The notes under the pieces were generated by a model. That model saw only the letters and a list, made by a program, of their open reading frames with translations, was not told where the DNA came from and searched no databases. DNA of 59,178 nt, taken from NCBI GenBank assembly GCA_022447825.1, contig JAKUTY010000001.1, positions 68,599 through 127,776 on the forward strand, written 5' to 3'. Shown here piece by piece: positions 1-59,178 of the stretch (the first letter of the stretch is position 1; every line of letters begins with the position of its first letter). Origin of the DNA: SAR202 cluster bacterium. GTDB lineage: Bacteria > Chloroflexota > Dehalococcoidia > Lucifugimonadales > UBA826. Both the position numbers and the translations under genes were made by a program.

Positions 1-925
1 ATTGAGATTCTTCAATAGCAATTACTTTCCTGACTTTAGTAGCTAATAAAGTCGCAAAAACTCCCACTCCCGCATAAGCATCAACAAGAATTTCATGAGA
101 TTTAAGATCGAGTAATTGGCCAACTAACAAAATCAGATTTTCTGCTTGCAAAGTATTTACTTGAAAAAAAGATGGTGAAGCTACCCTAAATTCACGATCA
201 ATTAATTTTTCTTTGTACCATTTTTGTCCAGTTTCAATAGAAATTTCAGGAGTATTTAATTTTGGTTGGATTAATTGTTGTTTTGTATTGATGCCTACCC
301 TAACGGACAAATTAGAAGTTTCTTCAACATGATCTTGTAAATCTCGCAATATTCCATTAATTTGATCATCCATTAGTTTACATTCATCAATTCTCACAAA
401 TCTTCTAGTAATTCGATTAGAAAATCCTAATTGACCTCCAAAACGTACTGTAAATCTTGCATGATTTCTATAATTCCAAATTTTAGGAGATGGAATGGTA
501 GGTAAGACTTTGATTTTTTTTAGCAGATCATACTGTTTAAAAAAATCTAAAATTCTTTGTCTTTTGAATTCCAATTGTTTGTCATATTTGACATGCTGTA
601 ACTGACAACCACTACACATTCCAAAATAAACACACGGCGCAGTAACTCTATCACTAGAAGGTTCCAAGACTTCTGTAACAATAGCAGCGGTAATAGATTT
701 CTTTTTTCGAAAAAATCTATATATCCTGGCTCTTACTTTTTCTCCAGGAATTCCATTTAATACCTCAATAAATTCTCCTTCAAAGCTAGCTAATGGAGAC
801 CCAAATTTACCCATTTTTTCTAATATTAATTCTGCAAATTCTTTCTCAGGATCTAAATCTCTCAAAGTATCAATAGTTTTTTGATCATTTTCTAGTCTAG
901 TGATTTGTTTTTTCATGTACAACAT
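1..925 (-). CDS. 23S rRNA/tRNA uracil-5-methyltransferase, RlmD/TrmA family (partial, C-terminus beyond window)
   Basis: SAM-dependent enzyme predicted to make 5-methyluridine in rRNA or tRNA. Translating the minus strand gives a TRAM-like N-terminal domain. It is followed by the iron-sulfur motif PCVYFGMCSGCQLQH (about bases 597-640 of the window), which carries three of the four family cluster cysteines. Further on come SFFQVN, a typical family motif before the SAM site, and the SAM-binding VDAYAGVGVFA near the window edge. The catalytic cysteine region lies outside the window. The start at ATG 925 is preceded by a weak GGAT Shine-Dalgarno-like element; an in-frame ATG at 943 is the alternative. 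It is divergent from lipA. RlmD, RlmCD and TrmA cannot be told apart here, so no symbol is given. Confidence 0.85.
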   Translation of the reverse strand, partial: MLYMKKQITRLENDQKTIDTLRDLDPEKEFAELILEKMGKFGSPLASFEGEFIEVLNGIPGEKVRARIYRFFRKKKSITAAIVTEVLEPSSDRVTAPCVYFGMCSGCQLQHVKYDKQLEFKRQRILDFFKQYDLLKKIKVLPTIPSPKIWNYRNHARFTVRFGGQLGFSNRITRRFVRIDECKLMDDQINGILRDLQDHVEETSNLSVRVGINTKQQLIQPKLNTPEISIETGQKWYKEKLIDREFRVASPSFFQVNTLQAENLILLVGQLLDLKSHEILVDAYAGVGVFATLLATKVRKVIAIEESQ

Positions 926-1001
926 ACTAATCCAAACTCGCATTAATACAAATTCGAAATCAAAACTTTTTATAGTGTATTCTTAACTAAGGGAGAAAAA
1001 A

Positions 1002-1880
1002 ATGGTAGCAGAAAGAAATATTCCAGAGTGGCTAAAAGTAAAAATGCCTTCAGGTGATAATTTTAAATACTTAGATTCTATTATTTCAAATGAAAACCTT
1101 AATACTGTATGTAAAGAAGCACGTTGCCCTAATATAGGTGAGTGTTGGAATCAAAAAACTGCTACTTTTATGATTTTAGGAGACACGTGTACTAGAGCCT
1201 GCACTTACTGCGCTGTTACATCAGGAAATCCCAATCAATTAGATTTAGCAGAACCGATCAGACTATCTAATACCGTAAATCGTCTCGGATTAGAATATGC
1301 TGTAATCACTTCAGTAAATAGAGATGACTTACCAGATGGTGGCGCAGAAATTTTTTCACAATGTATTAAATTAATCAAAAAAAATTCTCCATATTGTAAA
1401 GTTGAAGTCCTCACTCCCGACTTTCAAGGCAATTTGGATTCTCTAAAAAGTATCATTAATGAAAAACCTGATACTTTTAACCACAACATAGAAACAGTTA
1501 GAAGAATTTTTCCAAAAATTAGAGCTAAAGGTAACTACGAACTTTCTATTAATGTCTTAGGACAAGCCAAACAATTAGACAAAAATTTAATCACTAAATC
1601 TGGAATGATGGTTGGAGTAGGTGAAACTTTAGATGAAATCATAGATACATTGAAAGATTTAAGAAGTGTGAACTGTGATCTCTTGACGGTAGGGCAGTAT
1701 CTGAGGCCTTCTAAAAAGCATACAGCAATGGCAAGATGGTACACTCCATCAGAGTTCAAGAAAATCCAATCAATCGGATATGAATTGGGGTTCAAACATG
1801 TTGCATCAGGACCACTAGTAAGAAGTTCTTATCACGCAAAAGAACAACACAATTCAGCTAAATCAACTTTAGTCGGATGA
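1002..1880 (+). CDS. lipA: Lipoyl synthase (radical SAM)
   Basis: Inserts two sulfur atoms into protein-bound octanoyl groups to make the lipoyl cofactor of 2-oxoacid dehydrogenases and the glycine cleavage system. The auxiliary 4Fe-4S cluster cysteines are C37, C42 and C48 in CKEARCPNIGECW. The radical SAM cluster is C63, C67 and C70 in CTRACTYC. The C-terminal RSSYHA, whose serine ligates the auxiliary cluster, is present. At 292 residues it is full length. The start is supported by GGGAG about 7 bases before ATG 1002. No lipB or lplA is next to it. The 3' end overlaps a small convergent desulforedoxin-like gene by 12 bases. Confidence 0.96.
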   Translation: MVAERNIPEWLKVKMPSGDNFKYLDSIISNENLNTVCKEARCPNIGECWNQKTATFMILGDTCTRACTYCAVTSGNPNQLDLAEPIRLSNTVNRLGLEYAVITSVNRDDLPDGGAEIFSQCIKLIKKNSPYCKVEVLTPDFQGNLDSLKSIINEKPDTFNHNIETVRRIFPKIRAKGNYELSINVLGQAKQLDKNLITKSGMMVGVGETLDEIIDTLKDLRSVNCDLLTVGQYLRPSKKHTAMARWYTPSEFKKIQSIGYELGFKHVASGPLVRSSYHAKEQHNSAKSTLVG

Positions 1881-2018
1881 AGGTAACTTTCTAGGTTGCT
1901 GTAATTCCATTGGTGCTTCGCAACACTCAACCATATCGTCACCAGGTTTTGTACACAAAACCATACATCCACAAGTATTACACTGGTACCTACGTCCTAA
2001 TTGAATATTATCTGACAT
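1869..2018 (-). CDS. Desulforedoxin-like mini iron protein (49 aa)
   Basis: Short gene found by translating the minus strand. The protein carries YQCNTCGCMVLCTKPGDD followed by ECCEAPMEL, the desulforedoxin fold signature: CxxC, a glycine turn, then adjacent CC and a near-terminal Met. In that family four cysteines bind one iron in a rubredoxin-like centre. Here C13, C16, C32 and C33 would be the ligands; C18 and C22 are extra. AGAAGGA lies about 8 bases before ATG 2018. It lies just downstream of a second gene of the same type (2037-2156) on the same strand and runs 12 bases into the end of lipA. Its redox partner is unknown. A zinc ribbon is the alternative reading of the cysteines. Confidence 0.72.
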   Translation of the reverse strand: MSDNIQLGRRYQCNTCGCMVLCTKPGDDMVECCEAPMELQQPRKLPSSD

Positions 2019-2036
2019 ATTTAATATCCTTCTTTA

Positions 2037-2156
2037 TTATTTAATAACCATTCTGGAGCCACAACAACTTAAAGAGGCATCTTCTGATCCTCTAGTAACT
2101 ACAATCTCTGATTCACATTTTGGACAATAGTACCTTTTGCCTGTTTCGTTGGCCAA
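2037..2156 (-). CDS. Desulforedoxin-like mini iron protein (39 aa), TTG start
   Basis: From TTG 2156 the product starts MANETGKRYYCPKC and ends SLSCCGSRMVIK. This closely follows the layout of Desulfovibrio desulforedoxin as I remember it (about 36 residues, beginning ANE, CxxC near the start, CCG then M near the end). GAGGTGA sits about 6 bases before the TTG, supporting this start. GTG 2165, inside that element, is the alternative. It is predicted to hold one Fe(Cys)4 centre used in electron transfer or peroxide/superoxide handling. It is 18 bases upstream of a paralogous mini-gene, probably on one transcript. Confidence 0.7.
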   Translation of the reverse strand: MANETGKRYYCPKCESEIVVTRGSEDASLSCCGSRMVIK

Positions 2157-2224
2157 CTCATTCACCTCAATTTTTGATATTCCGATAGATCAGATGAAGA
2201 TTATAAAATCGAAAAAAGAATAGG

Positions 2225-3097
2225 TCAACGAATTAATGTAAATAATTCTTTGGCAGCCTCATAATTTCTGCGGCCATTTGCAGAAAATGGTGGTACTAAA
2301 TAAATAGACTCAATATCTTGAACACTTTTTAAATTTTCAATCATTTGTATTGTAATTTCTATTCCTGGTCTTCCTGTAGATAAGTCATCTAAAATATGAT
2401 CAGGAATGGTAGCAAAGGATTTGCTATCTTTTTCTAACATTTGAATGCCCCAAACAATTGGAATATCTATATGTCTATGAAACTTTTTATAGAAAATATC
2501 AAATAATTTCTCAGATAAATGTACATTAAAAAAAGGCTGTAAAACTAAAAAATCACTGCCTGACAAAATTTTTTTATTCAACAATTCAACTTCAGAATCT
2601 AAATCCTTCGATAAATCTACAGTCGCTCCAACACAAAAATCTGTTGGATATATCAAATTTTTATCCTCCAAATCTTTTCGAGAATTCAAATTTTTAACAG
2701 ACTGAATTAATTCAGTAGCAGTAAAATCATTAACATGTCTAATTAGTTGTGATTTTGACGCAGTAAAAGGATCACCTTGAACTACTACAATATTTTCTAA
2801 TCCGTGTAGTTGTGCACCAAGCAGTAAACTTTGAAGAGCTAATTTATTCATATCACGAGTAGCTAAAAAGAATGAGGTAGTAATTCCTGTAGAATTTTGT
2901 AGCCAACTCGCCATCATTGCAGAATTAACACGCACAGAAAGTCCAGGATTATAAGCAACAGAAAAAACATCCGGATTCAAATCCAGTAACTCTTGAAATA
3001 AAAGATCGTTTCCCGATCTTGGAGGAGAAACATCTAAAACGTAAATAATCTTATTTTCGGATCTAATTAATTCAATTAATGATGGCTTTAAAAATAT
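2225..3097 (-). CDS. Methylenetetrahydrofolate reductase-like protein (MetF family); start codon uncertain
   Basis: Resembles 5,10-methylenetetrahydrofolate reductases, which make methyl-tetrahydrofolate for methionine synthesis. Diagnostic stretches are LATRDMNKLALQSLLLGA, a conserved folate/FAD-barrel segment, and VVVQGDPF. The first ordinary start is TTG 2980, giving 251 residues. In-frame translation upstream of it reads YVLDVSPPRSGND, which matches the conserved N-terminal PPR motif of this family, so the true protein begins earlier. The frame is open to a TGA at 3098-3100. The only candidate starts there are ATA 3097 and ATT 3076. The feature is drawn to 3097 (290 residues, a normal family length). 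A one-base deletion in the T run near 3090-3094 is the other explanation. Confidence 0.75.
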   Translation of the reverse strand: MFLKPSLIELIRSENKIIYVLDVSPPRSGNDLLFQELLDLNPDVFSVAYNPGLSVRVNSAMMASWLQNSTGITTSFFLATRDMNKLALQSLLLGAQLHGLENIVVVQGDPFTASKSQLIRHVNDFTATELIQSVKNLNSRKDLEDKNLIYPTDFCVGATVDLSKDLDSEVELLNKKILSGSDFLVLQPFFNVHLSEKLFDIFYKKFHRHIDIPIVWGIQMLEKDSKSFATIPDHILDDLSTGRPGIEITIQMIENLKSVQDIESIYLVPPFSANGRRNYEAAKELFTLIR

Positions 3098-3113
3098 TCA
3101 AAAATTTCTTTGA

Positions 3114-3602
3114 CTATTTCCAGCCAATATCACCTTTTCCATTAGGTGCCAATGAGATTCTGTGACCAGATTCGCATTTGTATCTTTCTTCTCTAATTTC
3201 CCTTTTTCTACCAGATAATGATGATTGAGCCATTGCTTCACCACAAAAAGGACACCTAACACCATACATAACTCTGTTTCTAACCCTATAAACCTTCACA
3301 TGAGTAACTGTTTGCTCTAATGATTCAAAATCACCCATATATCTAATAATAAATCTTGTACCACTACCAATCACGCTGTACGAATTTTTATTTTCTACTA
3401 CTGGAGAAACATAATTGTGATCTACATACCCACAATTCAAACATTCTGATTCATCATAATTCACAGTTAATCTTGTATTACATTTTGGACAAAATTTCTT
3501 ATTATTTTTTAAATCTACTTCTGTCTGTTTTGGCAATAATCTTCTAGGAATAACTGGAACCCTAGGGATCGCAGGTGCAAATGGATTTGAATTTTCAGCC
3601 AT
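3114..3602 (-). CDS. Double zinc-ribbon protein of unknown function
   Basis: A 162-residue soluble protein with two predicted metal-binding ribbons. The first is C38, C41, C54 and C57 (CPKCN, then CLNCG). The second is C117 and C120 (CPFCGEAM) with C143 and H147 (YKCESGH). Between them lies a region of about 50 residues rich in beta-forming residues. The N-terminal 30 residues are proline-rich and probably disordered. AGGAGA precedes ATG 3602 by 6 bases. I do not recognise the family; ribbons of this kind are common in nucleic-acid-binding or assembly proteins, but nothing here fixes a role. It lies upstream of the MetF-like gene on the same strand, 16 bases before its earliest possible start. 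Confidence 0.75.
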   Translation of the reverse strand: MAENSNPFAPAIPRVPVIPRRLLPKQTEVDLKNNKKFCPKCNTRLTVNYDESECLNCGYVDHNYVSPVVENKNSYSVIGSGTRFIIRYMGDFESLEQTVTHVKVYRVRNRVMYGVRCPFCGEAMAQSSLSGRKREIREERYKCESGHRISLAPNGKGDIGWK

Positions 3603-3729
3603 CTTTATTCTCCTAAATCATTAACTAAATATTATAAAAATGAATATAATGATGGTATTTTATTTATACAAATATAAAAAAGTCAATACATTACACATAA
3701 ATTACCTAAAAAACATACTATTATTATAC

Positions 3730-3757
3730 TTGTATAAAACATTTGTTCTGTTATAAT
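3730..3757 (+). promoter_or_regulatory. Sigma-70 type promoter for the etfBA operon
   Basis: A -35-like TTGTAT at 3730-3735 and a perfect -10 TATAAT at 3752-3757 are separated by 16 bases. They lie about 92 bases upstream of etfB in the longest gene-free stretch of the window (3603-3849). The leader after the -10 shows no strong hairpin. The rest of this intergenic region is AT-rich with no reading frame worth calling. Confidence 0.55.
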
Positions 3758-3849
3758 GACCTGTTTCCTTGTGAAATACTTCAATTAAATTGACATCAAT
3801 TCAATGAGATTGCTACGATTTAGAATACAAAACCATATTAGGATTAATC

Positions 3850-4647
3850 ATGAATATAGTAGTTTGCGTAAAACAAGTAATGGACCCCGACACTCCAATT
3901 TCTGCTTTTGTAATTGATGAAGTAGAAAAAAAAGTAGTACCTGCGCAAGGCATACCGCCCGTAGTTAATGGATATTGTGAAAATGCAGTGGAAGCAGCGC
4001 TTCAGATCAAAGCCCAAGAGGGGGGTGAAGGAACAATCACAATACTATCATTAGGAACAGATTTTGTGATGGATGTTATGAAAAAGCCTTTATCTATGGG
4101 GGCAGACAAAATGATTTTAATCCAAGATGAACATGTAGCAGAATTAGATGCAGCAGGAATAGTTAATGTACTCTCAGCTGCAATAAATAAAATCCCTGAT
4201 GTCGACCTAGTTTTGTGTGGGCAACAAGCATCTGACTGGGACAATGCCCATATCCCTATGGGCATAGCTGAAAACCTGAACCTTCCTTGCATCACTTCTG
4301 CATTAAACATCGAGCATACAGGAGACAAACTTTTAGTACAAAGCGCCCTCCCCGATGGATACCAAACTCTAGAAGCTCCCGTACAGTCATTGATAACTGT
4401 CAACAATCTATTCGGTGAACCTAGATACCCAACTTTAAAAGGAATCATGCAAGCAAGCCGTAAAAGCCCAGAAATTTGGTCAATTTCCGATTTAGGTGTT
4501 TCTTCTTCTGAACTTGAACCTTTTTTGATCTTGTCAGAACTGAAAATTCCTGTCAGTGAAGGAAATTGCGAAATTATCGAAGGCGAAGACGACGCAGACT
4601 CCGGTAGGCTTTTGGCGCTAAAACTTAGAGAAGAAAAAATTATATAA
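3850..4647 (+). CDS. etfB: Electron transfer flavoprotein subunit beta
   Basis: Beta subunit of the soluble ETF heterodimer, which takes electrons from acyl-CoA and related dehydrogenases and binds AMP (or a second FAD in bifurcating types). The 265-residue protein begins NIVVCVKQVMDPDTP, the family N-terminus, and has the conserved LVLCGQQASDWDNAHIPMG and ASRKSPEIWS stretches. AGGATT lies just before ATG 3850. etfA follows after 11 bases. The two crotonases elsewhere in the window fit a fatty or branched acid oxidation route feeding ETF, but no ETF:quinone oxidoreductase is seen here. Confidence 0.94.
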   Translation: MNIVVCVKQVMDPDTPISAFVIDEVEKKVVPAQGIPPVVNGYCENAVEAALQIKAQEGGEGTITILSLGTDFVMDVMKKPLSMGADKMILIQDEHVAELDAAGIVNVLSAAINKIPDVDLVLCGQQASDWDNAHIPMGIAENLNLPCITSALNIEHTGDKLLVQSALPDGYQTLEAPVQSLITVNNLFGEPRYPTLKGIMQASRKSPEIWSISDLGVSSSELEPFLILSELKIPVSEGNCEIIEGEDDADSGRLLALKLREEKII

Positions 4648-4658
4648 GCGAGTAAGAT

Positions 4659-5642
4659 ATGACTGAAATTTTAGTTTTTTGTGAAACAAATGAAGAACAT
4701 TTAGACTCATCTGCGGGAGAATTAATTGCTGCAGGAAGAAAACTTTCTAGTGAAATTTCACTCCCTGTTTCAGCAGTAATATTTAATCCCAACACACAAA
4801 TGATTAAAGAAGCATCATCATTAGGTGCCGACAAAATCTACAAAGTTAATGATCCTAAATTCGAACAAAAAACTGACGAAATATTTACCCATGGCCTATT
4901 TGAATCCTGCAAACAAATAAACCCCACAGTAATTTTAGCTGCAAAGACATCTTTGGGAAGAAATGTAGCAGCCAGAACTGCATATAGGTTGAAATCATCG
5001 GTAGCGCAAGACTGTATGGACATTAGAGGTGATAAAAATTCTGGATTAATCTCAGTCACAAGGCCCGTATACGGAGGGAACGCGCAAGCAGTTTTTACTT
5101 TCACCAAACCTTCAAATCAAATGGTGATACTTAGAGTAAAAACCTTTGAACCTTTGGAGGCAGACAATACAAGAACTGCCGAAGAAATTAATCTAGAAAT
5201 TTCTATGCCTGATTCGAAGCTTACAGTCATTGACACAGTTAAACAAGAATTTGAAGGCGTCAGATTAGAAGACGCGTCAGTAATAGTTGGCGGAGGCAGA
5301 GGACTAGGAGGCCCTGAAGCATTTGTCCATCTAGAGGAATTAGCTAAAATATTAAATGGTGCAGTTGGGGCATCAAGAGCTGTCTGTGATGCGGGCTGGC
5401 TCGACCATTCTTACCAAATAGGACTAACAGGTAAAACAGTTACACCTGACCTCTACATTACTGTTGCTATATCTGGAGCAAGTCAGCATATGGCAGGATG
5501 TTCAGCTTCTAAAAATATTATAGCTATTAACAAAGATGGGGAGGCAAATATTTTCAAAGAAGCTAGCTTTGGAGTAGTAGGAGATTGGGAACAAATATTA
5601 CCTGCTTTTACAGAGGCCGCAAGAGAGTTAACTCAATCATAG
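4659..5642 (+). CDS. etfA: Electron transfer flavoprotein subunit alpha
   Basis: Alpha subunit of ETF, 327 residues. The N-terminal half is an adenine-nucleotide alpha-hydrolase-like fold. The C-terminal FAD domain carries VIVGGGRGLGGPE (about residue 208), GASRAVCDAGWLDHSYQIG, TGKTVTPDLYI and the FAD-contacting ISGASQHMAGCSASK. These are all family signatures. It is 11 bases downstream of etfB and 11 bases upstream of an unknown gene that continues the operon toward npdG. Confidence 0.94.
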   Translation: MTEILVFCETNEEHLDSSAGELIAAGRKLSSEISLPVSAVIFNPNTQMIKEASSLGADKIYKVNDPKFEQKTDEIFTHGLFESCKQINPTVILAAKTSLGRNVAARTAYRLKSSVAQDCMDIRGDKNSGLISVTRPVYGGNAQAVFTFTKPSNQMVILRVKTFEPLEADNTRTAEEINLEISMPDSKLTVIDTVKQEFEGVRLEDASVIVGGGRGLGGPEAFVHLEELAKILNGAVGASRAVCDAGWLDHSYQIGLTGKTVTPDLYITVAISGASQHMAGCSASKNIIAINKDGEANIFKEASFGVVGDWEQILPAFTEAARELTQS

Positions 5643-5653
5643 AGGATTACATT

Positions 5654-6097
5654 TTGACTAATAACCACTTTTATGATGATTTAAATGATGTTAAAGCAAA
5701 TATTCTTGAAGCTGATGTAATTTCAATATTCTTTCCAAATTTCAAAAAATCTGTTCTAGTAGATACGCGTTCAACTGAAACTGATGGGCCTTCAATCATG
5801 TTAACACCTATGGCGAGAAGCCCAAGAGAAAGAATAAAAAGTATGGAAAAATTACGCCCAGGATTTCCTGAAGTCAAAAACATGATTCTAATCCCGTGGC
5901 TAAGATACATATTTAGCTTAGAAGAGAGTGGAATTTGGGAACTTCTCGTAAACAGACTTGAACAGTCAACACTACTTAACTCCAACCCTGCAGCAAACAC
6001 AATTTTAAATGAATTGAAAAATTTAGAAAATATTGAATTATTAGAAGTAATCAAAGGTAATACATATCAAACTATTTGGCCGAAGGAATCTAATTAA
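5654..6097 (+). CDS. Conserved-looking protein of unknown function between etfA and npdG
   Basis: A 147-residue soluble protein from TTG 5654, chosen because AGAGG lies at 5641-5645, 8 bases upstream. A longer frame from 5585 would overlap etfA and is unlikely. Visible stretches are SVLVDTRSTETDGPSIMLTP near the middle, then RSPRERIKSMEKLRPGFP. The latter is arginine-rich and could contact nucleotide or phosphate, but no family is recognised. Its stop codon is directly followed by the ATG of npdG with no spacer, so the two are almost certainly translated together. The placement between ETF and an F420 reductase hints at a redox or cofactor role; that is inference from context only. Confidence 0.7.
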   Translation: MTNNHFYDDLNDVKANILEADVISIFFPNFKKSVLVDTRSTETDGPSIMLTPMARSPRERIKSMEKLRPGFPEVKNMILIPWLRYIFSLEESGIWELLVNRLEQSTLLNSNPAANTILNELKNLENIELLEVIKGNTYQTIWPKESN

Positions 6098-6748
6098 ATG
6101 ATATCTATAATTGGGGGAACAGGACCAGAAGGTAAAGGGCTAGGCTTGAGACTTGCTATGGCTGGCGAAAAAGTATTTATAGGATCTAGAGAAGAACCTA
6201 AAGGACAAGAAGTAGCTCAACAAATCAAAGAAATTGAAGGAGTCCGCAATATTACCGTTGAAGGTGGTAGTAATCTTAATGCTGCAAAGATGGGAGACAT
6301 AATAATTATTTCTACTCCTTATTCAGGACACAAACAAACATTGATGGACTATGCATCCTTATTGAAAGATAAAATTATCATTGATGTTGTTGTCCCCTTA
6401 TCATTTTCAAAAGGTAAAATATCTACATTACCTATTTCAGAAGGCTCTGTAGCTGAAGAAGCTCAAGAGATCCTAAAAGAATCTTCTGTAGTTGGGGCAT
6501 TTCATAACGTAAGTGCAGAAGACCTTTTGATCCCAAACAAAAAAATGGATTGTGATGTAATTGTTTGTTCTAACAATCAAGACAGTAAAAAAACAGTTAT
6601 TCAATTAACTGAAAAAATCCTAGGACTAAGAGGAATAGATGGTGGTGGACTTCATAATTCAAAATACGTAGAGGATTTCACTGCTTTATTAATTAATATA
6701 AATAAAATTTACAAAACTCATTCATCAATTAAGATTTCTGGCATTTAA
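6098..6748 (+). CDS. npdG: NADPH-dependent coenzyme F420 reductase
   Basis: Transfers hydride between NADP(H) and coenzyme F420. The 216-residue protein starts MISIIGGTGPEGKGLGLRLA, the NADP-binding Rossmann motif typical of this family. It also has FIGSREEPKG for the NADP phosphate, IIISTPYSGH, and the late VVGAFHNVSAEDLL. Its ATG abuts the previous stop codon. Presence of this gene implies that the organism makes or uses F420, known in Actinobacteria, methanogens and SAR202-type Chloroflexota. No F420 synthesis gene is in the window. Confidence 0.88.
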   Translation: MISIIGGTGPEGKGLGLRLAMAGEKVFIGSREEPKGQEVAQQIKEIEGVRNITVEGGSNLNAAKMGDIIIISTPYSGHKQTLMDYASLLKDKIIIDVVVPLSFSKGKISTLPISEGSVAEEAQEILKESSVVGAFHNVSAEDLLIPNKKMDCDVIVCSNNQDSKKTVIQLTEKILGLRGIDGGGLHNSKYVEDFTALLININKIYKTHSSIKISGI

Positions 6749-6752
6749 ATAT

Positions 6753-7292
6753 ATGTCTGTTAAAGAGATTTTAGAAATACCTAACCCTATTCTTAGGCAA
6801 AAAGCAAAAAAAGTCAGAAATATTGATAAAGACATCCTTAAAATAGCCTACAACATGGTTGACACTGTACGTGATGCAGGTGGGGTCGGATTAGCCGCGA
6901 ATCAAATAGGAGAATTGTGGAGAATTATAGTTTTACAAATGCCTGAAGAAGATATTGCAAGAATTTATTTTAACCCTGAAATCATTTCAGTTCATGGAAC
7001 GAGAGAAGTTGAAGAAGGGTGCTTAAGTATTCCCGGGTATTTAGGACTCGTAGAAAGATCCATTTCTATAAAATTTACCGGAATTGATCACAATGAAGTT
7101 AGGGTTAAATTTACTGCTGATGATTTACTTTCACAAGCATTAGAGCATGAAGTTGATCATTTAAATGGTATCTTATACACCGATCACCTTCTAGAACACC
7201 AATCACTATACACAGTAGAGTCAGTGGCACAAATAGACAACTCAAATAATGACTTGGATGAAGATATTATATCTTCAATAGAAATTAAATAA
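6753..7292 (+). CDS. def: Peptide deformylase
   Basis: Metalloprotease that removes the N-terminal formyl group from nascent proteins. All three signatures are present in the 179-residue protein: GVGLAANQIG (residues 44-53), EGCLSIPG with metal ligand C90, and HEVDH with H132, E133 and H136. The C-terminus is extended by an acidic tail of about 25 residues after LYTDHL. It starts 4 bases after npdG, so it is likely co-transcribed with the etf-F420 operon. No fmt is adjacent. Confidence 0.95.
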   Translation: MSVKEILEIPNPILRQKAKKVRNIDKDILKIAYNMVDTVRDAGGVGLAANQIGELWRIIVLQMPEEDIARIYFNPEIISVHGTREVEEGCLSIPGYLGLVERSISIKFTGIDHNEVRVKFTADDLLSQALEHEVDHLNGILYTDHLLEHQSLYTVESVAQIDNSNNDLDEDIISSIEIK

Positions 7293-7335
7293 TTTTTTAA
7301 TAGATTTACACACTGTGAGGTTTCCAAAGACACGA

Positions 7336-7374
7336 TATAATGTTCGGGTTGTATTGTAAAAGATGATCTATAAT
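7336..7374 (+). promoter_or_regulatory. Possible promoter region for secDF
   Basis: The 154-base gap before secD contains two perfect TATAAT hexamers, at 7336-7341 and 7369-7374. Neither has a convincing -35 at normal spacing; the best for the second is GGGTTG around 7346. The GGGAG ribosome site of secD lies near 7436. Low-confidence call based mainly on the paired -10 hexamers. Confidence 0.3.
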
Positions 7375-7446
7375 GTGTCTTTAAATAAAAAAACTTTGTA
7401 ATCATTTCACGTTTACGAATAATTACATTTTTACTGGGAGAAAATA

Positions 7447-9258
7447 TTGAGAAGAAATGCAAGATCTTTAATTACCATTTTTCTTGTACTAGTTGTTTGT
7501 ACCCTTATATTAATCAATCAAGAGATCAAAATTGGTAATTTTGAAAGAGGTAGCGACACAACGTTAGGATTAAGTCTAGGATTGGACCTTCAGGGTGGTA
7601 GTCATTTAGTCTACCAGTCTGATCTATTTGAAAACGGTGAATATATTGAACCTACTCCTGACCAAATGGCATCATTAGTCAAAACTATTGAACGAAGAAT
7701 AAATTCATCAGGATTAGGCGTTCCGATGATTCAGATATTAGGTAAAGATAGATTACTTATCCAGTTACCAGGAATAAAAGATCCCGCTAGAGCTAAAGTC
7801 CTAATTGGAGAAACAGCAAGATTAGAATTCAAACACAGAACATTTGACACTATACCAATTCCAGTAACCCAAATAGAAGATAAACACATTATCAAAATAT
7901 CGACAGATATTCTCCGTCAAGACGGAAAACTAATTAGTCAAATAGATTCTGCATCCCTACAAAATTCTGAACTAGAAAAATACGAGGCTATTGTAGTAGA
8001 TTTTTCTGACGAGGGATCTAACATTTTTAATCCTATTGGGGGTGGAGTTAGGGAAGACTACATAAAATCATTACAAAGTGGAGCTGCAGGGAATCCCATA
8101 CCACCTTCACAATTATTATTAAATTTTGAAGGAAATGAAAATTTTTCAATTCCAGTCACGGGAAACCAAATAGTCAAATATGAAGATACAAATAAATACA
8201 TATTTTCAATTCCGGCATTGCCTGACCCAGATGGAAACCCTGTTCCTATAGAGTCGATAGAACAAATCGATCAAAAACTTGGAAACTCTCCCACTGTTTC
8301 ATTTGAAATTAAGTCCGGAATGAATGATGAAGATATTGGGTTAACAGGAGACGACCTTAACAATGCATACCCAAATCAGCAACAAGGGACAGGAAAACCC
8401 ATAGTTAACATAGAATTTAACGATAACGGAACAAAAATTTTTGGTGACTTAACAACACAAATTTATTCAAGACAAGAAGAAACAGGAATTCAAGACAGAA
8501 TTGCTATTATTCTTGACGGCGAAGAACTCATAGCCCCTTCTGTTAAATCCCCAATTACTGCTGGAACAGCATTTATTGATGGACCTGATTTCACTATTGA
8601 AAGAGTAAGAGACCTTGCATTACTACTGGAATCAGGTAGATTACCAATACCAATCAAATTAATTCAAGAAAGAGACGTTGATGCAATTCTAGGTGCTGAA
8701 TCTTTGGAAAAAAGTGTGGTAGCAGGAGGCGTCGGTTTACTTTTAGTGCTTCTATTTATGACATTATATTACAGACTTCCTGGAATCATAGCTGCTCTAG
8801 CTCTACTAATTTACTCCATCATTGTGCTTTCAATATTTAAAATACTTCCTGTAACTTTAACCTTATCTGGAGTAGCTGCAGCAATCCTATCAATAGGAAT
8901 GGCAGTGGACGCTAACATTTTAATTTTTGAAAGAATGAAAGATGAATTAAGAATTGGTAGAACTCTACTCACATCTATTAATACCGGCTTCAATAGAGCT
9001 TGGCCTGCAATTCGAGATGGCAATGTTTCTACTCTAATTACTTGCGGAATTCTTTATTGGTTTTCAGAACAATTAGGAGCCACTATAGTCCAAGGATTTG
9101 CAGCAACATTAGCTATTGGGGTATCGATAAGTATGATTTCTGCAATATTTGTCAGCAGAACACTTATGAGATTATTGGCACTAAGTCCTATATCCAAAAA
9201 CATAAGTCTTTTTATTCCATCTGGGGGTGGAGAGATTTCGAAGAAATTAAAATCATAA
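7447..9258 (+). CDS. secD: Protein translocase subunit SecD
   Basis: Membrane component of the Sec system that uses the proton gradient to pull secreted proteins out of SecYEG. The 603-residue protein has an N-terminal membrane segment, GLSLGLDLQGGSHLVY, a large extracytoplasmic P1 region and five further membrane segments. The conserved loop AVDANILIFERMKDELR lies near residue 485. The start is TTG 7447, preceded by GGGAG; the first ATG in frame (M68) would remove the first membrane segment. secF follows 12 bases later. Confidence 0.95.
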   Translation: MRRNARSLITIFLVLVVCTLILINQEIKIGNFERGSDTTLGLSLGLDLQGGSHLVYQSDLFENGEYIEPTPDQMASLVKTIERRINSSGLGVPMIQILGKDRLLIQLPGIKDPARAKVLIGETARLEFKHRTFDTIPIPVTQIEDKHIIKISTDILRQDGKLISQIDSASLQNSELEKYEAIVVDFSDEGSNIFNPIGGGVREDYIKSLQSGAAGNPIPPSQLLLNFEGNENFSIPVTGNQIVKYEDTNKYIFSIPALPDPDGNPVPIESIEQIDQKLGNSPTVSFEIKSGMNDEDIGLTGDDLNNAYPNQQQGTGKPIVNIEFNDNGTKIFGDLTTQIYSRQEETGIQDRIAIILDGEELIAPSVKSPITAGTAFIDGPDFTIERVRDLALLLESGRLPIPIKLIQERDVDAILGAESLEKSVVAGGVGLLLVLLFMTLYYRLPGIIAALALLIYSIIVLSIFKILPVTLTLSGVAAAILSIGMAVDANILIFERMKDELRIGRTLLTSINTGFNRAWPAIRDGNVSTLITCGILYWFSEQLGATIVQGFAATLAIGVSISMISAIFVSRTLMRLLALSPISKNISLFIPSGGGEISKKLKS

Positions 9259-9270
9259 GAGGGTAAATAA

Positions 9271-10170
9271 ATGAAATTCGCAGAAAGAAGAATATATTTT
9301 TTTATAATTTCATTTCTAGTAATAACTCCTGGAATATTTTTCTTAATAACCAATGGTGGTTTAAATACAGGTATTGATTTTAAGGGAGGATCAAGCATGA
9401 CTTTATCTTTCCCTGATGGAGTATCTGTTTCACAAACTCAAATCAGAAGCTCATTACTAGATATAGGATATTCTGACACCACTATACAAAACTTAGGGAA
9501 CAATAGTTTTTTCTTAAGAACAACTGAATTAGATGACAATGAAAAATCAATTATTGAAAAAAACTTGATTACTAATTTTACCCCTCAATCTGCTTCTATC
9601 ATCACTAGTTATGACTTAGTTTCGCCGGTGGTAGCAAATGAAACTGTGATAGCGGCTGGTTGGGCAGTTTTAGCTGCGGTAATAGGAATTTTTATCTATA
9701 TTTGGTGGGCTTTCAGAAACATACCTAATCCATTCAGATATGGAATAGCAGCTATCATTGCACTAGTTCATGACGCAATCATTGTTATAGGATCATTCGC
9801 CATTTTAGGGGAATTCTTAGGAATAGAAATAAGTACAATGTTTTTAGTTGCGCTTCTAACTATTATTGGATACAGCGTAAATGACACCATAGTAGTGTTT
9901 GATAAAATCAGAGAAAATGTCCTTATATACACAAACAGAAAATTTACTGAGGTAGTAAATTTAAGTATTTCTGAAACTTTAGGGCGATCACTAAATACGA
10001 GTTTTACATTACTTTTGACTCTATTAGCATTATTTTTATTTGGAGGGGCCACAATCAGAGAATTTTTATATGTGCTGATTATAGGAGTAGTTGCTGGAAC
10101 ATACAGTTCAATAGCAATTGCTAGTCAAATTCTAGTAGTTTGGGATCAAAAGAAGATAGGTTCATTCTAG
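9271..10170 (+). CDS. secF: Protein translocase subunit SecF
   Basis: Partner of SecD, 299 residues with six predicted membrane segments. The signatures NTGIDFKGGSSMTLSF near the N-terminus and GYSVNDTIVVFDKIREN in the membrane domain are present. It starts 12 bases after secD behind GAGGGTAA. The 3' end overlaps the convergent alcohol dehydrogenase gene by 4 bases, leaving no room for a shared terminator. Confidence 0.95.
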   Translation: MKFAERRIYFFIISFLVITPGIFFLITNGGLNTGIDFKGGSSMTLSFPDGVSVSQTQIRSSLLDIGYSDTTIQNLGNNSFFLRTTELDDNEKSIIEKNLITNFTPQSASIITSYDLVSPVVANETVIAAGWAVLAAVIGIFIYIWWAFRNIPNPFRYGIAAIIALVHDAIIVIGSFAILGEFLGIEISTMFLVALLTIIGYSVNDTIVVFDKIRENVLIYTNRKFTEVVNLSISETLGRSLNTSFTLLLTLLALFLFGGATIREFLYVLIIGVVAGTYSSIAIASQILVVWDQKKIGSF

Positions 10171-11201
10171 TCAGGAATAATTACTGCCCTACCAATAATT
10201 TCTTTATTTTTCACAGCACGATATGCTTCTGAAATTTCAGAGAATCCGTATTGTTTTCCTACAATCGGAGTTACTTGTTTTTCATCTACAAGGTTGACAG
10301 CTTCCTGAATACCTATTTTACCAACCCCAGAAGAACCCAAAATTTTTGCGTCTCTAAAAATAATCTCAGCTAGATTAAAATTAACAGGCTTACCCAAAAT
10401 CTCTCCAGTTACTATCATATTCCCTCTGTTAGATAATGATTCTAAACCAGTTAAAAACACTTGAGACCCTACGGGATTAAAAACTACTTTGGCCCCTTGA
10501 TCTTCTGTCAAAGCAAAAATCAGCTCTGGAATATTTAAAAATTCATCCATCAAAAAGACTTGGCCTACAGGTAATTGCTCTAACTTTTCCAATTTATTAG
10601 GAGATGAAGTAAGTGAAATAACATTAGCTCCCTTAGATAGGGCTATTTGAGCTGCATGAACACCCAAACCTCCACCTACTCCAAATATTACAACTGTATC
10701 TCCTTTTCCATAGGAATCATTTAATTTCAATGCATCATTAGACACCCCAATAGGACATGCATATAAACATGCTTCAATTAAATTGTGGGATTCAGGAATT
10801 ACAGAAACATGTTGCGGAGCCAATTTAATAAATTCAGACAATCCTCCATCAATTCCATGACCAAATCCTTGGGCATACTGGCATCTATAATCTCTATTTG
10901 CGAGACACATTTCACAAGAATCACAAAAAGAATTTAAAGATGTCACAACATTTTGGCCTATTTCTAAATCTTTGATATCTGAACCTATTTCAACAATTGT
11001 CCCTGAAATTTCATGTCCAAGAATCACATTATCTTTCACTCCGCGAGTTAAAGTACCATTCATTACAGCTATATCGTGATAACACAAACCCACAGCTGCG
11101 ACACGCACTAATATCTGATTTGAAGAAATAACCGGCTCATCAACAGATTCAAGTAATATGAGTGGGTCATTACTTGGATGTTTTAATTTCAATACTCTCA
11201 T
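10167..11201 (-). CDS. Zinc-dependent alcohol dehydrogenase (medium-chain dehydrogenase family)
   Basis: NAD(P)-dependent oxidoreductase of the MDR superfamily, 344 residues. Catalytic zinc ligands C40 and H63/E64 (GLCYHD, GHEISG) and the four-cysteine structural zinc site C93, C96, C99 and C107 are all present. The Rossmann motif is VVIFGVGGGLGVHAAQIA. The substrate cannot be told; primary alcohols and crotonyl-CoA-type substrates are both common in the family. Its start overlaps the stop of the upstream DUF1932 dehydrogenase by 4 bases (ATGA), so the two are translationally coupled. Confidence 0.85.
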   Translation of the reverse strand: MRVLKLKHPSNDPLILLESVDEPVISSNQILVRVAAVGLCYHDIAVMNGTLTRGVKDNVILGHEISGTIVEIGSDIKDLEIGQNVVTSLNSFCDSCEMCLANRDYRCQYAQGFGHGIDGGLSEFIKLAPQHVSVIPESHNLIEACLYACPIGVSNDALKLNDSYGKGDTVVIFGVGGGLGVHAAQIALSKGANVISLTSSPNKLEKLEQLPVGQVFLMDEFLNIPELIFALTEDQGAKVVFNPVGSQVFLTGLESLSNRGNMIVTGEILGKPVNFNLAEIIFRDAKILGSSGVGKIGIQEAVNLVDEKQVTPIVGKQYGFSEISEAYRAVKNKEIIGRAVIIPD

Positions 11202-12070
11202 AAATTTTTTGAGATCATCTTAATAGTTTGAAATGATGTTCGATCAGGATCAATTGTTTCAGGTGTCTCATCACCAAATTGTGATTCATTTAAAAGAGTA
11301 TAAATTTTCTCAGCACCCTTATGAAAATCAGAAGTCACACCAAAATCCTCAAAAGTTGAAGCAATCTCTTGCATTTCTCCGATCCATCTATGAGCATTAG
11401 CAGGAAGTTTTTTAATAGATTTCTCCATAGAATTAAGCACATAAGTTTGACTGCTTGAAAATTCTTCCACTAACTCATCTAACAATCCCATCTTTTCTGC
11501 TAATAATAATAAAGCAACCTGCAAAGTATTAGTTCCTTTAGTCAATGCAGCGTAGCACATTTTAATTCCTGAAGCGTGGCCAATTTGACTCCCAATTAAC
11601 TTAACTTTGATACCTTTACCATCTAAAACTAATACTGCATCACTAGAAGGGCCTGACACATAAAACCTAGGCACATCTCCATTAGCAGGAGAATTACCTA
11701 TAATTCCTCCATCCACATAATGTCCCCCAACTTTGGTAATAATTTCAGATATGTTTCTAGAATTTTCAGGAGAAATAGCATTACAATCAACAAAAATTAA
11801 ATTACTATTAGTAGATTCAATAGATTGAGATACTTGAATTGCAAATTCCTTTGCATTTGAAGGTACCATAATAGACAAAAGCAAATCTGCCTCAACTACC
11901 ATCTGGTCAAAAGTGTCAACAATTCTAAATCCGCCTTGAGCTGCTAAAAGTTTTGTCCTATCACTTCTGCCGTCTAGGCACGTAATCACATCAATTCCAT
12001 GATTTTTCAATTCAAGACCTACAGAATGTCCCATATCACCAGGACTCATAATAGCTACAGTATTAGTCAC
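11198..12070 (-). CDS. NAD(P)-binding dehydrogenase with DUF1932-type C-terminus
   Basis: A 290-residue protein related to 6-phosphogluconate and 3-hydroxyisobutyrate dehydrogenases. The N-terminal cofactor domain begins VAIMSPGDMGHSVG, with SPGDMG in place of the usual GxGxxG. The C-terminal helical domain fits the DUF1932 group (HASGIKMCYAALTKG, with the lysine at the usual catalytic position). The substrate is unknown. It is the first gene of a coupled pair with a zinc alcohol dehydrogenase, suggesting successive oxidation steps on one compound. ATG 12070 is preceded by AGAGGTGA. Confidence 0.75.
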   Translation of the reverse strand: MTNTVAIMSPGDMGHSVGLELKNHGIDVITCLDGRSDRTKLLAAQGGFRIVDTFDQMVVEADLLLSIMVPSNAKEFAIQVSQSIESTNSNLIFVDCNAISPENSRNISEIITKVGGHYVDGGIIGNSPANGDVPRFYVSGPSSDAVLVLDGKGIKVKLIGSQIGHASGIKMCYAALTKGTNTLQVALLLLAEKMGLLDELVEEFSSSQTYVLNSMEKSIKKLPANAHRWIGEMQEIASTFEDFGVTSDFHKGAEKIYTLLNESQFGDETPETIDPDRTSFQTIKMISKNL

Positions 12071-12211
12071 TAATCACCTCTATCTAATGTTATCAATCAT
12101 TTTATTACGTCATGTTAAACTGAGATTAAAGGCAAATCTAGAGGGAATATGTAAATTAAAGCATATTATCTAAGAGAGAATTTAAATCGGTTCCCATGAA
12201 AGGTGTTACAT

Positions 12212-12967
12212 ATGAAATTGGTATCTTGGAACGTAAATGGCATTAGAGCTTGCCTCAAAAAAGATTTTATGACTTTTTTTAATAATATTGATGCTGATTT
12301 ATTTTGTATCCAAGAAACGAAGGCTCATTCATCTCAAGTTGAAATCAGCATTCCAAATTACACTCAATTCTGGAATAGTGCAGAAAAAAAAGGATATTCT
12401 GGGACTTTAATTTTAGCTAAAAATCATCCTATCAATTACATGAATGGCCTAGGTATAGAAAAACATGACAATGAAGGAAGAGTAATTACTCTAGAATATG
12501 AAAACTTTTATTTGGTTACAGTCTACACACCAAATTCTAAAAGGGATCTTTCTAGATTAAGTTACAGAGAAAACGAATGGGATATTGATTTTCTTGATTA
12601 TGTTAGAGAAATAGAAAAAATCAAACCTGTGATTTTTTGTGGAGATTTAAATGTAGCTCATCAAGAAATCGACTTAAAAAATCCAAAATCAAATGAAAGA
12701 AATGCCGGATTTACTAAAGAAGAAAGAAAAGGTTTTGACAATATAGTTTCAAGTGGTTTTATAGACACCTTTAGAAAACTCAACCAAGAAGGTGATAATT
12801 ACACCTGGTGGAGCTATATGGGAGGATCAAGATCAAGGAATGTAGGGTGGAGGATAGACTATTTTTGTATATCAGGCTCATTGGAAAACAAGTTGATCTC
12901 TGCTGATATCCATGAAGATATTTTAGGATCAGATCACTGTCCAGTTAGTATTGAAATAGATATTTAA
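12212..12967 (+). CDS. xth: Exodeoxyribonuclease III / AP endonuclease
   Basis: Magnesium-dependent DNA repair nuclease that cuts at abasic sites and trims blocked 3' ends. The 251-residue protein has SWNVNGIRA at the N-terminus, FCIQETK, FCGDLNVAH and LGSDHCPV at the C-terminus: the active-site Asn, Glu, Asp-Asn and Asp-His. The start is ATG 12212, preceded by AAAGGTG; a GTG 9 bases upstream lies inside that ribosome site and is rejected. It is monocistronic or the head of the xth-transporter-SelA-like group. Confidence 0.93.
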   Translation: MKLVSWNVNGIRACLKKDFMTFFNNIDADLFCIQETKAHSSQVEISIPNYTQFWNSAEKKGYSGTLILAKNHPINYMNGLGIEKHDNEGRVITLEYENFYLVTVYTPNSKRDLSRLSYRENEWDIDFLDYVREIEKIKPVIFCGDLNVAHQEIDLKNPKSNERNAGFTKEERKGFDNIVSSGFIDTFRKLNQEGDNYTWWSYMGGSRSRNVGWRIDYFCISGSLENKLISADIHEDILGSDHCPVSIEIDI

Positions 12968-12979
12968 CAGGAAATTATT

Positions 12980-13726
12980 TTGAATTTCTTAAGTAAAAAA
13001 TATAACAACTTAAATTTAATGAAAATTAATTACGATCCTTTTAAAAAACAAAACAACGGGAGCATAAGAGCTGCCGTTTTAGGAATAAACGATGGTTTAG
13101 TATCTAATTTCTGTTTAGTTATGGGAGTTTCGGGTGGAATTTCTGAATCTGCAAACACAAATATCATAATATTGGCTGGTTATGCTGCATTAGTAGCAGG
13201 TTCATTATCAATGGCAGCAGGAGAATATATCTCAGTAAAATCAGAAAAAGAAATTAATGAAAAAAAAGTTAATGAAAAAAAAACCAGAATATCCTCCAAC
13301 CCAAATACTGAAGAAGAAAAATTAGTTCTAATTTACATAGATAAAGGATTTTCAACTCATGAAGCAAAAAAAATTGCTGGAAAAATCATTTCAAACCCAA
13401 AAGTCGCATTACAAACAATCGCAATAGAACATTTAGGATTAAACCCTAATGAATTGGGGGCTCCTTGGATAGCTGCAATTAGCAGTCTAATTGCATTTGC
13501 TGTTGGAGCATCAATTCCCTTAATTCCTTTTTTATTTTTTGATCTAGCCCAAGCTAATGTATTAACATCAATTTTAAGTGGAATAGCCTTAATGAGTGTT
13601 GGAGGTGCAATTTCTAAATCTAGTGGAAATAATATATTTTGGGGAGCTATCAGAATGTTATTAATAGGATCATTCGCAGCATCAATTACATTTATCATGG
13701 GGTTTTTAATTGGAGTATCAATTTAG
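12980..13726 (+). CDS. VIT1/CCC1 family iron/manganese transporter
   Basis: Membrane protein of 248 residues. AAVLGINDGLVSNFCLVMGVSG is the first membrane helix signature of the family, followed by AAGEYISVKSEKE, the second helix and metal-binding stretch. A charged cytoplasmic loop and three C-terminal membrane segments follow. These proteins export Fe2+ or Mn2+ from the cytosol. The start is TTG 12980, supported by AGGAAA 6-7 bases upstream; ATG 13019 is the alternative but lacks a ribosome site. It lies 12 bases after xth and 8 bases before the PLP enzyme. Confidence 0.85.
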   Translation: MNFLSKKYNNLNLMKINYDPFKKQNNGSIRAAVLGINDGLVSNFCLVMGVSGGISESANTNIIILAGYAALVAGSLSMAAGEYISVKSEKEINEKKVNEKKTRISSNPNTEEEKLVLIYIDKGFSTHEAKKIAGKIISNPKVALQTIAIEHLGLNPNELGAPWIAAISSLIAFAVGASIPLIPFLFFDLAQANVLTSILSGIALMSVGGAISKSSGNNIFWGAIRMLLIGSFAASITFIMGFLIGVSI

Positions 13727-13734
13727 GAGAAAAT

Positions 13735-14874
13735 ATGAATCAAGAACATTGGAATAACATTTATGAGATGGTCTCTGCAAAACCAATAATCAATGCTATC
13801 GGTAGCGTAACTATGCTAGGAGGGTCAACACCTATTCCTGAAGTCAAAAGAGCAATGGACTTGGCTGACAGTTCATATATTCCACTCATAGAGTTAGAAG
13901 AAAAAGCAGGGAAATTTCTAGCTGAATTTATCGGAGTTCCAGCTACATACATTACATCTGGAGCAGGGTCAGCTCTCACATTAGCTGCAGCCGCAATTAT
14001 GGCTGGAGATGACGATAAATTGATTGAACAATTACCAAATACCGATGGCATGAAAAATGAAATTCTGATCCAAAAAAAACATAGGTATTGGTACGATAGA
14101 TGTTTAGAAGCTTCTGGAGCTCAGTTGATTACATTTGGCTCTGAACACAAAACTACTGAGAAAGATTTAGAAGAAGCTATTGGGCCTCAAACAGCTGGAG
14201 TGCATTTTACTATGTACGAACAAAACCCTGATAATGACGCGCTATCTTTAGAAAAAACTATTGAAATTGCACATTCATACAATTTACCTGTACTAGTAGA
14301 CGCTGCAGGACAAATATATCCATTAGAAAATTTTGGTAAATATGTAAAAATGGGTGCAGATTTCCAATGTATAGCAGCAAAATATTTAGGCGCATCACAA
14401 TCTAGCGGATTAGCTTTAGGCACAGAAGAAATGATACGTAAAATTTCCAAACAATCCTTTGTAGGATACGAAGGAAGACGAATCAGAGGAATTGGTAGGC
14501 CACATAAAGTTGATCGTCAAGAAATGATGGGAGTAGTAGCAGCTGTTCAAAACTGGTTAACCATAGATCATGAAACCAGATTAAGTGACATAGAAAAACA
14601 ATCTATGACTTTAATAAACATTTTGTCCAATTGTCCATACATTGAAGCTTCACTAATAGAAAATATTATTGGCCATCAACCCTTTGGGGTTAAAATCAAA
14701 ATAAAAAATCACAAATTAACTCTTCATGATCTAGTTGATCAACTTAAAGACGGAACCCCTTCTATTTGGACAAGAGTTGTTGGGGATAATGATTTTATAG
14801 AAATTCACATGTTTGGATTAAAAACAGATGAAGAAAAAATTGTCGGGGAGAAAATTGTAGAAATATTTGAGTAA
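13735..14874 (+). CDS. SelA-like PLP-dependent enzyme (fold type I)
   Basis: A 379-residue enzyme resembling the family that includes L-seryl-tRNA selenium transferase and glucosaminate-6-phosphate ammonia-lyase-type proteins. Residues fitting the fold are TSGAGSALTLAAAA (phosphate binding), LVDAAGQ with D189 under the pyridine ring, and IAAKYLGASQSSG with K216 as the probable Schiff-base lysine. GGAGAAAAT precedes ATG 13735; a longer in-frame extension into the transporter gene is rejected. No selB, selD or SECIS element is seen, so selenocysteine synthesis is unlikely. The substrate is unknown; amino-sugar acid or cysteine/serine chemistry are candidates. Confidence 0.72.
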   Translation: MNQEHWNNIYEMVSAKPIINAIGSVTMLGGSTPIPEVKRAMDLADSSYIPLIELEEKAGKFLAEFIGVPATYITSGAGSALTLAAAAIMAGDDDKLIEQLPNTDGMKNEILIQKKHRYWYDRCLEASGAQLITFGSEHKTTEKDLEEAIGPQTAGVHFTMYEQNPDNDALSLEKTIEIAHSYNLPVLVDAAGQIYPLENFGKYVKMGADFQCIAAKYLGASQSSGLALGTEEMIRKISKQSFVGYEGRRIRGIGRPHKVDRQEMMGVVAAVQNWLTIDHETRLSDIEKQSMTLINILSNCPYIEASLIENIIGHQPFGVKIKIKNHKLTLHDLVDQLKDGTPSIWTRVVGDNDFIEIHMFGLKTDEEKIVGEKIVEIFE

Positions 14875-14933
14875 CAGTGAATATATGCTAAAATTTCCCT
14901 CTTGAACAATTTTAAATTTTACGGTGAATAAAA

Positions 14934-15587
14934 ATGGATGGGTTGCAACTTACATTAGAAAAAAGAGAAGTGATTGGTAAAAAAGTATCCAACCTTCGAA
15001 AAAACGGTCTAATCCCCGTTCATTTATATGGATCTGAAGTAGACTCAATATCTTTGCAGTGTGAAAAAATTACTTTAAATAAAATAGTACTGCAAGCCGG
15101 AACTAACATACCTATCAATGTATCTATTGACGGATCTGAAGACCAAGTTTGTTTCGTACGAGAAGTCCAATACCATCCTGTAAAAGATCAGATTATCCAT
15201 GTTGATTTTATGAGTGTAAATATTTCTAAACCAGTCAGAGCTAAAGTTCCAGTCAGAATTGAAGGAACTTCACCTGCTGTAAGAACTATGGGTGGTACTC
15301 TACTACAACCGCTCGAATCAGTTACTGTAGAAGCACTTCCATTAGAAATCCCAGGGTATCTAACCTTGGCTGCAGAATTATTAGTAGATTTTGAAACCAA
15401 CCTATATGTTAAAGACTTAGAAATTCCTGACGGAATTCAAATAACTAATGACGAAGCTGAAATGTTGGCAAGCGTCGTAGCACCGAGAGTAGAACGTGCA
15501 CGAGGTCCAGAATCTGAAGAAGGTGAGGCTACAGAAGGTGAGGCTACAGAAGGTGAAGATTCAGAAGAAGAATCTACTGAAGCATAA
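14934..15587 (+). CDS. rplY: 50S ribosomal protein L25 (CTC family)
   Basis: Binds 5S rRNA in the large ribosomal subunit. The 217-residue protein is the long CTC form: an N-terminal L25 domain (LTLEKREVIGKKVSNLRKNG, LIPVHLYG, HPVKDQIIHVDF) plus the C-terminal beta domain (VPVRIEGTSPAVR, GGTLLQPLESVTVEALP). The tail of about 30 residues is strongly acidic and holds a short tandem repeat. GTGAATAAAA precedes ATG 14934. It is single, 59 bases after the PLP enzyme. Confidence 0.93.
   Translation: MDGLQLTLEKREVIGKKVSNLRKNGLIPVHLYGSEVDSISLQCEKITLNKIVLQAGTNIPINVSIDGSEDQVCFVREVQYHPVKDQIIHVDFMSVNISKPVRAKVPVRIEGTSPAVRTMGGTLLQPLESVTVEALPLEIPGYLTLAAELLVDFETNLYVKDLEIPDGIQITNDEAEMLASVVAPRVERARGPESEEGEATEGEATEGEDSEEESTEA
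15519..15556 (+). repeat. 15-base tandem repeat in the acidic tail of L25
   Basis: The unit GAAGGTGAGGCTACA occurs at 15519-15533 and 15534-15548, with an 8-base partial third copy at 15549-15556. It encodes EGEAT repeats in a disordered acidic tail. As a multiple of three, gain or loss of copies would keep the frame. Confidence 0.8.
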
Positions 15588-15642
15588 TCTAAATTGGAGC
15601 CTGATGGTTTTGGTTCAGGGAATTTTTGGACTGTTGACACGA

Positions 15643-16761
15643 TTAATATTTTCTAAACAAATTTCCCCATTTTGTTTGCATAGCCTTATTTATTCTTTGT
15701 TTCCCAATAAACCTCAACCAATATTCATTGTGATACAAATTTGATGCAGCATAAGCTAATGGAGTAATCGGAGATCTTAGTAAAGCTTTTTCTAAGGGCT
15801 TAAGTGGTCCCCAATAAATCATTTTTTGCCCTTGGCTTGCAAAGGTATTACCTCGCTGAAAACCCCAATCAACATTATCAATATCTTCACCAACGATATT
15901 GATCTTAGATAAATCACCACATCCCAAACCTTCTTCGTGGGCAATTCTTATGAAATCAATAGACATTGGATCAAAACCCATCATACTCGCAGAGACAGCA
16001 TCAATAGCTACCTGATCAGAACTAGCTAATATGACATTTTTTTCATGCCATTGCATAGCTCTGGGCCCAGGGCCTGAACCTGCAAACGTACCATCTGTTA
16101 CAGCAAAAATTCCTGGATGAATTTCTTTTTGTATTCTCAATAAATCAACTAAAGTTTCATGAATAACAGAATGTGTCCAATGACGTTGAAAATTTAATAA
16201 TCCACCAAAAGCATTCTTCATGGCACCAGTAATAGTAGTAAAAACATGAGTTTTCATAGTTGGCAAATGAATAATATTTTTACCCATCAAATGCTTAGGA
16301 ATATGAATCCCATCACTAAAAATTTCATCTAAAACTAACATTTTTTCTGATGGTTTGAATGAAATCCATTCTTCTTCTTCCAAGAAAACACTTTTGAGTC
16401 CATGTTTATGTTCTACAAGCGTATGTTTGTTATTTCTAGCCCCTTCCTTGGCATCAACTACTACTGTTCCATTGTGGGTAGGAATGATGTTTTCAAACCC
16501 ATCATCCTTTAATGTTTGAATGACGCCATCAAGCTGCCATGGAGAAGTTGAACAAGCCGGATAATAATGTTGCCATGAAATATTAACTTTTAATAAAGTC
16601 TCTAAATTAGGAGAGATTACTTCTTTATAACCAGCAGTGCGCATTGCAGTACCAATATCAGAAATGATATTTTCTGCATCAGTATTAATTACCGATACAG
16701 TAGGTTTAGAAATAGATTCAGACTGAAGAAAAGAATCTAAATTTTTAGAGGTTTGAAACAT
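15643..16761 (-). CDS. DUF362 domain protein
   Basis: A 372-residue protein with the DUF362 layout: an N-terminal Rossmann-like part, NIIHLPTMKTHVFTTITGAMKN and GLLNFQRHWTH in the middle, then the conserved ALDAVSA-like stretch DQVAIDAVSASMMGFDP. No ferredoxin cluster motif is visible, unlike some family members. The biochemical role is unknown. Its ATG overlaps the stop of rpoD by one base (TAATG), so it is translated from the rpoD transcript. Confidence 0.8.
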   Translation of the reverse strand: MFQTSKNLDSFLQSESISKPTVSVINTDAENIISDIGTAMRTAGYKEVISPNLETLLKVNISWQHYYPACSTSPWQLDGVIQTLKDDGFENIIPTHNGTVVVDAKEGARNNKHTLVEHKHGLKSVFLEEEEWISFKPSEKMLVLDEIFSDGIHIPKHLMGKNIIHLPTMKTHVFTTITGAMKNAFGGLLNFQRHWTHSVIHETLVDLLRIQKEIHPGIFAVTDGTFAGSGPGPRAMQWHEKNVILASSDQVAIDAVSASMMGFDPMSIDFIRIAHEEGLGCGDLSKINIVGEDIDNVDWGFQRGNTFASQGQKMIYWGPLKPLEKALLRSPITPLAYAASNLYHNEYWLRFIGKQRINKAMQTKWGNLFRKY

Positions 16762-18350
16762 TATGATTCAAGAAAATCTCTAAGTTTTTTAGATCTGTTT
16801 GGATGTCGTAATTTCCTTAGAGCTTTAGCTTCGATTTGCCTAATCCTTTCTCTTGTCACTCCAAAGTCCCGTCCTACTTCTTCTAAGGTCCTACTTTTAC
16901 CATCTTCTAATCCAAAACGTAACTCCAAAACCCGAGCTTCTCTATCATTCAAAGTATCTAGCACATCTACTACTTGTTCTCTTAATAACTGATATGAAGC
17001 GGCTTCAACAGGAGCCAAAGCATTATTGTCAGGAATAAAGTCTCCTAAATGACTATCTTCTTCTTCTCCTATAGGAGTTTCAAGTGAGACGGGTTCTTGA
17101 GATATTTTAAGTATCTCTCTGACTTTATCAGGAGATATTTCCATCTCTAATCCGATTTCCTCACTAGTGGGTTCTCTACCATATTCCTGAACCAATCTTC
17201 TTGTGACTCTTAATAGTTTATTGATAGTTTCAACCATATGGACTGGAATTCTAATCGTTCTAGCCTGGTCAGCTATAGCTCTTGTAATTGCTTGTCGAAT
17301 CCACCAAGTTGCATATGTACTAAACTTATAACCTTTACGATAATCAAATTTTTCAACAGCACGAATCAATCCAATATTCCCTTCTTGAATCAAATCTAAA
17401 AGAGACATTCCTCTTCCAATATATTTCTTTGCAACACTAACAACTAAACGTAAATTAGCCTCAGATAAATGTTGCTGAGCATCATCTCCCCGTTGTTTAA
17501 TTCTTTCTAAATGTTGGCGGTATAGCAATTCGTAAGGTTGCATTTCATCAGAAAGATTGTCGCTCTGTGTAATAGTTTTTAATTCACTCAACGAAGGCGA
17601 TCCTGTGATCACTTTGAAAATATCATCTGGGAGAAGCCTAGAATTGATAGATGCCTGTTTAATCATTTCTTTTAAAGTATCAAATTCTGGAGGATCTTGG
17701 TCAGTCAATTCAGATAAAATCGCAGCTATTTGTTCTAACGACTCATCTTGAAAAATACCATCTAATGCACTTCGTATATCAGGATTTGCCATTAAATCTG
17801 GAAGAGTCCCATCGAATGGAACTTCTTTTGAAACTAAAATTGCCTTAATAATGTCTTCACTATCACTGACCTTATCCATCATCTGGATTACTATGTCTCT
17901 AGCTTTAGGAAAAGGATTACCTTCTGATAATTGATCTTCAGAATTCTCAACATATCTTTTGGCCTCAAATTTCCTAGCCAAATCACGTTCTTCTACAGCT
18001 CTCAACAAGTCAACTCTACCAATTTCTCTTAAATACATCCTAACAGGATCATCAATGATTTCTACAGAACCAATCTCACGTTCCCATTCTCTAGTAGCTT
18101 TTGCTTTAAGATCTTCTAGGGAAGGAGGAGCATCATCATTATTAAAAACATCATCATCTAATGTTTTTTCCATTCCAAGTTCTACAACAGAACTATCTTC
18201 ATCATCATCTTCATCTTCCTCATCTGATGGAGAAATTTCGTCATTATCCTGATCTATTTGGTATGTGTCTTCTTCAGAGTCGTTATCTCTTAACACTCCA
18301 TCTATCAATTCAGCATCACCACTAAAATTTTGAATCCCATCAGTTGACAT
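16761..18350 (-). CDS. rpoD: RNA polymerase primary sigma factor
   Basis: Housekeeping sigma factor of 529 residues. The N-terminus is very acidic (runs of D and E within residues 25-55). Region 1.2 is [18 protein letters not shown] non-conserved segment of about 160 residues follows, then regions 2.1-2.4 ([39 protein letters not shown]), region 3, and region 4.2 ([20 protein letters not shown]). It lies downstream of dnaG, the classical macromolecular synthesis operon order. GGGGGATATC precedes ATG 18350. Confidence 0.97.
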
Positions 18351-18378
18351 GATATCCCCCTAAGCTTTTATACATTCT

Positions 18379-18407
18379 ATTCTAGCAAACAATAATGCGT
18401 ATCTAAA
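18379..18407 (-). promoter_or_regulatory. Possible promoter between dnaG and rpoD
   Basis: On the minus strand TTTAGA (18407-18402) and TAGAAT (18384-18379) are separated by 17 bases, about 28 bases before the rpoD start. The -35 matches the consensus in 4 of 6 positions. An internal promoter for rpoD is common in this operon in other bacteria, but the sequence support here is modest. Confidence 0.3.
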
Positions 18408-18416
18408 GAAATATAT

Positions 18417-20144
18417 TTATGTATCTCTAATTTTCGCATTAATTTCATTAATTTGATTTATTTGATCTTCAGTTGGAAAGTCTAATCCCTGTGATTCACT
18501 AAAAGTAGCTGCTGCAATCTTATACCTTTCTCTATTCAGTGTTTTTACACAAAACTCATATGATTGATTAAATGAATCTTGAGTTGTTTCAAGTAACTGT
18601 GTTTCTATGATCTCATTATAAAATTTAGTGTAATCTTCTGACAGAGAGTTTTCAAAATCTATCAAATTATCAAACTTAAAATACTGTTTTAACAAATAAC
18701 TTGATTCTAAATCAAATATTTCAAAATTTAATTCTTTAGATTTTTCTTTCAATGGTTCACTCGAAAAAATTAACGCTAACAAATACATCATTCTAGATGA
18801 TTTAGGAGCAGATCTTTGATTCTCATAATCTTTTCTTTGATTAGATTGAGAAATCACTTTTAACATAGCTTCCACATTTTCAAAAGAACTTTTGAATTGA
18901 CTAGCCAATTCAACCAAGTATTTTCCTCTGTCAATCTGATCCATGTTATTTAAAATAGGAAATATTAACTCTAGAATTTTTTGAGAATTACCGGGTACAT
19001 TTACATCAAATCTAGAGATCAATGATGGAATTAAATAATCCATTAATGGCAATGAATCAGAAACAATTTTGCCCCAATCTTGGGACTCAGAACGAATAAA
19101 TTCATCAGGATCTTTTCCATTAGGAATTGATAATACTTTTAAAATTTTTGAATAATCTGAAAAAAAATCGTTTTTGGAAGTGTTCAAACTCTCAAAAATA
19201 CCCCAAGATGATTGTAAACTTCTCAAAGTAGCTTCTTGTCCAGCGGTATCCTGATCTAAGGCTAAAATATAGGATGATGCTAAATTTCTAATTTGGCGAA
19301 CTTGCTCAACAGTTAATGCCGTACCCATAGAAGCAACAACATTTTTAAAACTATACTCATGAGCAGCTATAACATCCATATACCCCTCAACTACAACAAC
19401 TTCATTGTTTTTCCTAATTGAATCTTTCGCTAAATGAAGACCATACAAAATATTTCTTTTATCAAAAACTGGTGAAGATGGGGTGTTGATATATTTTGGC
19501 ATTGAATCATCTAAAGATCTGGCACCAAATCCAACTACTCTGCCATTTCTATCAGAAATTGGAAACATCAATCTACCAACAAAAAAATCTTTAACATTTC
19601 CATTATCAAATTTATTTAATAAACCAGACTCGATAGCTTTTTCAAAATCTACATGATGAAAAGAAAAATGATTTTTAAGTGAATCTCTATCCTTAAAAGA
19701 ATAACCTAAGTCAAAGGATTCAATTTTTTTTAAATCAATACCTCGGGACTGCAAATAATCTACCGCAATTTTACCTTCATCAGAATTCAGATTTGATTTA
19801 TAAAAATTTTTAGCAATTTCATTTATTTGATAATAATCATCTTTGAGAATAGATGAGGAATTTCCTGTAATCTTAATGCCAGTTCGTTCGCCAAGAATTC
19901 TCAAAGCTTCCGGAAATTCTATACCTTCAACTTTCATTAAAAATGAAAAAACGTCCCCTCCTGTAGAGCAAGATCCGAAACATCTCCATAATTGACGAGA
20001 GGGATCAACGATAAATGAAGGGGTTCTTTCAGAATGAAAGGGACAATTAGCTTTGAAATTTCTTCCAGATTGAATTAAGTTGACATGTTCAGAAATTAGA
20101 TCAACTATGTCTAACCTAGATTTGATTTCTTCAACTTCAGACAT
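18417..20144 (-). CDS. dnaG: DNA primase
   Basis: Makes RNA primers for DNA replication. The 575-residue protein has an N-terminal CHC2 zinc domain (CPFHSERTPSF, then WRCFGSCSTGGDVFSF), an RNA polymerase-like core (VVGFGARSLDDSMPKYINTP) and a TOPRIM domain (VVVEGYMDVIAAHE, LALDQDTAGQEA). The second cysteine pair is CxxxC rather than the usual CxxC. The C-terminal helicase-binding domain is divergent. It sits between two unknown genes and rpoD. Confidence 0.96.
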   Translation of the reverse strand: MSEVEEIKSRLDIVDLISEHVNLIQSGRNFKANCPFHSERTPSFIVDPSRQLWRCFGSCSTGGDVFSFLMKVEGIEFPEALRILGERTGIKITGNSSSILKDDYYQINEIAKNFYKSNLNSDEGKIAVDYLQSRGIDLKKIESFDLGYSFKDRDSLKNHFSFHHVDFEKAIESGLLNKFDNGNVKDFFVGRLMFPISDRNGRVVGFGARSLDDSMPKYINTPSSPVFDKRNILYGLHLAKDSIRKNNEVVVVEGYMDVIAAHEYSFKNVVASMGTALTVEQVRQIRNLASSYILALDQDTAGQEATLRSLQSSWGIFESLNTSKNDFFSDYSKILKVLSIPNGKDPDEFIRSESQDWGKIVSDSLPLMDYLIPSLISRFDVNVPGNSQKILELIFPILNNMDQIDRGKYLVELASQFKSSFENVEAMLKVISQSNQRKDYENQRSAPKSSRMMYLLALIFSSEPLKEKSKELNFEIFDLESSYLLKQYFKFDNLIDFENSLSEDYTKFYNEIIETQLLETTQDSFNQSYEFCVKTLNRERYKIAAATFSESQGLDFPTEDQINQINEINAKIRDT

Positions 20145-20155
20145 ATAAATATCCG

Positions 20156-20503
20156 TTATTTTGAATAAAAATATTGAGCAATATCTTTAGCTTCTGATAA
20201 TACATTATTTGTATGCCAATTTAAGTGGTCTAATTCCACAATCATATCCGTAATCAAATCCCCGATTTGGAGAGGGTTTTTTGTATCATTCTGAAAAAAA
20301 GAATCAATACAATTATTCAAATTCTCATGAGCAAAAACTATGTCTGACAAAGATGTGCAAAATTGTGACAACTGTAAATCATAATTTTCAGGAAGATGGC
20401 ATTGCTTAAATTTCACCAAAATCTGATGAGCTTTTTCAGCTCTCAATCTTGCTAAATCTAAATTTCCTTGGATACTTAATTCTTCACTCACATTACCCTC
20501 CAT
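20156..20503 (-). CDS. Unknown helical protein in the dgt-dnaG operon
   Basis: A 115-residue protein with no recognised family. It is predicted mainly helical (long stretches such as LARLRAEKAHQILVKFKQ and DLITDMIVELDHLNWHTNN), with no signal peptide, membrane segment or cysteine motif. Its start overlaps the end of the preceding unknown gene by 11 bases and it ends 11 bases before dnaG. The tight coupling makes expression as a real gene likely. A structural or adaptor role with replication or nucleotide enzymes is only inference from position. Confidence 0.65.
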   Translation of the reverse strand: MEGNVSEELSIQGNLDLARLRAEKAHQILVKFKQCHLPENYDLQLSQFCTSLSDIVFAHENLNNCIDSFFQNDTKNPLQIGDLITDMIVELDHLNWHTNNVLSEAKDIAQYFYSK

Positions 20504-20774
20504 CTTGATTAAAATCTAATACACCATAATGAGTAATATAACTCACCCACTCTTCCTGAATATTACCCAATACAATTTGCTGAGATTCCTCTGTTAACAA
20601 AGTAATAATTTGAAAAATTTGTTTCCAAATTTCATCAACTTCATTTTTCCATGCTTCAAACTCAATTCCAAAAGAATCTCTTTGCATTGATTCTAAATGC
20701 TCTTGAATCAATGCTGTTTTTCTATGAATTATCCTGAAATTCATTCGATCCTTGGAATTGATTTGTTCTACCAT
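20493..20774 (-). CDS. Unknown small protein in the dgt-dnaG operon
   Basis: A 93-residue, probably helical protein (RIIHRKTALIQEHLESMQRD, KNEVDEIWKQIFQIITLL) without recognised domain, signal or metal motif. It lies 8 bases after dgt and overlaps the next unknown gene by 11 bases. The two small proteins are comparable in size and helical character and could form a complex, but I see no sequence similarity strong enough to claim duplication. Confidence 0.6.
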   Translation of the reverse strand: MVEQINSKDRMNFRIIHRKTALIQEHLESMQRDSFGIEFEAWKNEVDEIWKQIFQIITLLTEESQQIVLGNIQEEWVSYITHYGVLDFNQDGG

Positions 20775-20782
20775 GAAACACC

Positions 20783-21853
20783 TTAAGAAATTCGATTTTT
20801 AAAAACATTTGAAATACCTGGAGAAATCTTTTCAGCAACTCTTATTGCAAAATTATCTGTCATACCAGAAATATAATCCATCATAGCTCCTTGATCTGAT
20901 TCATTAATAGCTTTATATTCCATTGGGATTTTTTCCGGAAATTTTTTGTAATAATTAAATAGTAAAATCAAAATTGATTTTGCCGCCTCTGATTCCTCAC
21001 TTTGACTTGCGGGCAAATAAACGTTCTCAAACATAAATTCCCTTAATAAATTCATCTCATTTTTAATATTAGAACTCATAGTAATAATGGGAGGTAATTC
21101 TCGAGTTGCATTAATCATTGTTTGCAAAGAAGATTCAATAATATCGGAAACCATAGTGTTTATTCTTTGAGAATGCCTAACACCCAAAATTGAAATAGTA
21201 GATTGTGGCAATTGATCTTGAGTCAAAACCTCTGCTCTAAAAGCATCCAACAAATCATGATTCAAATATGCAATAGCATCCGAGACTCTCAAAACTTGAG
21301 CTTCAAGACTTAGATTTGAATCAATGTTTTTTCTATCTAAAAAATCTCCTCTAGGTTTTGAATGATGGGCAATTCCCTCCCTAACTTCAAAAGTGAGATT
21401 TAATCCTTTACCTTCTTTTTCTATCTTCTCTACTAATCTTAAACTTTGATGGTTGTGTCTAAAGTTTTCACCAGACAATTCTGACAATAATTCTTCTCCT
21501 AAATGCCCAAAAGGAGTATGCCCAACATCATGACCTAAAGACATTGCTTCGGTAAGATCTTCGTTCAAATTCAGCGCTCTACTAATCGTTCTAGCAATTT
21601 GAGATACTTCTAGGGTATGAGTCAATCTAGTAACAAAATGATCCCCCAAAGGAGAAATAAACACTTGAGTTTTATGTTTAATTCTTCTAAAAGATTTGGA
21701 ATGGACTATTCGATCTCTGTCTCTCTGAAAATCAGTACGAAAAGGACTAGGTTCTTCAAAAACATTTCTCCCTTTCGAATTTACAACTTTACTTGCAAAA
21801 ATAGACAGATTTTCTTCTTTTTCTTCTAATCGTTTTCTAATTGAATCATTCAT
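20783..21853 (-). CDS. dgt: Deoxyguanosinetriphosphate triphosphohydrolase-like HD protein
   Basis: HD-superfamily hydrolase that splits dNTPs into nucleoside and triphosphate. The 356-residue protein has the metal ligands H79 in RLTHTLEV and H108-D109 in GHDVGHTPFGHLGEE, plus ISDAIAYLNHDLLDA-type sequence (VSDAIAYLNHDLLDAFRAE) with the later aspartate. The start at ATG 21853 is preceded by AGGTG about 9 bases upstream; an in-frame ATG at 21889 would add 12 hydrophobic residues and is less likely. It heads the block that continues through two unknown genes, dnaG and rpoD. Confidence 0.88.
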   Translation of the reverse strand: MNDSIRKRLEEKEENLSIFASKVVNSKGRNVFEEPSPFRTDFQRDRDRIVHSKSFRRIKHKTQVFISPLGDHFVTRLTHTLEVSQIARTISRALNLNEDLTEAMSLGHDVGHTPFGHLGEELLSELSGENFRHNHQSLRLVEKIEKEGKGLNLTFEVREGIAHHSKPRGDFLDRKNIDSNLSLEAQVLRVSDAIAYLNHDLLDAFRAEVLTQDQLPQSTISILGVRHSQRINTMVSDIIESSLQTMINATRELPPIITMSSNIKNEMNLLREFMFENVYLPASQSEESEAAKSILILLFNYYKKFPEKIPMEYKAINESDQGAMMDYISGMTDNFAIRVAEKISPGISNVFKNRIS

Positions 21854-21943
21854 TTCTAAAACACCTACTAAACTTAGTAAGAAAACCATTTCCCTAATTT
21901 ATTAGAATATAAATAGCTAAACTAACTAAAGAAGGGCTGCAAT

Positions 21944-22915
21944 CTAAAAATCATTTATTTGACCTAATATTTTTTCACCTTCAATAATCTTGATCATATT
22001 ATTAAAAGCAAATTCTGATCTCCTAGCCCAAGTATCCCAAGTAGTTCCTGCTACATGAGGAGTAACTATTACATTTTTCATTTTCAATAATGGATTATCA
22101 GATTCAACTGGTTCTGTTTCAAAAACATCTAACCCGGCACCTAAAATCTCATTATTATTTAATGCATCGACTAGGGCTTTTTCATCAATGATTTCACCTC
22201 TAGAAGTATTGATTAGTATCGATGAGTTTTTCATTTGTAAAAAACGATTTGAATTAATCATATGAAAAGTTTCATCATTAAGAGGCATATGAGATGTAAT
22301 AATGTCAGATGTTTCAAATAATTCATCAAGAGAAACATATTTCAGATCCAATTGAGAGTTCAATTGATCGTCTAATGGAAATAAGTCAAAGTATTGAACT
22401 TTTGCATCAAAAGCCTGAACACGCCTAGCAACCTTTTTACCAATGTTACCTATTCCTAAAACACCAACTTTTTTGTTTGCCATTTCAAAGGTATTTTCAC
22501 CATTAATTGGTTTTTTCCAAGTTCCATCTCTAGTTGATTTATCTGAATCGATTAGTTTTTTATATAACGCTAACATTAATAAAACAGCATGATCCGATAC
22601 TGCCCATGAATTAGCTCCACCATTATTTGCCAAAGGGATTTTCATAGAATCTAATAACGGCAAATTCATTTGATCAAATCCAGCAGCTAATAGCTGAACT
22701 AACTTACAATTTTTTGCTGAATTTAACATAGAATCAGTAGGATATTTACCATGACACAAAAGAAATTCGCAATCTTTAATTTCAGATATGCACTTCGATT
22801 CTGAATCAGAATTATTTAAAACTATAATTTCAAAATCCTTTCTAGCAAATGAAATAATTTCACTAACTACTTGGTCACTTAATGAAGTTAAAAACACAAC
22901 TTTAGAATTTTTCAT
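21944..22915 (-). CDS. D-isomer 2-hydroxyacid dehydrogenase
   Basis: NAD(P)-dependent oxidoreductase of 323 residues. The Rossmann motif is VGVLGIGNIGKKVARRVQAF. The catalytic arginine is in LINTSRGEIIDEKAL, the glutamate region is AGLDVFETEPVESDNPL, and the histidine is in VTPHVAGTTWDTW. The substrate is not predictable (glyoxylate, phosphoglycerate or other 2-oxoacids). The start at ATG 22915 has AAAGAGGAAG immediately upstream; the upstream ATG 22939 is rejected because the ribosome site lies inside it. It is divergent from the GarR-type dehydrogenase. Confidence 0.88.
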   Translation of the reverse strand: MKNSKVVFLTSLSDQVVSEIISFARKDFEIIVLNNSDSESKCISEIKDCEFLLCHGKYPTDSMLNSAKNCKLVQLLAAGFDQMNLPLLDSMKIPLANNGGANSWAVSDHAVLLMLALYKKLIDSDKSTRDGTWKKPINGENTFEMANKKVGVLGIGNIGKKVARRVQAFDAKVQYFDLFPLDDQLNSQLDLKYVSLDELFETSDIITSHMPLNDETFHMINSNRFLQMKNSSILINTSRGEIIDEKALVDALNNNEILGAGLDVFETEPVESDNPLLKMKNVIVTPHVAGTTWDTWARRSEFAFNNMIKIIEGEKILGQINDF

Positions 22916-22990
22916 GACTTCCTCTTTAATTAGGTTCATATTATCAAAGCAAAATGACTCAGCATAGAAGTTTTAAGTTAATCATAAAAC

Positions 22991-23018
22991 TTGACCATAA
23001 ATCCTAGGAAACTATAAT
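22991..23018 (+). promoter_or_regulatory. Strong sigma-70 type promoter for the GarR-cyclase operon
   Basis: TTGACC at 22991-22996 and a perfect TATAAT at 23013-23018 are 16 bases apart, the best consensus promoter in the window. The ATG of the downstream dehydrogenase is 37 bases after the -10. Confidence 0.65.
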
Positions 23019-23054
23019 GAAGCTTCAGCAATGAAATCAATTTAGGAGAATAAA

Positions 23055-23951
23055 ATGGCAAGAGGTGAAATAGGATTTGTTGGATTAGGAATTATGGGTA
23101 AACCTATGGTTCGAAATCTCATGAAAGCAGATTATTCAGTTACTGTTTACGACATCGTTTCTGAATCAGTTGAAGAAATGGTAACTGACGGAGCAAAATC
23201 TGCTAGTACAGCAGCAGAGGTTGCACAATCCGCTCCTATAGTCATCACTATGGTCCCAGACTCTCCCCAATCAGAAGCAGCTATTTTAGGACCTAACGGT
23301 GTTTTAGAGGGAGCCTCTTCCGGAAGTACCGTAATCGACATGAGTTCAATTGCTCCAGCATCATCTCAAAAAATTGCAAAAGCATGTGAAAATGCGGGTG
23401 TGAATTTTTTGGACGCGCCAGTTAGCGGAGGTGAAACAGGGGCTATAGAAGCAACATTAGCAGTGATGGTAGGTGGAAAAAAAGAAGTATTTGACTCCAA
23501 CTATGACATGCTTTCAACCATGTCTGGCAGTATAGTTTTGTGCGGAGACTACGGAGCAGGAAATACAACAAAATTAGCAAATCAAATTATAGTTGCAGGA
23601 AATATTGCTGCTTTAGGTGAGGCATTAGTTTTGGCTAAAAAATCTGGAATAGATCCACAAGTAGTTTTTGATGCTATCAAAGGAGGATTAGCCGGAAGTA
23701 CTGTAATGAATACTAAAGGTCCAATGATGATTAATGGTAATTTTGACCCAGGATTCAGAATTGTCTTGCATCAAAAGGACCTTCATAATGCATTACTTAC
23801 AGGTAAGGATGTTGGAGCCCCTCTAATGTTTACAAGTCTTGCGCAACAAATTTTAGGGTCATTAATCAATGATGGAAAAGGAAACTCTGACCATTCTGCT
23901 ATTGCAAATTTCATGGAAGACATGGCTGGAGTGAAAATTTCTGATAAGTAA
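23055..23951 (+). CDS. 2-hydroxy-3-oxopropionate reductase / 3-hydroxyisobutyrate dehydrogenase family
   Basis: NAD(P)-dependent beta-hydroxyacid dehydrogenase, 298 residues. The N-terminus GFVGLGIMGKPMVRNLMKA is the cofactor signature. DAPVSGGETGA is the substrate-binding motif, and GNTTKLANQIIV carries the catalytic lysine. The overall pattern is closest to tartronate semialdehyde reductase (GarR/GlxR), but 3-hydroxyisobutyrate cannot be excluded. TTAGGAGAATAAA precedes ATG 23055. It is followed after 6 bases by a cyclase-family hydrolase. Confidence 0.88.
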   Translation: MARGEIGFVGLGIMGKPMVRNLMKADYSVTVYDIVSESVEEMVTDGAKSASTAAEVAQSAPIVITMVPDSPQSEAAILGPNGVLEGASSGSTVIDMSSIAPASSQKIAKACENAGVNFLDAPVSGGETGAIEATLAVMVGGKKEVFDSNYDMLSTMSGSIVLCGDYGAGNTTKLANQIIVAGNIAALGEALVLAKKSGIDPQVVFDAIKGGLAGSTVMNTKGPMMINGNFDPGFRIVLHQKDLHNALLTGKDVGAPLMFTSLAQQILGSLINDGKGNSDHSAIANFMEDMAGVKISDK

Positions 23952-23957
23952 AATTTT

Positions 23958-24872
23958 ATGATCAATAAAAAAATACCGTCTAAGGCTGAAGTAGATCAAT
24001 ATCTTAAAAACACCAATTGGGGTAGATGGGGTGAAAATGCTTCGGCTGGAGCAATTAATTTAATTGACAACAAAAAACGCTTGGAAGCAGTTTCGTTAGT
24101 AAAAACAGGTAGAACAGTATCAATGAGTCGACCTTTACCCGTAATCCCGTCAGGTGACAATCCAAGACCTGCTCAACATTATATGCACAAAGAACGTAGA
24201 CCATTCTCTGGTGGTGCAGCTATGGACTATTACGGAGTTTTTTACCATGGGACTGCAACTACACATATAGATGCTCTTTGCCATGTATGGAATAAAGATG
24301 GAATGTGGGAAGGCAAAAATCCTGACGACGTAATCCAGTTCAATGGTGCAACCTATGGAACTGTCGACCAATGGAAAGAAGGAATTATAACAAGAGGCGT
24401 CTTATTAGACGTTCCATCCTTTAGAAACACTCCTTACGTGACTCTTGATTCTCCAGTACATGGTTGGGAATTAGAAGAAATTGCAAAATTTCAAGGAATA
24501 GAAATTAAATCTGGAGATGCAATTTTTGTATACAGTGGTAGAGAAAAATTTGCCGCAGATCACAATGGTATTTGGTCTACTCCAGAGGGCAGGCCGGGAT
24601 TGCATGCATCATGCTTACCATTCATCAAAAATTCAGATGTTTCTATATTAGGCTGGGATATGATGGATTCATCTCCTAACGAATATGATCTTCCATGGAG
24701 CGTACACGGAGTAATTTTTGCTTATGGAGTAGCCTTAGTAGATAACGCGCTATTAGAACAAATTGCTAGTGTTTGTGCAAAAGAAAAAAGATATGAATTC
24801 ATGCTTTCTCTAAACCCGTTATTCGTTGTAGGCGGAACAGGTTCTCCAGCAAACCCCATAGCTATTTTCTAA
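23958..24872 (+). CDS. Cyclase-family metal-dependent hydrolase (kynurenine formamidase-like)
   Basis: A 304-residue member of the fold that includes bacterial kynurenine formamidase and isatin hydrolase. The metal-binding HxTxxHxDxxxH-type motif appears as HGTATTHIDALCHVW. Further family features are GVLLDVPSF, an acidic-aromatic segment around SGDAIFVYSGR, and a late histidine in LPWSVHGVIF. The substrate is unknown. It is translated just after the GarR-type dehydrogenase, and the pair may act on one catabolic substrate. The stop lies 1 base from the end of convergent gyrA. Confidence 0.78.
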   Translation: MINKKIPSKAEVDQYLKNTNWGRWGENASAGAINLIDNKKRLEAVSLVKTGRTVSMSRPLPVIPSGDNPRPAQHYMHKERRPFSGGAAMDYYGVFYHGTATTHIDALCHVWNKDGMWEGKNPDDVIQFNGATYGTVDQWKEGIITRGVLLDVPSFRNTPYVTLDSPVHGWELEEIAKFQGIEIKSGDAIFVYSGREKFAADHNGIWSTPEGRPGLHASCLPFIKNSDVSILGWDMMDSSPNEYDLPWSVHGVIFAYGVALVDNALLEQIASVCAKEKRYEFMLSLNPLFVVGGTGSPANPIAIF

Positions 24873-24873
24873 T

Positions 24874-27492
24874 TTAGTCTGATTCTTCCTTAATATCTTC
24901 AGGTATCTCGAAGTCACCTACAGATGAAATTGATGCTACAGAATCACCTTGGCGAGGCTTAAATATAGTAACTCCTGCAGTAATTCTTCCTCCAAGAGTC
25001 CTAATTTCACTTAAATTAGTTCTCATGACTTGAGCATTTTCTGAAACAACATAAACTTCATTTGAATCATCAACCACTTGAGCGTCTGCTATTAAGCCTG
25101 TATTTTTATTGATCTTAAATGCACGCAACCCCAATCCTCCTCTCCCTTGTCTCCTATATGCAGACAATGGATTTACCTTTCCTCTTCCTTCCTTGCTAAT
25201 CAACATTAAATTACTATCATCATCACCAACATCCATAGCTACGACTCGATCACCTGTTCTAAGTTGCATCCCTTTAACTCCACCAGCAGTCCTCCTTCTA
25301 ATGGGCAAGTCAGATATCGAAAAGCGAATTCCCATACCTTGTTCAGAAATAAAAATAATATCATCTGCTTCAACTTCATCTTGTATAATCGGTCTAGTAG
25401 TTTTGATTTCTATTTCACCAGTTTCAGGATTAACAACTTCTTCTTTTACTGTTTTTCTTTCTGGCCTACCAGTTTCTGGGTCTACACGATCAACAAATCT
25501 ACTTTTTGCAAGCTTTACTGAAACTACTTCATCATCATCTTTTAGGTTCATAATAATTAAACCAGAAGGCCTAATATGAGAAACATCTTCTAATTTGATT
25601 CGCTTAACTCTTCCTTTCCTAGTTCCCAAAACTAACCATTGGAATTGATCATATTGTTTTTTACCAACGTTTATCAATGCACTAATAGACTCTGTATCCC
25701 AAACGTTGATTATATTCGCAACAGGAACTCCTCTTGTATTTCTACTTTGATCAGCACGAAGTTCATAACCAATTTTTGATAATACTCTACCTTTATTTGT
25801 AAAGAACAAAAGCTTGTCATGACTGTCTACAACCATTAAATTTTTAACAGGATCATCATCTCTAGTATTCATACCTGTGACACCAACACCACCCCTGTGT
25901 TGCCTCTTAAATGCGGTTGAAGGAATCCTTTTCAGATAACCTCCTTGACTTAAAGTAATGACAATTTGTTCATGAGCTTCTAACTCTTCTCTAGATAAAT
26001 CATGTGCATCATGACTAATTTCAGTCCGTCTTTTATCCCCATATTTCTTTTTAACTTCATCAGTTTCATCTCTAACAACTGCCAAAATTTTATTTTCATC
26101 AGCCAACAAAGACTCTAAATCTTTAATTGTTTGTTGTAATTCTTGATATTCGGATTCTAGTTTTTCAATTTCTAAAGCAGCAAGTCTACGTAATTGCATA
26201 TCTAAAATAGCTTGAGCTTGAGGTTGATCTAATGAAAACTTAGACATTAATTCATTTCTAGCAGACTCAACATCATTAGACGCTCTAATTAAAGAGATCA
26301 CTTCATCCAAATTTGCGATAGCTATTCTAAGACCAGCTAAAATATGTGCTCTTTCTTGAGCTTTTTTAAGCTCAAACTCGGTTCTTCTTCTTATAACTTG
26401 TTGTCTAAATTTAATATACTCTTGTATTGCTATCTTAAGAGTAATAACTTTTGGAATACCATCAATCAGCGCGAGCATATTTGCTGAAAAAGGTGTCTGA
26501 AGCTGAGTAAATTTATATAAATTATTCAAAACTACCTGAGGTTGAATACCTCCCCTCAGCTCTATTACTACCCTCATACCATCTCGAGAAGATTCATCAC
26601 GAATTTCAGAAATACCTTCAACTTTTTTAGTTTTCGCAAGTTCTGCAATCTTTTCCACTAAAGCTGACTTATTTACCTGATAAGGCAATTCAGTTACTAC
26701 AATTTGCATTCGACTATTTGATTTTGACATTGGCTCAATTTCAGCAACAGCACGAACAATCACAGATCCTTTACCCGTGGTATAAGCATCCTTGACTCCT
26801 TGAGTCCCCATAATTGTCCCTCCAGTAGGAAAATCAGGAGCTTTAACAAATTGCATTAATTCTTCAGAAGTGGATTCAGGATTCTCAATTAATGCATTGA
26901 CAGCATTACAAACCTCAACTGGATTATGAGGGGGAATATTTGTAGCCATACCTACTGCAATTCCAGACGCCCCGTTTATCAATAAATTTGGCAATCTAGC
27001 AGGTAAAACTGAAGGTTCCTTGAGAGTATCATCAAAATTTAAGGTCCAGTCTACTGTATCTTGATCTAAGTTGGTCAACATAGTCTCAGCTACTTGAGTC
27101 AGCTTAGCTTCTGTATACCTCATTGCAGCTGGAGGATCATTATCAATACTGCCAAAATTTCCTTGACCATCAACTAGAGGCATCCTGACATTAAAATCTT
27201 GGGCTAATCGAACCATAGCATCATACACAGACATATCACCATGGGGATGCCACTTTCCTAAAACTTCTCCAACTAAACGAGCACTTTTCTTATAACTAGA
27301 ATTAGGTCTCATGCCCAAATCATGCATAGCAAATAAAATTCTTCGTTGAACAGGCTTTAATCCATCTCTAATATCAGGTAATGCACGAGAAACAATTACA
27401 CTCATTGCGTAATCTAAATATGAACTACGCATCTCCTCGGTAATTTGAGTGGGTTGTATAAAACCAAATTCTGACTTACTGCCTGACGTCAT
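24874..27492 (-). CDS. gyrA: DNA gyrase subunit A
   Basis: DNA-cutting subunit of gyrase, 872 residues. It shows [20 protein letters not shown] at the N-terminus, the quinolone-determining region [16 protein letters not shown], the catalytic tyrosine in [10 protein letters not shown], a coiled-coil dimer arm and the C-terminal six-blade pinwheel. The GyrA-box equivalent is QHRGGVGV, a variant of QRRGGKG, so true gyrase activity is likely rather than Topo IV. No gyrB is adjacent. ATG 27492 is behind AGGTGATAC. Confidence 0.95.
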
Positions 27493-27574
27493 GTATCACC
27501 TATTGATGTTAGTAACTAAATATTTCAGGCAGATTTTAACACAATTTGTAGTATTTTAGCTATTAATTGACACT

Positions 27575-28198
27575 CTATGTTGTGTGGTTAATATCATAAA
27601 TTAAATTTTCAAATAACCTATCAAAATGAGGAGGAATTTCCAATCTAGTATCAGGTAAAAATTGCACTCCAAAAGCAGTAGTATATGTAGAATGTTGGAC
27701 TGCCTCTATTACCCCATCTTCCAAAGACCAAGCTGATGAAAGCAATTTACTTGACTTATCAGATTCTAATATCCCAATCTGATGCCTGCTATTAACTCTT
27801 ACAAAGCCTCCTGCACCAACTATGGAAGCTAATTTAGAGCCAGGAGAAATAAATATCCTATGAAAACTGGATTCATTTTGATTGTCAGTAAAATGATCGT
27901 GTGAAACATCTGAAAAAGTTCCACCAGCATTTAAATTCATCACTATCATCCCATTTCCAATAGCTAAAACTGGAATTTTATGCTGATAAGCATAATCTAA
28001 CGCATTAATTTCAAAGTCATTCTTTTTTTCCTGACCATCAATTGAAATTGAACCAGTAAGTATTAGTCCTTCTATTGTAGAATTTTCAATATTAGTATTT
28101 AAACTCAATAATTCATGTTTAGCTCCAAATTTTTCAACAAGTTTAACAAGATTATTGCTATCAAAATTTTGTGATGTGGTAATTCCTATTGTAGTCAT
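27575..28198 (-). CDS. Class I glutamine amidotransferase-like (peptidase C26 fold) protein lacking catalytic residues
   Basis: A 207-residue protein that follows the PuuD/C26 fold: GLILTGSIS (usually LLTGG), IPVLAIGNGMIVMNLNAGGTF, VNSRHQIG (usually VNSxHHQ) and FGVQFLPD (usually GVQFHPE). At the nucleophile position of the usual ICRGxQ motif there is glycine (G81). The catalytic histidine is leucine (L181) and the final glutamate is aspartate. The protein is therefore probably not a hydrolase. The frame is intact and the fold motifs are otherwise kept, so it looks like a functional pseudoenzyme rather than a decayed gene. It lies 9 bases downstream of a crotonase gene. Confidence 0.7.
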   Translation of the reverse strand: MTTIGITTSQNFDSNNLVKLVEKFGAKHELLSLNTNIENSTIEGLILTGSISIDGQEKKNDFEINALDYAYQHKIPVLAIGNGMIVMNLNAGGTFSDVSHDHFTDNQNESSFHRIFISPGSKLASIVGAGGFVRVNSRHQIGILESDKSSKLLSSAWSLEDGVIEAVQHSTYTTAFGVQFLPDTRLEIPPHFDRLFENLIYDINHTT

Positions 28199-28207
28199 AA
28201 AAAAATT

Positions 28208-28981
28208 TTACTTGTGAAAATTTGGTTTCCTATTTTCTCTAAAGGCCAATAAAAATTCTTTGTGAGATTCTGTATCTTGTGATTGTCTGAAAATTTTACT
28301 TTCAATTTCAATTAATCTATCAAAATCATCATATAAAACATGTTCTCTCATCATTTTTTTAATTTCCCTCAATTGCCATTCTGGATTTTGAGCAATTTGA
28401 TTTGCAATTTTAATAGACTGGTCCATTAATTCATTGTCTTCAAAAACATGATTAACTAATCCTGAATCTAAGGCTTCCGTAGAATCGATAAACCTGCCAC
28501 TAAGCATATACTCCATGGCTTTACCGTATCCTACAATTTGTGACAACAAATGAGAACTGCCATATTCAGGAGTTAAGCCAATCGCAGCAAACCTGAAAGA
28601 AATTTTAGCCGATTTTGACATTAACCTGATATCACAACCTAAAGGCAATGTGATTCCCATACCTACAGCAAATCCATTCAAAGCACAAATTACAGGTTTA
28701 GAGTTTTTAATAAATATCGGCCATTTTTCAAAAGAACTAATTCTGTTTTCTTTTTGTTCTCCATTTACAGTAGCCTCAAACCCTCCTACATCAGCACCTG
28801 CAGAAAAAGCACGACCCATTCCTGAAATCAAAACACATCCTATTTTAGGATCTGAGTTAAATTTTTCTATTTGCACCCTTAACTCATATCCCATTAAATC
28901 ATCAAATGCATTCAAATATTCTTGTCTGTTCAAGTAGATGATTCCTACACGATCTTCCTGTTCTACAATAATAGTTTTCAA
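28208..28981 (-). CDS. Enoyl-CoA hydratase/isomerase (crotonase) family protein
   Basis: A 257-residue crotonase-fold enzyme. GRAFSAGADVGGFE and LNGFAVGMGITLPLGCDIRL form the oxyanion-hole and CoA-binding regions. The two hydratase glutamates of classical enoyl-CoA hydratase appear replaced (T and F by motif alignment). GLTPEYGSSHLL instead carries an acidic residue in the position used by isomerase-type members such as PaaG. An enoyl-CoA isomerase or related reaction is therefore more likely than hydration. It precedes the C26-like gene on the same strand. Confidence 0.82.
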   Translation of the reverse strand: MKTIIVEQEDRVGIIYLNRQEYLNAFDDLMGYELRVQIEKFNSDPKIGCVLISGMGRAFSAGADVGGFEATVNGEQKENRISSFEKWPIFIKNSKPVICALNGFAVGMGITLPLGCDIRLMSKSAKISFRFAAIGLTPEYGSSHLLSQIVGYGKAMEYMLSGRFIDSTEALDSGLVNHVFEDNELMDQSIKIANQIAQNPEWQLREIKKMMREHVLYDDFDRLIEIESKIFRQSQDTESHKEFLLAFRENRKPNFHK

Positions 28982-29040
28982 ATTTTCACCTCAAAATTAA
29001 AGCCATGCACAACATGTATTCTATATATTAAAATTAAGTA

Positions 29041-29877
29041 ATGAAACTAACATATTTATATTTTGTAGTTTGCTTAATAGTTATTTATTCCTGTCAAAAT
29101 ATTGCCCAAGAAGATTTAGATCAACCAAATTTAGTTTTTTCGGTTACTGATTTATCAATTGGGAAAAATCGCCTAGCTTTTGGAATAATCCAATCTGGAA
29201 AAGGTTCTTTAACTCCTGAAAATGTGGTGGTTGAAACATATTTCTTAGATGGCAATCCTAGTCAGTTAATTGAAAAATCAATAGCAGTACCCTATTTATG
29301 GCCCAATAACAAAACTATTTTTGTAACAGAAGTAAATTTTCATCAATCTGGAAAGTGGGGAATTGGGATAAAACTGTCAGAAAATATGCAAACTTCTGCA
29401 TTCTTAGAAGTCAAACAAAAAAGCTTAACTCCTGCGGTCGGGCAAAAAGCAATCCCATCTCAAACTAAATCAATATATTTACAAGAAATTTCAACTATTA
29501 CATCGGACAACAACCCATATTTACCATTCTATGAATTAACATTAATTGAAGCTCTAAATTCAAAAAACCCTACAGTTTTATTCTTTACCAGTCCAGGATA
29601 TTGTAAAACTGCAACCTGTGGGCCTCAAATGGAAATAATGGAAAACTTACATCAAATCACAACAGATGTTAATTTCTTACATGTTGAAATTTATGATAAT
29701 CCAGGTGAAATTAAAGGTGACTTAAATAATGCCCAAATCTCCACACCAGTACATGATTGGAGGATCCCTTCTGAACCATGGACATTTTTAATTGACTCTA
29801 ACCAAACAATCACAGCAAAATTTGAGGGGTTCATTTCTAAAAATGAACTTTTATTTCACTTACAATCCTTAAACTAG
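29041..29877 (+). CDS. Lipoprotein with C-terminal thioredoxin-like domain
   Basis: A 278-residue exported protein. Residues 1-18 form a short lipoprotein signal (hydrophobic stretch then IVIYSC, C18 as the probable lipidated cysteine). Residues about 25-125 look like a beta-sandwich. From about 165 a thioredoxin-like fold is suggested by NPTVLFFTSPGYCKTATCGP, with C188 and C193 spaced CxxxxC instead of CxxC, and a late cis-proline-like PSEPWTFLID. Probably an extracytoplasmic membrane-anchored redox or sensor protein. The exact family is not recognised. A strong terminator follows. Confidence 0.72.
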   Translation: MKLTYLYFVVCLIVIYSCQNIAQEDLDQPNLVFSVTDLSIGKNRLAFGIIQSGKGSLTPENVVVETYFLDGNPSQLIEKSIAVPYLWPNNKTIFVTEVNFHQSGKWGIGIKLSENMQTSAFLEVKQKSLTPAVGQKAIPSQTKSIYLQEISTITSDNNPYLPFYELTLIEALNSKNPTVLFFTSPGYCKTATCGPQMEIMENLHQITTDVNFLHVEIYDNPGEIKGDLNNAQISTPVHDWRIPSEPWTFLIDSNQTITAKFEGFISKNELLFHLQSLN

Positions 29878-29906
29878 ATAAATAAAATATATTGTATAGT
29901 TGAGTT

Positions 29907-29930
29907 GCTGGCACACTGTGCCAGCTTTTT
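29907..29930 (+). terminator. Rho-independent terminator
   Basis: Perfect 8-bp stem GCTGGCAC / GTGCCAGC with a 3-base loop, followed directly by TTTTT. It lies 30 bases after the lipoprotein gene and only 16 bases before the mfd start codon. Confidence 0.9.
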
Positions 29931-29946
29931 ATGTTGGAGAATATTG

Positions 29947-32900
29947 ATGCACATATCGGATTTTACAAGATTTTTAAGAAATTCAGATGAATATAAAAAT
30001 CTTTTTAATTCAATTAATAAAACTAAATCCAATATTCAAATACAAACTATTGATGAATCAATTCCGTTTTTATCTTCTACATTAGCATCTGACTTACAAA
30101 AACCCACATTGATTATCTGCCCATCTGCCTATCATTCAATCAATCTCCAAGAAAATCTTTCAGCATGGACATCATCCGAAATTTTACGTTTCCCTGAAGT
30201 TGAAAACCTACCTTATGAAAGAATTGAAACAGATAGAGAAACTGCCATAAATCGAATTGAAACAATTTCTAAAATTTCCAATTCAAATAAGATTCCCTTA
30301 GTCGTCACTTCTATTTCAGCAATTTGTCAGCTAACAATTGAATCATCTGTATTACACAAATCTTCAAAAAGGATGTTCAAAGACCAAAAAACAACAATGG
30401 AAGAAATCTGCCGATTTCTTCAACAAACTGGCTATGAATTTGATACTACAGTCACAACTCAAGGGACTTTTAGTAGAAGGGGAGGGATTTTAGATATATT
30501 CCCCGTAGGATCTAATAATCCTTACAGATTAGAATTTTGGGGTAATGAAATCGATAGCATTAGAAGTTTTGATCCTGAAACACAAAGATCCATTAATGAA
30601 GTACCTGAATTTGAACTTTTTCCTGCAACTGAAATACTTCCATCTTTTCTCAATATTTCTCAATTGGAAAATCAAATCTCACATATTGACTTACAAAATT
30701 GTGATCCTGAAAATTCTGAAAGAATCAATAATGATCTAAACGATTTAATGAACAAAGAAACAATTGACGATATTTCTTTGTACCAAGGATTTTTCTCTAA
30801 TGGATCATTAATTGATTTTATGCCACAAAACTCATTAATTATTTTGTACAGACCTGCAGACATTTTTAATAACTATTGGGAAATTGAAGAAAGAATACTT
30901 CAATTAAAACAAAACAAAGAAAATCAAGGACACATACCCTATAATTTTCCGATTAGCCACCAATCTTTGAATAAAATTGAAAAACAAATTAGTGATAAAA
31001 ACCACAAAATTGAAATGATGCCTTGGGGATCTGAAACATTACTCAATAAAGATATACATATTCTGCCATTCAGTTCAACGTCTTCTTATAACGGAGATTT
31101 AAATTTATTATCCAAAGAAATTAAAAAATTTAATCAACAATCCAATACGACGGCCATTTCTACTTCACATCACACTCGACTCACAGAAACTTTAGGTTCA
31201 TTAACTAAAAACAGCTTTATTATTCCTTCAGAATCTAATCAGATTGGTCCAGGATTTGTTTTTAACACTAAACATTCAAAACTAATGATTTTAAGTGATA
31301 AAGAAATTTTTGGTGTCACTAAACAAAAAAGAGGTGTCAGAAAAAAATCAATCAAAAGACAAGCGTTTTTCAACGAAATTTCAGTTGGAGATTATGTAGT
31401 TCATGTAGAACATGGAATAGCTAAATTTTTAGGCACTCAAAAAAGAAAAGAAGGTGAAAAAGAAACAGAATTTTTAGTTTTACAATACGCTCAAGGGGAT
31501 AAATTATATATTCCCATGGATCACTTAGATAGGGTAGCCCCATACTTTGCCCCTATGGAATCAACTCCTTCCCTAACACGTTTAGGTACTCAGGAATGGT
31601 CTCGAGCAAAAAACAGAGTACAAAAATCCACAAAAGAACTAGCAGCAGAATTATTGAAACTTTACGCTCAAAGAGAATTAGTAAAAGGGCACTCAATGCA
31701 ACCAGATACAAAATGGCAGATGCAACTTGAGGAATCTTTTCCTTATGAAGAAACAGACGATCAACTAACTACAATTTCAGAAGTAAAAGAAGACATGCAA
31801 TCATTGAAACCAATGGATAGATTGATTTGCGGTGATGTAGGATACGGTAAAACAGAAATAGCTATTCGGGCTGCATTTAAGGCCGTGATGGATAATAAGC
31901 AAGTTGCTGTTTTGGTACCTACAACAGTATTGGCACAACAACATTACAAGACTTTCTCTGAAAGATTAAAATCTTTTCCCTGTAAAATTACTGCTTTAAG
32001 TAGATTTAGGACAAAATCAGAGCAAAACAAAATTGTTCAAGAAATTCAAGATGGGAAGATAGATATTTGTGTTGGAACTCATAGGTTGGTACAAAAAGAC
32101 ATTAAGTTTAAAGATTTAGGCCTAATAATTATTGATGAAGAACAAAGATTTGGAGTGTCTCACAAAGAAAAATTTAAACAATTACGAAAAGAAGTAGACA
32201 TACTGACACTAACTGCTACACCGATTCCTAGAACTCTACATATGTCATTAGCTGGAGTGAGAGATATGAGTACAATTACTACAGCACCTGAAGAACGACT
32301 CCCTATCAAAACCTTTGTTTCAGAATTTAGTGACGATTTGATTAGAGAGGCAATTTTAAGGGAACTTGATAGACAAGGCCAAATTTACTTCCTACATAAC
32401 AGAGTGAACAACATAGAATATTTTGCTGAATATTTAAGTAATTTAGTACCAAATGCTCAAATTGGAATTGCACATGGCCAAATGACTGAAAAGGAATTAG
32501 AAAAAGTAATGTTATCTTTTTCAGATGGACTAATAGATGTGCTAGTGTGCACAACAATAATTGAATCTGGGTTAGACATTCCCAATGCGAACACTTTAAT
32601 TATCAATAGGGCAGATACTTTTGGACTCGCCCAACTCTATCAACTTCGTGGCCGGATAGGTAGAAGTTCTAAAAGAGGTTATTCGTATCTATTAATTCCT
32701 CGAAGGCAATCTATTTCAGAAACAGCTGAGAAAAGGCTAAAAGCTATGTTATCAGCAACAGAACTCGGGTCTGGCTTCAAAATTGCCATGAAAGATCTTG
32801 AAATAAGAGGTGCAGGAAATATTTTGGGGTCCGAACAAAGTGGTCACATACATACAGTAGGATATGATTTATATACGAGACTTTTATCAGCCGCGGTAGA

Positions 32901-33423
32901 AGATTTAAGAAGAGAAGAATCTGACGACAATTATTCCCAAGAAATCTCCTATAAGCAATCTCAACAAATTAGTGTAGATTTAGGAATTCCTGCCAGTATC
33001 CCAAAAGAATACATCGAAGATCTAACTATACGACTAAACTTTTATCAATCATTAACTCAAATCAGAAATATAGAACAACTAAATGATTTTGAAAAAGAAT
33101 TGAAAGATCGCTTTGGAAATTTCCCTATAGAAGTCGAAAATCTAATTTTTATCTTGAAATTAAAAATTGAAACTGGATTAACAGGGGCTGAATCAATTAC
33201 AAAAAATGGAAAACAAATTCTTATACAATTCCCATATAGTTTATCGAATATGAAAAGTATATTAAATAAAACTATTGGAGAAAATTGGCAAATTGGGAAT
33301 CAACAAATTAGATGTCAAATTGAAGATTTAGGACCAGATTGGGAAAAATCTCTTTTAGAAAGCATGATTAAATTAGTAAGCCTACAACAGGAACTTGCAA
33401 ATAAAATGTCATTAATGAATTAA
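29947..33423 (+). CDS. mfd: Transcription-repair coupling factor
   Basis: ATP-dependent translocase that removes RNA polymerase stalled at DNA damage and recruits UvrA. The 1158-residue protein has an N-terminal UvrB-like region, the RNA polymerase interaction domain (GDYVVHVEHGIAKFLG), and the RecG-like motor with Walker A GDVGYGKTEIAIRAAF, IIDEEQRFGV, TATPIPRTLHMSL, QLRGRIGRS and the TRG region RGAGNILGSEQSGH. The C-terminal UvrA-binding domain follows. The start is ATG 29947 with TTGGAGAA upstream; an in-frame TTG 29905 lies at the terminator stem and is rejected. The end overlaps the convergent HAD gene by 12 bases. Confidence 0.96.
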   Translation: MHISDFTRFLRNSDEYKNLFNSINKTKSNIQIQTIDESIPFLSSTLASDLQKPTLIICPSAYHSINLQENLSAWTSSEILRFPEVENLPYERIETDRETAINRIETISKISNSNKIPLVVTSISAICQLTIESSVLHKSSKRMFKDQKTTMEEICRFLQQTGYEFDTTVTTQGTFSRRGGILDIFPVGSNNPYRLEFWGNEIDSIRSFDPETQRSINEVPEFELFPATEILPSFLNISQLENQISHIDLQNCDPENSERINNDLNDLMNKETIDDISLYQGFFSNGSLIDFMPQNSLIILYRPADIFNNYWEIEERILQLKQNKENQGHIPYNFPISHQSLNKIEKQISDKNHKIEMMPWGSETLLNKDIHILPFSSTSSYNGDLNLLSKEIKKFNQQSNTTAISTSHHTRLTETLGSLTKNSFIIPSESNQIGPGFVFNTKHSKLMILSDKEIFGVTKQKRGVRKKSIKRQAFFNEISVGDYVVHVEHGIAKFLGTQKRKEGEKETEFLVLQYAQGDKLYIPMDHLDRVAPYFAPMESTPSLTRLGTQEWSRAKNRVQKSTKELAAELLKLYAQRELVKGHSMQPDTKWQMQLEESFPYEETDDQLTTISEVKEDMQSLKPMDRLICGDVGYGKTEIAIRAAFKAVMDNKQVAVLVPTTVLAQQHYKTFSERLKSFPCKITALSRFRTKSEQNKIVQEIQDGKIDICVGTHRLVQKDIKFKDLGLIIIDEEQRFGVSHKEKFKQLRKEVDILTLTATPIPRTLHMSLAGVRDMSTITTAPEERLPIKTFVSEFSDDLIREAILRELDRQGQIYFLHNRVNNIEYFAEYLSNLVPNAQIGIAHGQMTEKELEKVMLSFSDGLIDVLVCTTIIESGLDIPNANTLIINRADTFGLAQLYQLRGRIGRSSKRGYSYLLIPRRQSISETAEKRLKAMLSATELGSGFKIAMKDLEIRGAGNILGSEQSGHIHTVGYDLYTRLLSAAVEDLRREESDDNYSQEISYKQSQQISVDLGIPASIPKEYIEDLTIRLNFYQSLTQIRNIEQLNDFEKELKDRFGNFPIEVENLIFILKLKIETGLTGAESITKNGKQILIQFPYSLSNMKSILNKTIGENWQIGNQQIRCQIEDLGPDWEKSLLESMIKLVSLQQELANKMSLMN

Positions 33424-34113
33424 ATTAGAATACAGATCACTCATATCCTCGACTCTTAAACATCGATCAAAATCTAGATAATTTCTATCCCTATCCATCA
33501 AAATTGGAGCAATTCCTGCATTTTCTGCTCCACTAATATCAGAAAGTATTTGATCTCCTATATGAAAGGCATCATTTTTGGAAAAATTCGAAATTTTTAA
33601 TGCATAATCAAAAATTCTAGGATCCGGTTTTTCAACACCTACATCTTTAGAGGTGACTGCAAAATTAACATATTTTTCTAATTGAAACTGTTTAATTAAT
33701 TCAGCCCCAGAAATATTCATGTTGGAAATTACTAAAATTTCATACTCCAAATTTATCAATTTTTCAAAATTAGTTAAAACATCATCAAAAATTTTCATTT
33801 CATATGGGATATTTCTAACAGTTTGCCAAATTTCACCTGCTAATTTCATATCAACCTGAATATCACAACCAGATAAAACTAATTTTTCATATTCACAAAA
33901 GAAATTAAATTTTTCAGACTCATCCATTAATCTTAATGGTTTAGTTGAGTTCTGATGTGCCATTAAATTATCAGCAAGCTTATACCCTCTAAGAATACCG
34001 TCTTGGGAAACAGATAGTTCAAACTCTCTGCATGCCTGAGATTGAATTTCGAATCTAGTCGGATAAAATCCTGCAAGCGTGCCATATAAATCAAAAAATA
34101 ATATTTTTTTCAT
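33412..34113 (-). CDS. HAD-superfamily hydrolase
   Basis: A 233-residue haloacid dehalogenase-type hydrolase, probably a small-molecule phosphatase. Motif I is FFDLYGTLAGF with the nucleophile aspartate (DxYGT variant). Motif II is EILVISNMN, motif III the lysine in VTSKDVGVEKPDPRIF, and motif IV FHIGDQILSDISGAENAG. The substrate is unknown; the C1 helical cap places it with the 2-haloacid dehalogenase/phosphoglycolate phosphatase group. The start at ATG 34113 has TTGGAGA just upstream; the upstream in-frame start at 34149 is rejected. Confidence 0.85.
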   Translation of the reverse strand: MKKILFFDLYGTLAGFYPTRFEIQSQACREFELSVSQDGILRGYKLADNLMAHQNSTKPLRLMDESEKFNFFCEYEKLVLSGCDIQVDMKLAGEIWQTVRNIPYEMKIFDDVLTNFEKLINLEYEILVISNMNISGAELIKQFQLEKYVNFAVTSKDVGVEKPDPRIFDYALKISNFSKNDAFHIGDQILSDISGAENAGIAPILMDRDRNYLDFDRCLRVEDMSDLYSNLIH

Positions 34114-34162
34114 TTCTCCAATATAATACCATTCGAAAATACTAAACAATTAAGGTGATCCT

Positions 34163-35026
34163 ATGACAAAACAATACATTCAATCAGAAACTATTGGCAA
34201 AGTTCTATTACTTACTATGCATGATCCAGACACAAGAAATGCTATCGGTGAAGAAATGGCAGGACAACTTGAAGAAGAATTAGATAGATTTGAATTTAGT
34301 TCCAATCTCCGCACTGTAGTATTAACTGGTTCCAATCCATCTTTCTGTTCAGGTGCGAATGTCAAATCATGGGACAAAGATAATAAATCAACACAACGTG
34401 AACCAATCCCTGAAGACAGATCACCATGGGATTTGTTAAACGAAGCTTGGGAAAAACAATCTTTAATTCCAGGCAGACCAAAAGATTTTATTGATCCAGT
34501 TAGATTGATTCCAGTCAGACTACACAATCTTCAAAAACCTTCAATAGCTGCGGTAAATGGACCTGCTATGGGATTAGGATGCGGGATTGCACTATCATGT
34601 GATATCAGATACGCATCAGAAAATGCTAAATTTTCTGAAATGTTTGTAAAACGTGGATTAATTCCAGCTGACGGTTCATGCTGGCAGTTACCCAGAATGA
34701 TAGGTTTATCAAGAACTCTACTACTACAATATACTGGTGATATTTTAGATGCTCAAACTGCTTTTGAACTAGGAATAGTGAATGAAGTCTGTGAACAAAA
34801 TCAAATCTTAGAATCAAGTATGGAACTTGCTGAAAAAATTTCTAATGGTGCAACCTATGGGATGTCATTAATAAAAAAATTGGTTCACGAATCTCAGTTT
34901 ATTGATTTTGAAACTAGTATCAAACTTGCTGGACCTGCTCAAGAAATAGCTAGAAGAACACAAGACCACCAAGAAGGTGTAACTTCATTTATTGAAAAAA
35001 GGAAACCAAATTTTATTGGGAAATAG
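34163..35026 (+). CDS. Enoyl-CoA hydratase/isomerase (crotonase) family protein
   Basis: A 287-residue crotonase. It has NPSFCSGANVKSWD and VNGPAMGLGCGIALSCDIRY as the oxyanion-hole elements. As in the other crotonase of the window, both classical hydratase glutamates appear replaced. GLIPADGSCWQLPRMIG carries an aspartate where isomerase-type members have theirs. An insertion of about 25 residues after the CoA-binding loop (REPIPEDRSPWDLLNEAW) distinguishes it from short family members. AGGTGATCCT precedes ATG 34163. It is divergent from the HAD gene and ends 1 base from the alpha/beta hydrolase. Confidence 0.83.
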   Translation: MTKQYIQSETIGKVLLLTMHDPDTRNAIGEEMAGQLEEELDRFEFSSNLRTVVLTGSNPSFCSGANVKSWDKDNKSTQREPIPEDRSPWDLLNEAWEKQSLIPGRPKDFIDPVRLIPVRLHNLQKPSIAAVNGPAMGLGCGIALSCDIRYASENAKFSEMFVKRGLIPADGSCWQLPRMIGLSRTLLLQYTGDILDAQTAFELGIVNEVCEQNQILESSMELAEKISNGATYGMSLIKKLVHESQFIDFETSIKLAGPAQEIARRTQDHQEGVTSFIEKRKPNFIGK

Positions 35027-35027
35027 T

Positions 35028-35630
35028 TTATTGGCTTTCAAACCAAAAAATAGCAGAAATTAATGAATGAGGAGAATCTTCATGAAACTGATGTCCTCCT
35101 CCTTCTAATTCAGTTACAAAACACATTTTCTGTTTCTCACGAATTTGTATAGCTAACTCATGAGAAATAACATCGCTTTGCCTGCCTCTAACATATAAAG
35201 ATGGAATCGAAATTTTTCCCCATTCTTCCCAAGCGATAGAATCAGAAAACTCAGTTTCAATTAAAATCAATTTTTTGATCAAATTCGGTCTCTGATTTGC
35301 AATAATTACTGCACATTCACCGCCAAAACCGTGGCCCATCAGATAAAAAGATTTATACGAACTTTGGTCTAAATAATCCAAAATATCTGAAACACTTTCA
35401 TCGATCCCAACTTTTTCAAAACATAAATTTAAACCATGGCCTCTAAAATCAATTTGAATTACTAGAAATTTATCTTTTAAATCTTCCGAAACTTTTTCCC
35501 AAGAATCTGAACTATCACCTATTTCATGTAGCAAAATTATAGGTGTAGAGTTTTGTTTGTTTTTTAAATATTTATGTTTTTCTAAATAATTCAAACTTAA
35601 GGATTGTGAATTTTTAAAAGAATGATTCAT
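35028..35630 (-). CDS. Alpha/beta-hydrolase-fold protein with nucleophile replaced by glycine
   Basis: A 200-residue protein with the fold signatures PIILLHEIGDSSDSWE (oxyanion region), IDFRGHGLN, YLMGHGFGGECA (nucleophile elbow), GRQSDVI (acid, D153) and EGGGHQFHED (base, H180). The elbow reads GHGFGG where active enzymes have GHSxGG, so the serine is glycine (codon GGT). The other two triad residues are intact. It may be a binding protein or use another mechanism; some cofactor-free members of the fold do not need the serine. It is 4 bases downstream of the TlpA-like gene. Confidence 0.78.
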   Translation of the reverse strand: MNHSFKNSQSLSLNYLEKHKYLKNKQNSTPIILLHEIGDSSDSWEKVSEDLKDKFLVIQIDFRGHGLNLCFEKVGIDESVSDILDYLDQSSYKSFYLMGHGFGGECAVIIANQRPNLIKKLILIETEFSDSIAWEEWGKISIPSLYVRGRQSDVISHELAIQIREKQKMCFVTELEGGGHQFHEDSPHSLISAIFWFESQ

Positions 35631-35634
35631 TTGA

Positions 35635-36252
35635 TTAATTTAAACTCCGAAATGCTTCTAAATTTTCACCAAACTCAACATCATTATAGTTAGTCAAAAT
35701 TTCTTGAATAATATTATCCAATCTTCCTTCCGAAATAGATCCTACCCATCTTCCGAGAATCTGATTATCAAAAACAAAAAAAGTGACTGGAATGCCAGTC
35801 ACACCATAATCTACAGTAATATTCCCATCATAATCATAAATATTGGGATAAGTTACAGAAAATTCGTTAATATAATTTATAGCATCAACCGGACTCGAAC
35901 CGTCTTGAATGTTAATACCTAAAAATGTGACTCCTTCATCTTGATATTTTTCAAAGAGTCTTTGAAATCCAGGAGTTTCATCTCGGCAAGGGGGACACCA
36001 AGATGCCCAAAAATTCAAAACTAAAATATCACCATCATAATCATTTAGAGAAACAAAAGTATTATTTTCAGAAGAATCAATTAATGGAGCAATAAATACA
36101 GGAGCTTCTTTTCCTATTAAAACTGCACCACTCCTTCCTGTTGCTGACGTCTGATTAGACAATCCAAAAGCCAAAAGAGAAGTGAAACCTAAAATAATAA
36201 TTCCTATTATTAAGATCAAAACACTCTTTGTTAAGTTTTTATTCGCATTCAT
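35635..36252 (-). CDS. Membrane-anchored TlpA/ResA-like thiol-disulfide protein
   Basis: A 205-residue protein with one N-terminal membrane anchor (residues about 10-32, not obviously cleaved) and an extracytoplasmic thioredoxin domain. FWASWCPPCRDETPGF contains the active CxxC pair C86 and C89. GINIQDGSSPVDAINYI and the cis-proline stretch GVTGIPVTFFVF are also present. Such proteins reduce apocytochrome c or other exported disulfides, fitting the cytochrome c subunit encoded at 55968-56648, though no ccs/ccm gene is seen. It is upstream of, and probably co-transcribed with, the alpha/beta-hydrolase-like gene. Confidence 0.87.
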   Translation of the reverse strand: MNANKNLTKSVLILIIGIIILGFTSLLAFGLSNQTSATGRSGAVLIGKEAPVFIAPLIDSSENNTFVSLNDYDGDILVLNFWASWCPPCRDETPGFQRLFEKYQDEGVTFLGINIQDGSSPVDAINYINEFSVTYPNIYDYDGNITVDYGVTGIPVTFFVFDNQILGRWVGSISEGRLDNIIQEILTNYNDVEFGENLEAFRSLN

Positions 36253-36274
36253 ACATCAATATTAATAGAAAAAC

Positions 36275-37915
36275 CTAAAAATTTGATCTACGATCTTCCA
36301 AATTTGTATGAATATCTAATAAAACTGTTTTACCTTCAGCATTTAGTTTTTTAGCTTGCTCTAAAGCATCCGCTACATCTTCTGGCTTAGTCACAGTAAT
36401 TCCAACAGCACCGAGACCTTCAGCAATTTTTGCGTAATCTCCAGTCATGTATGTGGTCCCAAAAGATTCTCTAGCGGTAGGATATCCTCCTGGATATGTA
36501 GCCATACCGCCATTATTTAACAGTACTGTTGTTATTGGAGCTTTAGCTCTTACTGAAGTTTCTATATCTAATCCTGACATCCCAAAAGCACCATCACCCA
36601 TAATGTTCAAACAAAACTTATCTGGACATGCAATCTTTACACCCGTCATTAAAGGAATGCCATAACCTAAGTGAGTGGTTTTTCCCCAACCTACATAACT
36701 ATGAGGTACAGTTCCCGGATAAAATGGCATGATAATATCTCTTGGAGCTCCAGCATCATGAGTCACAATGCTGTTTTCAAGATCTAATACTTTCATCATT
36801 TCTCCAACAACTCTATATGCACTAATTGGAGTTTCTTCAGATTCTAATATCGGTTGCCATTGTGACATCCATTTTTCGTTAATATCAGAAATTTGTTTTG
36901 ATATATCTTCACTAGATTTTTTACCTTGATCTCCCAAAATGCTTTTCACTTCTTTAATCATCATTTGTAAAGTTAGTTTTGCATCACCGACTAATCCCAC
37001 AGTAATATCAAAATCTTTATTAATGTCTGCGATAGTTTCGGTACTGTGAATCATAGTCTTACCATCAGGAATAGGTTGCCCATATGAAGTTCTTGATAAG
37101 CTAGACCCAACAGCAAACAAAACATCAGATTCTTGCAACCAGGTTCTTGCTTGCAAAGAAGTAGAACCACTTCCAGATCCTAATGACAAAGGATGTCTTT
37201 GATCAAATCCTGACTTACCAGGCATAGTGCAATAAACTGGGATTTGAGTTAATTCTGCTAATTCAGTCAACTCTTCTGAAGCGTCCGACATCAAAACTCC
37301 CATACCAGACCAAATTACGGGTTTTTTAGCATCTAACAAAAGTTGAACTGCCTCACTAATATGAGAAGGTTCAGGAGAAAATCTATATCTCTGTGGAGAA
37401 ACATAAGACTCTACAATAGAGTCATCAACTTCCATGTCTGCAACATCTCCTGGAATTTCTACTATAACAGGGCCTGGTCTACCATTTCTTAATGCATGAA
37501 AAGCACGTCTCATTACAGAACTGACTTGATTGGGTTGAAATATTACTTCTGAAGATACAGACACAGATTGATATGTTCTAGCAGGAGAAAAGTTCGGTTT
37601 AACTGACCTAGCAGCAACAGCAGATCCTCCAGGCAAATACAATATTGGAACATTATCAGCATATGCTTGGGCAAGACCCCCCATAGTATTTTCTGAACCA
37701 GGGCCTCCTTGTGTAACTAACACACCAAATTCCTCGCGATTTTTCATTCTGCTAAAACCATCTACTGCCATAGCAGCACCACGTTCTTGTCTAAACATAA
37801 TGGGATTAATGCCAGCTTGGGCTATTGATTCAATTAAATTATTGGAAGGAAAACACCCCACCCACTTAATACCTTCAATTTTTAATATTTGAGCAACAGC
37901 ATCATTGACTTTCAT
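36275..37915 (-). CDS. Thiamine diphosphate-dependent enzyme (acetolactate synthase-like)
   Basis: A 546-residue enzyme of the ThDP family with the three-domain layout. The N-terminal PYR domain has FRQERGAAMAVDGFSR, where E activates ThDP, and TQGGPGSENTMGGLAQAYAD. A central domain follows (GMGVLMSDASEELTELAE). The C-terminal PP domain has the ThDP-Mg motif IMGDGAFGMSGLDIETSVRA ending LLNNGGM. A regulatory small subunit is absent nearby, so it is more likely a catabolic decarboxylase or synthase than biosynthetic IlvB. The substrate is unknown. It ends 22 bases before the TlpA-like gene. Confidence 0.82.
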   Translation of the reverse strand: MKVNDAVAQILKIEGIKWVGCFPSNNLIESIAQAGINPIMFRQERGAAMAVDGFSRMKNREEFGVLVTQGGPGSENTMGGLAQAYADNVPILYLPGGSAVAARSVKPNFSPARTYQSVSVSSEVIFQPNQVSSVMRRAFHALRNGRPGPVIVEIPGDVADMEVDDSIVESYVSPQRYRFSPEPSHISEAVQLLLDAKKPVIWSGMGVLMSDASEELTELAELTQIPVYCTMPGKSGFDQRHPLSLGSGSGSTSLQARTWLQESDVLFAVGSSLSRTSYGQPIPDGKTMIHSTETIADINKDFDITVGLVGDAKLTLQMMIKEVKSILGDQGKKSSEDISKQISDINEKWMSQWQPILESEETPISAYRVVGEMMKVLDLENSIVTHDAGAPRDIIMPFYPGTVPHSYVGWGKTTHLGYGIPLMTGVKIACPDKFCLNIMGDGAFGMSGLDIETSVRAKAPITTVLLNNGGMATYPGGYPTARESFGTTYMTGDYAKIAEGLGAVGITVTKPEDVADALEQAKKLNAEGKTVLLDIHTNLEDRRSNF

Positions 37916-38022
37916 TTTAATTTCTCCAATTCATAAAATATGTTTTCTATATAGGTTAAAATTCAGCTTCATTGTAAATATAAGAGTTATCATAATCAAC
38001 TCATAAAGTTTTAAAGAGCAAC

Positions 38023-38772
38023 ATGATCGTTGGAAATCACATAATTTACCTCAAAGAAACCACTTCCACTATGGATGTGTGTAAAGAACTTGCCTCAGAT
38101 AAATTTGAAGAGGGTACAGTAGTATTTGCTAACTATCAAAATTCAGGTAGAGGTAGATTTAACAGAGTATGGATTTCACCTGCAGGAATAAATTTACACG
38201 TATCAATTTTATTATCACCTACTTTTGATCAAATGAAATATTTGAATATGGCTGCAACTTTAGCTGTAATCGATACGATTAAAGAAATTACAAATATCTC
38301 TGGTCAAATCAAATGGCCAAACGATGTTCAAGTTAATGGTAAAAAAATATCAGGAATACTAATAGAATCAGAATTATCAACAACTAATATTAATTATTCT
38401 GTAGTAGGCATAGGGTTAAACATTAATTTAAATCCTCAAGAATTCCCTGAAATTTCTAATTTGGCTACTAGTCTAAAAAACGAAACAAAACTATTTATAA
38501 ACAGATCAACAGTTTTACATACTCTTATCAAATTTTTTGATCATTACTACAATACAATTAAACAAAATGAATCCTTGACAAAAAAGTGGGAGGATTACTT
38601 AAATACAATCGGCAGAAACATAGAAATTTCATTTACTGATAAGCCTGGAGAACAAACAATTTCAGGCTTAGCTCACTCAGTAAATGAGGACGGATCATTA
38701 AATCTAAAACTAGATGACAATTCTTTATTAACAGTTTCTGCAGGAGAAATTACAATCAATAAAATTGAATGA
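38023..38772 (+). CDS. birA: Biotin--[acetyl-CoA-carboxylase] ligase
   Basis: Activates biotin with ATP and attaches it to biotin carboxyl carrier protein. The 249-residue protein has STMDVCKELA, GRGRFNRVWISPAGINLHVS, IKWPNDVQVNGKKISGILIE and VGIGLNINL, the full ligase core, plus a C-terminal SH3-like domain (ISGLAHSVNEDGSLNLKL). There is no N-terminal winged-helix domain, so it does not act as a biotin repressor. It is convergent with yggT, 2 bases apart. Confidence 0.92.
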   Translation: MIVGNHIIYLKETTSTMDVCKELASDKFEEGTVVFANYQNSGRGRFNRVWISPAGINLHVSILLSPTFDQMKYLNMAATLAVIDTIKEITNISGQIKWPNDVQVNGKKISGILIESELSTTNINYSVVGIGLNINLNPQEFPEISNLATSLKNETKLFINRSTVLHTLIKFFDHYYNTIKQNESLTKKWEDYLNTIGRNIEISFTDKPGEQTISGLAHSVNEDGSLNLKLDDNSLLTVSAGEITINKIE

Positions 38773-38774
38773 AA

Positions 38775-39038
38775 CTATATCAAAAGCTTACCCGCAAGCC
38801 ATTGAATTATATTGATAGCTATAATCGCCACTAAGGGAGCAAAATCGAACATTCCAGTTTTGGGTAACAAATTTCTTATAGGAATCAGGATCGGTTCCGT
38901 AATGGTATATAAAATTTTCAATATAGGAAAAAATAGCCCGCCAGGAACTACAGTAAACCAAGAAGATAACACTCTAAGTAATATAGCTACGTATAGTATC
39001 CAAGTTAATATGGAAATAAAATTATATAAAAGTAAAAT
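38775..39038 (-). CDS. YggT-family membrane protein; ATT start codon proposed
   Basis: Small integral membrane protein with two hydrophobic segments. The family signature ITEPILIPIRNLLPKTGMFDFAP is clear. The first ATG/GTG/TTG in frame is GTG 38972, giving 65 residues. That start falls inside the conserved YggT N-terminal helix, because the upstream frame reads SILTWILYVAILLRVLSSW. The upstream frame has only one sensible start: ATT 39038, whose A is the last base of the proC stop codon (TAATT). It lies 8 bases after GGAG. From there the product is 87 residues, a usual family length. YggT is linked to division and turgor or osmotic stress and is commonly next to proC, as here. Confidence 0.8.
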   Translation of the reverse strand: MLLLYNFISILTWILYVAILLRVLSSWFTVVPGGLFFPILKILYTITEPILIPIRNLLPKTGMFDFAPLVAIIAINIIQWLAGKLLI

Positions 39039-39841
39039 TAACCTAACTCCAATGATCTTTCATAAGCAGCAACCACCCCATTAATCACAGAAGCACGAAA
39101 ATTATCGTTTTCTAGAGAAAGGATTGCTTCAATTGTTGTGCCAGCTGGGGATGTAACCATATCTTTTAGGTCTGCTGGATGTTTTCCAGTATCATCCACA
39201 AATTTCGTACTGCCTAATAGTGTTTGTAAAGTTAATGTTCTAGCCATTTCTCTAGGCATACCCAAGTAAACCCCGGCATCAATTAATGCTTCTATAAACA
39301 TAAATACATATGCTGGACCACTAGCACTCAAAGCTGTAGACATATCTAAATATTTTTCTTCGGTAACAAAAAATTGCTTGCCTAAAGTGTCTAATATCTT
39401 TTCAATCACACTAAGGTCATTACTAGAAACTTCCGGAAAAGCAGTCCATACTGACATTCCTTCACCAATTTGTGCAGGAGTATTTGGCATAACCCTAACC
39501 ACATTTGAATGATTTGTATAAGACCTAATAGACTCTAATTTTGCACCAGCAACTATTGAAACTAAAGATGTGTCTTTATGAACTTTTCCATTAATCTCAT
39601 CACATACTTGTTTTAAATTCTGGGGTTTTACTGCTAAAAATAGTAATCCTTGCTGTTTAGATACATCTAAATTATTGCCCGTAACCTCAATGGAATAATT
39701 TGATCGCAGTTCTAACCTTCTTGATTCAATAGGTTCACTTACTAGAATTTGGGACGGAGAAACCAAATCTGACTTCACAATTCCTGAAATAATTGCTTCA
39801 GCCATTTTTCCTCCGCCCACAAAAGATATTCTTATATCCAT
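39038..39841 (-). CDS. proC: Pyrroline-5-carboxylate reductase
   Basis: Last step of proline synthesis, reducing pyrroline-5-carboxylate with NAD(P)H. The 267-residue protein has IRISFVGGGKMAEAIISGIV (cofactor), FLAVKPQNL, VRVMPNTPAQIGEGMS, and the C-terminal signature with SASGPAYVFMFIEALIDAGV and SPAGTTIEAI. ATG 39841 opens the frame. Its stop codon overlaps the proposed ATT start of yggT by one base. Confidence 0.95.
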   Translation of the reverse strand: MDIRISFVGGGKMAEAIISGIVKSDLVSPSQILVSEPIESRRLELRSNYSIEVTGNNLDVSKQQGLLFLAVKPQNLKQVCDEINGKVHKDTSLVSIVAGAKLESIRSYTNHSNVVRVMPNTPAQIGEGMSVWTAFPEVSSNDLSVIEKILDTLGKQFFVTEEKYLDMSTALSASGPAYVFMFIEALIDAGVYLGMPREMARTLTLQTLLGSTKFVDDTGKHPADLKDMVTSPAGTTIEAILSLENDNFRASVINGVVAAYERSLELG

Positions 39842-39869
39842 AAAATATTCCTGAGCTAATTCTTAAAGC

Positions 39870-42317
39870 TTATTCACACTTACTATACCCACAATCAACA
39901 CAACTCAAACATCCTTCTTGATTAATTAAAACACTAGGACAATCAGGGCATATTATTGAATTTTGTTCGGCTTGAAAGTTAGCGTTAACTTCTTTTTTTG
40001 TTGAAGAAATCAACTCTATTTGAGTAGCAACACTAACAGTATCTACAGCAACATCATCATTATCGGTATTATCAGAAATATGTCTATTCAATGCTATAGC
40101 TATGGCATCTGGTGCAGATCTAACCAATGTACCTCCATCCCAAGCTGGTTCATCAGTTATACCTCTCAATTGATCTACAATTTGATCAGGTTCAACTCCT
40201 GCCCTTAAAGACATGGATGCCAATCTAGCAATAGCTTGTAAATAAGCAGAATCACTACCACCTGACTTACCTAAATTTGCAAAAACTTCAAAGGGATTAC
40301 CTTCTTCATCAAAATTTATAGTAACAAACATTGTTCCATGACCAGTTCGAATTCGATCAGTAATACCAGTCAATGAAGCAGGTCGCTTTCGAGGAGTTTT
40401 AACTATATCAATCTCATCTGATTGATCAGAAGACTTACTTGAGCCAGTTTCTAAAACCTGCATTGATTTTGAACCATCTCTATAAACCGTAACAGCTTTA
40501 CAACCAGTTTCCCAAGCTAACATATATGCATCTTTGACGTCTTGTATAGTTGCAGAATTGGGCAAATTAATTGTTTTAGAAACTGAATTTGTAACATGTT
40601 TTTGCCAAATTGACTGCATTTTAATATGCGCTTCTGCAGATACTCGCATTGATGTCCTAAAAACATCTGAATTAATACCATGATCTCCCATAATTTTTTC
40701 AGCATTTTCTGGATCTTCAACAATTTTTTCTAACACTTCTCGAACAGCCTGTTCAGAACCAAGTTCTTGTTCCAAGCTTTGAGTAATGGAAATCGGTGCA
40801 TCTAGTAATCTAGAGCTTGCCCCCTCATGATCCTGCCATAATACATTTGACCACCAAGCCATAGCAAAGTGAGGTTCAATTCCACTTGAACATCCAGCAA
40901 TTCGACTTATAGTTCCTGTAGGAGCAATAGTAATTACACTTGAATTTCTAACTGGAGGCATTCCTTTTTCTTTTAAAGCAGAATTCTCATATTCAGGAAA
41001 TGGGCCCCTTTCTGAAGCTACATTAGCAGACTCATCCCAAGCAGTAGAATTCAAAAATTCTCCTAACTTATCAGCCAAATCTAAGGCTTCCTGAGAATCA
41101 TAAGGTAGGCCCATTCGTACTAAAGCATCAGCCCATCCCATTACTCCTAAACCAATTCTACGAGTATTTAAATTAGTCTCTCTAAGTTGAGGTAATGGAA
41201 AAGAATTTACTTCAATTACATCATTTAAAAATCTAACCGCCGTACGAGTAGTGTGCTCTAAAGACTCCCAATCAAAATCACCATCATTAATATGAAGGTC
41301 CAAATTAATAGAGCCTAAACAACAATTTCCATAATTTTCTAGAAATTCTTCTCCACAAGGATTACTGGTTTTGATTTTACCCATTTGTGGGTTTGGGGCA
41401 GTTTCCCAAACTCTATCAATAAATACCACACCTGGATCGCCTGTTTTCCATGCAGATTCAGTAATCTCATTCCATAATTCACGAGCATTCACAGTACTAA
41501 CTACATCATTAGATGGACCATTACCAGTATCCCTAGGATTAACCAGATGAATGTCCAAATCATTTTTTACAGCATTCATGAATTCATCAGTAATTTGGAC
41601 GGATATATTAAAATTCTGCAACGTATCATCATCATCTTTACAATGAATAAATTCTCTTATATCAGGATGAGTAATTATCAATTGACCCATATGAGCACCT
41701 AACCTAAAAGCTCCTTGAGTCAAAGTAGCACCAACAGCTGAATATAATTTCATTACAGCAATAGGACCACAAGCTTGACCATGAGTAGTTGCGATTTTAT
41801 CTTGTTTTGGTCTCAAATCAGATAATCCAAATCCAATTCCACCACCCCATTTCTCAATCATGGCAGCATCATTAGCTATCTTCATAATAGATTGAATATT
41901 ATCTTCAGGTGAAACAACAAAACATGCTGATAAGCATCCACGATCTGTGCCAGCGTTTACTAATGTTGGAGAATTAGGAAGAAATTTTAAAGACGACATT
42001 AAATCATAGTAAAGTTTTGCATACTCTTGTTGTTTAGGAGCATCAGCACCCAAAGAGACGGCGTTAGCAACCCTATGAAATAAGCCATCAGCATCCTCAT
42101 AAGGGTTCCCAGATTTATCACGTTGTAAATATCGTTTTTCAATAATAAAACGAGCATTATCACTAAGAGGTAAGTTATCAATCGGGGCATCTGATTGTTG
42201 ATTACCATCCAATAAATTAGATGTCACAACATCAGTAATTTCACTAGAAATGCCCGCACTTGATAAAGCTTCTATTACATCTTTTAATACTTTTGATTTT
42301 TCTGCCTCTTGAGTCAT
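39870..42317 (-). CDS. nrdJ: Adenosylcobalamin-dependent ribonucleotide reductase (class II)
   Basis: Makes deoxyribonucleotides using coenzyme B12, independent of oxygen. The 815-residue protein has FLPNSPTLVNAGTDRGCLSA (redox cysteine), GGGIGFGLSDLRP, the active-site loop SNPCGEEFLENYGNCCLGS with the radical cysteine and catalytic glutamate, and PTGTISRIAGCSSGIEPHFA. The C-terminus has paired cysteines (CPDC, CLSCVDCGYSKCE) for thiol exchange or a zinc ribbon. I see no N-terminal ATP cone. It follows nrdR after 74 bases in the same direction. No cobalamin riboswitch fits in that gap. AGGAGAATTGA precedes ATG 42317. Confidence 0.95.
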   Translation of the reverse strand: MTQEAEKSKVLKDVIEALSSAGISSEITDVVTSNLLDGNQQSDAPIDNLPLSDNARFIIEKRYLQRDKSGNPYEDADGLFHRVANAVSLGADAPKQQEYAKLYYDLMSSLKFLPNSPTLVNAGTDRGCLSACFVVSPEDNIQSIMKIANDAAMIEKWGGGIGFGLSDLRPKQDKIATTHGQACGPIAVMKLYSAVGATLTQGAFRLGAHMGQLIITHPDIREFIHCKDDDDTLQNFNISVQITDEFMNAVKNDLDIHLVNPRDTGNGPSNDVVSTVNARELWNEITESAWKTGDPGVVFIDRVWETAPNPQMGKIKTSNPCGEEFLENYGNCCLGSINLDLHINDGDFDWESLEHTTRTAVRFLNDVIEVNSFPLPQLRETNLNTRRIGLGVMGWADALVRMGLPYDSQEALDLADKLGEFLNSTAWDESANVASERGPFPEYENSALKEKGMPPVRNSSVITIAPTGTISRIAGCSSGIEPHFAMAWWSNVLWQDHEGASSRLLDAPISITQSLEQELGSEQAVREVLEKIVEDPENAEKIMGDHGINSDVFRTSMRVSAEAHIKMQSIWQKHVTNSVSKTINLPNSATIQDVKDAYMLAWETGCKAVTVYRDGSKSMQVLETGSSKSSDQSDEIDIVKTPRKRPASLTGITDRIRTGHGTMFVTINFDEEGNPFEVFANLGKSGGSDSAYLQAIARLASMSLRAGVEPDQIVDQLRGITDEPAWDGGTLVRSAPDAIAIALNRHISDNTDNDDVAVDTVSVATQIELISSTKKEVNANFQAEQNSIICPDCPSVLINQEGCLSCVDCGYSKCE

Positions 42318-42391
42318 TCAATTCTCCTATAAAACTCTTTTTCATATAAATTAGATTCTAAGATTAGCACAAAATAAGAACATTTGTACTA

Positions 42392-42949
42392 TTATTTAAT
42401 TGTTGAAATAGTTATATTAGGCTTTCGCCCTCTCTTTTTATTCTTTTTAACGGGAATCTCATCATCTAAAAATGATAGCTGACTATTATCTTCATCATTA
42501 TTTTTGGGTTCTAATAAAGCATCAACCTCATCTTTAAAATTCTCAATATCACGAAAATCCCTATAAACGCTAGCAAAGCGTATATAAGCAACACGGTCCA
42601 ATTTTCTTAGATTGTCCATAACCATTTCCCCAATCGCTCGAGATGAAATTTCTGCTCTAGCAAGTTTTGCTAAGTCAGACTCAATATCGCTAATCACTTT
42701 ATCTATACTGCCAATTGGAAGGGGTCTTTTAGCGCATGCATTTTTTACGCTAATCCATAATTTTTCACTATCAAAATCTTCCCGATTCCCATCACGCTTA
42801 ACTACAGAAAGAGTACGAGTTTGAATACGTTCATAGGTAGTGAACCTAAGTGAACAAGCAAGACATTCTCTACGCCTTCTAATACTGTCAGCAGAATCTC
42901 TAGAATCAATTACTTTTGAATTTTCACTACTACAATATGGACAAAACAA
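42392..42949 (-). CDS. nrdR: Transcriptional repressor NrdR
   Basis: Zinc-ribbon plus ATP-cone repressor of ribonucleotide reductase genes that senses ATP/dATP. The zinc ligands are C3 and C6 (MFCPYCSS) and C29 and C32 (RRRECLACSLRFTTYER). The ATP cone runs from about VVKRDGNREDFD to VAYIRFASVYRDF. The start at TTG 42949 is chosen because family members begin MxCP; GTG 42985 would add 12 hydrophobic residues. The 185-residue length exceeds the usual 150-160 because of a basic tail with KKRGRKPN, similar to an AT-hook. It lies upstream of nrdJ, with an NrdR-box-like palindrome before it. Confidence 0.93.
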   Translation of the reverse strand: MFCPYCSSENSKVIDSRDSADSIRRRRECLACSLRFTTYERIQTRTLSVVKRDGNREDFDSEKLWISVKNACAKRPLPIGSIDKVISDIESDLAKLARAEISSRAIGEMVMDNLRKLDRVAYIRFASVYRDFRDIENFKDEVDALLEPKNNDEDNSQLSFLDDEIPVKKNKKRGRKPNITISTIK

Positions 42950-43014
42950 TATATATAACCAAATTGAATTAAATTTACAAACCACAACAACTCGTAGCTT
43001 GGACTTTGAACACT

Positions 43015-43030
43015 ACACTATATATTGGGG
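43015..43030 (-). promoter_or_regulatory. NrdR box-like operator upstream of nrdR-nrdJ
   Basis: ACACTATATATTGGGG matches 14 of 16 positions of the known NrdR box acaCwAtATaTwGtgt; only the outer right arm deviates. On the minus strand it contains TATAGT, which could be the -10 of the nrdR promoter, so binding would block transcription. NrdR boxes usually come in pairs about 31-32 bases apart; I do not see a good second copy at that distance. A weaker match (11 of 16) lies at 42946-42961 over the start codon. Confidence 0.55.
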
Positions 43031-43116
43031 TATTAGCAATAACTATTGATGCATATTATTAAATATTTTGATCAAAAAAATATACTAATTCAAGCTTCTA
43101 GGAATAAGAGGAAAAA

Positions 43117-43167
43117 ATATAAAAAAAAATAGAGCTATGTAGGCCATGATTTTTTCATGACCTACAT
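43117..43167 (-). terminator. Terminator after ftsZ
   Basis: Just 3 bases past the ftsZ stop, the minus-strand transcript forms a 13-bp stem (43167-43155 with 43149-43137, one G-U pair) around a five-base A loop. A 9-base U run at 43129-43121 follows after a 7-base spacer. The T-run distance is slightly long for a classical Rho-independent terminator, but the hairpin is strong. Confidence 0.7.
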
Positions 43168-43170
43168 ATT

Positions 43171-44283
43171 TTATTCAACAGGAGGTGTACCAGAAATATT
43201 TCCAGAACTTCGTCGTAAAAATGGGGGTAAATCTAAAGAATCCTGATCAAACTGAACTCTATTAATAGAAGACATTGTATTTTCAACATCTCTTTCCAAT
43301 AAACTTTCAGTGGTAGGAAAACCTGTAGCAATAATAGTTATTTTTATTTCTCCATCCATTCGATGGTCAGTACTCATTCCAAAAATTATATTCGCCTCAG
43401 GATCAACTACTCTTTGAATAACTTCAGCTGCCTCATGCAATTCATTAAGTTTCAAATCGGTCCCGCCAGTAATATTGAAAAGAACGCCTGTTGCCCCTTC
43501 GATTGAAACATCCATTAGAGGATTAGTAATTGCTTGCTGAGCAGCATCTCTAGCTCTAGTATCTCCAGAGCCCCAACCAATTGACATCCATGACGGACCA
43601 GCATCTTTCATAACACTAGAAACATCAGCGAAGTCTAGGTTAATGTCACCGGGATTTGTTATAAGTTCTGTAATAGACTGTACACCTAAACGCAATACAT
43701 CATCAGCTAATTTAAATGCATTTTCAGCAGTAACTTCTTCTTGAGAAATCACACTTAATCTTTGATTAGGTATAACCAAGCAGGTATCAACTTTTTCATG
43801 TAGTTTATCTATACCAGCCTGTGCTTGCCTAGATCGACGAATGCCTTCAAATGCAAATGGTTTAGTCACAACACCCACAGTCAACGCGCCTGTTTCTTTA
43901 GCTATTTCGGCAATTACAGGTGCAGCACCTGTTCCAGTTCCACCACCCATGCCAGCAGCAACAAAAACCATGTTTGCATCACGCAAAATATCGTAAATTT
44001 CCTCGCGACTTTCCTCAGCAGAAGCTGCTCCTTTCCCAGGATCTCCACCCACACCCATTCCTTGAGTTAATTGTTCTCCAATCCTAACTCTCACAGGAAC
44101 ATCACTACGTAATAAAGCTTGAACATCGGTGTTCATGACTATGTACTCTACACCAGAGACACGATCCTTAAACATTCTCGAAACAGCATTAGAACCTCCT
44201 CCTCCAACTCCAATCACTTTAATTTTAGCTACACCTTCTAACTCTCTACCTGATATAGCACCTGAAGCTGTATATATAGTCAT
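43171..44283 (-). CDS. ftsZ: Cell division protein FtsZ
   Basis: Tubulin-like GTPase that forms the division ring. The 370-residue protein has IKVIGVGGGGSNAVSRM, the GTP-binding GMGGGTGTGAAPVIAEIAKE (near residue 115), NTDVQAL, and the T7 loop NLDFADVSSVMKDAG. The linker after the GTPase domain is short. The C-terminal conserved peptide is DLPPFLRRS, which binds FtsA. It lies 17 bases after ftsA and ends at a strong hairpin. Confidence 0.97.
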   Translation of the reverse strand: MTIYTASGAISGRELEGVAKIKVIGVGGGGSNAVSRMFKDRVSGVEYIVMNTDVQALLRSDVPVRVRIGEQLTQGMGVGGDPGKGAASAEESREEIYDILRDANMVFVAAGMGGGTGTGAAPVIAEIAKETGALTVGVVTKPFAFEGIRRSRQAQAGIDKLHEKVDTCLVIPNQRLSVISQEEVTAENAFKLADDVLRLGVQSITELITNPGDINLDFADVSSVMKDAGPSWMSIGWGSGDTRARDAAQQAITNPLMDVSIEGATGVLFNITGGTDLKLNELHEAAEVIQRVVDPEANIIFGMSTDHRMDGEIKITIIATGFPTTESLLERDVENTMSSINRVQFDQDSLDLPPFLRRSSGNISGTPPVE

Positions 44284-44300
44284 AATTCCTCCGTGAAAGA

Positions 44301-45551
44301 TTAAATTTTCAAAGTAGTTTTAATTTTTTCAAAAATCTTGTTTTTAGAATTGTCACTTCTAAATTGTTTATTTTTAATATCGGCAAAATGTAAGTTCTGA
44401 TTTAAATCATTATTCCCATAAGTCAATAAACCTAGGGCAGTTGTAAATTGATCAACTTGAAGAGCTTCAGGAAAAATTATTTTGGAATTAATATGATTTT
44501 TTTGAATTATTGAATTAGGAATATACTGGTCAATCATTTCAAAAAATCCTGACAAATCAGAAGCACTCCCAGTAATATTGACTACTGTATTTGGGTCCTC
44601 TTTAATCCCTGCATGCCTCAATTTAATGTCTACTAAACGAATCAATTCTAGAGCCCTTTCTCTCATTAATTGCGCTAAGTCACGCCTTCGAATATTTATT
44701 GAAGTAGTTGATCCGATTACATTAATTGAAATTTCTTCATGAATATCAATTGATCCAGGAGAAGTATGGCCATACCTTAATTTTAAATTTTCAGCTTCGT
44801 CATAAGACATGTTATAAGTCAATGCAATGTCATTTGTAAATTGGAAACCTCCAACTGGAATAACGGATAAATAGACCATATTTCCTCGGTTAAATACAGC
44901 AATATCAGTAGTTCCTTTGCCAATATTGATCATTACAGAATTAACTTTCTCATGATTAATGTTGGAGGATGAATAATAATCAGCTAAGGGTTGAAAAATA
45001 AATTTCTCAACAGATAAACCTGCGCCACCTAAAGCATCCCTAATAAGATTTGTTTGTTCCAAATTTGCAGTAACTAAATGAGTAGAGACTTCAATACCGC
45101 GGGCATGCATCCCAACTGGATCAACTATCCCACCATGTCCGTCTATCTTATATCTGAAAGGAAATGTATGAATAATTTCTCTAAATTCATTTCTTGCTTT
45201 TAAATTTACCTCTTGAGGAATAGACATAATCTCATCATATGTAATCACTCCCTGGTAACCTACTTGAGAAAAATAATCCTCACGGTTTTCGAATCCGATA
45301 TGAGCTCCACTAATAGAAATGTAAATTGAATCCGAATAGCCCTGAGCCATATCAATAGCTTGAGAGAAACTGTTCTTAATCGAATCTACGGCAAGAGAAA
45401 CATTTTCAATTGACCCTTTTTTAATTCCATTAGACTTTGCATGACCAAAACCCACTACTTCTAGAGATTTCTTTTTAGATTTTGCGGCGATTAGTGTAGT
45501 CACTTTTGAAGTTCCTAAATCAATTGCTGTAATTAAATCGTTGTTAATCAT
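44301..45551 (-). CDS. ftsA: Cell division protein FtsA
   Basis: Actin-like ATPase that tethers FtsZ to the membrane. The 416-residue protein has the phosphate-1 motif ITAIDLGTSKVTTLIA, a 1C/SHS2 region (YISISGAHIGFENRED), INIGKGTTDIAVFNRG (phosphate 2) and VNITGSASDLSGF (adenosine). The C-terminal residues NKIFEKIKTTLKI form the expected amphipathic membrane helix. It sits directly between rsmH (6 bases) and ftsZ. Confidence 0.94.
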   Translation of the reverse strand: MINNDLITAIDLGTSKVTTLIAAKSKKKSLEVVGFGHAKSNGIKKGSIENVSLAVDSIKNSFSQAIDMAQGYSDSIYISISGAHIGFENREDYFSQVGYQGVITYDEIMSIPQEVNLKARNEFREIIHTFPFRYKIDGHGGIVDPVGMHARGIEVSTHLVTANLEQTNLIRDALGGAGLSVEKFIFQPLADYYSSSNINHEKVNSVMINIGKGTTDIAVFNRGNMVYLSVIPVGGFQFTNDIALTYNMSYDEAENLKLRYGHTSPGSIDIHEEISINVIGSTTSINIRRRDLAQLMRERALELIRLVDIKLRHAGIKEDPNTVVNITGSASDLSGFFEMIDQYIPNSIIQKNHINSKIIFPEALQVDQFTTALGLLTYGNNDLNQNLHFADIKNKQFRSDNSKNKIFEKIKTTLKI

Positions 45552-45557
45552 ATAAAC

Positions 45558-46484
45558 CTACACTTGCTCACTAATTGGAATTCTTTGGACTATACGTAAT
45601 TTTGCACTACGACTTCTGGGATTATTATTTATCTCTTTTTCAGTTGGCTGTATAACTTTTTTATTAATTCTTCTAATTAATGCGGAATGCTGACACTGAC
45701 ATTCAATAATCGATGGAGAACAAATACAATCTAAAGAATTTTTTTTGAAAAAATTCTTTACTATTCTGTCTTCCAAGGAATGATACGAAATCACAGAAAA
45801 ACGACCTCCAAATTTCAACAATTTCAAGGCTTCTTCCAATCCTTTCTCTACATTTCTTAATTCTTGATTAACATAGATACGAAGAGCCTGAAAAACTTTC
45901 GTAGATGGATTAATTTTTGATTTAGATTTTCTTTTGCTATTGTAGATAATCTCTGTCAAATCATAAGTAGTTTTGATAGGTCTAGAAATCACAATTGATT
46001 TAGCTATGATTCTTGATTCCCTCTCTTCACCATATTTATAAAAAATATCTGCTAATTCTGATTCATCAAATGAGTTTAATACTTCGATTGCGGATATACC
46101 TTTTGTTTTATCAAATCTCATATCTAATTCGGAGTCAAATCTAAAACTGAAACCTCTCTGCTTGTCATCTATTTGCATGGAGGACAAACCTAGATCTAAC
46201 AGAATCCCGTCAACATGGAATTTATTAAAATTTCGAGCTATTTGAACCATATCCACATAATTTCCCTGAGTAATATTCACTCTATTCCCAAAACTAGCAA
46301 GATTTTGTTGAGCTAATAAAACTGCATCTGAGTCTAAATCAATTCCTATTAATGAAGAATTTGGGATTTTTTCTAATATTGCCTGAGAATGTCCGCCCAT
46401 ACCTAATGTAGCATCAACAAACACTCCATTATTCAATCCTTCAAATGAAGTAATTACTTCTGTCAATAAAACAGGTATATGCAC
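45558..46484 (-). CDS. rsmH: 16S rRNA (cytosine-1402-N4) methyltransferase
   Basis: Methylates C1402 in the ribosomal decoding centre. The 308-residue protein has the family N-terminus HIPVLLTEVI, the SAM motif VDATLGMGGHSQAIL, DGILLDLGLSSMQIDDKQRGFSF, FQALRIYVNQEL and ISYHSLEDRIVKNFF. In most bacteria it begins the mra/dcw cluster, followed by ftsL, ftsI and mur genes; here ftsA follows directly. No mraZ lies upstream. ATG 46484. Confidence 0.95.
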   Translation of the reverse strand: MHIPVLLTEVITSFEGLNNGVFVDATLGMGGHSQAILEKIPNSSLIGIDLDSDAVLLAQQNLASFGNRVNITQGNYVDMVQIARNFNKFHVDGILLDLGLSSMQIDDKQRGFSFRFDSELDMRFDKTKGISAIEVLNSFDESELADIFYKYGEERESRIIAKSIVISRPIKTTYDLTEIIYNSKRKSKSKINPSTKVFQALRIYVNQELRNVEKGLEEALKLLKFGGRFSVISYHSLEDRIVKNFFKKNSLDCICSPSIIECQCQHSALIRRINKKVIQPTEKEINNNPRSRSAKLRIVQRIPISEQV

Positions 46485-46561
46485 CCTGAACTTTCCCGTA
46501 ACTATTAAATTAACTGATCCCCTCTTCTTTACTCAATACGAGTATAATTTCACAACTGGAA

Positions 46562-46584
46562 TGCTTGCAGAGCAAGCAATTTTT
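46562..46584 (+). terminator. Terminator-like hairpin in the leader of mogA
   Basis: Stem TGCTTGC / GCAAGCA (7 bp, 3-base loop, 46562-46578) followed by ATTTTT at 46579-46584. It lies 55 bases upstream of mogA and 14 bases after a plus-strand TATAAT at 46543-46548 (no good -35 seen). It could attenuate the mogA-gpsA transcript. As no plus-strand gene ends just upstream, a plain end-of-operon terminator is unlikely. Confidence 0.5.
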
Positions 46585-46638
46585 GTTTCATTTTCGTACG
46601 ATTTTTCGTTTTTATGAGCATTTTAAGGGGTTATCACA

Positions 46639-47127
46639 ATGAATCAGCATTTTAAAGTAGGCATTTTAACCATAAGTGACTCAGGTTCAATTGGCAAAAG
46701 AAAAGATGTTAGCGGGCCAATTTTAGAAAAAATTGCTATGGCCAATAATTTAACAATTAGTCTAAAAGAAATTATCCCTGACGATTTCGATAAAATTAAA
46801 GAAACCTTAATGGACTGGAGTGACAACGGAGAAGTCGATTTAATTCTATCCACAGGTGGTACAGGATTAGGACCACGAGACAGAACACCTGAAGCTACAA
46901 AATTAATTTTAGACATAGAAGTTCCCGGAATAGCAGAAATCATGAGAATTCAATCTTTTTCAGAAACTCCTTTTGCCGTCCTCAGCAGATCAATTTCAGG
47001 TGTCAGGTCCGGATGCTTAATAGTAAATCTGCCTGGTAGCCCCTCAGGTGTTGAACAATGTATGAAAATCATATTACCCTCCATAAATCATGCCCTAGAA
47101 ATGATTAGAGGATGGAAAACACATTAG
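46639..47127 (+). CDS. Molybdenum cofactor biosynthesis protein MogA/MoaB
   Basis: Adenylylates molybdopterin before molybdenum insertion. The 162-residue protein has VGILTISDSGSIGKRKD, ILSTGGTGLGPRDRTPEAT (the substrate-binding signature), a conserved VPGIAEIMR and VNLPGSPSGVEQC. MogA and MoaB cannot be separated by these motifs. AAGGGG precedes ATG 46639. It heads a plus-strand operon running to gpsA. Confidence 0.88.
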   Translation: MNQHFKVGILTISDSGSIGKRKDVSGPILEKIAMANNLTISLKEIIPDDFDKIKETLMDWSDNGEVDLILSTGGTGLGPRDRTPEATKLILDIEVPGIAEIMRIQSFSETPFAVLSRSISGVRSGCLIVNLPGSPSGVEQCMKIILPSINHALEMIRGWKTH

Positions 47128-47129
47128 AT

Positions 47130-47885
47130 ATGATATTTCATATATTTACATTATTTCCAAAAATGTTTTCTGAAATATTTTCTGATGGAATAATTGGTCG
47201 AGCCTTAAATGAAAATCTGATTAAAATTAAGATACATAATATCCGTGATTATAGTAACGATAAACATTTATCAGTGGATGACCTGCCTTATGGAGGTGGG
47301 CCAGGAATGTTGATGACGCCGGAGCCAATCTTTAATGCTGTGAACAAAATTAAAGATCAGTACAAAATCAATGAGAACTCTCCTATCATCCTAACCACAC
47401 CGCAAGGAGATAAATTGACTCACAATATAGCTCAAAAATTTTCTGAATTCACTGAAATCATTATAATTTGTGGGAGATACGAAGGATTTGATGAAAGAGT
47501 AAGAGAAAATTTAGCTACTCATGAAATTAGTTTAGGAGATTTTGTTCTCAGTGGGGGTGAAATTCCAGCAATGGCAATAGTTGATTCAATCTCCAGATTA
47601 CTACCCAATGTATTAGGAAGTGATGAGTCAGCAAAAAATGATTCTTTTTATGACAATTTTTTGCAGTTTCCTCAATACACTAGGCCTTCAAATTTTGAAG
47701 GAATGATCGTACCTGAAATATTATTATCAGGAAATCATCAAAAAATAGACAAATGGAGAAAAATTGAATCCATCAAAAAAACTCTTAATAGGCGCCCAGA
47801 TCTTATAGACTTGAAGAAACTCAATCAAGAAGAAAAAGAAATTTACTATCAAATATTAGATGAAAATTCAAAGGAAAAAGAATGA
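47130..47885 (+). CDS. trmD: tRNA (guanine-37-N1) methyltransferase
   Basis: Methylates G37 of tRNAs to prevent frameshifting. The 251-residue protein begins with the family N-terminus IFHIFTLFPKMF and has DDLPYGGGPGMLMTPEPI, IILTTPQGDKL, the knot motif IICGRYEGFDERV and IGDFVLSGGE-type LGDFVLSGGEIP. The start ATG 47130 lies 2 bases after mogA; an in-frame ATG 47112 inside mogA would add 6 residues and is possible. It overlaps argF by 4 bases (ATGA). It is usually with rpsP and rplS, which are not here. Confidence 0.94.
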   Translation: MIFHIFTLFPKMFSEIFSDGIIGRALNENLIKIKIHNIRDYSNDKHLSVDDLPYGGGPGMLMTPEPIFNAVNKIKDQYKINENSPIILTTPQGDKLTHNIAQKFSEFTEIIIICGRYEGFDERVRENLATHEISLGDFVLSGGEIPAMAIVDSISRLLPNVLGSDESAKNDSFYDNFLQFPQYTRPSNFEGMIVPEILLSGNHQKIDKWRKIESIKKTLNRRPDLIDLKKLNQEEKEIYYQILDENSKEKE

Positions 47886-48802
47886 AAAGCAAAGACTTTT
47901 TAAGTATAAAAGACATTATTCCAGGAGAATTTATTAACTTAATTCAAACTGCAAGAGATATGAAAGAGCATGAAACCCCACAATTACTTATGGGAAAAAC
48001 TGCAGCACTAATATTTGAAAAACCATCTTTAAGAACTCGAGTGAGTTTCGAAGTAGGAATAAAACAAATGGGAGGAACATCTATTTTTCTTAGCAATAGT
48101 GAAATAGGGTTAGGAATCAGAGAACCAGTTTCAGATGTAGCTATGGTATTAGATAGATTAGTTGATGTAGTAATAGCTAGAGTATATTCGCATCAAAGTT
48201 TAATAGAATTATCCAACAATACATCCATTCCAGTAATCAATGCTCTTTCTGATATAGCCCATCCTTGCCAAGCATTAGGGGATTGTTTAACTATTTTTGA
48301 ACAAAAGGAACAACTAGAAGGATTATCTGTTGCATTTGTTGGAGATGGCAATAATATAGCTGGAAGCCTTGCTTTAGCATGTGCTTATTCTGGAATGAAT
48401 TTCGGAATCGCATCCCCACAAAAATACCAATTAAATCCGAAAATTTGGAAAGAGGCTCAAGAAATTGCACAAGAGAATAATACTAATATGCAATGGTCTT
48501 CAAATGTAAAAGACATCGTCTCAAATGCCGATGTTGTCTACACTGATGTATGGGTAAGCATGGGAGACGAAGACGAAAAAGAGGAAAGGCTTAGCACTTT
48601 TTCATCATATCAAGTTAACGAAAAAGTACTGTCATTTGCCAAAAATGATTGCTTGTTCATGCATGATATGCCTGCACATCGTGGCGAAGAAATCTCAATA
48701 AATATGTTAGATCACCCTAACTCTGTAGTGTATCAACAAGCAGAGAATAGATTACATGCTCAAAAAGCAGTAATTAGAAACATATTCGAATCAAGTTTTT
48801 AA
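47882..48802 (+). CDS. argF: Ornithine carbamoyltransferase
   Basis: Forms citrulline from ornithine and carbamoyl phosphate in arginine synthesis. The 306-residue protein has the carbamoyl phosphate motif FEKPSLRTRVSFEVG, AHPCQALGD, DVWVSMGDEDEKEER (ornithine loop, SMG) and FMHDMPAHRGEEI (family HCLPA variant with D-M in place of C-L). The change of the usual catalytic-loop cysteine to aspartate is worth noting. It is translationally coupled to trmD and followed 1 base later by der. Confidence 0.92.
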   Translation: MKSKDFLSIKDIIPGEFINLIQTARDMKEHETPQLLMGKTAALIFEKPSLRTRVSFEVGIKQMGGTSIFLSNSEIGLGIREPVSDVAMVLDRLVDVVIARVYSHQSLIELSNNTSIPVINALSDIAHPCQALGDCLTIFEQKEQLEGLSVAFVGDGNNIAGSLALACAYSGMNFGIASPQKYQLNPKIWKEAQEIAQENNTNMQWSSNVKDIVSNADVVYTDVWVSMGDEDEKEERLSTFSSYQVNEKVLSFAKNDCLFMHDMPAHRGEEISINMLDHPNSVVYQQAENRLHAQKAVIRNIFESSF

Positions 48803-48803
48803 A

Positions 48804-50129
48804 ATGTCTTCTCAATCTATGCCATTAGTCTCAATTGTTGGTAGACCAAATGTGGGAAAATCCACATTATTTAATAGAATTACAGGCCAAAGATCTGCGA
48901 TAGTATCAGATATTTCGGGAACAACCAGAGATCGTGTATTGCAAGAAGCTGAATGGGGCGGGTCTCATTTCACTTTAGTTGACACTGGTGGATTAGAGCT
49001 ATTTCCTGAATCAGTAATTTTAAAGCAAGTAGAAGAACAAATTCTCTATGCTATCCAAGAAAGTGATGTGATCATTGTTCTAGTAGATATTTCTGTAGAA
49101 ATCACTCTTTCTGATAGAGAAATCTGCGATTTAGTTAGAAAAACAGGCAAACCAATAGTATTAGCTGCAAATAAATCAGACAATGACAATAGAGAAACCC
49201 TAGTTTCTGATTTATATGAACTGGGATTAGGGAACCCAATTCCAATAAGCGCTTACCACAACAAAGGTATAGACGATTTAATGGCAAATGTGCTTAAAAA
49301 TTTACCATTAAAAACACAATTCTCAGAACCTGACAGTGACTTAAACTTATCAATTATAGGAAGAACAAATGTTGGTAAATCCTCTTTAATCAACACTTTA
49401 ACTGGAGAGAAAAGAGCTATAGTGAGTGAAATCGCCGGAACCACAAGGGATGCATTAGACACTATTATTAAGTATGAAGAGCAAGACATCACATTAATTG
49501 ATACTGCAGGAATTAGACGAAGAGGTAAAATCGAACAGGGCATTGAAAAATACAGCATCCTCAGAGCAGTTCGTGCAATTAACAGAAGTCATGTTGCAGG
49601 AATTGTAATTGATGCAACTGAATCAGCAACTGCTCAGGACACCCATATTGCCAGCTATGTCATTGATGCTCTTAAAGGATTCTTTATTATTGTAAATAAG
49701 TGGGATACATCTAAAGAATTAGGAATAAACAAACAAACTATTACAAGAGAAATCAGAGAAGCTTTTAAATTTGCCAGTTATGCACCTATATGTTTTACAT
49801 CTGCATTAAATGGTACAGGCATCAATGATGTTCTTAATACTGCTTTGAGAGTTCAATCAGAATGGTCTAAAGAAATTCCTAGACCCGACGTCAGAAAAAC
49901 TATAATGTCTGCTGTAGCAGAACACCCTCCAGCAACTAGAGGCAAGAGAGAATTAAAAATTTATAGCGCAGTTCAAGATGGATCAAGGCCTCCAAGTTTC
50001 ACATTTTTTGTGAATCACTCTGACATGATTCATTTTTCTTACCAGCGTTATCTAGAAAATATTCTTCGAAATAATTTTGGATTTGAAGGAAGCCCTCTAA
50101 GAGTAAGGTTTAAAGGTTGGAAAACATAA
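48804..50129 (+). CDS. der: Ribosome-associated double GTPase Der (EngA)
   Basis: Assists large-subunit assembly. The 441-residue protein has two tandem GTPase domains: G1 motifs GRPNVGKSTLFN (near residue 13) and GRTNVGKSSLIN (near 185), with DTGG and DTAG switch motifs, ANKSD and VNKWD specificity motifs. The C-terminal KH-like domain is intact. It starts 1 base after argF and ends 1 base before plsY. Confidence 0.96.
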   Translation: MSSQSMPLVSIVGRPNVGKSTLFNRITGQRSAIVSDISGTTRDRVLQEAEWGGSHFTLVDTGGLELFPESVILKQVEEQILYAIQESDVIIVLVDISVEITLSDREICDLVRKTGKPIVLAANKSDNDNRETLVSDLYELGLGNPIPISAYHNKGIDDLMANVLKNLPLKTQFSEPDSDLNLSIIGRTNVGKSSLINTLTGEKRAIVSEIAGTTRDALDTIIKYEEQDITLIDTAGIRRRGKIEQGIEKYSILRAVRAINRSHVAGIVIDATESATAQDTHIASYVIDALKGFFIIVNKWDTSKELGINKQTITREIREAFKFASYAPICFTSALNGTGINDVLNTALRVQSEWSKEIPRPDVRKTIMSAVAEHPPATRGKRELKIYSAVQDGSRPPSFTFFVNHSDMIHFSYQRYLENILRNNFGFEGSPLRVRFKGWKT

Positions 50130-50130
50130 C

Positions 50131-50814
50131 ATGTCTACACCATATATCTTAGGTTTTATTGCTATAACATTAGGATATCTATGCGGATCTATTCCCGTAG
50201 GACTTTGGATAGGAAAACTTGTTCTAAATGTTGACATCAGAAATTATGGTAGTGGAACAACAGGGGCAACAAATGTCATAAGAACCTGTGGGCTAAAATG
50301 GGGAATCATTGTATTTTTTATAGATATATTTAAATCCATCATTCCTACTTTTCTAACAGTCGTTGCTAGTAACAATGGAATAGTTCCTATTTGGACCCCA
50401 CCAATTATTGGAATGAGCATAATGTTTGGTCATAACTGGCCAGTTTTTGCAAATTTTCACGGAGGAAAAGGAGTGGCTGTTGGATTAGCTACTTTATTTG
50501 TTATGTCACCTTTCTCAGGAATACTCGCATTTTCAATTGCTTTAATAATTATGTTATCAACTAAATATGTTTCTGTAGGTTCAATGATAGGCTCATTAGT
50601 TGGTGGAATTGGGTTATTTTTACAAATCACGATGGAAGATTTTCCTATAGAAATTATTCAAACACGAGATTTCTCATATGCAATTTTTGCAATAGGAGGA
50701 ACAGTTTTAACTCTCTACAAGCATAAAGACAATATTGAGCGTCTTTTAAAAGGCGAAGAAATGAAACTTGGTGATCCTGCAAAAATAATAAATACAAAGG
50801 AAATTCATGACTAA
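50131..50814 (+). CDS. plsY: Glycerol-3-phosphate acyltransferase PlsY
   Basis: Membrane enzyme that acylates glycerol-3-phosphate using acyl phosphate. The 227-residue protein has the three cytoplasmic motifs: GSIPVGLWIGKL / DIRNYGSGTTGATNVIRT, GHNWPVFANFHGGKGVAVGLAT, and HKDNIERLLKGEE at the C-terminus. It has several membrane segments. The order der-plsY-gpsA is common in bacteria. It overlaps gpsA by 8 bases. No plsX is in the window. Confidence 0.95.
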   Translation: MSTPYILGFIAITLGYLCGSIPVGLWIGKLVLNVDIRNYGSGTTGATNVIRTCGLKWGIIVFFIDIFKSIIPTFLTVVASNNGIVPIWTPPIIGMSIMFGHNWPVFANFHGGKGVAVGLATLFVMSPFSGILAFSIALIIMLSTKYVSVGSMIGSLVGGIGLFLQITMEDFPIEIIQTRDFSYAIFAIGGTVLTLYKHKDNIERLLKGEEMKLGDPAKIINTKEIHD

Positions 50815-51814
50815 AATAGCAGTTATTGGCGCGACAACTTGGGGTACTACACTTTCAATAGTTAACGCTACTTCAAATAAAGATAATGAAATATATCTGC
50901 TAACAAGATCACCGTATGAAACTGAAAAATTGGTAAATGATAATCAAAATTCAAAATTCCTTCCTGGATATCCATTCCCCTCAAATATTCATATTACACA
51001 CTCAAACTCTGAAGCATTAAACAATACAGAACTAATTATTATTGCTGTTCCAAGTATGAATTTTCGTGAAAACTTAAAAAGTATAAATGATTATGTTCCA
51101 TCCACTTCTATTTTTTTGAGTGCTACTAAAGGAATTGAAATTTCATCTGGGTTAAGAATGACAGAGATTATAAAAGAAGAACTAACAAATATTTCCGATC
51201 ATAATATTTGCGTTTTATCAGGTCCAAATTTGGCAAAAGAAATCATTGAAGGAAAACCCTGTTCTAGCGTAGTTGCTAGTACAGATGAAACTACAATCAA
51301 AAATGTTCAAAAAATATTAAACTCTGAACTTATAAGGTTATACGGCAATACAGACATTGTAGGTGTAGAAATTGCGGGAGCAATGAAAAATATAACTGCT
51401 ATAGCGTCAGGGATTTCAGAAGGTCTCAATTTTGGAGATAACGCAAAATCATCTTTAATTACCAGAGGATTAGCAGAAATGACTCGCTTTGGTATATCAA
51501 TGGGAGCAAATGAATCAACCTTTTCAGGTCTAGCAGGAATAGGAGATTTAATTGCTACATGTTCTTCTTCAAAAAGCAGAAATACTCAATTAGGAATTAG
51601 ACTTGGACAAGGAGAGAGCATAGAAGACATTCAATCTTCTATGGTAAATGTAGCAGAGGGAGTTTCTACAACCCAAGCTGTAATGAAAATAGCAAAATCT
51701 ATGAAAGTGAATATGCCTCTTACTGAAGCAGTATATCAAGTACTATTTGAAAATATTAAACCTATAGATGCTTACAAATCACTCATGAATAGAAGTATTA
51801 AACTAGAAAACTAA
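50807..51814 (+). CDS. gpsA: Glycerol-3-phosphate dehydrogenase [NAD(P)+]
   Basis: Makes glycerol-3-phosphate for phospholipids, feeding the adjacent plsY. The 335-residue protein has a Rossmann motif IGATTWGTTLS, in which the usual middle glycine of GxGxWGTAL is threonine, then IIAVPSMNFRENL, LSGPNLAKEI, the catalytic lysine in GVEIAGAMKNITAIASGI, and AGIGDLIATCSSSKSRN. It ends overlapping the convergent rsmE by 4 bases. Confidence 0.94.
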   Translation: MTKIAVIGATTWGTTLSIVNATSNKDNEIYLLTRSPYETEKLVNDNQNSKFLPGYPFPSNIHITHSNSEALNNTELIIIAVPSMNFRENLKSINDYVPSTSIFLSATKGIEISSGLRMTEIIKEELTNISDHNICVLSGPNLAKEIIEGKPCSSVVASTDETTIKNVQKILNSELIRLYGNTDIVGVEIAGAMKNITAIASGISEGLNFGDNAKSSLITRGLAEMTRFGISMGANESTFSGLAGIGDLIATCSSSKSRNTQLGIRLGQGESIEDIQSSMVNVAEGVSTTQAVMKIAKSMKVNMPLTEAVYQVLFENIKPIDAYKSLMNRSIKLEN

Positions 51815-52539
51815 ATATCAAAATCTCCTGCCTCATATAATAAAATACTTGAAATTATTGATCCGGCAGTTTCAGATCTGAAAATCCTCTTTCCTAGCGA
51901 CAGTGAAAAAGCACCATTCAATTTTGCGTTATCAATCTCATCTTCAGTAAATCCACCTACAGGACCTATAAATATAGATATAGGAGAACTTAAACCGTCG
52001 TTGATTAAAGGCTTTAAATTCAAAATTTTTTCTCCTTCCCACGGTATTAGAATCGACCCTTCAGTAATATTTTGAATGGCATTATGAAAGTTTTGAGTTT
52101 CATTTAATAAGGGTAATATAGATCTACCATTTTGCTCTGCAGACTCTTTAATGATTTTTTCCCATCGCATTTTTCTATTATTGCTTGGACCTTCTACTTC
52201 GGTTCTATCTGAAATAATTGGGGTAAAATTTGTAACACCAACTTCAACACATTTTTGTAAGGCATACTCAAACCTGTCAGCTTTAATCAAAGATTGAAAT
52301 AGATGTATTTTAATTTCAGGTTCATTATCCATCAAATATGAATCGATCACAGTACCATATACAGATTTTTTATCTATACGATTTAACTGGATCACAGCCT
52401 CTTTTCCTTTGCCATTAAACCCGATAATCTGATCACCTTCTCTCATACGAAAAACTCTAGTTATCTGACTAGAAATTTCGACAGGAAATCCAATCTGTAA
52501 ATTAACATTCAAATCTGAATCGAGAAAAAATCTATGCAT
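51811..52539 (-). CDS. rsmE: 16S rRNA (uracil-1498-N3) methyltransferase
   Basis: SPOUT-family knot methyltransferase for U1498 of 16S rRNA. The 242-residue protein has an N-terminal PUA-like domain (RMREGDQIIGFNGKGKEA), KADRFEYALQKCVEVGV, PIISDRTEV and the knot motif FIGPVGGFTEDEID followed by SLGKRIFRSETA. It is downstream of prmA after 9 bases; dnaJ-prmA-rsmE is a common order. Confidence 0.94.
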   Translation of the reverse strand: MHRFFLDSDLNVNLQIGFPVEISSQITRVFRMREGDQIIGFNGKGKEAVIQLNRIDKKSVYGTVIDSYLMDNEPEIKIHLFQSLIKADRFEYALQKCVEVGVTNFTPIISDRTEVEGPSNNRKMRWEKIIKESAEQNGRSILPLLNETQNFHNAIQNITEGSILIPWEGEKILNLKPLINDGLSSPISIFIGPVGGFTEDEIDNAKLNGAFSLSLGKRIFRSETAGSIISSILLYEAGDFDI

Positions 52540-52548
52540 AATATTCCA

Positions 52549-53457
52549 TTAATTTTTAGTGATTCGAACTGCTATCCAATCGTTCTCTGTCAAAAGTTCA
52601 TCTATTTGATATTTGAATTTTTTTATTTGAGTTTCTACTTGATGAAATGAATCTTTTAAAATGCCTGAAAGTATCATGTTACCGGACTTTTCCAAATTAA
52701 AATCCAATTTCTCAAATGTTTCTAAAATTATCTTTGTAGAAATATTAGCTATTACTAAATTAAATTTGATATTTGGAATAAGAGATTGGTTAAACGTGTC
52801 ATTTATTAACATGATTTTCTCTTGAACATTATTTTTCAATATATTCTCATTAGCCGATTTAACTGCATTAGGTTCTATTTCAATTCCTACGCATTTTTCA
52901 GCCCCTAATTTAGTTGCTGCTATTGATAAAATCCCTGAACCGCTTCCAAAATCCAAAACAACACTGTTATCCTTAATCACTTTCTCTAACAACTCTAAAC
53001 ACATCCTAGTGGTTGGATGATGACCTGTGCCAAAAGCCATTCCAGGATCTAAATAAATCAATTTTCTAACTTGATTGGTATCAACGTCTCTCCAAGACGG
53101 GCAAATTAATATTTTCTCACCCACAGGAATTGGGAAAAAATAGTCTTTCCATTTATTTTGCCAATCAACATCATTAATCTCTCTAGTTTCTAATTCACCT
53201 ATAGGGCATAAAATTGAGACTAATTTCAATCCAACTTCAACGTTAGCCAATCTTTCTTGAGTTGTATTATCAATAGGAAGATAAGTTCGAATAGTCACAA
53301 ACTTTGGAACAGGAGGCTTTTCACCATCATCAGGATTATAACCCGAAGGTGATTCAACCGCTGTACCTCCTTCTCCATATCTATAAAAAACATGTGAAAG
53401 AGGTTCTACAAATTCAGGAGGACATTCTAAACTGATTTCTAGCCATTTCTTGGAAAT
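52549..53457 (-). CDS. prmA: Ribosomal protein L11 methyltransferase; ATT start codon proposed
   Basis: SAM-dependent trimethylation of ribosomal protein L11. The SAM domain has YLDPGMAFGTGHHPTTRMCLE, VLDFGSGSGILSIAATKLGA and NLVIANISTKIILE. The first ATG/GTG/TTG in frame is GTG 53298 (249 residues). In-frame upstream translation reads KKWLEISLECPPEFVEPLSH, then the family N-terminal domain. None of the 53 codons before GTG 53298 is ATG, GTG or TTG. The earliest sensible start is ATT 53457, 9 bases after AAGG at the dnaJ stop. That gives 302 residues, the normal PrmA length. Confidence 0.85.
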   Translation of the reverse strand: MSKKWLEISLECPPEFVEPLSHVFYRYGEGGTAVESPSGYNPDDGEKPPVPKFVTIRTYLPIDNTTQERLANVEVGLKLVSILCPIGELETREINDVDWQNKWKDYFFPIPVGEKILICPSWRDVDTNQVRKLIYLDPGMAFGTGHHPTTRMCLELLEKVIKDNSVVLDFGSGSGILSIAATKLGAEKCVGIEIEPNAVKSANENILKNNVQEKIMLINDTFNQSLIPNIKFNLVIANISTKIILETFEKLDFNLEKSGNMILSGILKDSFHQVETQIKKFKYQIDELLTENDWIAVRITKN

Positions 53458-53468
53458 ATTATTATGCC

Positions 53469-54593
53469 TTAACGCTGTTTAAATCTTCGGAAAAAATTTT
53501 TGTCATCTTTATTCTCATTCTCAGCTTCAGGAAGAGAATCCAACAGTTTTTTAAATAATTTCTTTTGTTCATCAGATAATTTTCTTGGTGTCTGAACTTC
53601 AACTGTCACCAATTGATCCCCTCTTCTAGTTCCTCGTAATTGTGCAACACCTTTTCCTTTTAATCTAAACATTTGTAAGCTTTGAGTCCCAGCAGGAATC
53701 TGCAATTCTTCTAAACCGTCTAATGTAGGTACAGATAAATTAGTTCCTAAAGCTGCCTGAGCAATATTTATTGGTAACTTATAAAGAATATTAATTCCGT
53801 CACGAATAAAATAATCATGGTCTTTAATCTTAAAGGCTACGTACAAATCCCCAGGAGGACCTCCGTTGGCTCCATGTTCTCCTTCACCTGTCAGTCTAAT
53901 TTGGGTATCTTCCTCAATTCCTGGAGGAATAGTTACTGCAAGTTTACGTTTATTGCGTTCTTTACCTTGACCTCTACATTGAGTACATGGCGTGGTAATT
54001 AATTTTCCTTCTCCACGGCAAGTAGAACAATCTCCCACCTGAACAACTTGTCCAAATAAACTTTGCTGTGCTCTTCTAACTTGGCCTGTTCCATTACAAG
54101 AAGAACAAGACGTAATGGGACTTCCAGGTTCATTTTTTGCGCCCCTACACCTAGAACAAGATTCTGTTCTATTTATATCAAATTCTTTCTCAGTACCGAA
54201 TACTGCATCCTCAAAAGTTATAGGCATAGTATATTGAAGATCAGAACCTCTTCTTGCAGAACTTCTACTTCTCGTTCCACCACCAAATCCGGAACCACCA
54301 AAAAATGAATCAAAAATATCACCAAACCCAGAAACATCACCAAATCCCCCGCCCATACCCGAATTGTTTATTCCAGAATGTCCAAATCTATCATATTGAG
54401 CTCTTTTATCTTTATCTGAAAGAATTTGATAGGCCTCATTCACTTCTTTGAATTTTTCTTCAGCCCCTTCATCTTTATTTCGATCAGGATGGTATTGGAG
54501 AGCTAATTTTCTAAAAGCTTTTTTTAATTCTTCATCATTAGCGTTTCTGGAAACGCCTAAAACTTCATAATAATCTCTTTTTTGAGTAGTCAT
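53469..54593 (-). CDS. dnaJ: Chaperone protein DnaJ
   Basis: Hsp40 co-chaperone of DnaK. The 374-residue protein has a J domain with HPD at about residue 35 ([14 protein letters not shown]), a Gly/Phe-rich region (about 75-110), four CxxCxGxG-type zinc repeats ([32 protein letters not shown]), two C-terminal beta domains and a charged C-terminal tail. It heads the dnaJ-prmA-rsmE set; no dnaK or grpE is within the window. Confidence 0.96.
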
Positions 54594-54644
54594 ATAATTC
54601 CAAATTTTAAATTTGAACCCATTATATCGTAGCCTAAGGGATAT

Positions 54645-55529
54645 TTAAGCACATTGTAATTTTGCAGCTTGTAATGTGTTAGACAGTAACATAGCAATTG
54701 TCATAGGACCGACTCCACCTGGAACTGGAGTAATTGCTTTACATTTTAATTTAACAGTTTCAAATTCTACGTCACCTACCAATCTATACCCTCGTTTATG
54801 TAACGAAGATTCAACTCTATTAATTCCAACATCTATAACTACTGCATTTTCTTTAACCATTTCTTGTGTTACAAAATTAGGAATTCCAATGGCCGCAACA
54901 ATAATATCTGCCATTTGGGTTATATCTTTTAAATTATTAGTACGACTATGGCAAAGTGAAACAGTTGCATTTCCACCATTAGATTTCATAGACAATAAAT
55001 TAGCTAAGGGTCTGCCCACAATATTACTTCTACCTAATATAGCAACATGTTTCCCATCAGTATCAAAATCACTTCTAATCAACAACTCCCTGATTCCTGC
55101 AGGAGTAGCCGGTATAAATCTTGGAGTACCAGCAGACAATAAACCCGAATTAAATGGGTGTAACCCGTCAACATCTTTAATAGGGTTAATTTTTTCAACA
55201 ATTTTTTCTTGTGAAATATGGCTAGGTAACGGAAGTTGAACCAAAATACCATGAATTTCATTAGAAAGATTTAAATTTTCAATAATATTTAATAAATCTT
55301 GTTCACTTACCGTAGAAGGTAAATTAATTGTTTTTCCTCTCATACCACTATCAATAGCAGATTTTTCTTTATTCCTTACATAGACAGATGAAGCAGGGTC
55401 ATTTCCTACTAACACTACGGCTAAGCCTGGTTTAACTAAAAATTTATTCTGAAAAGATTTAGTATCATTAGCTATCTCAAGTTTAATTTCCTCTGAAATT
55501 TTTTTACCATCTATAATTTTAGTTTCCAA
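54645..55529 (-). CDS. folD: Methylenetetrahydrofolate dehydrogenase / methenyltetrahydrofolate cyclohydrolase
   Basis: Bifunctional enzyme of one-carbon metabolism. From TTG 55529 the product has 294 residues, starting METKIIDGKKISEEIK. GAGG lies 6 bases before the TTG; GTG 55541 is the alternative. Motifs are LVGNDPASSVYVRNKEKSA (with the catalytic lysine), GILVQLPLP, PIKDVDGLHPFNSG, ILGRSNIVGRPLANLL and PVPGGVGPMTIAML. It may supply substrate for the MetF-like enzyme at 2225. Confidence 0.94.
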   Translation of the reverse strand: METKIIDGKKISEEIKLEIANDTKSFQNKFLVKPGLAVVLVGNDPASSVYVRNKEKSAIDSGMRGKTINLPSTVSEQDLLNIIENLNLSNEIHGILVQLPLPSHISQEKIVEKINPIKDVDGLHPFNSGLLSAGTPRFIPATPAGIRELLIRSDFDTDGKHVAILGRSNIVGRPLANLLSMKSNGGNATVSLCHSRTNNLKDITQMADIIVAAIGIPNFVTQEMVKENAVVIDVGINRVESSLHKRGYRLVGDVEFETVKLKCKAITPVPGGVGPMTIAMLLSNTLQAAKLQCA

Positions 55530-55590
55530 ATTGTGCCTCACTTACAACGAAGATAACATAAGTAAATTAAGTTTGATATAAAATGTCTAA

Positions 55591-55971
55591 ATGTTAATTA
55601 CAGGTATAGATATAATAGAAATCAAACGAGTGGGTAGATTAGCTTCAATATATGGAGATAAATTTTTAAATAGAATTTATACTCAGAATGAATTGAATTA
55701 CTGCAAAGGACGGCATGCACAATTAGCCAGTAGATTTGCTGCCAAAGAAGCTGTTATGAAAGCTCTAGGAACTGGGATTAGAGGGGTTGGATGGAAAGAT
55801 GTAGAAGTTTCAAGGGAAAGAGGAAAAGCTCCTTACATTACATTGACAGGTAGGGCAAAAATCAGAGCAGAAAAAATGATGTTAACAGAAATCAACCTTT
55901 CGTTATCTCATTCAAAAGAATTCGCTGTGGCATCTGTAGTAGGAGAATCAAACAAAGGCAATCTAATTTAA
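55591..55971 (+). CDS. acpS: Holo-[acyl-carrier-protein] synthase
   Basis: Transfers phosphopantetheine from CoA to acyl carrier protein. The 126-residue protein has LITGIDIIEIKRVGRL with the metal-binding aspartate, ASRFAAKEAVMKALGTG (catalytic signature) and LSLSHSKEFAVASVV. A single gene flanked by oppositely transcribed folD and the alternative complex III operon. Its stop overlaps the cytochrome gene by 4 bases. Confidence 0.94.
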   Translation: MLITGIDIIEIKRVGRLASIYGDKFLNRIYTQNELNYCKGRHAQLASRFAAKEAVMKALGTGIRGVGWKDVEVSRERGKAPYITLTGRAKIRAEKMMLTEINLSLSHSKEFAVASVVGESNKGNLI

Positions 55972-56648
55972 CGATTTTCTCCGTGCCACACTCTCAAATA
56001 CTCTACCAATTCCCATCTATCCTCCTCACTTAAAAGATATTTAAACATGGGCATAATTGCAGGAGAGTCTTTACCTCGCTTCGCTGAAGAGTATCCTGGC
56101 CTTCCGCCCCAAGTAATGTAGGCAAAAATCTCTCCATCACTCAATTCCCAAACTCTTTCAGAATTCAAGTTAACTGGAGCTGCTCCGTCATCAGGACCAT
56201 AAGCTAGTGAACCATCATTTCTACCACTAAGTATAGATGTAATAGGACCTTGACCTTCTAAATCAGTGCCATGACATACTGCACAATTATAATTATAAAT
56301 TTTAGCAGCGTTATCTATATCAAAATCTGATTTAACATTCCCAGGAATTTTCCATTCTTTAATTTCTTCAATTTCAAACGACACTAATTCAGCACCAGTA
56401 ACAGGCACAGAATCTTTAGGAGGTAAAATCCTAGGAACTTCCTGAGATCTGTAAGAAGGAGAGTAATGCATTTCAGAAAAAACCATTACTTGATGAGAAC
56501 CAGTTTCAGGAAATGCCGGAAGTTTAAAATTAATCGCTGGACCCCAAGTCACTTCACCTGTTCCTGTGTTGTAACATCCAACAAAAACAAATACAAATAA
56601 AACAAACAAGCAAGTTTTAAATATTATTTGATTTAAGACCATTTTCAT
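55968..56648 (-). CDS. Mono-heme cytochrome c lipoprotein, ActE-like subunit of alternative complex III
   Basis: A 226-residue exported protein. The signal sequence ends VFVFVGC, so C25 is the probable lipidated residue. One heme site CAVCH (C122, C125, H126) is present, with a late methionine around PAIMPMF as the candidate axial ligand. The stretch HYSPSYRSQEVPRILPP followed by SVPVTGAEL is typical of ActE-type cytochromes. It would pass electrons from the quinol-oxidising complex to a terminal oxidase. It is 3 bases downstream of the ActD-like gene. Confidence 0.85.
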   Translation of the reverse strand: MKMVLNQIIFKTCLFVLFVFVFVGCYNTGTGEVTWGPAINFKLPAFPETGSHQVMVFSEMHYSPSYRSQEVPRILPPKDSVPVTGAELVSFEIEEIKEWKIPGNVKSDFDIDNAAKIYNYNCAVCHGTDLEGQGPITSILSGRNDGSLAYGPDDGAAPVNLNSERVWELSDGEIFAYITWGGRPGYSSAKRGKDSPAIMPMFKYLLSEEDRWELVEYLRVWHGENR

Positions 56649-56651
56649 TAC

Positions 56652-57167
56652 TTATTCCCAACCTCGTATGATTTCACCATCTATTCCTGCTTTCTTAAGA
56701 GCTTCTTCAGCTTTATCAGTACGATCTTCTTCAGTAGTAACGGTTACTCCAATATAACCTTCCGTAATTTTCTCACTATATGCCCCCATAAAAAATCTAG
56801 GCAGTCGAGATTCAAAAATAATACCAATAATAGTAAAAATTACTGCGCCTAACATAGTCAATTCATACAAAATAACCATCATAGCTGGAATAGCCAAAAC
56901 AGGTTTTCCGCCAGTCAATATAGGATATGCAGCTTGCGTGATTGAAGTATAAAACAATGAAATCGTAAAACCAGTAAGAGCACCAAAAATTGGCCACCTA
57001 TACAAGTGATGTTGAGGCTCTGCTTCACCAAAAGTTCCTTCTGGATATGGAGTACCTGTTAAAATTTCATATTCATGATCCTGAAAGCCCGCATCTCTCA
57101 AATGATCTAATGCATCTGCAGCAGAATCTTCTTCAATATATAAACCTAGAACACTTCGTTTAGCCAT
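56652..57167 (-). CDS. ActD-like membrane subunit of alternative complex III (DUF3341 family)
   Basis: A 171-residue protein with an N-terminal soluble alpha/beta domain (LGLYIEEDSAADALDHLRDA) and two membrane segments (about residues 65-90 and 100-125), followed by a short C-terminal domain (YIGVTVTTEEDRTDKAEEAL). This layout, and its place between ActC and ActE genes, identifies it as ActD. It starts 11 bases after the ActC-like gene. Confidence 0.83.
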   Translation of the reverse strand: MAKRSVLGLYIEEDSAADALDHLRDAGFQDHEYEILTGTPYPEGTFGEAEPQHHLYRWPIFGALTGFTISLFYTSITQAAYPILTGGKPVLAIPAMMVILYELTMLGAVIFTIIGIIFESRLPRFFMGAYSEKITEGYIGVTVTTEEDRTDKAEEALKKAGIDGEIIRGWE

Positions 57168-57178
57168 TTTTTTCTCTC

Positions 57179-58594
57179 TTATTTATGATGTTCTTTATTG
57201 TAGTAGTGATGCGGAAGACCTTCACGAATAGTAGCAGGTATGATCCTACGACCAACTTTTATCAAATGCCTATTTCGCATACCTTCTTTCATATCAAAAA
57301 CTGGGACCAAAGGAAAAGCTTTAGCAAATAACAACATACCTAATGCCACAAAAGCAAAGGTTTCTAAAACAATTAAAATTTCAATGAGTGATGGCGAATA
57401 TGATCCCCAATCAAAAGTTAAATGAGAACGCCTCATTAAACTTGGAATTACAATCAAAAATCGCTCTAGCCACATGCCAATATTAACTAATATGGTCGTA
57501 AAAAACATAATAGCCGCATTTCTTCTAAATCTCCTAAACATCCAAAGCGGAACAGGAATCACAAATGAGGTAATAACAAAAATCCCAAAGAGTGGTCCCC
57601 ATGGCCAAGGCCCAACTTGCAATTCTCTCAAAGCAATTTCAGGACTTTCTAAGGTAAACATTGCCCAAACCCATTCTAAAAAGAAAAAGAAGAACCATGT
57701 AGTTGCAACCACAATTAAAAGTCTCGCAATAGCATCAAAGTGATCAGGTTTTATATAATTTTGTAGACCATAAATCCAAACAGAAAGAGCCATTAACATC
57801 GCTACAGCAGAAACTCCTGAGTGAACAGCTCCAATAATGAAATAGGGACCAAATATAGTGGATCTCCATCCTTCAGTACCTATCAAAACTGCAAAGTCCC
57901 AAGAAACCACGGTATGCACAGAAACGAAAATAGGCAAAACTAATGCTGAAAGCAGAATTCCTGCTATTATCTGCAGCTTCCATTGCCTAGTAGTACCTCT
58001 AAAACCAAGGCACAATTGAGCATAAATAAACTTGGTGATTTTATTCTTTGCACGGTCTCGCAAAATTGCTAAATCAGGGATTAAACAAACAATTACAAAT
58101 AAAGTACTCGCTATTAAATAAGTACCAACCGCACTAGGGTCCCAAACGAATGGAGACTTAACATTTGGCCAAATTCCTCTACTAAAATCATATGGGAAAA
58201 TCCAATAAAAAACTCTCCAAGGCCTACCCACATGAAACAAAGGTGTATGCAAGGCAGCTGCCAATGAGAACAAAGTCATAACTTCAGCAGCCCTAGTAAT
58301 AGGGCGACGCCATTCAGCTTGAGTAAGCCGTAATATAGCTGAAATCATTATTCCAGCATGACTAATTCCAATCCAAAAAACAAAGTTTGCTATGAAAAAT
58401 CCCCAAAAAACTGGTCTATTTAAACCTGTGACTCCTAATCCATTAAAAACCATGTAACCAAAAGCAGAATATCCAGTAATTACAATAGTAGCTAAAAACA
58501 ATACTGCAGGAAGCCACCACTTAGGCATAGTCAAAATATCCCTAAGAAGTTCATCATTTAATTCTTTATCTGTAAGCTGGGTATGTTCTAACAT
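57179..58594 (-). CDS. ActC-like NrfD-family membrane subunit of alternative complex III
   Basis: A 471-residue polytopic membrane protein with about ten hydrophobic segments, of the NrfD/PsrC type. It carries features typical of ActC: FWIGISHAGIMISAILRL, HVGRPWRVFYWIFPYD, SVHTVVSWDFAVLIGTEGWR, GAVHSGVSAVAMLMAL and GMWLERFLIVIPSLMRR. It forms part of the quinol-oxidising, proton-moving module. It starts 20 bases after the preceding membrane gene and is followed by ActD- and ActE-like genes. Confidence 0.88.
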   Translation of the reverse strand: MLEHTQLTDKELNDELLRDILTMPKWWLPAVLFLATIVITGYSAFGYMVFNGLGVTGLNRPVFWGFFIANFVFWIGISHAGIMISAILRLTQAEWRRPITRAAEVMTLFSLAAALHTPLFHVGRPWRVFYWIFPYDFSRGIWPNVKSPFVWDPSAVGTYLIASTLFVIVCLIPDLAILRDRAKNKITKFIYAQLCLGFRGTTRQWKLQIIAGILLSALVLPIFVSVHTVVSWDFAVLIGTEGWRSTIFGPYFIIGAVHSGVSAVAMLMALSVWIYGLQNYIKPDHFDAIARLLIVVATTWFFFFFLEWVWAMFTLESPEIALRELQVGPWPWGPLFGIFVITSFVIPVPLWMFRRFRRNAAIMFFTTILVNIGMWLERFLIVIPSLMRRSHLTFDWGSYSPSLIEILIVLETFAFVALGMLLFAKAFPLVPVFDMKEGMRNRHLIKVGRRIIPATIREGLPHHYYNKEHHK

Positions 58595-58614
58595 CTATAA
58601 TCCTATTTGAATAA

Positions 58615-59178
58615 TCATCTGGGTTTTCCCATAACCTTAACTTTTGCTCTATGGTATTGAACTTCAGCGTTATATAACAAAAGTTCTTTTTGTTCCCAAA
58701 TATTAATTACGGGAATCAATCTAGTAGCCATCATATATAGAAAAACAGCACCAGAAATAAAACCTAATATAATTACCCCATCAATCATTGTGGGAAGCAC
58801 AGCACTAACCGGAACAGCAAGACCTTCAAAATCCTTGATTATCGTTATTCTATCGAAGGCTGGGTCATTCAATATAGTCATATTCAACATCATCTCTCGA
58901 GGATATTCTGAAGAAAATTGTCCGCCATTAGCAGCTAATTTATCCCCAGAAATGCCTAGTACATCCCATGAACTTACATACATTCTCACTCTGTCTAATA
59001 AAGTTCCAATTAAAACAGATCCTGCAATGATCGCTGGACCCCAAACACTTCTTCTAACAGGATTCCAAACCATCGTCCACCATGGAATAAAGAAAACAAA
59101 TAAAAATTCTGCTATGAAAACTGGTAAATACGGGCCATGCACAAACAACTTTAAAATAGCTTGTTCAGAAGGTTTTTT
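58615..59178 (-). CDS. Membrane protein of the alternative complex III operon, NrfD/ActF-like (partial, N-terminus beyond window)
   Basis: The frame stays open through the window edge, so only the C-terminal part of about 187 residues is visible. It has three or four membrane segments: FIAEFLFVFFIPWWTMVW, GPAIIAGSVLIGTLLDRVRM, and TMIDGVIILGFISGAVFLYM. A charged cytoplasmic tail ends KVKVMGKPR. The RVRMYVSSW stretch recalls the LERFLIVIPS element of NrfD-type proteins, suggesting an ActF-like or second NrfD-like subunit. It precedes the ActC-like gene, where many operons have ActB, which lacks such membrane segments. Confidence 0.6.
   Translation of the reverse strand, partial: KKPSEQAILKLFVHGPYLPVFIAEFLFVFFIPWWTMVWNPVRRSVWGPAIIAGSVLIGTLLDRVRMYVSSWDVLGISGDKLAANGGQFSSEYPREMMLNMTILNDPAFDRITIIKDFEGLAVPVSAVLPTMIDGVIILGFISGAVFLYMMATRLIPVINIWEQKELLLYNAEVQYHRAKVKVMGKPR

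Follow-up and report, generated by a model that had tools for sequence, protein, structure and literature searches.

A probable AUU start codon for prmA in a genus of SAR202 bacteria, and its place among other AUH-start genes

Non-canonical start codons in bacteria

Non-canonical start codons are few in bacteria and have mostly been found one by one. The gene infC, whose product IF3 feeds back on its own synthesis, starts at AUU in Escherichia coli and at AUC or AUA in other bacteria. Starts at AUU, AUC or AUA (AUH) are already a known kind, with infC, pcnB and, by deduction, lepA as examples (PMC1780047). Here we compare these genes with prmA, which encodes the ribosomal protein L11 methyltransferase, in a 59,178-nucleotide stretch of the genome of a SAR202 cluster bacterium, an uncultured member of the Chloroflexota (contig JAKUTY010000001.1; the whole stretch is called the window below), where a putative ATT start codon lies at 53455–53457 on the minus strand.

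The infC and prmA cases are alike in that an AUH start has been kept over evolution and the reading frame extends upstream of the first canonical codon, but infC autoregulates through IF3, whereas no such loop is evident for prmA, the gene of an L11 methyltransferase; in addition, infC of this family uses AUA where E. coli infC uses AUU. The E. coli gene pcnB, whose AUU start is cited in PMC1780047, is like prmA a housekeeping gene with such a start, and as cited there AUU limits its expression; the evidence for pcnB is experimental, whereas that for prmA is purely comparative. An AUU start was deduced for lepA of Borrelia burgdorferi and Bacillus licheniformis (PMC1780047) on the ground that, as with prmA, it makes a translation-related protein full-length again, although the gene and the phyla are different. 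Staphylococcus aureus cvfC1 and ccpN start at AUU and AUA, respectively (PMC13009471), and resemble prmA as conserved, non-canonical AUH starts in one bacterial group; their initiation was, however, mapped experimentally and they have extended Shine-Dalgarno (SD) motifs (PMC13009471), whereas the prmA SD is weak (AAGG). Finally, sigR of Streptomyces has a GTC start that is repressed by IF3 (PMC5472188), and shares with prmA a non-canonical start kept across a genus, but IF3 repression has been demonstrated for sigR alone of the two. The open papers covered by our search (subscription papers lay outside it) report no AUU start of prmA, and a scan of viral contigs found no relatives. By the comparisons given below, prmA appears to join the known class of AUH-start genes as a new member.

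The prmA frame and its start region

With ATT 53457 as its first codon, prmA occupies positions 52549–53457 of the minus strand and encodes a protein of 302 amino acids. Its frame is open from just after a TAA at 53481–53479 to the stop codon at 52549–52551, and its 5′ codons read ACA GCG TTA AGG CAT AAT AAT ATT TCC AAG AAA TGG CTA. The ATT-start protein matches TIGR00406, the curated equivalog model for PrmA, with 210.7 bits (cut-off 183.15) from residue 5 to 295, or profile positions 1–288, and matches PF06325 with 259 bits. Unless translation begins before GTG 53298 (53296–53298), the first canonical start codon of this frame, the N-terminal part of the PrmA family is missing. A preliminary description of this DNA had taken 53299–53457 to be 53 codons that encode the normal N-terminal domain of PrmA, contain no canonical start and, with ATT, give the normal 302-residue length. 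These coordinates are correct and the reading holds: no ATG, GTG or TTG occurs in frame in that segment, and the TIGR00406 match is full-length, above its cut-off and begins at residue 5.

We compared three species genomes of the genus, all of them draft assemblies: G000 (the window genome), G001 and G002 (an uncultured Chloroflexi MAG); the PrmA proteins of G001 and G002 are 83% and 91% identical to the window copy, respectively. Codons 2–53 (53299–53454), which encode the peptide WLEISLECPPEFVEPLSHVFYR among others, have dN/dS values of 0.05 (G000–G002), 0.09 (G000–G001) and 0.13 (G002–G001), and the corresponding values for the remainder of prmA are 0.13, 0.08 and 0.09. Since purifying selection on codons 2–53 equals that on the rest of the gene, these codons are evidently translated, and they encode the normal N-terminal domain. 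This bears directly on whether translation might begin at GTG 53298 and give a 249-residue protein that lacks this domain. Although no canonical start precedes GTG 53298 in the frame, the selection just described acts on the codons upstream of it, and by eye no SD precedes it. Moreover, the congeners do not share it as a start: it reads TTA in G001, where a protein begun at the first canonical codon would be about 85 residues shorter. The comparison of congeners thus leads us to reject a start at GTG 53298 as highly improbable.

The start region in all three congeners has the form AAT ATT xxx xxx AAA TGG, and ATT 53457 is the only near-cognate codon that fits and the sole one conserved there. 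Internal ATT codons are in general conserved at 67% (G001) and 80% (G002), and retention of ATT across three genomes is by itself modest, mildly informative evidence; the case for the putative ATT start is its combination of coding sequence that is conserved ahead of every canonical start with the lack of another candidate. The AAGG that was earlier noted 9 bases before the ATT lies at 53467–53470, its spacing is confirmed and it is kept in all three congeners; as an SD it is weak, at −2.6 kcal/mol against the anti-SD. Because all the compared genomes are drafts, one might suppose that a sequencing or assembly error conceals a true ATG, and the preliminary description had named ATG in relatives, with the ATT of this copy an error, as an outcome that would overturn its claim. 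Alignment excludes this outcome, as an identical ATT is present in three separate assemblies that differ at many nearby sites, and an error is therefore exceedingly unlikely.

In other genera of the family prmA starts at ATG, GTG or TTG, two codons downstream of the ATT position and directly before the codon for the K of KW (MKW...; N in G005). The three congeners have AAG, AAT and AAA at the codon aligned to that start, which rules it out as a start shared within this genus. Given the canonical starts two codons downstream in other genera, ATT appears to have replaced an ordinary prmA start in this genus, to which the AUU start is limited within the family. The prmA gene of G015 (genus g6) reads AAT ATT GAT ATG AAN TGG, in which ATT already stands two codons before the canonical ATG, and may represent a possible intermediate in the start shift. 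A tree of PrmA and LarB groups g1 with g3, and then with g6, with moderate support (0.86–0.88).

The dnaJ stop codon TAA (53469–53471, minus strand) overlaps the AAGG and lies 11 nt before the prmA ATT in another frame. Its nearness, and the presence of an out-of-frame ATG (53447, within AAATGG) near the prmA start, could suggest that PrmA is made by a frameshift from dnaJ or from that ATG. However, inspection by eye of the stretch from TAA 53481 to the dnaJ stop shows no slippery heptamer, ATG 53447 reads a mini-ORF whose length varies among the three species, and other genera possess their own canonical prmA start. The sequence does not support either route, and we find them very hard to credit.

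Probable initiation at AUU and the question of IF3 control

The comparison of three congeners and other genera supports well the earlier claim that prmA initiates at ATT. In this genus prmA is very probably translated from AUU at 53457 in place of a canonical start, by weak initiation that is probably coupled to dnaJ. The initiator tRNA of G002 has the normal GGGCTCATAACCC form and a normal anticodon stem, while this pattern was not found in G000 and G001, most likely owing to an assembly gap; CGGCTCATAACCG in the latter two genomes was read as an elongator tRNA-Met. An altered initiator tRNA was thus rejected as the cause because the intact G002 gene is normal, and AUU initiation presumably uses the normal tRNA, which would pair with the prmA AUU by a third-position mismatch, as in infC.

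Such initiation is probably weak, with AUU as start and only AAGG as SD. As the dnaJ stop is so close upstream and the prmA SD is weak, the most likely help is coupling to dnaJ termination, with ribosomes that finish dnaJ probably assisting initiation at prmA. The yield of PrmA per dnaJ mRNA would be low, and given the weak SD and the coupling, a low, dnaJ-linked PrmA output is our best guess. In genus g5 the dnaJ stop overlaps the TTG start of prmA (AATTGA).

The preliminary description had also raised a link between L11 methylation and initiation factor levels. Under such control, AUU would make prmA IF3-sensing, with high IF3 repressing and low IF3 relieving its translation, so that L11 methylation would follow the IF3 level, by analogy with infC and sigR. 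This would be an addition to the best explanation and not an exclusive alternative to it. The infC gene starts at ATA in all 15 family genomes in which it was identified, which makes discrimination by IF3 probable here, and IF3 repression of a non-canonical start outside infC has been demonstrated for sigR of Streptomyces (PMC5472188); control of prmA by IF3 is possible on these two grounds. Against it, the prmA AUU is restricted to one genus, its SD is weak, and several unrelated genes share AUH starts, which may reflect drift that a genome of 34% GC tolerates and not selected control; AUH starts on unrelated genes would fit drift as well as regulation. We therefore regard IF3 sensing by prmA as conceivable but unlikely, and prefer weak initiation, probably helped by dnaJ coupling, over IF3 control.

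AUH-start genes in the genus and the family

A scan for further AUH starts covered 567 kb of G000 (all of contig 1 and 20 other stretches, 41% of the genome), compared against 487 kb from G001 and 403 kb from G002. The filter was applied to 308 conserved, non-shadowed ORFs and required the conserved frame to extend 15 or more codons upstream of the first canonical start, and that upstream part to show low dN/dS and no fewer than three synonymous changes. Eight ORFs passed, and in six of them an SD precedes an ATH codon at the start position; these are the genes for PrmA, YggT, a PIP-synthase-like protein, a glycosyltransferase, LarB and a secreted protein. The other two were not counted among the AUH-start genes, as one is antisense to rplL and one continues its frame through an in-frame TGA. 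Thus, at least six genes (about 2% of conserved genes, 6/308), with infC in addition, appear to use AUU, AUC or AUA as their start codon in the scanned part of the genome. ATH codons have a frequency of 9% in G000, and the chance of ATH in six of six genes is about 2e-4 if the ATH may stand at any of three codon positions. This value is rough, and start sites other than that of prmA were partly assigned by eye. When codon classes were instead counted for enrichment under an SD threshold, ATH did not stand out, because every long upstream stretch offers many positions of all codon classes and prmA falls below the threshold; the filter described above is the cleaner of the two.

A second putative ATT-start gene in the window is yggT (38775–39038, minus strand; PF02325, 62.7 bits). 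Its ATT (39036–39038) is preceded by GGAG 8 nt upstream and is kept in 3/3 congeners, and no ATG, GTG or TTG occurs in the first 21 codons from it; the gene overlaps the end of proC, and other genera start yggT at TTG, GTG or ATG. The CDP-alcohol phosphatidyltransferase gene (G000:C4:9530–10141), whose product is PIP-synthase-like but below that model's cut-off, has ATT in all three genomes of the genus and ATG or TTG outside it. The starts of the glycosyltransferase gene (G000 C13:14293–15321) are ATC, ATC and ATA in the three congeners. The secreted protein (G000 C10:15323–15997) has a signal-peptide-like start (KTKTTFLILFF...), no Pfam or NCBIfam match, and an apparent ATC start in two genomes. 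Within the genus larB (G000 C1:5506–6258) begins at ATA, and the 16 genomes of the family all have either ATA or ATC, never ATG, GTG or TTG, at that place; the start lies behind an SD in most of them, mostly of the GGAG type.

The filtered ORF that continues through a TGA probably encodes a selenoprotein; it is a lipoprotein-like ORF on the plus strand (L084:8927–9412, G000:C34; ...LLFISPF(U)GTCVSEL...) whose in-frame TGA and frame are kept in 3/3 congeners. It has no Pfam match and, by our own reading, would carry a UxxC redox motif; SelB scores over its cut-off in two genomes of the genus and tRNA-Sec in three.

Nothing singles out prmA among the AUH-start genes, as those for yggT, larB, the PIP-synthase-like protein, the glycosyltransferase and the secreted protein appear alike. 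The set as a whole, with infC and larB family-wide and prmA and the other four at least in the genus, might respond together to IF3 and so form an IF3-controlled translational regulon read by the start codon alone, a reading that we consider decidedly unlikely. Less expected than the prmA start itself is that one genus has so many AUH-start genes and that larB has a non-canonical start across the family. Gene callers limited to ATG, GTG and TTG would truncate AUH-start proteins, and larB, with its AUA or AUC start throughout the family, would be a test case for IF3 control beyond infC.
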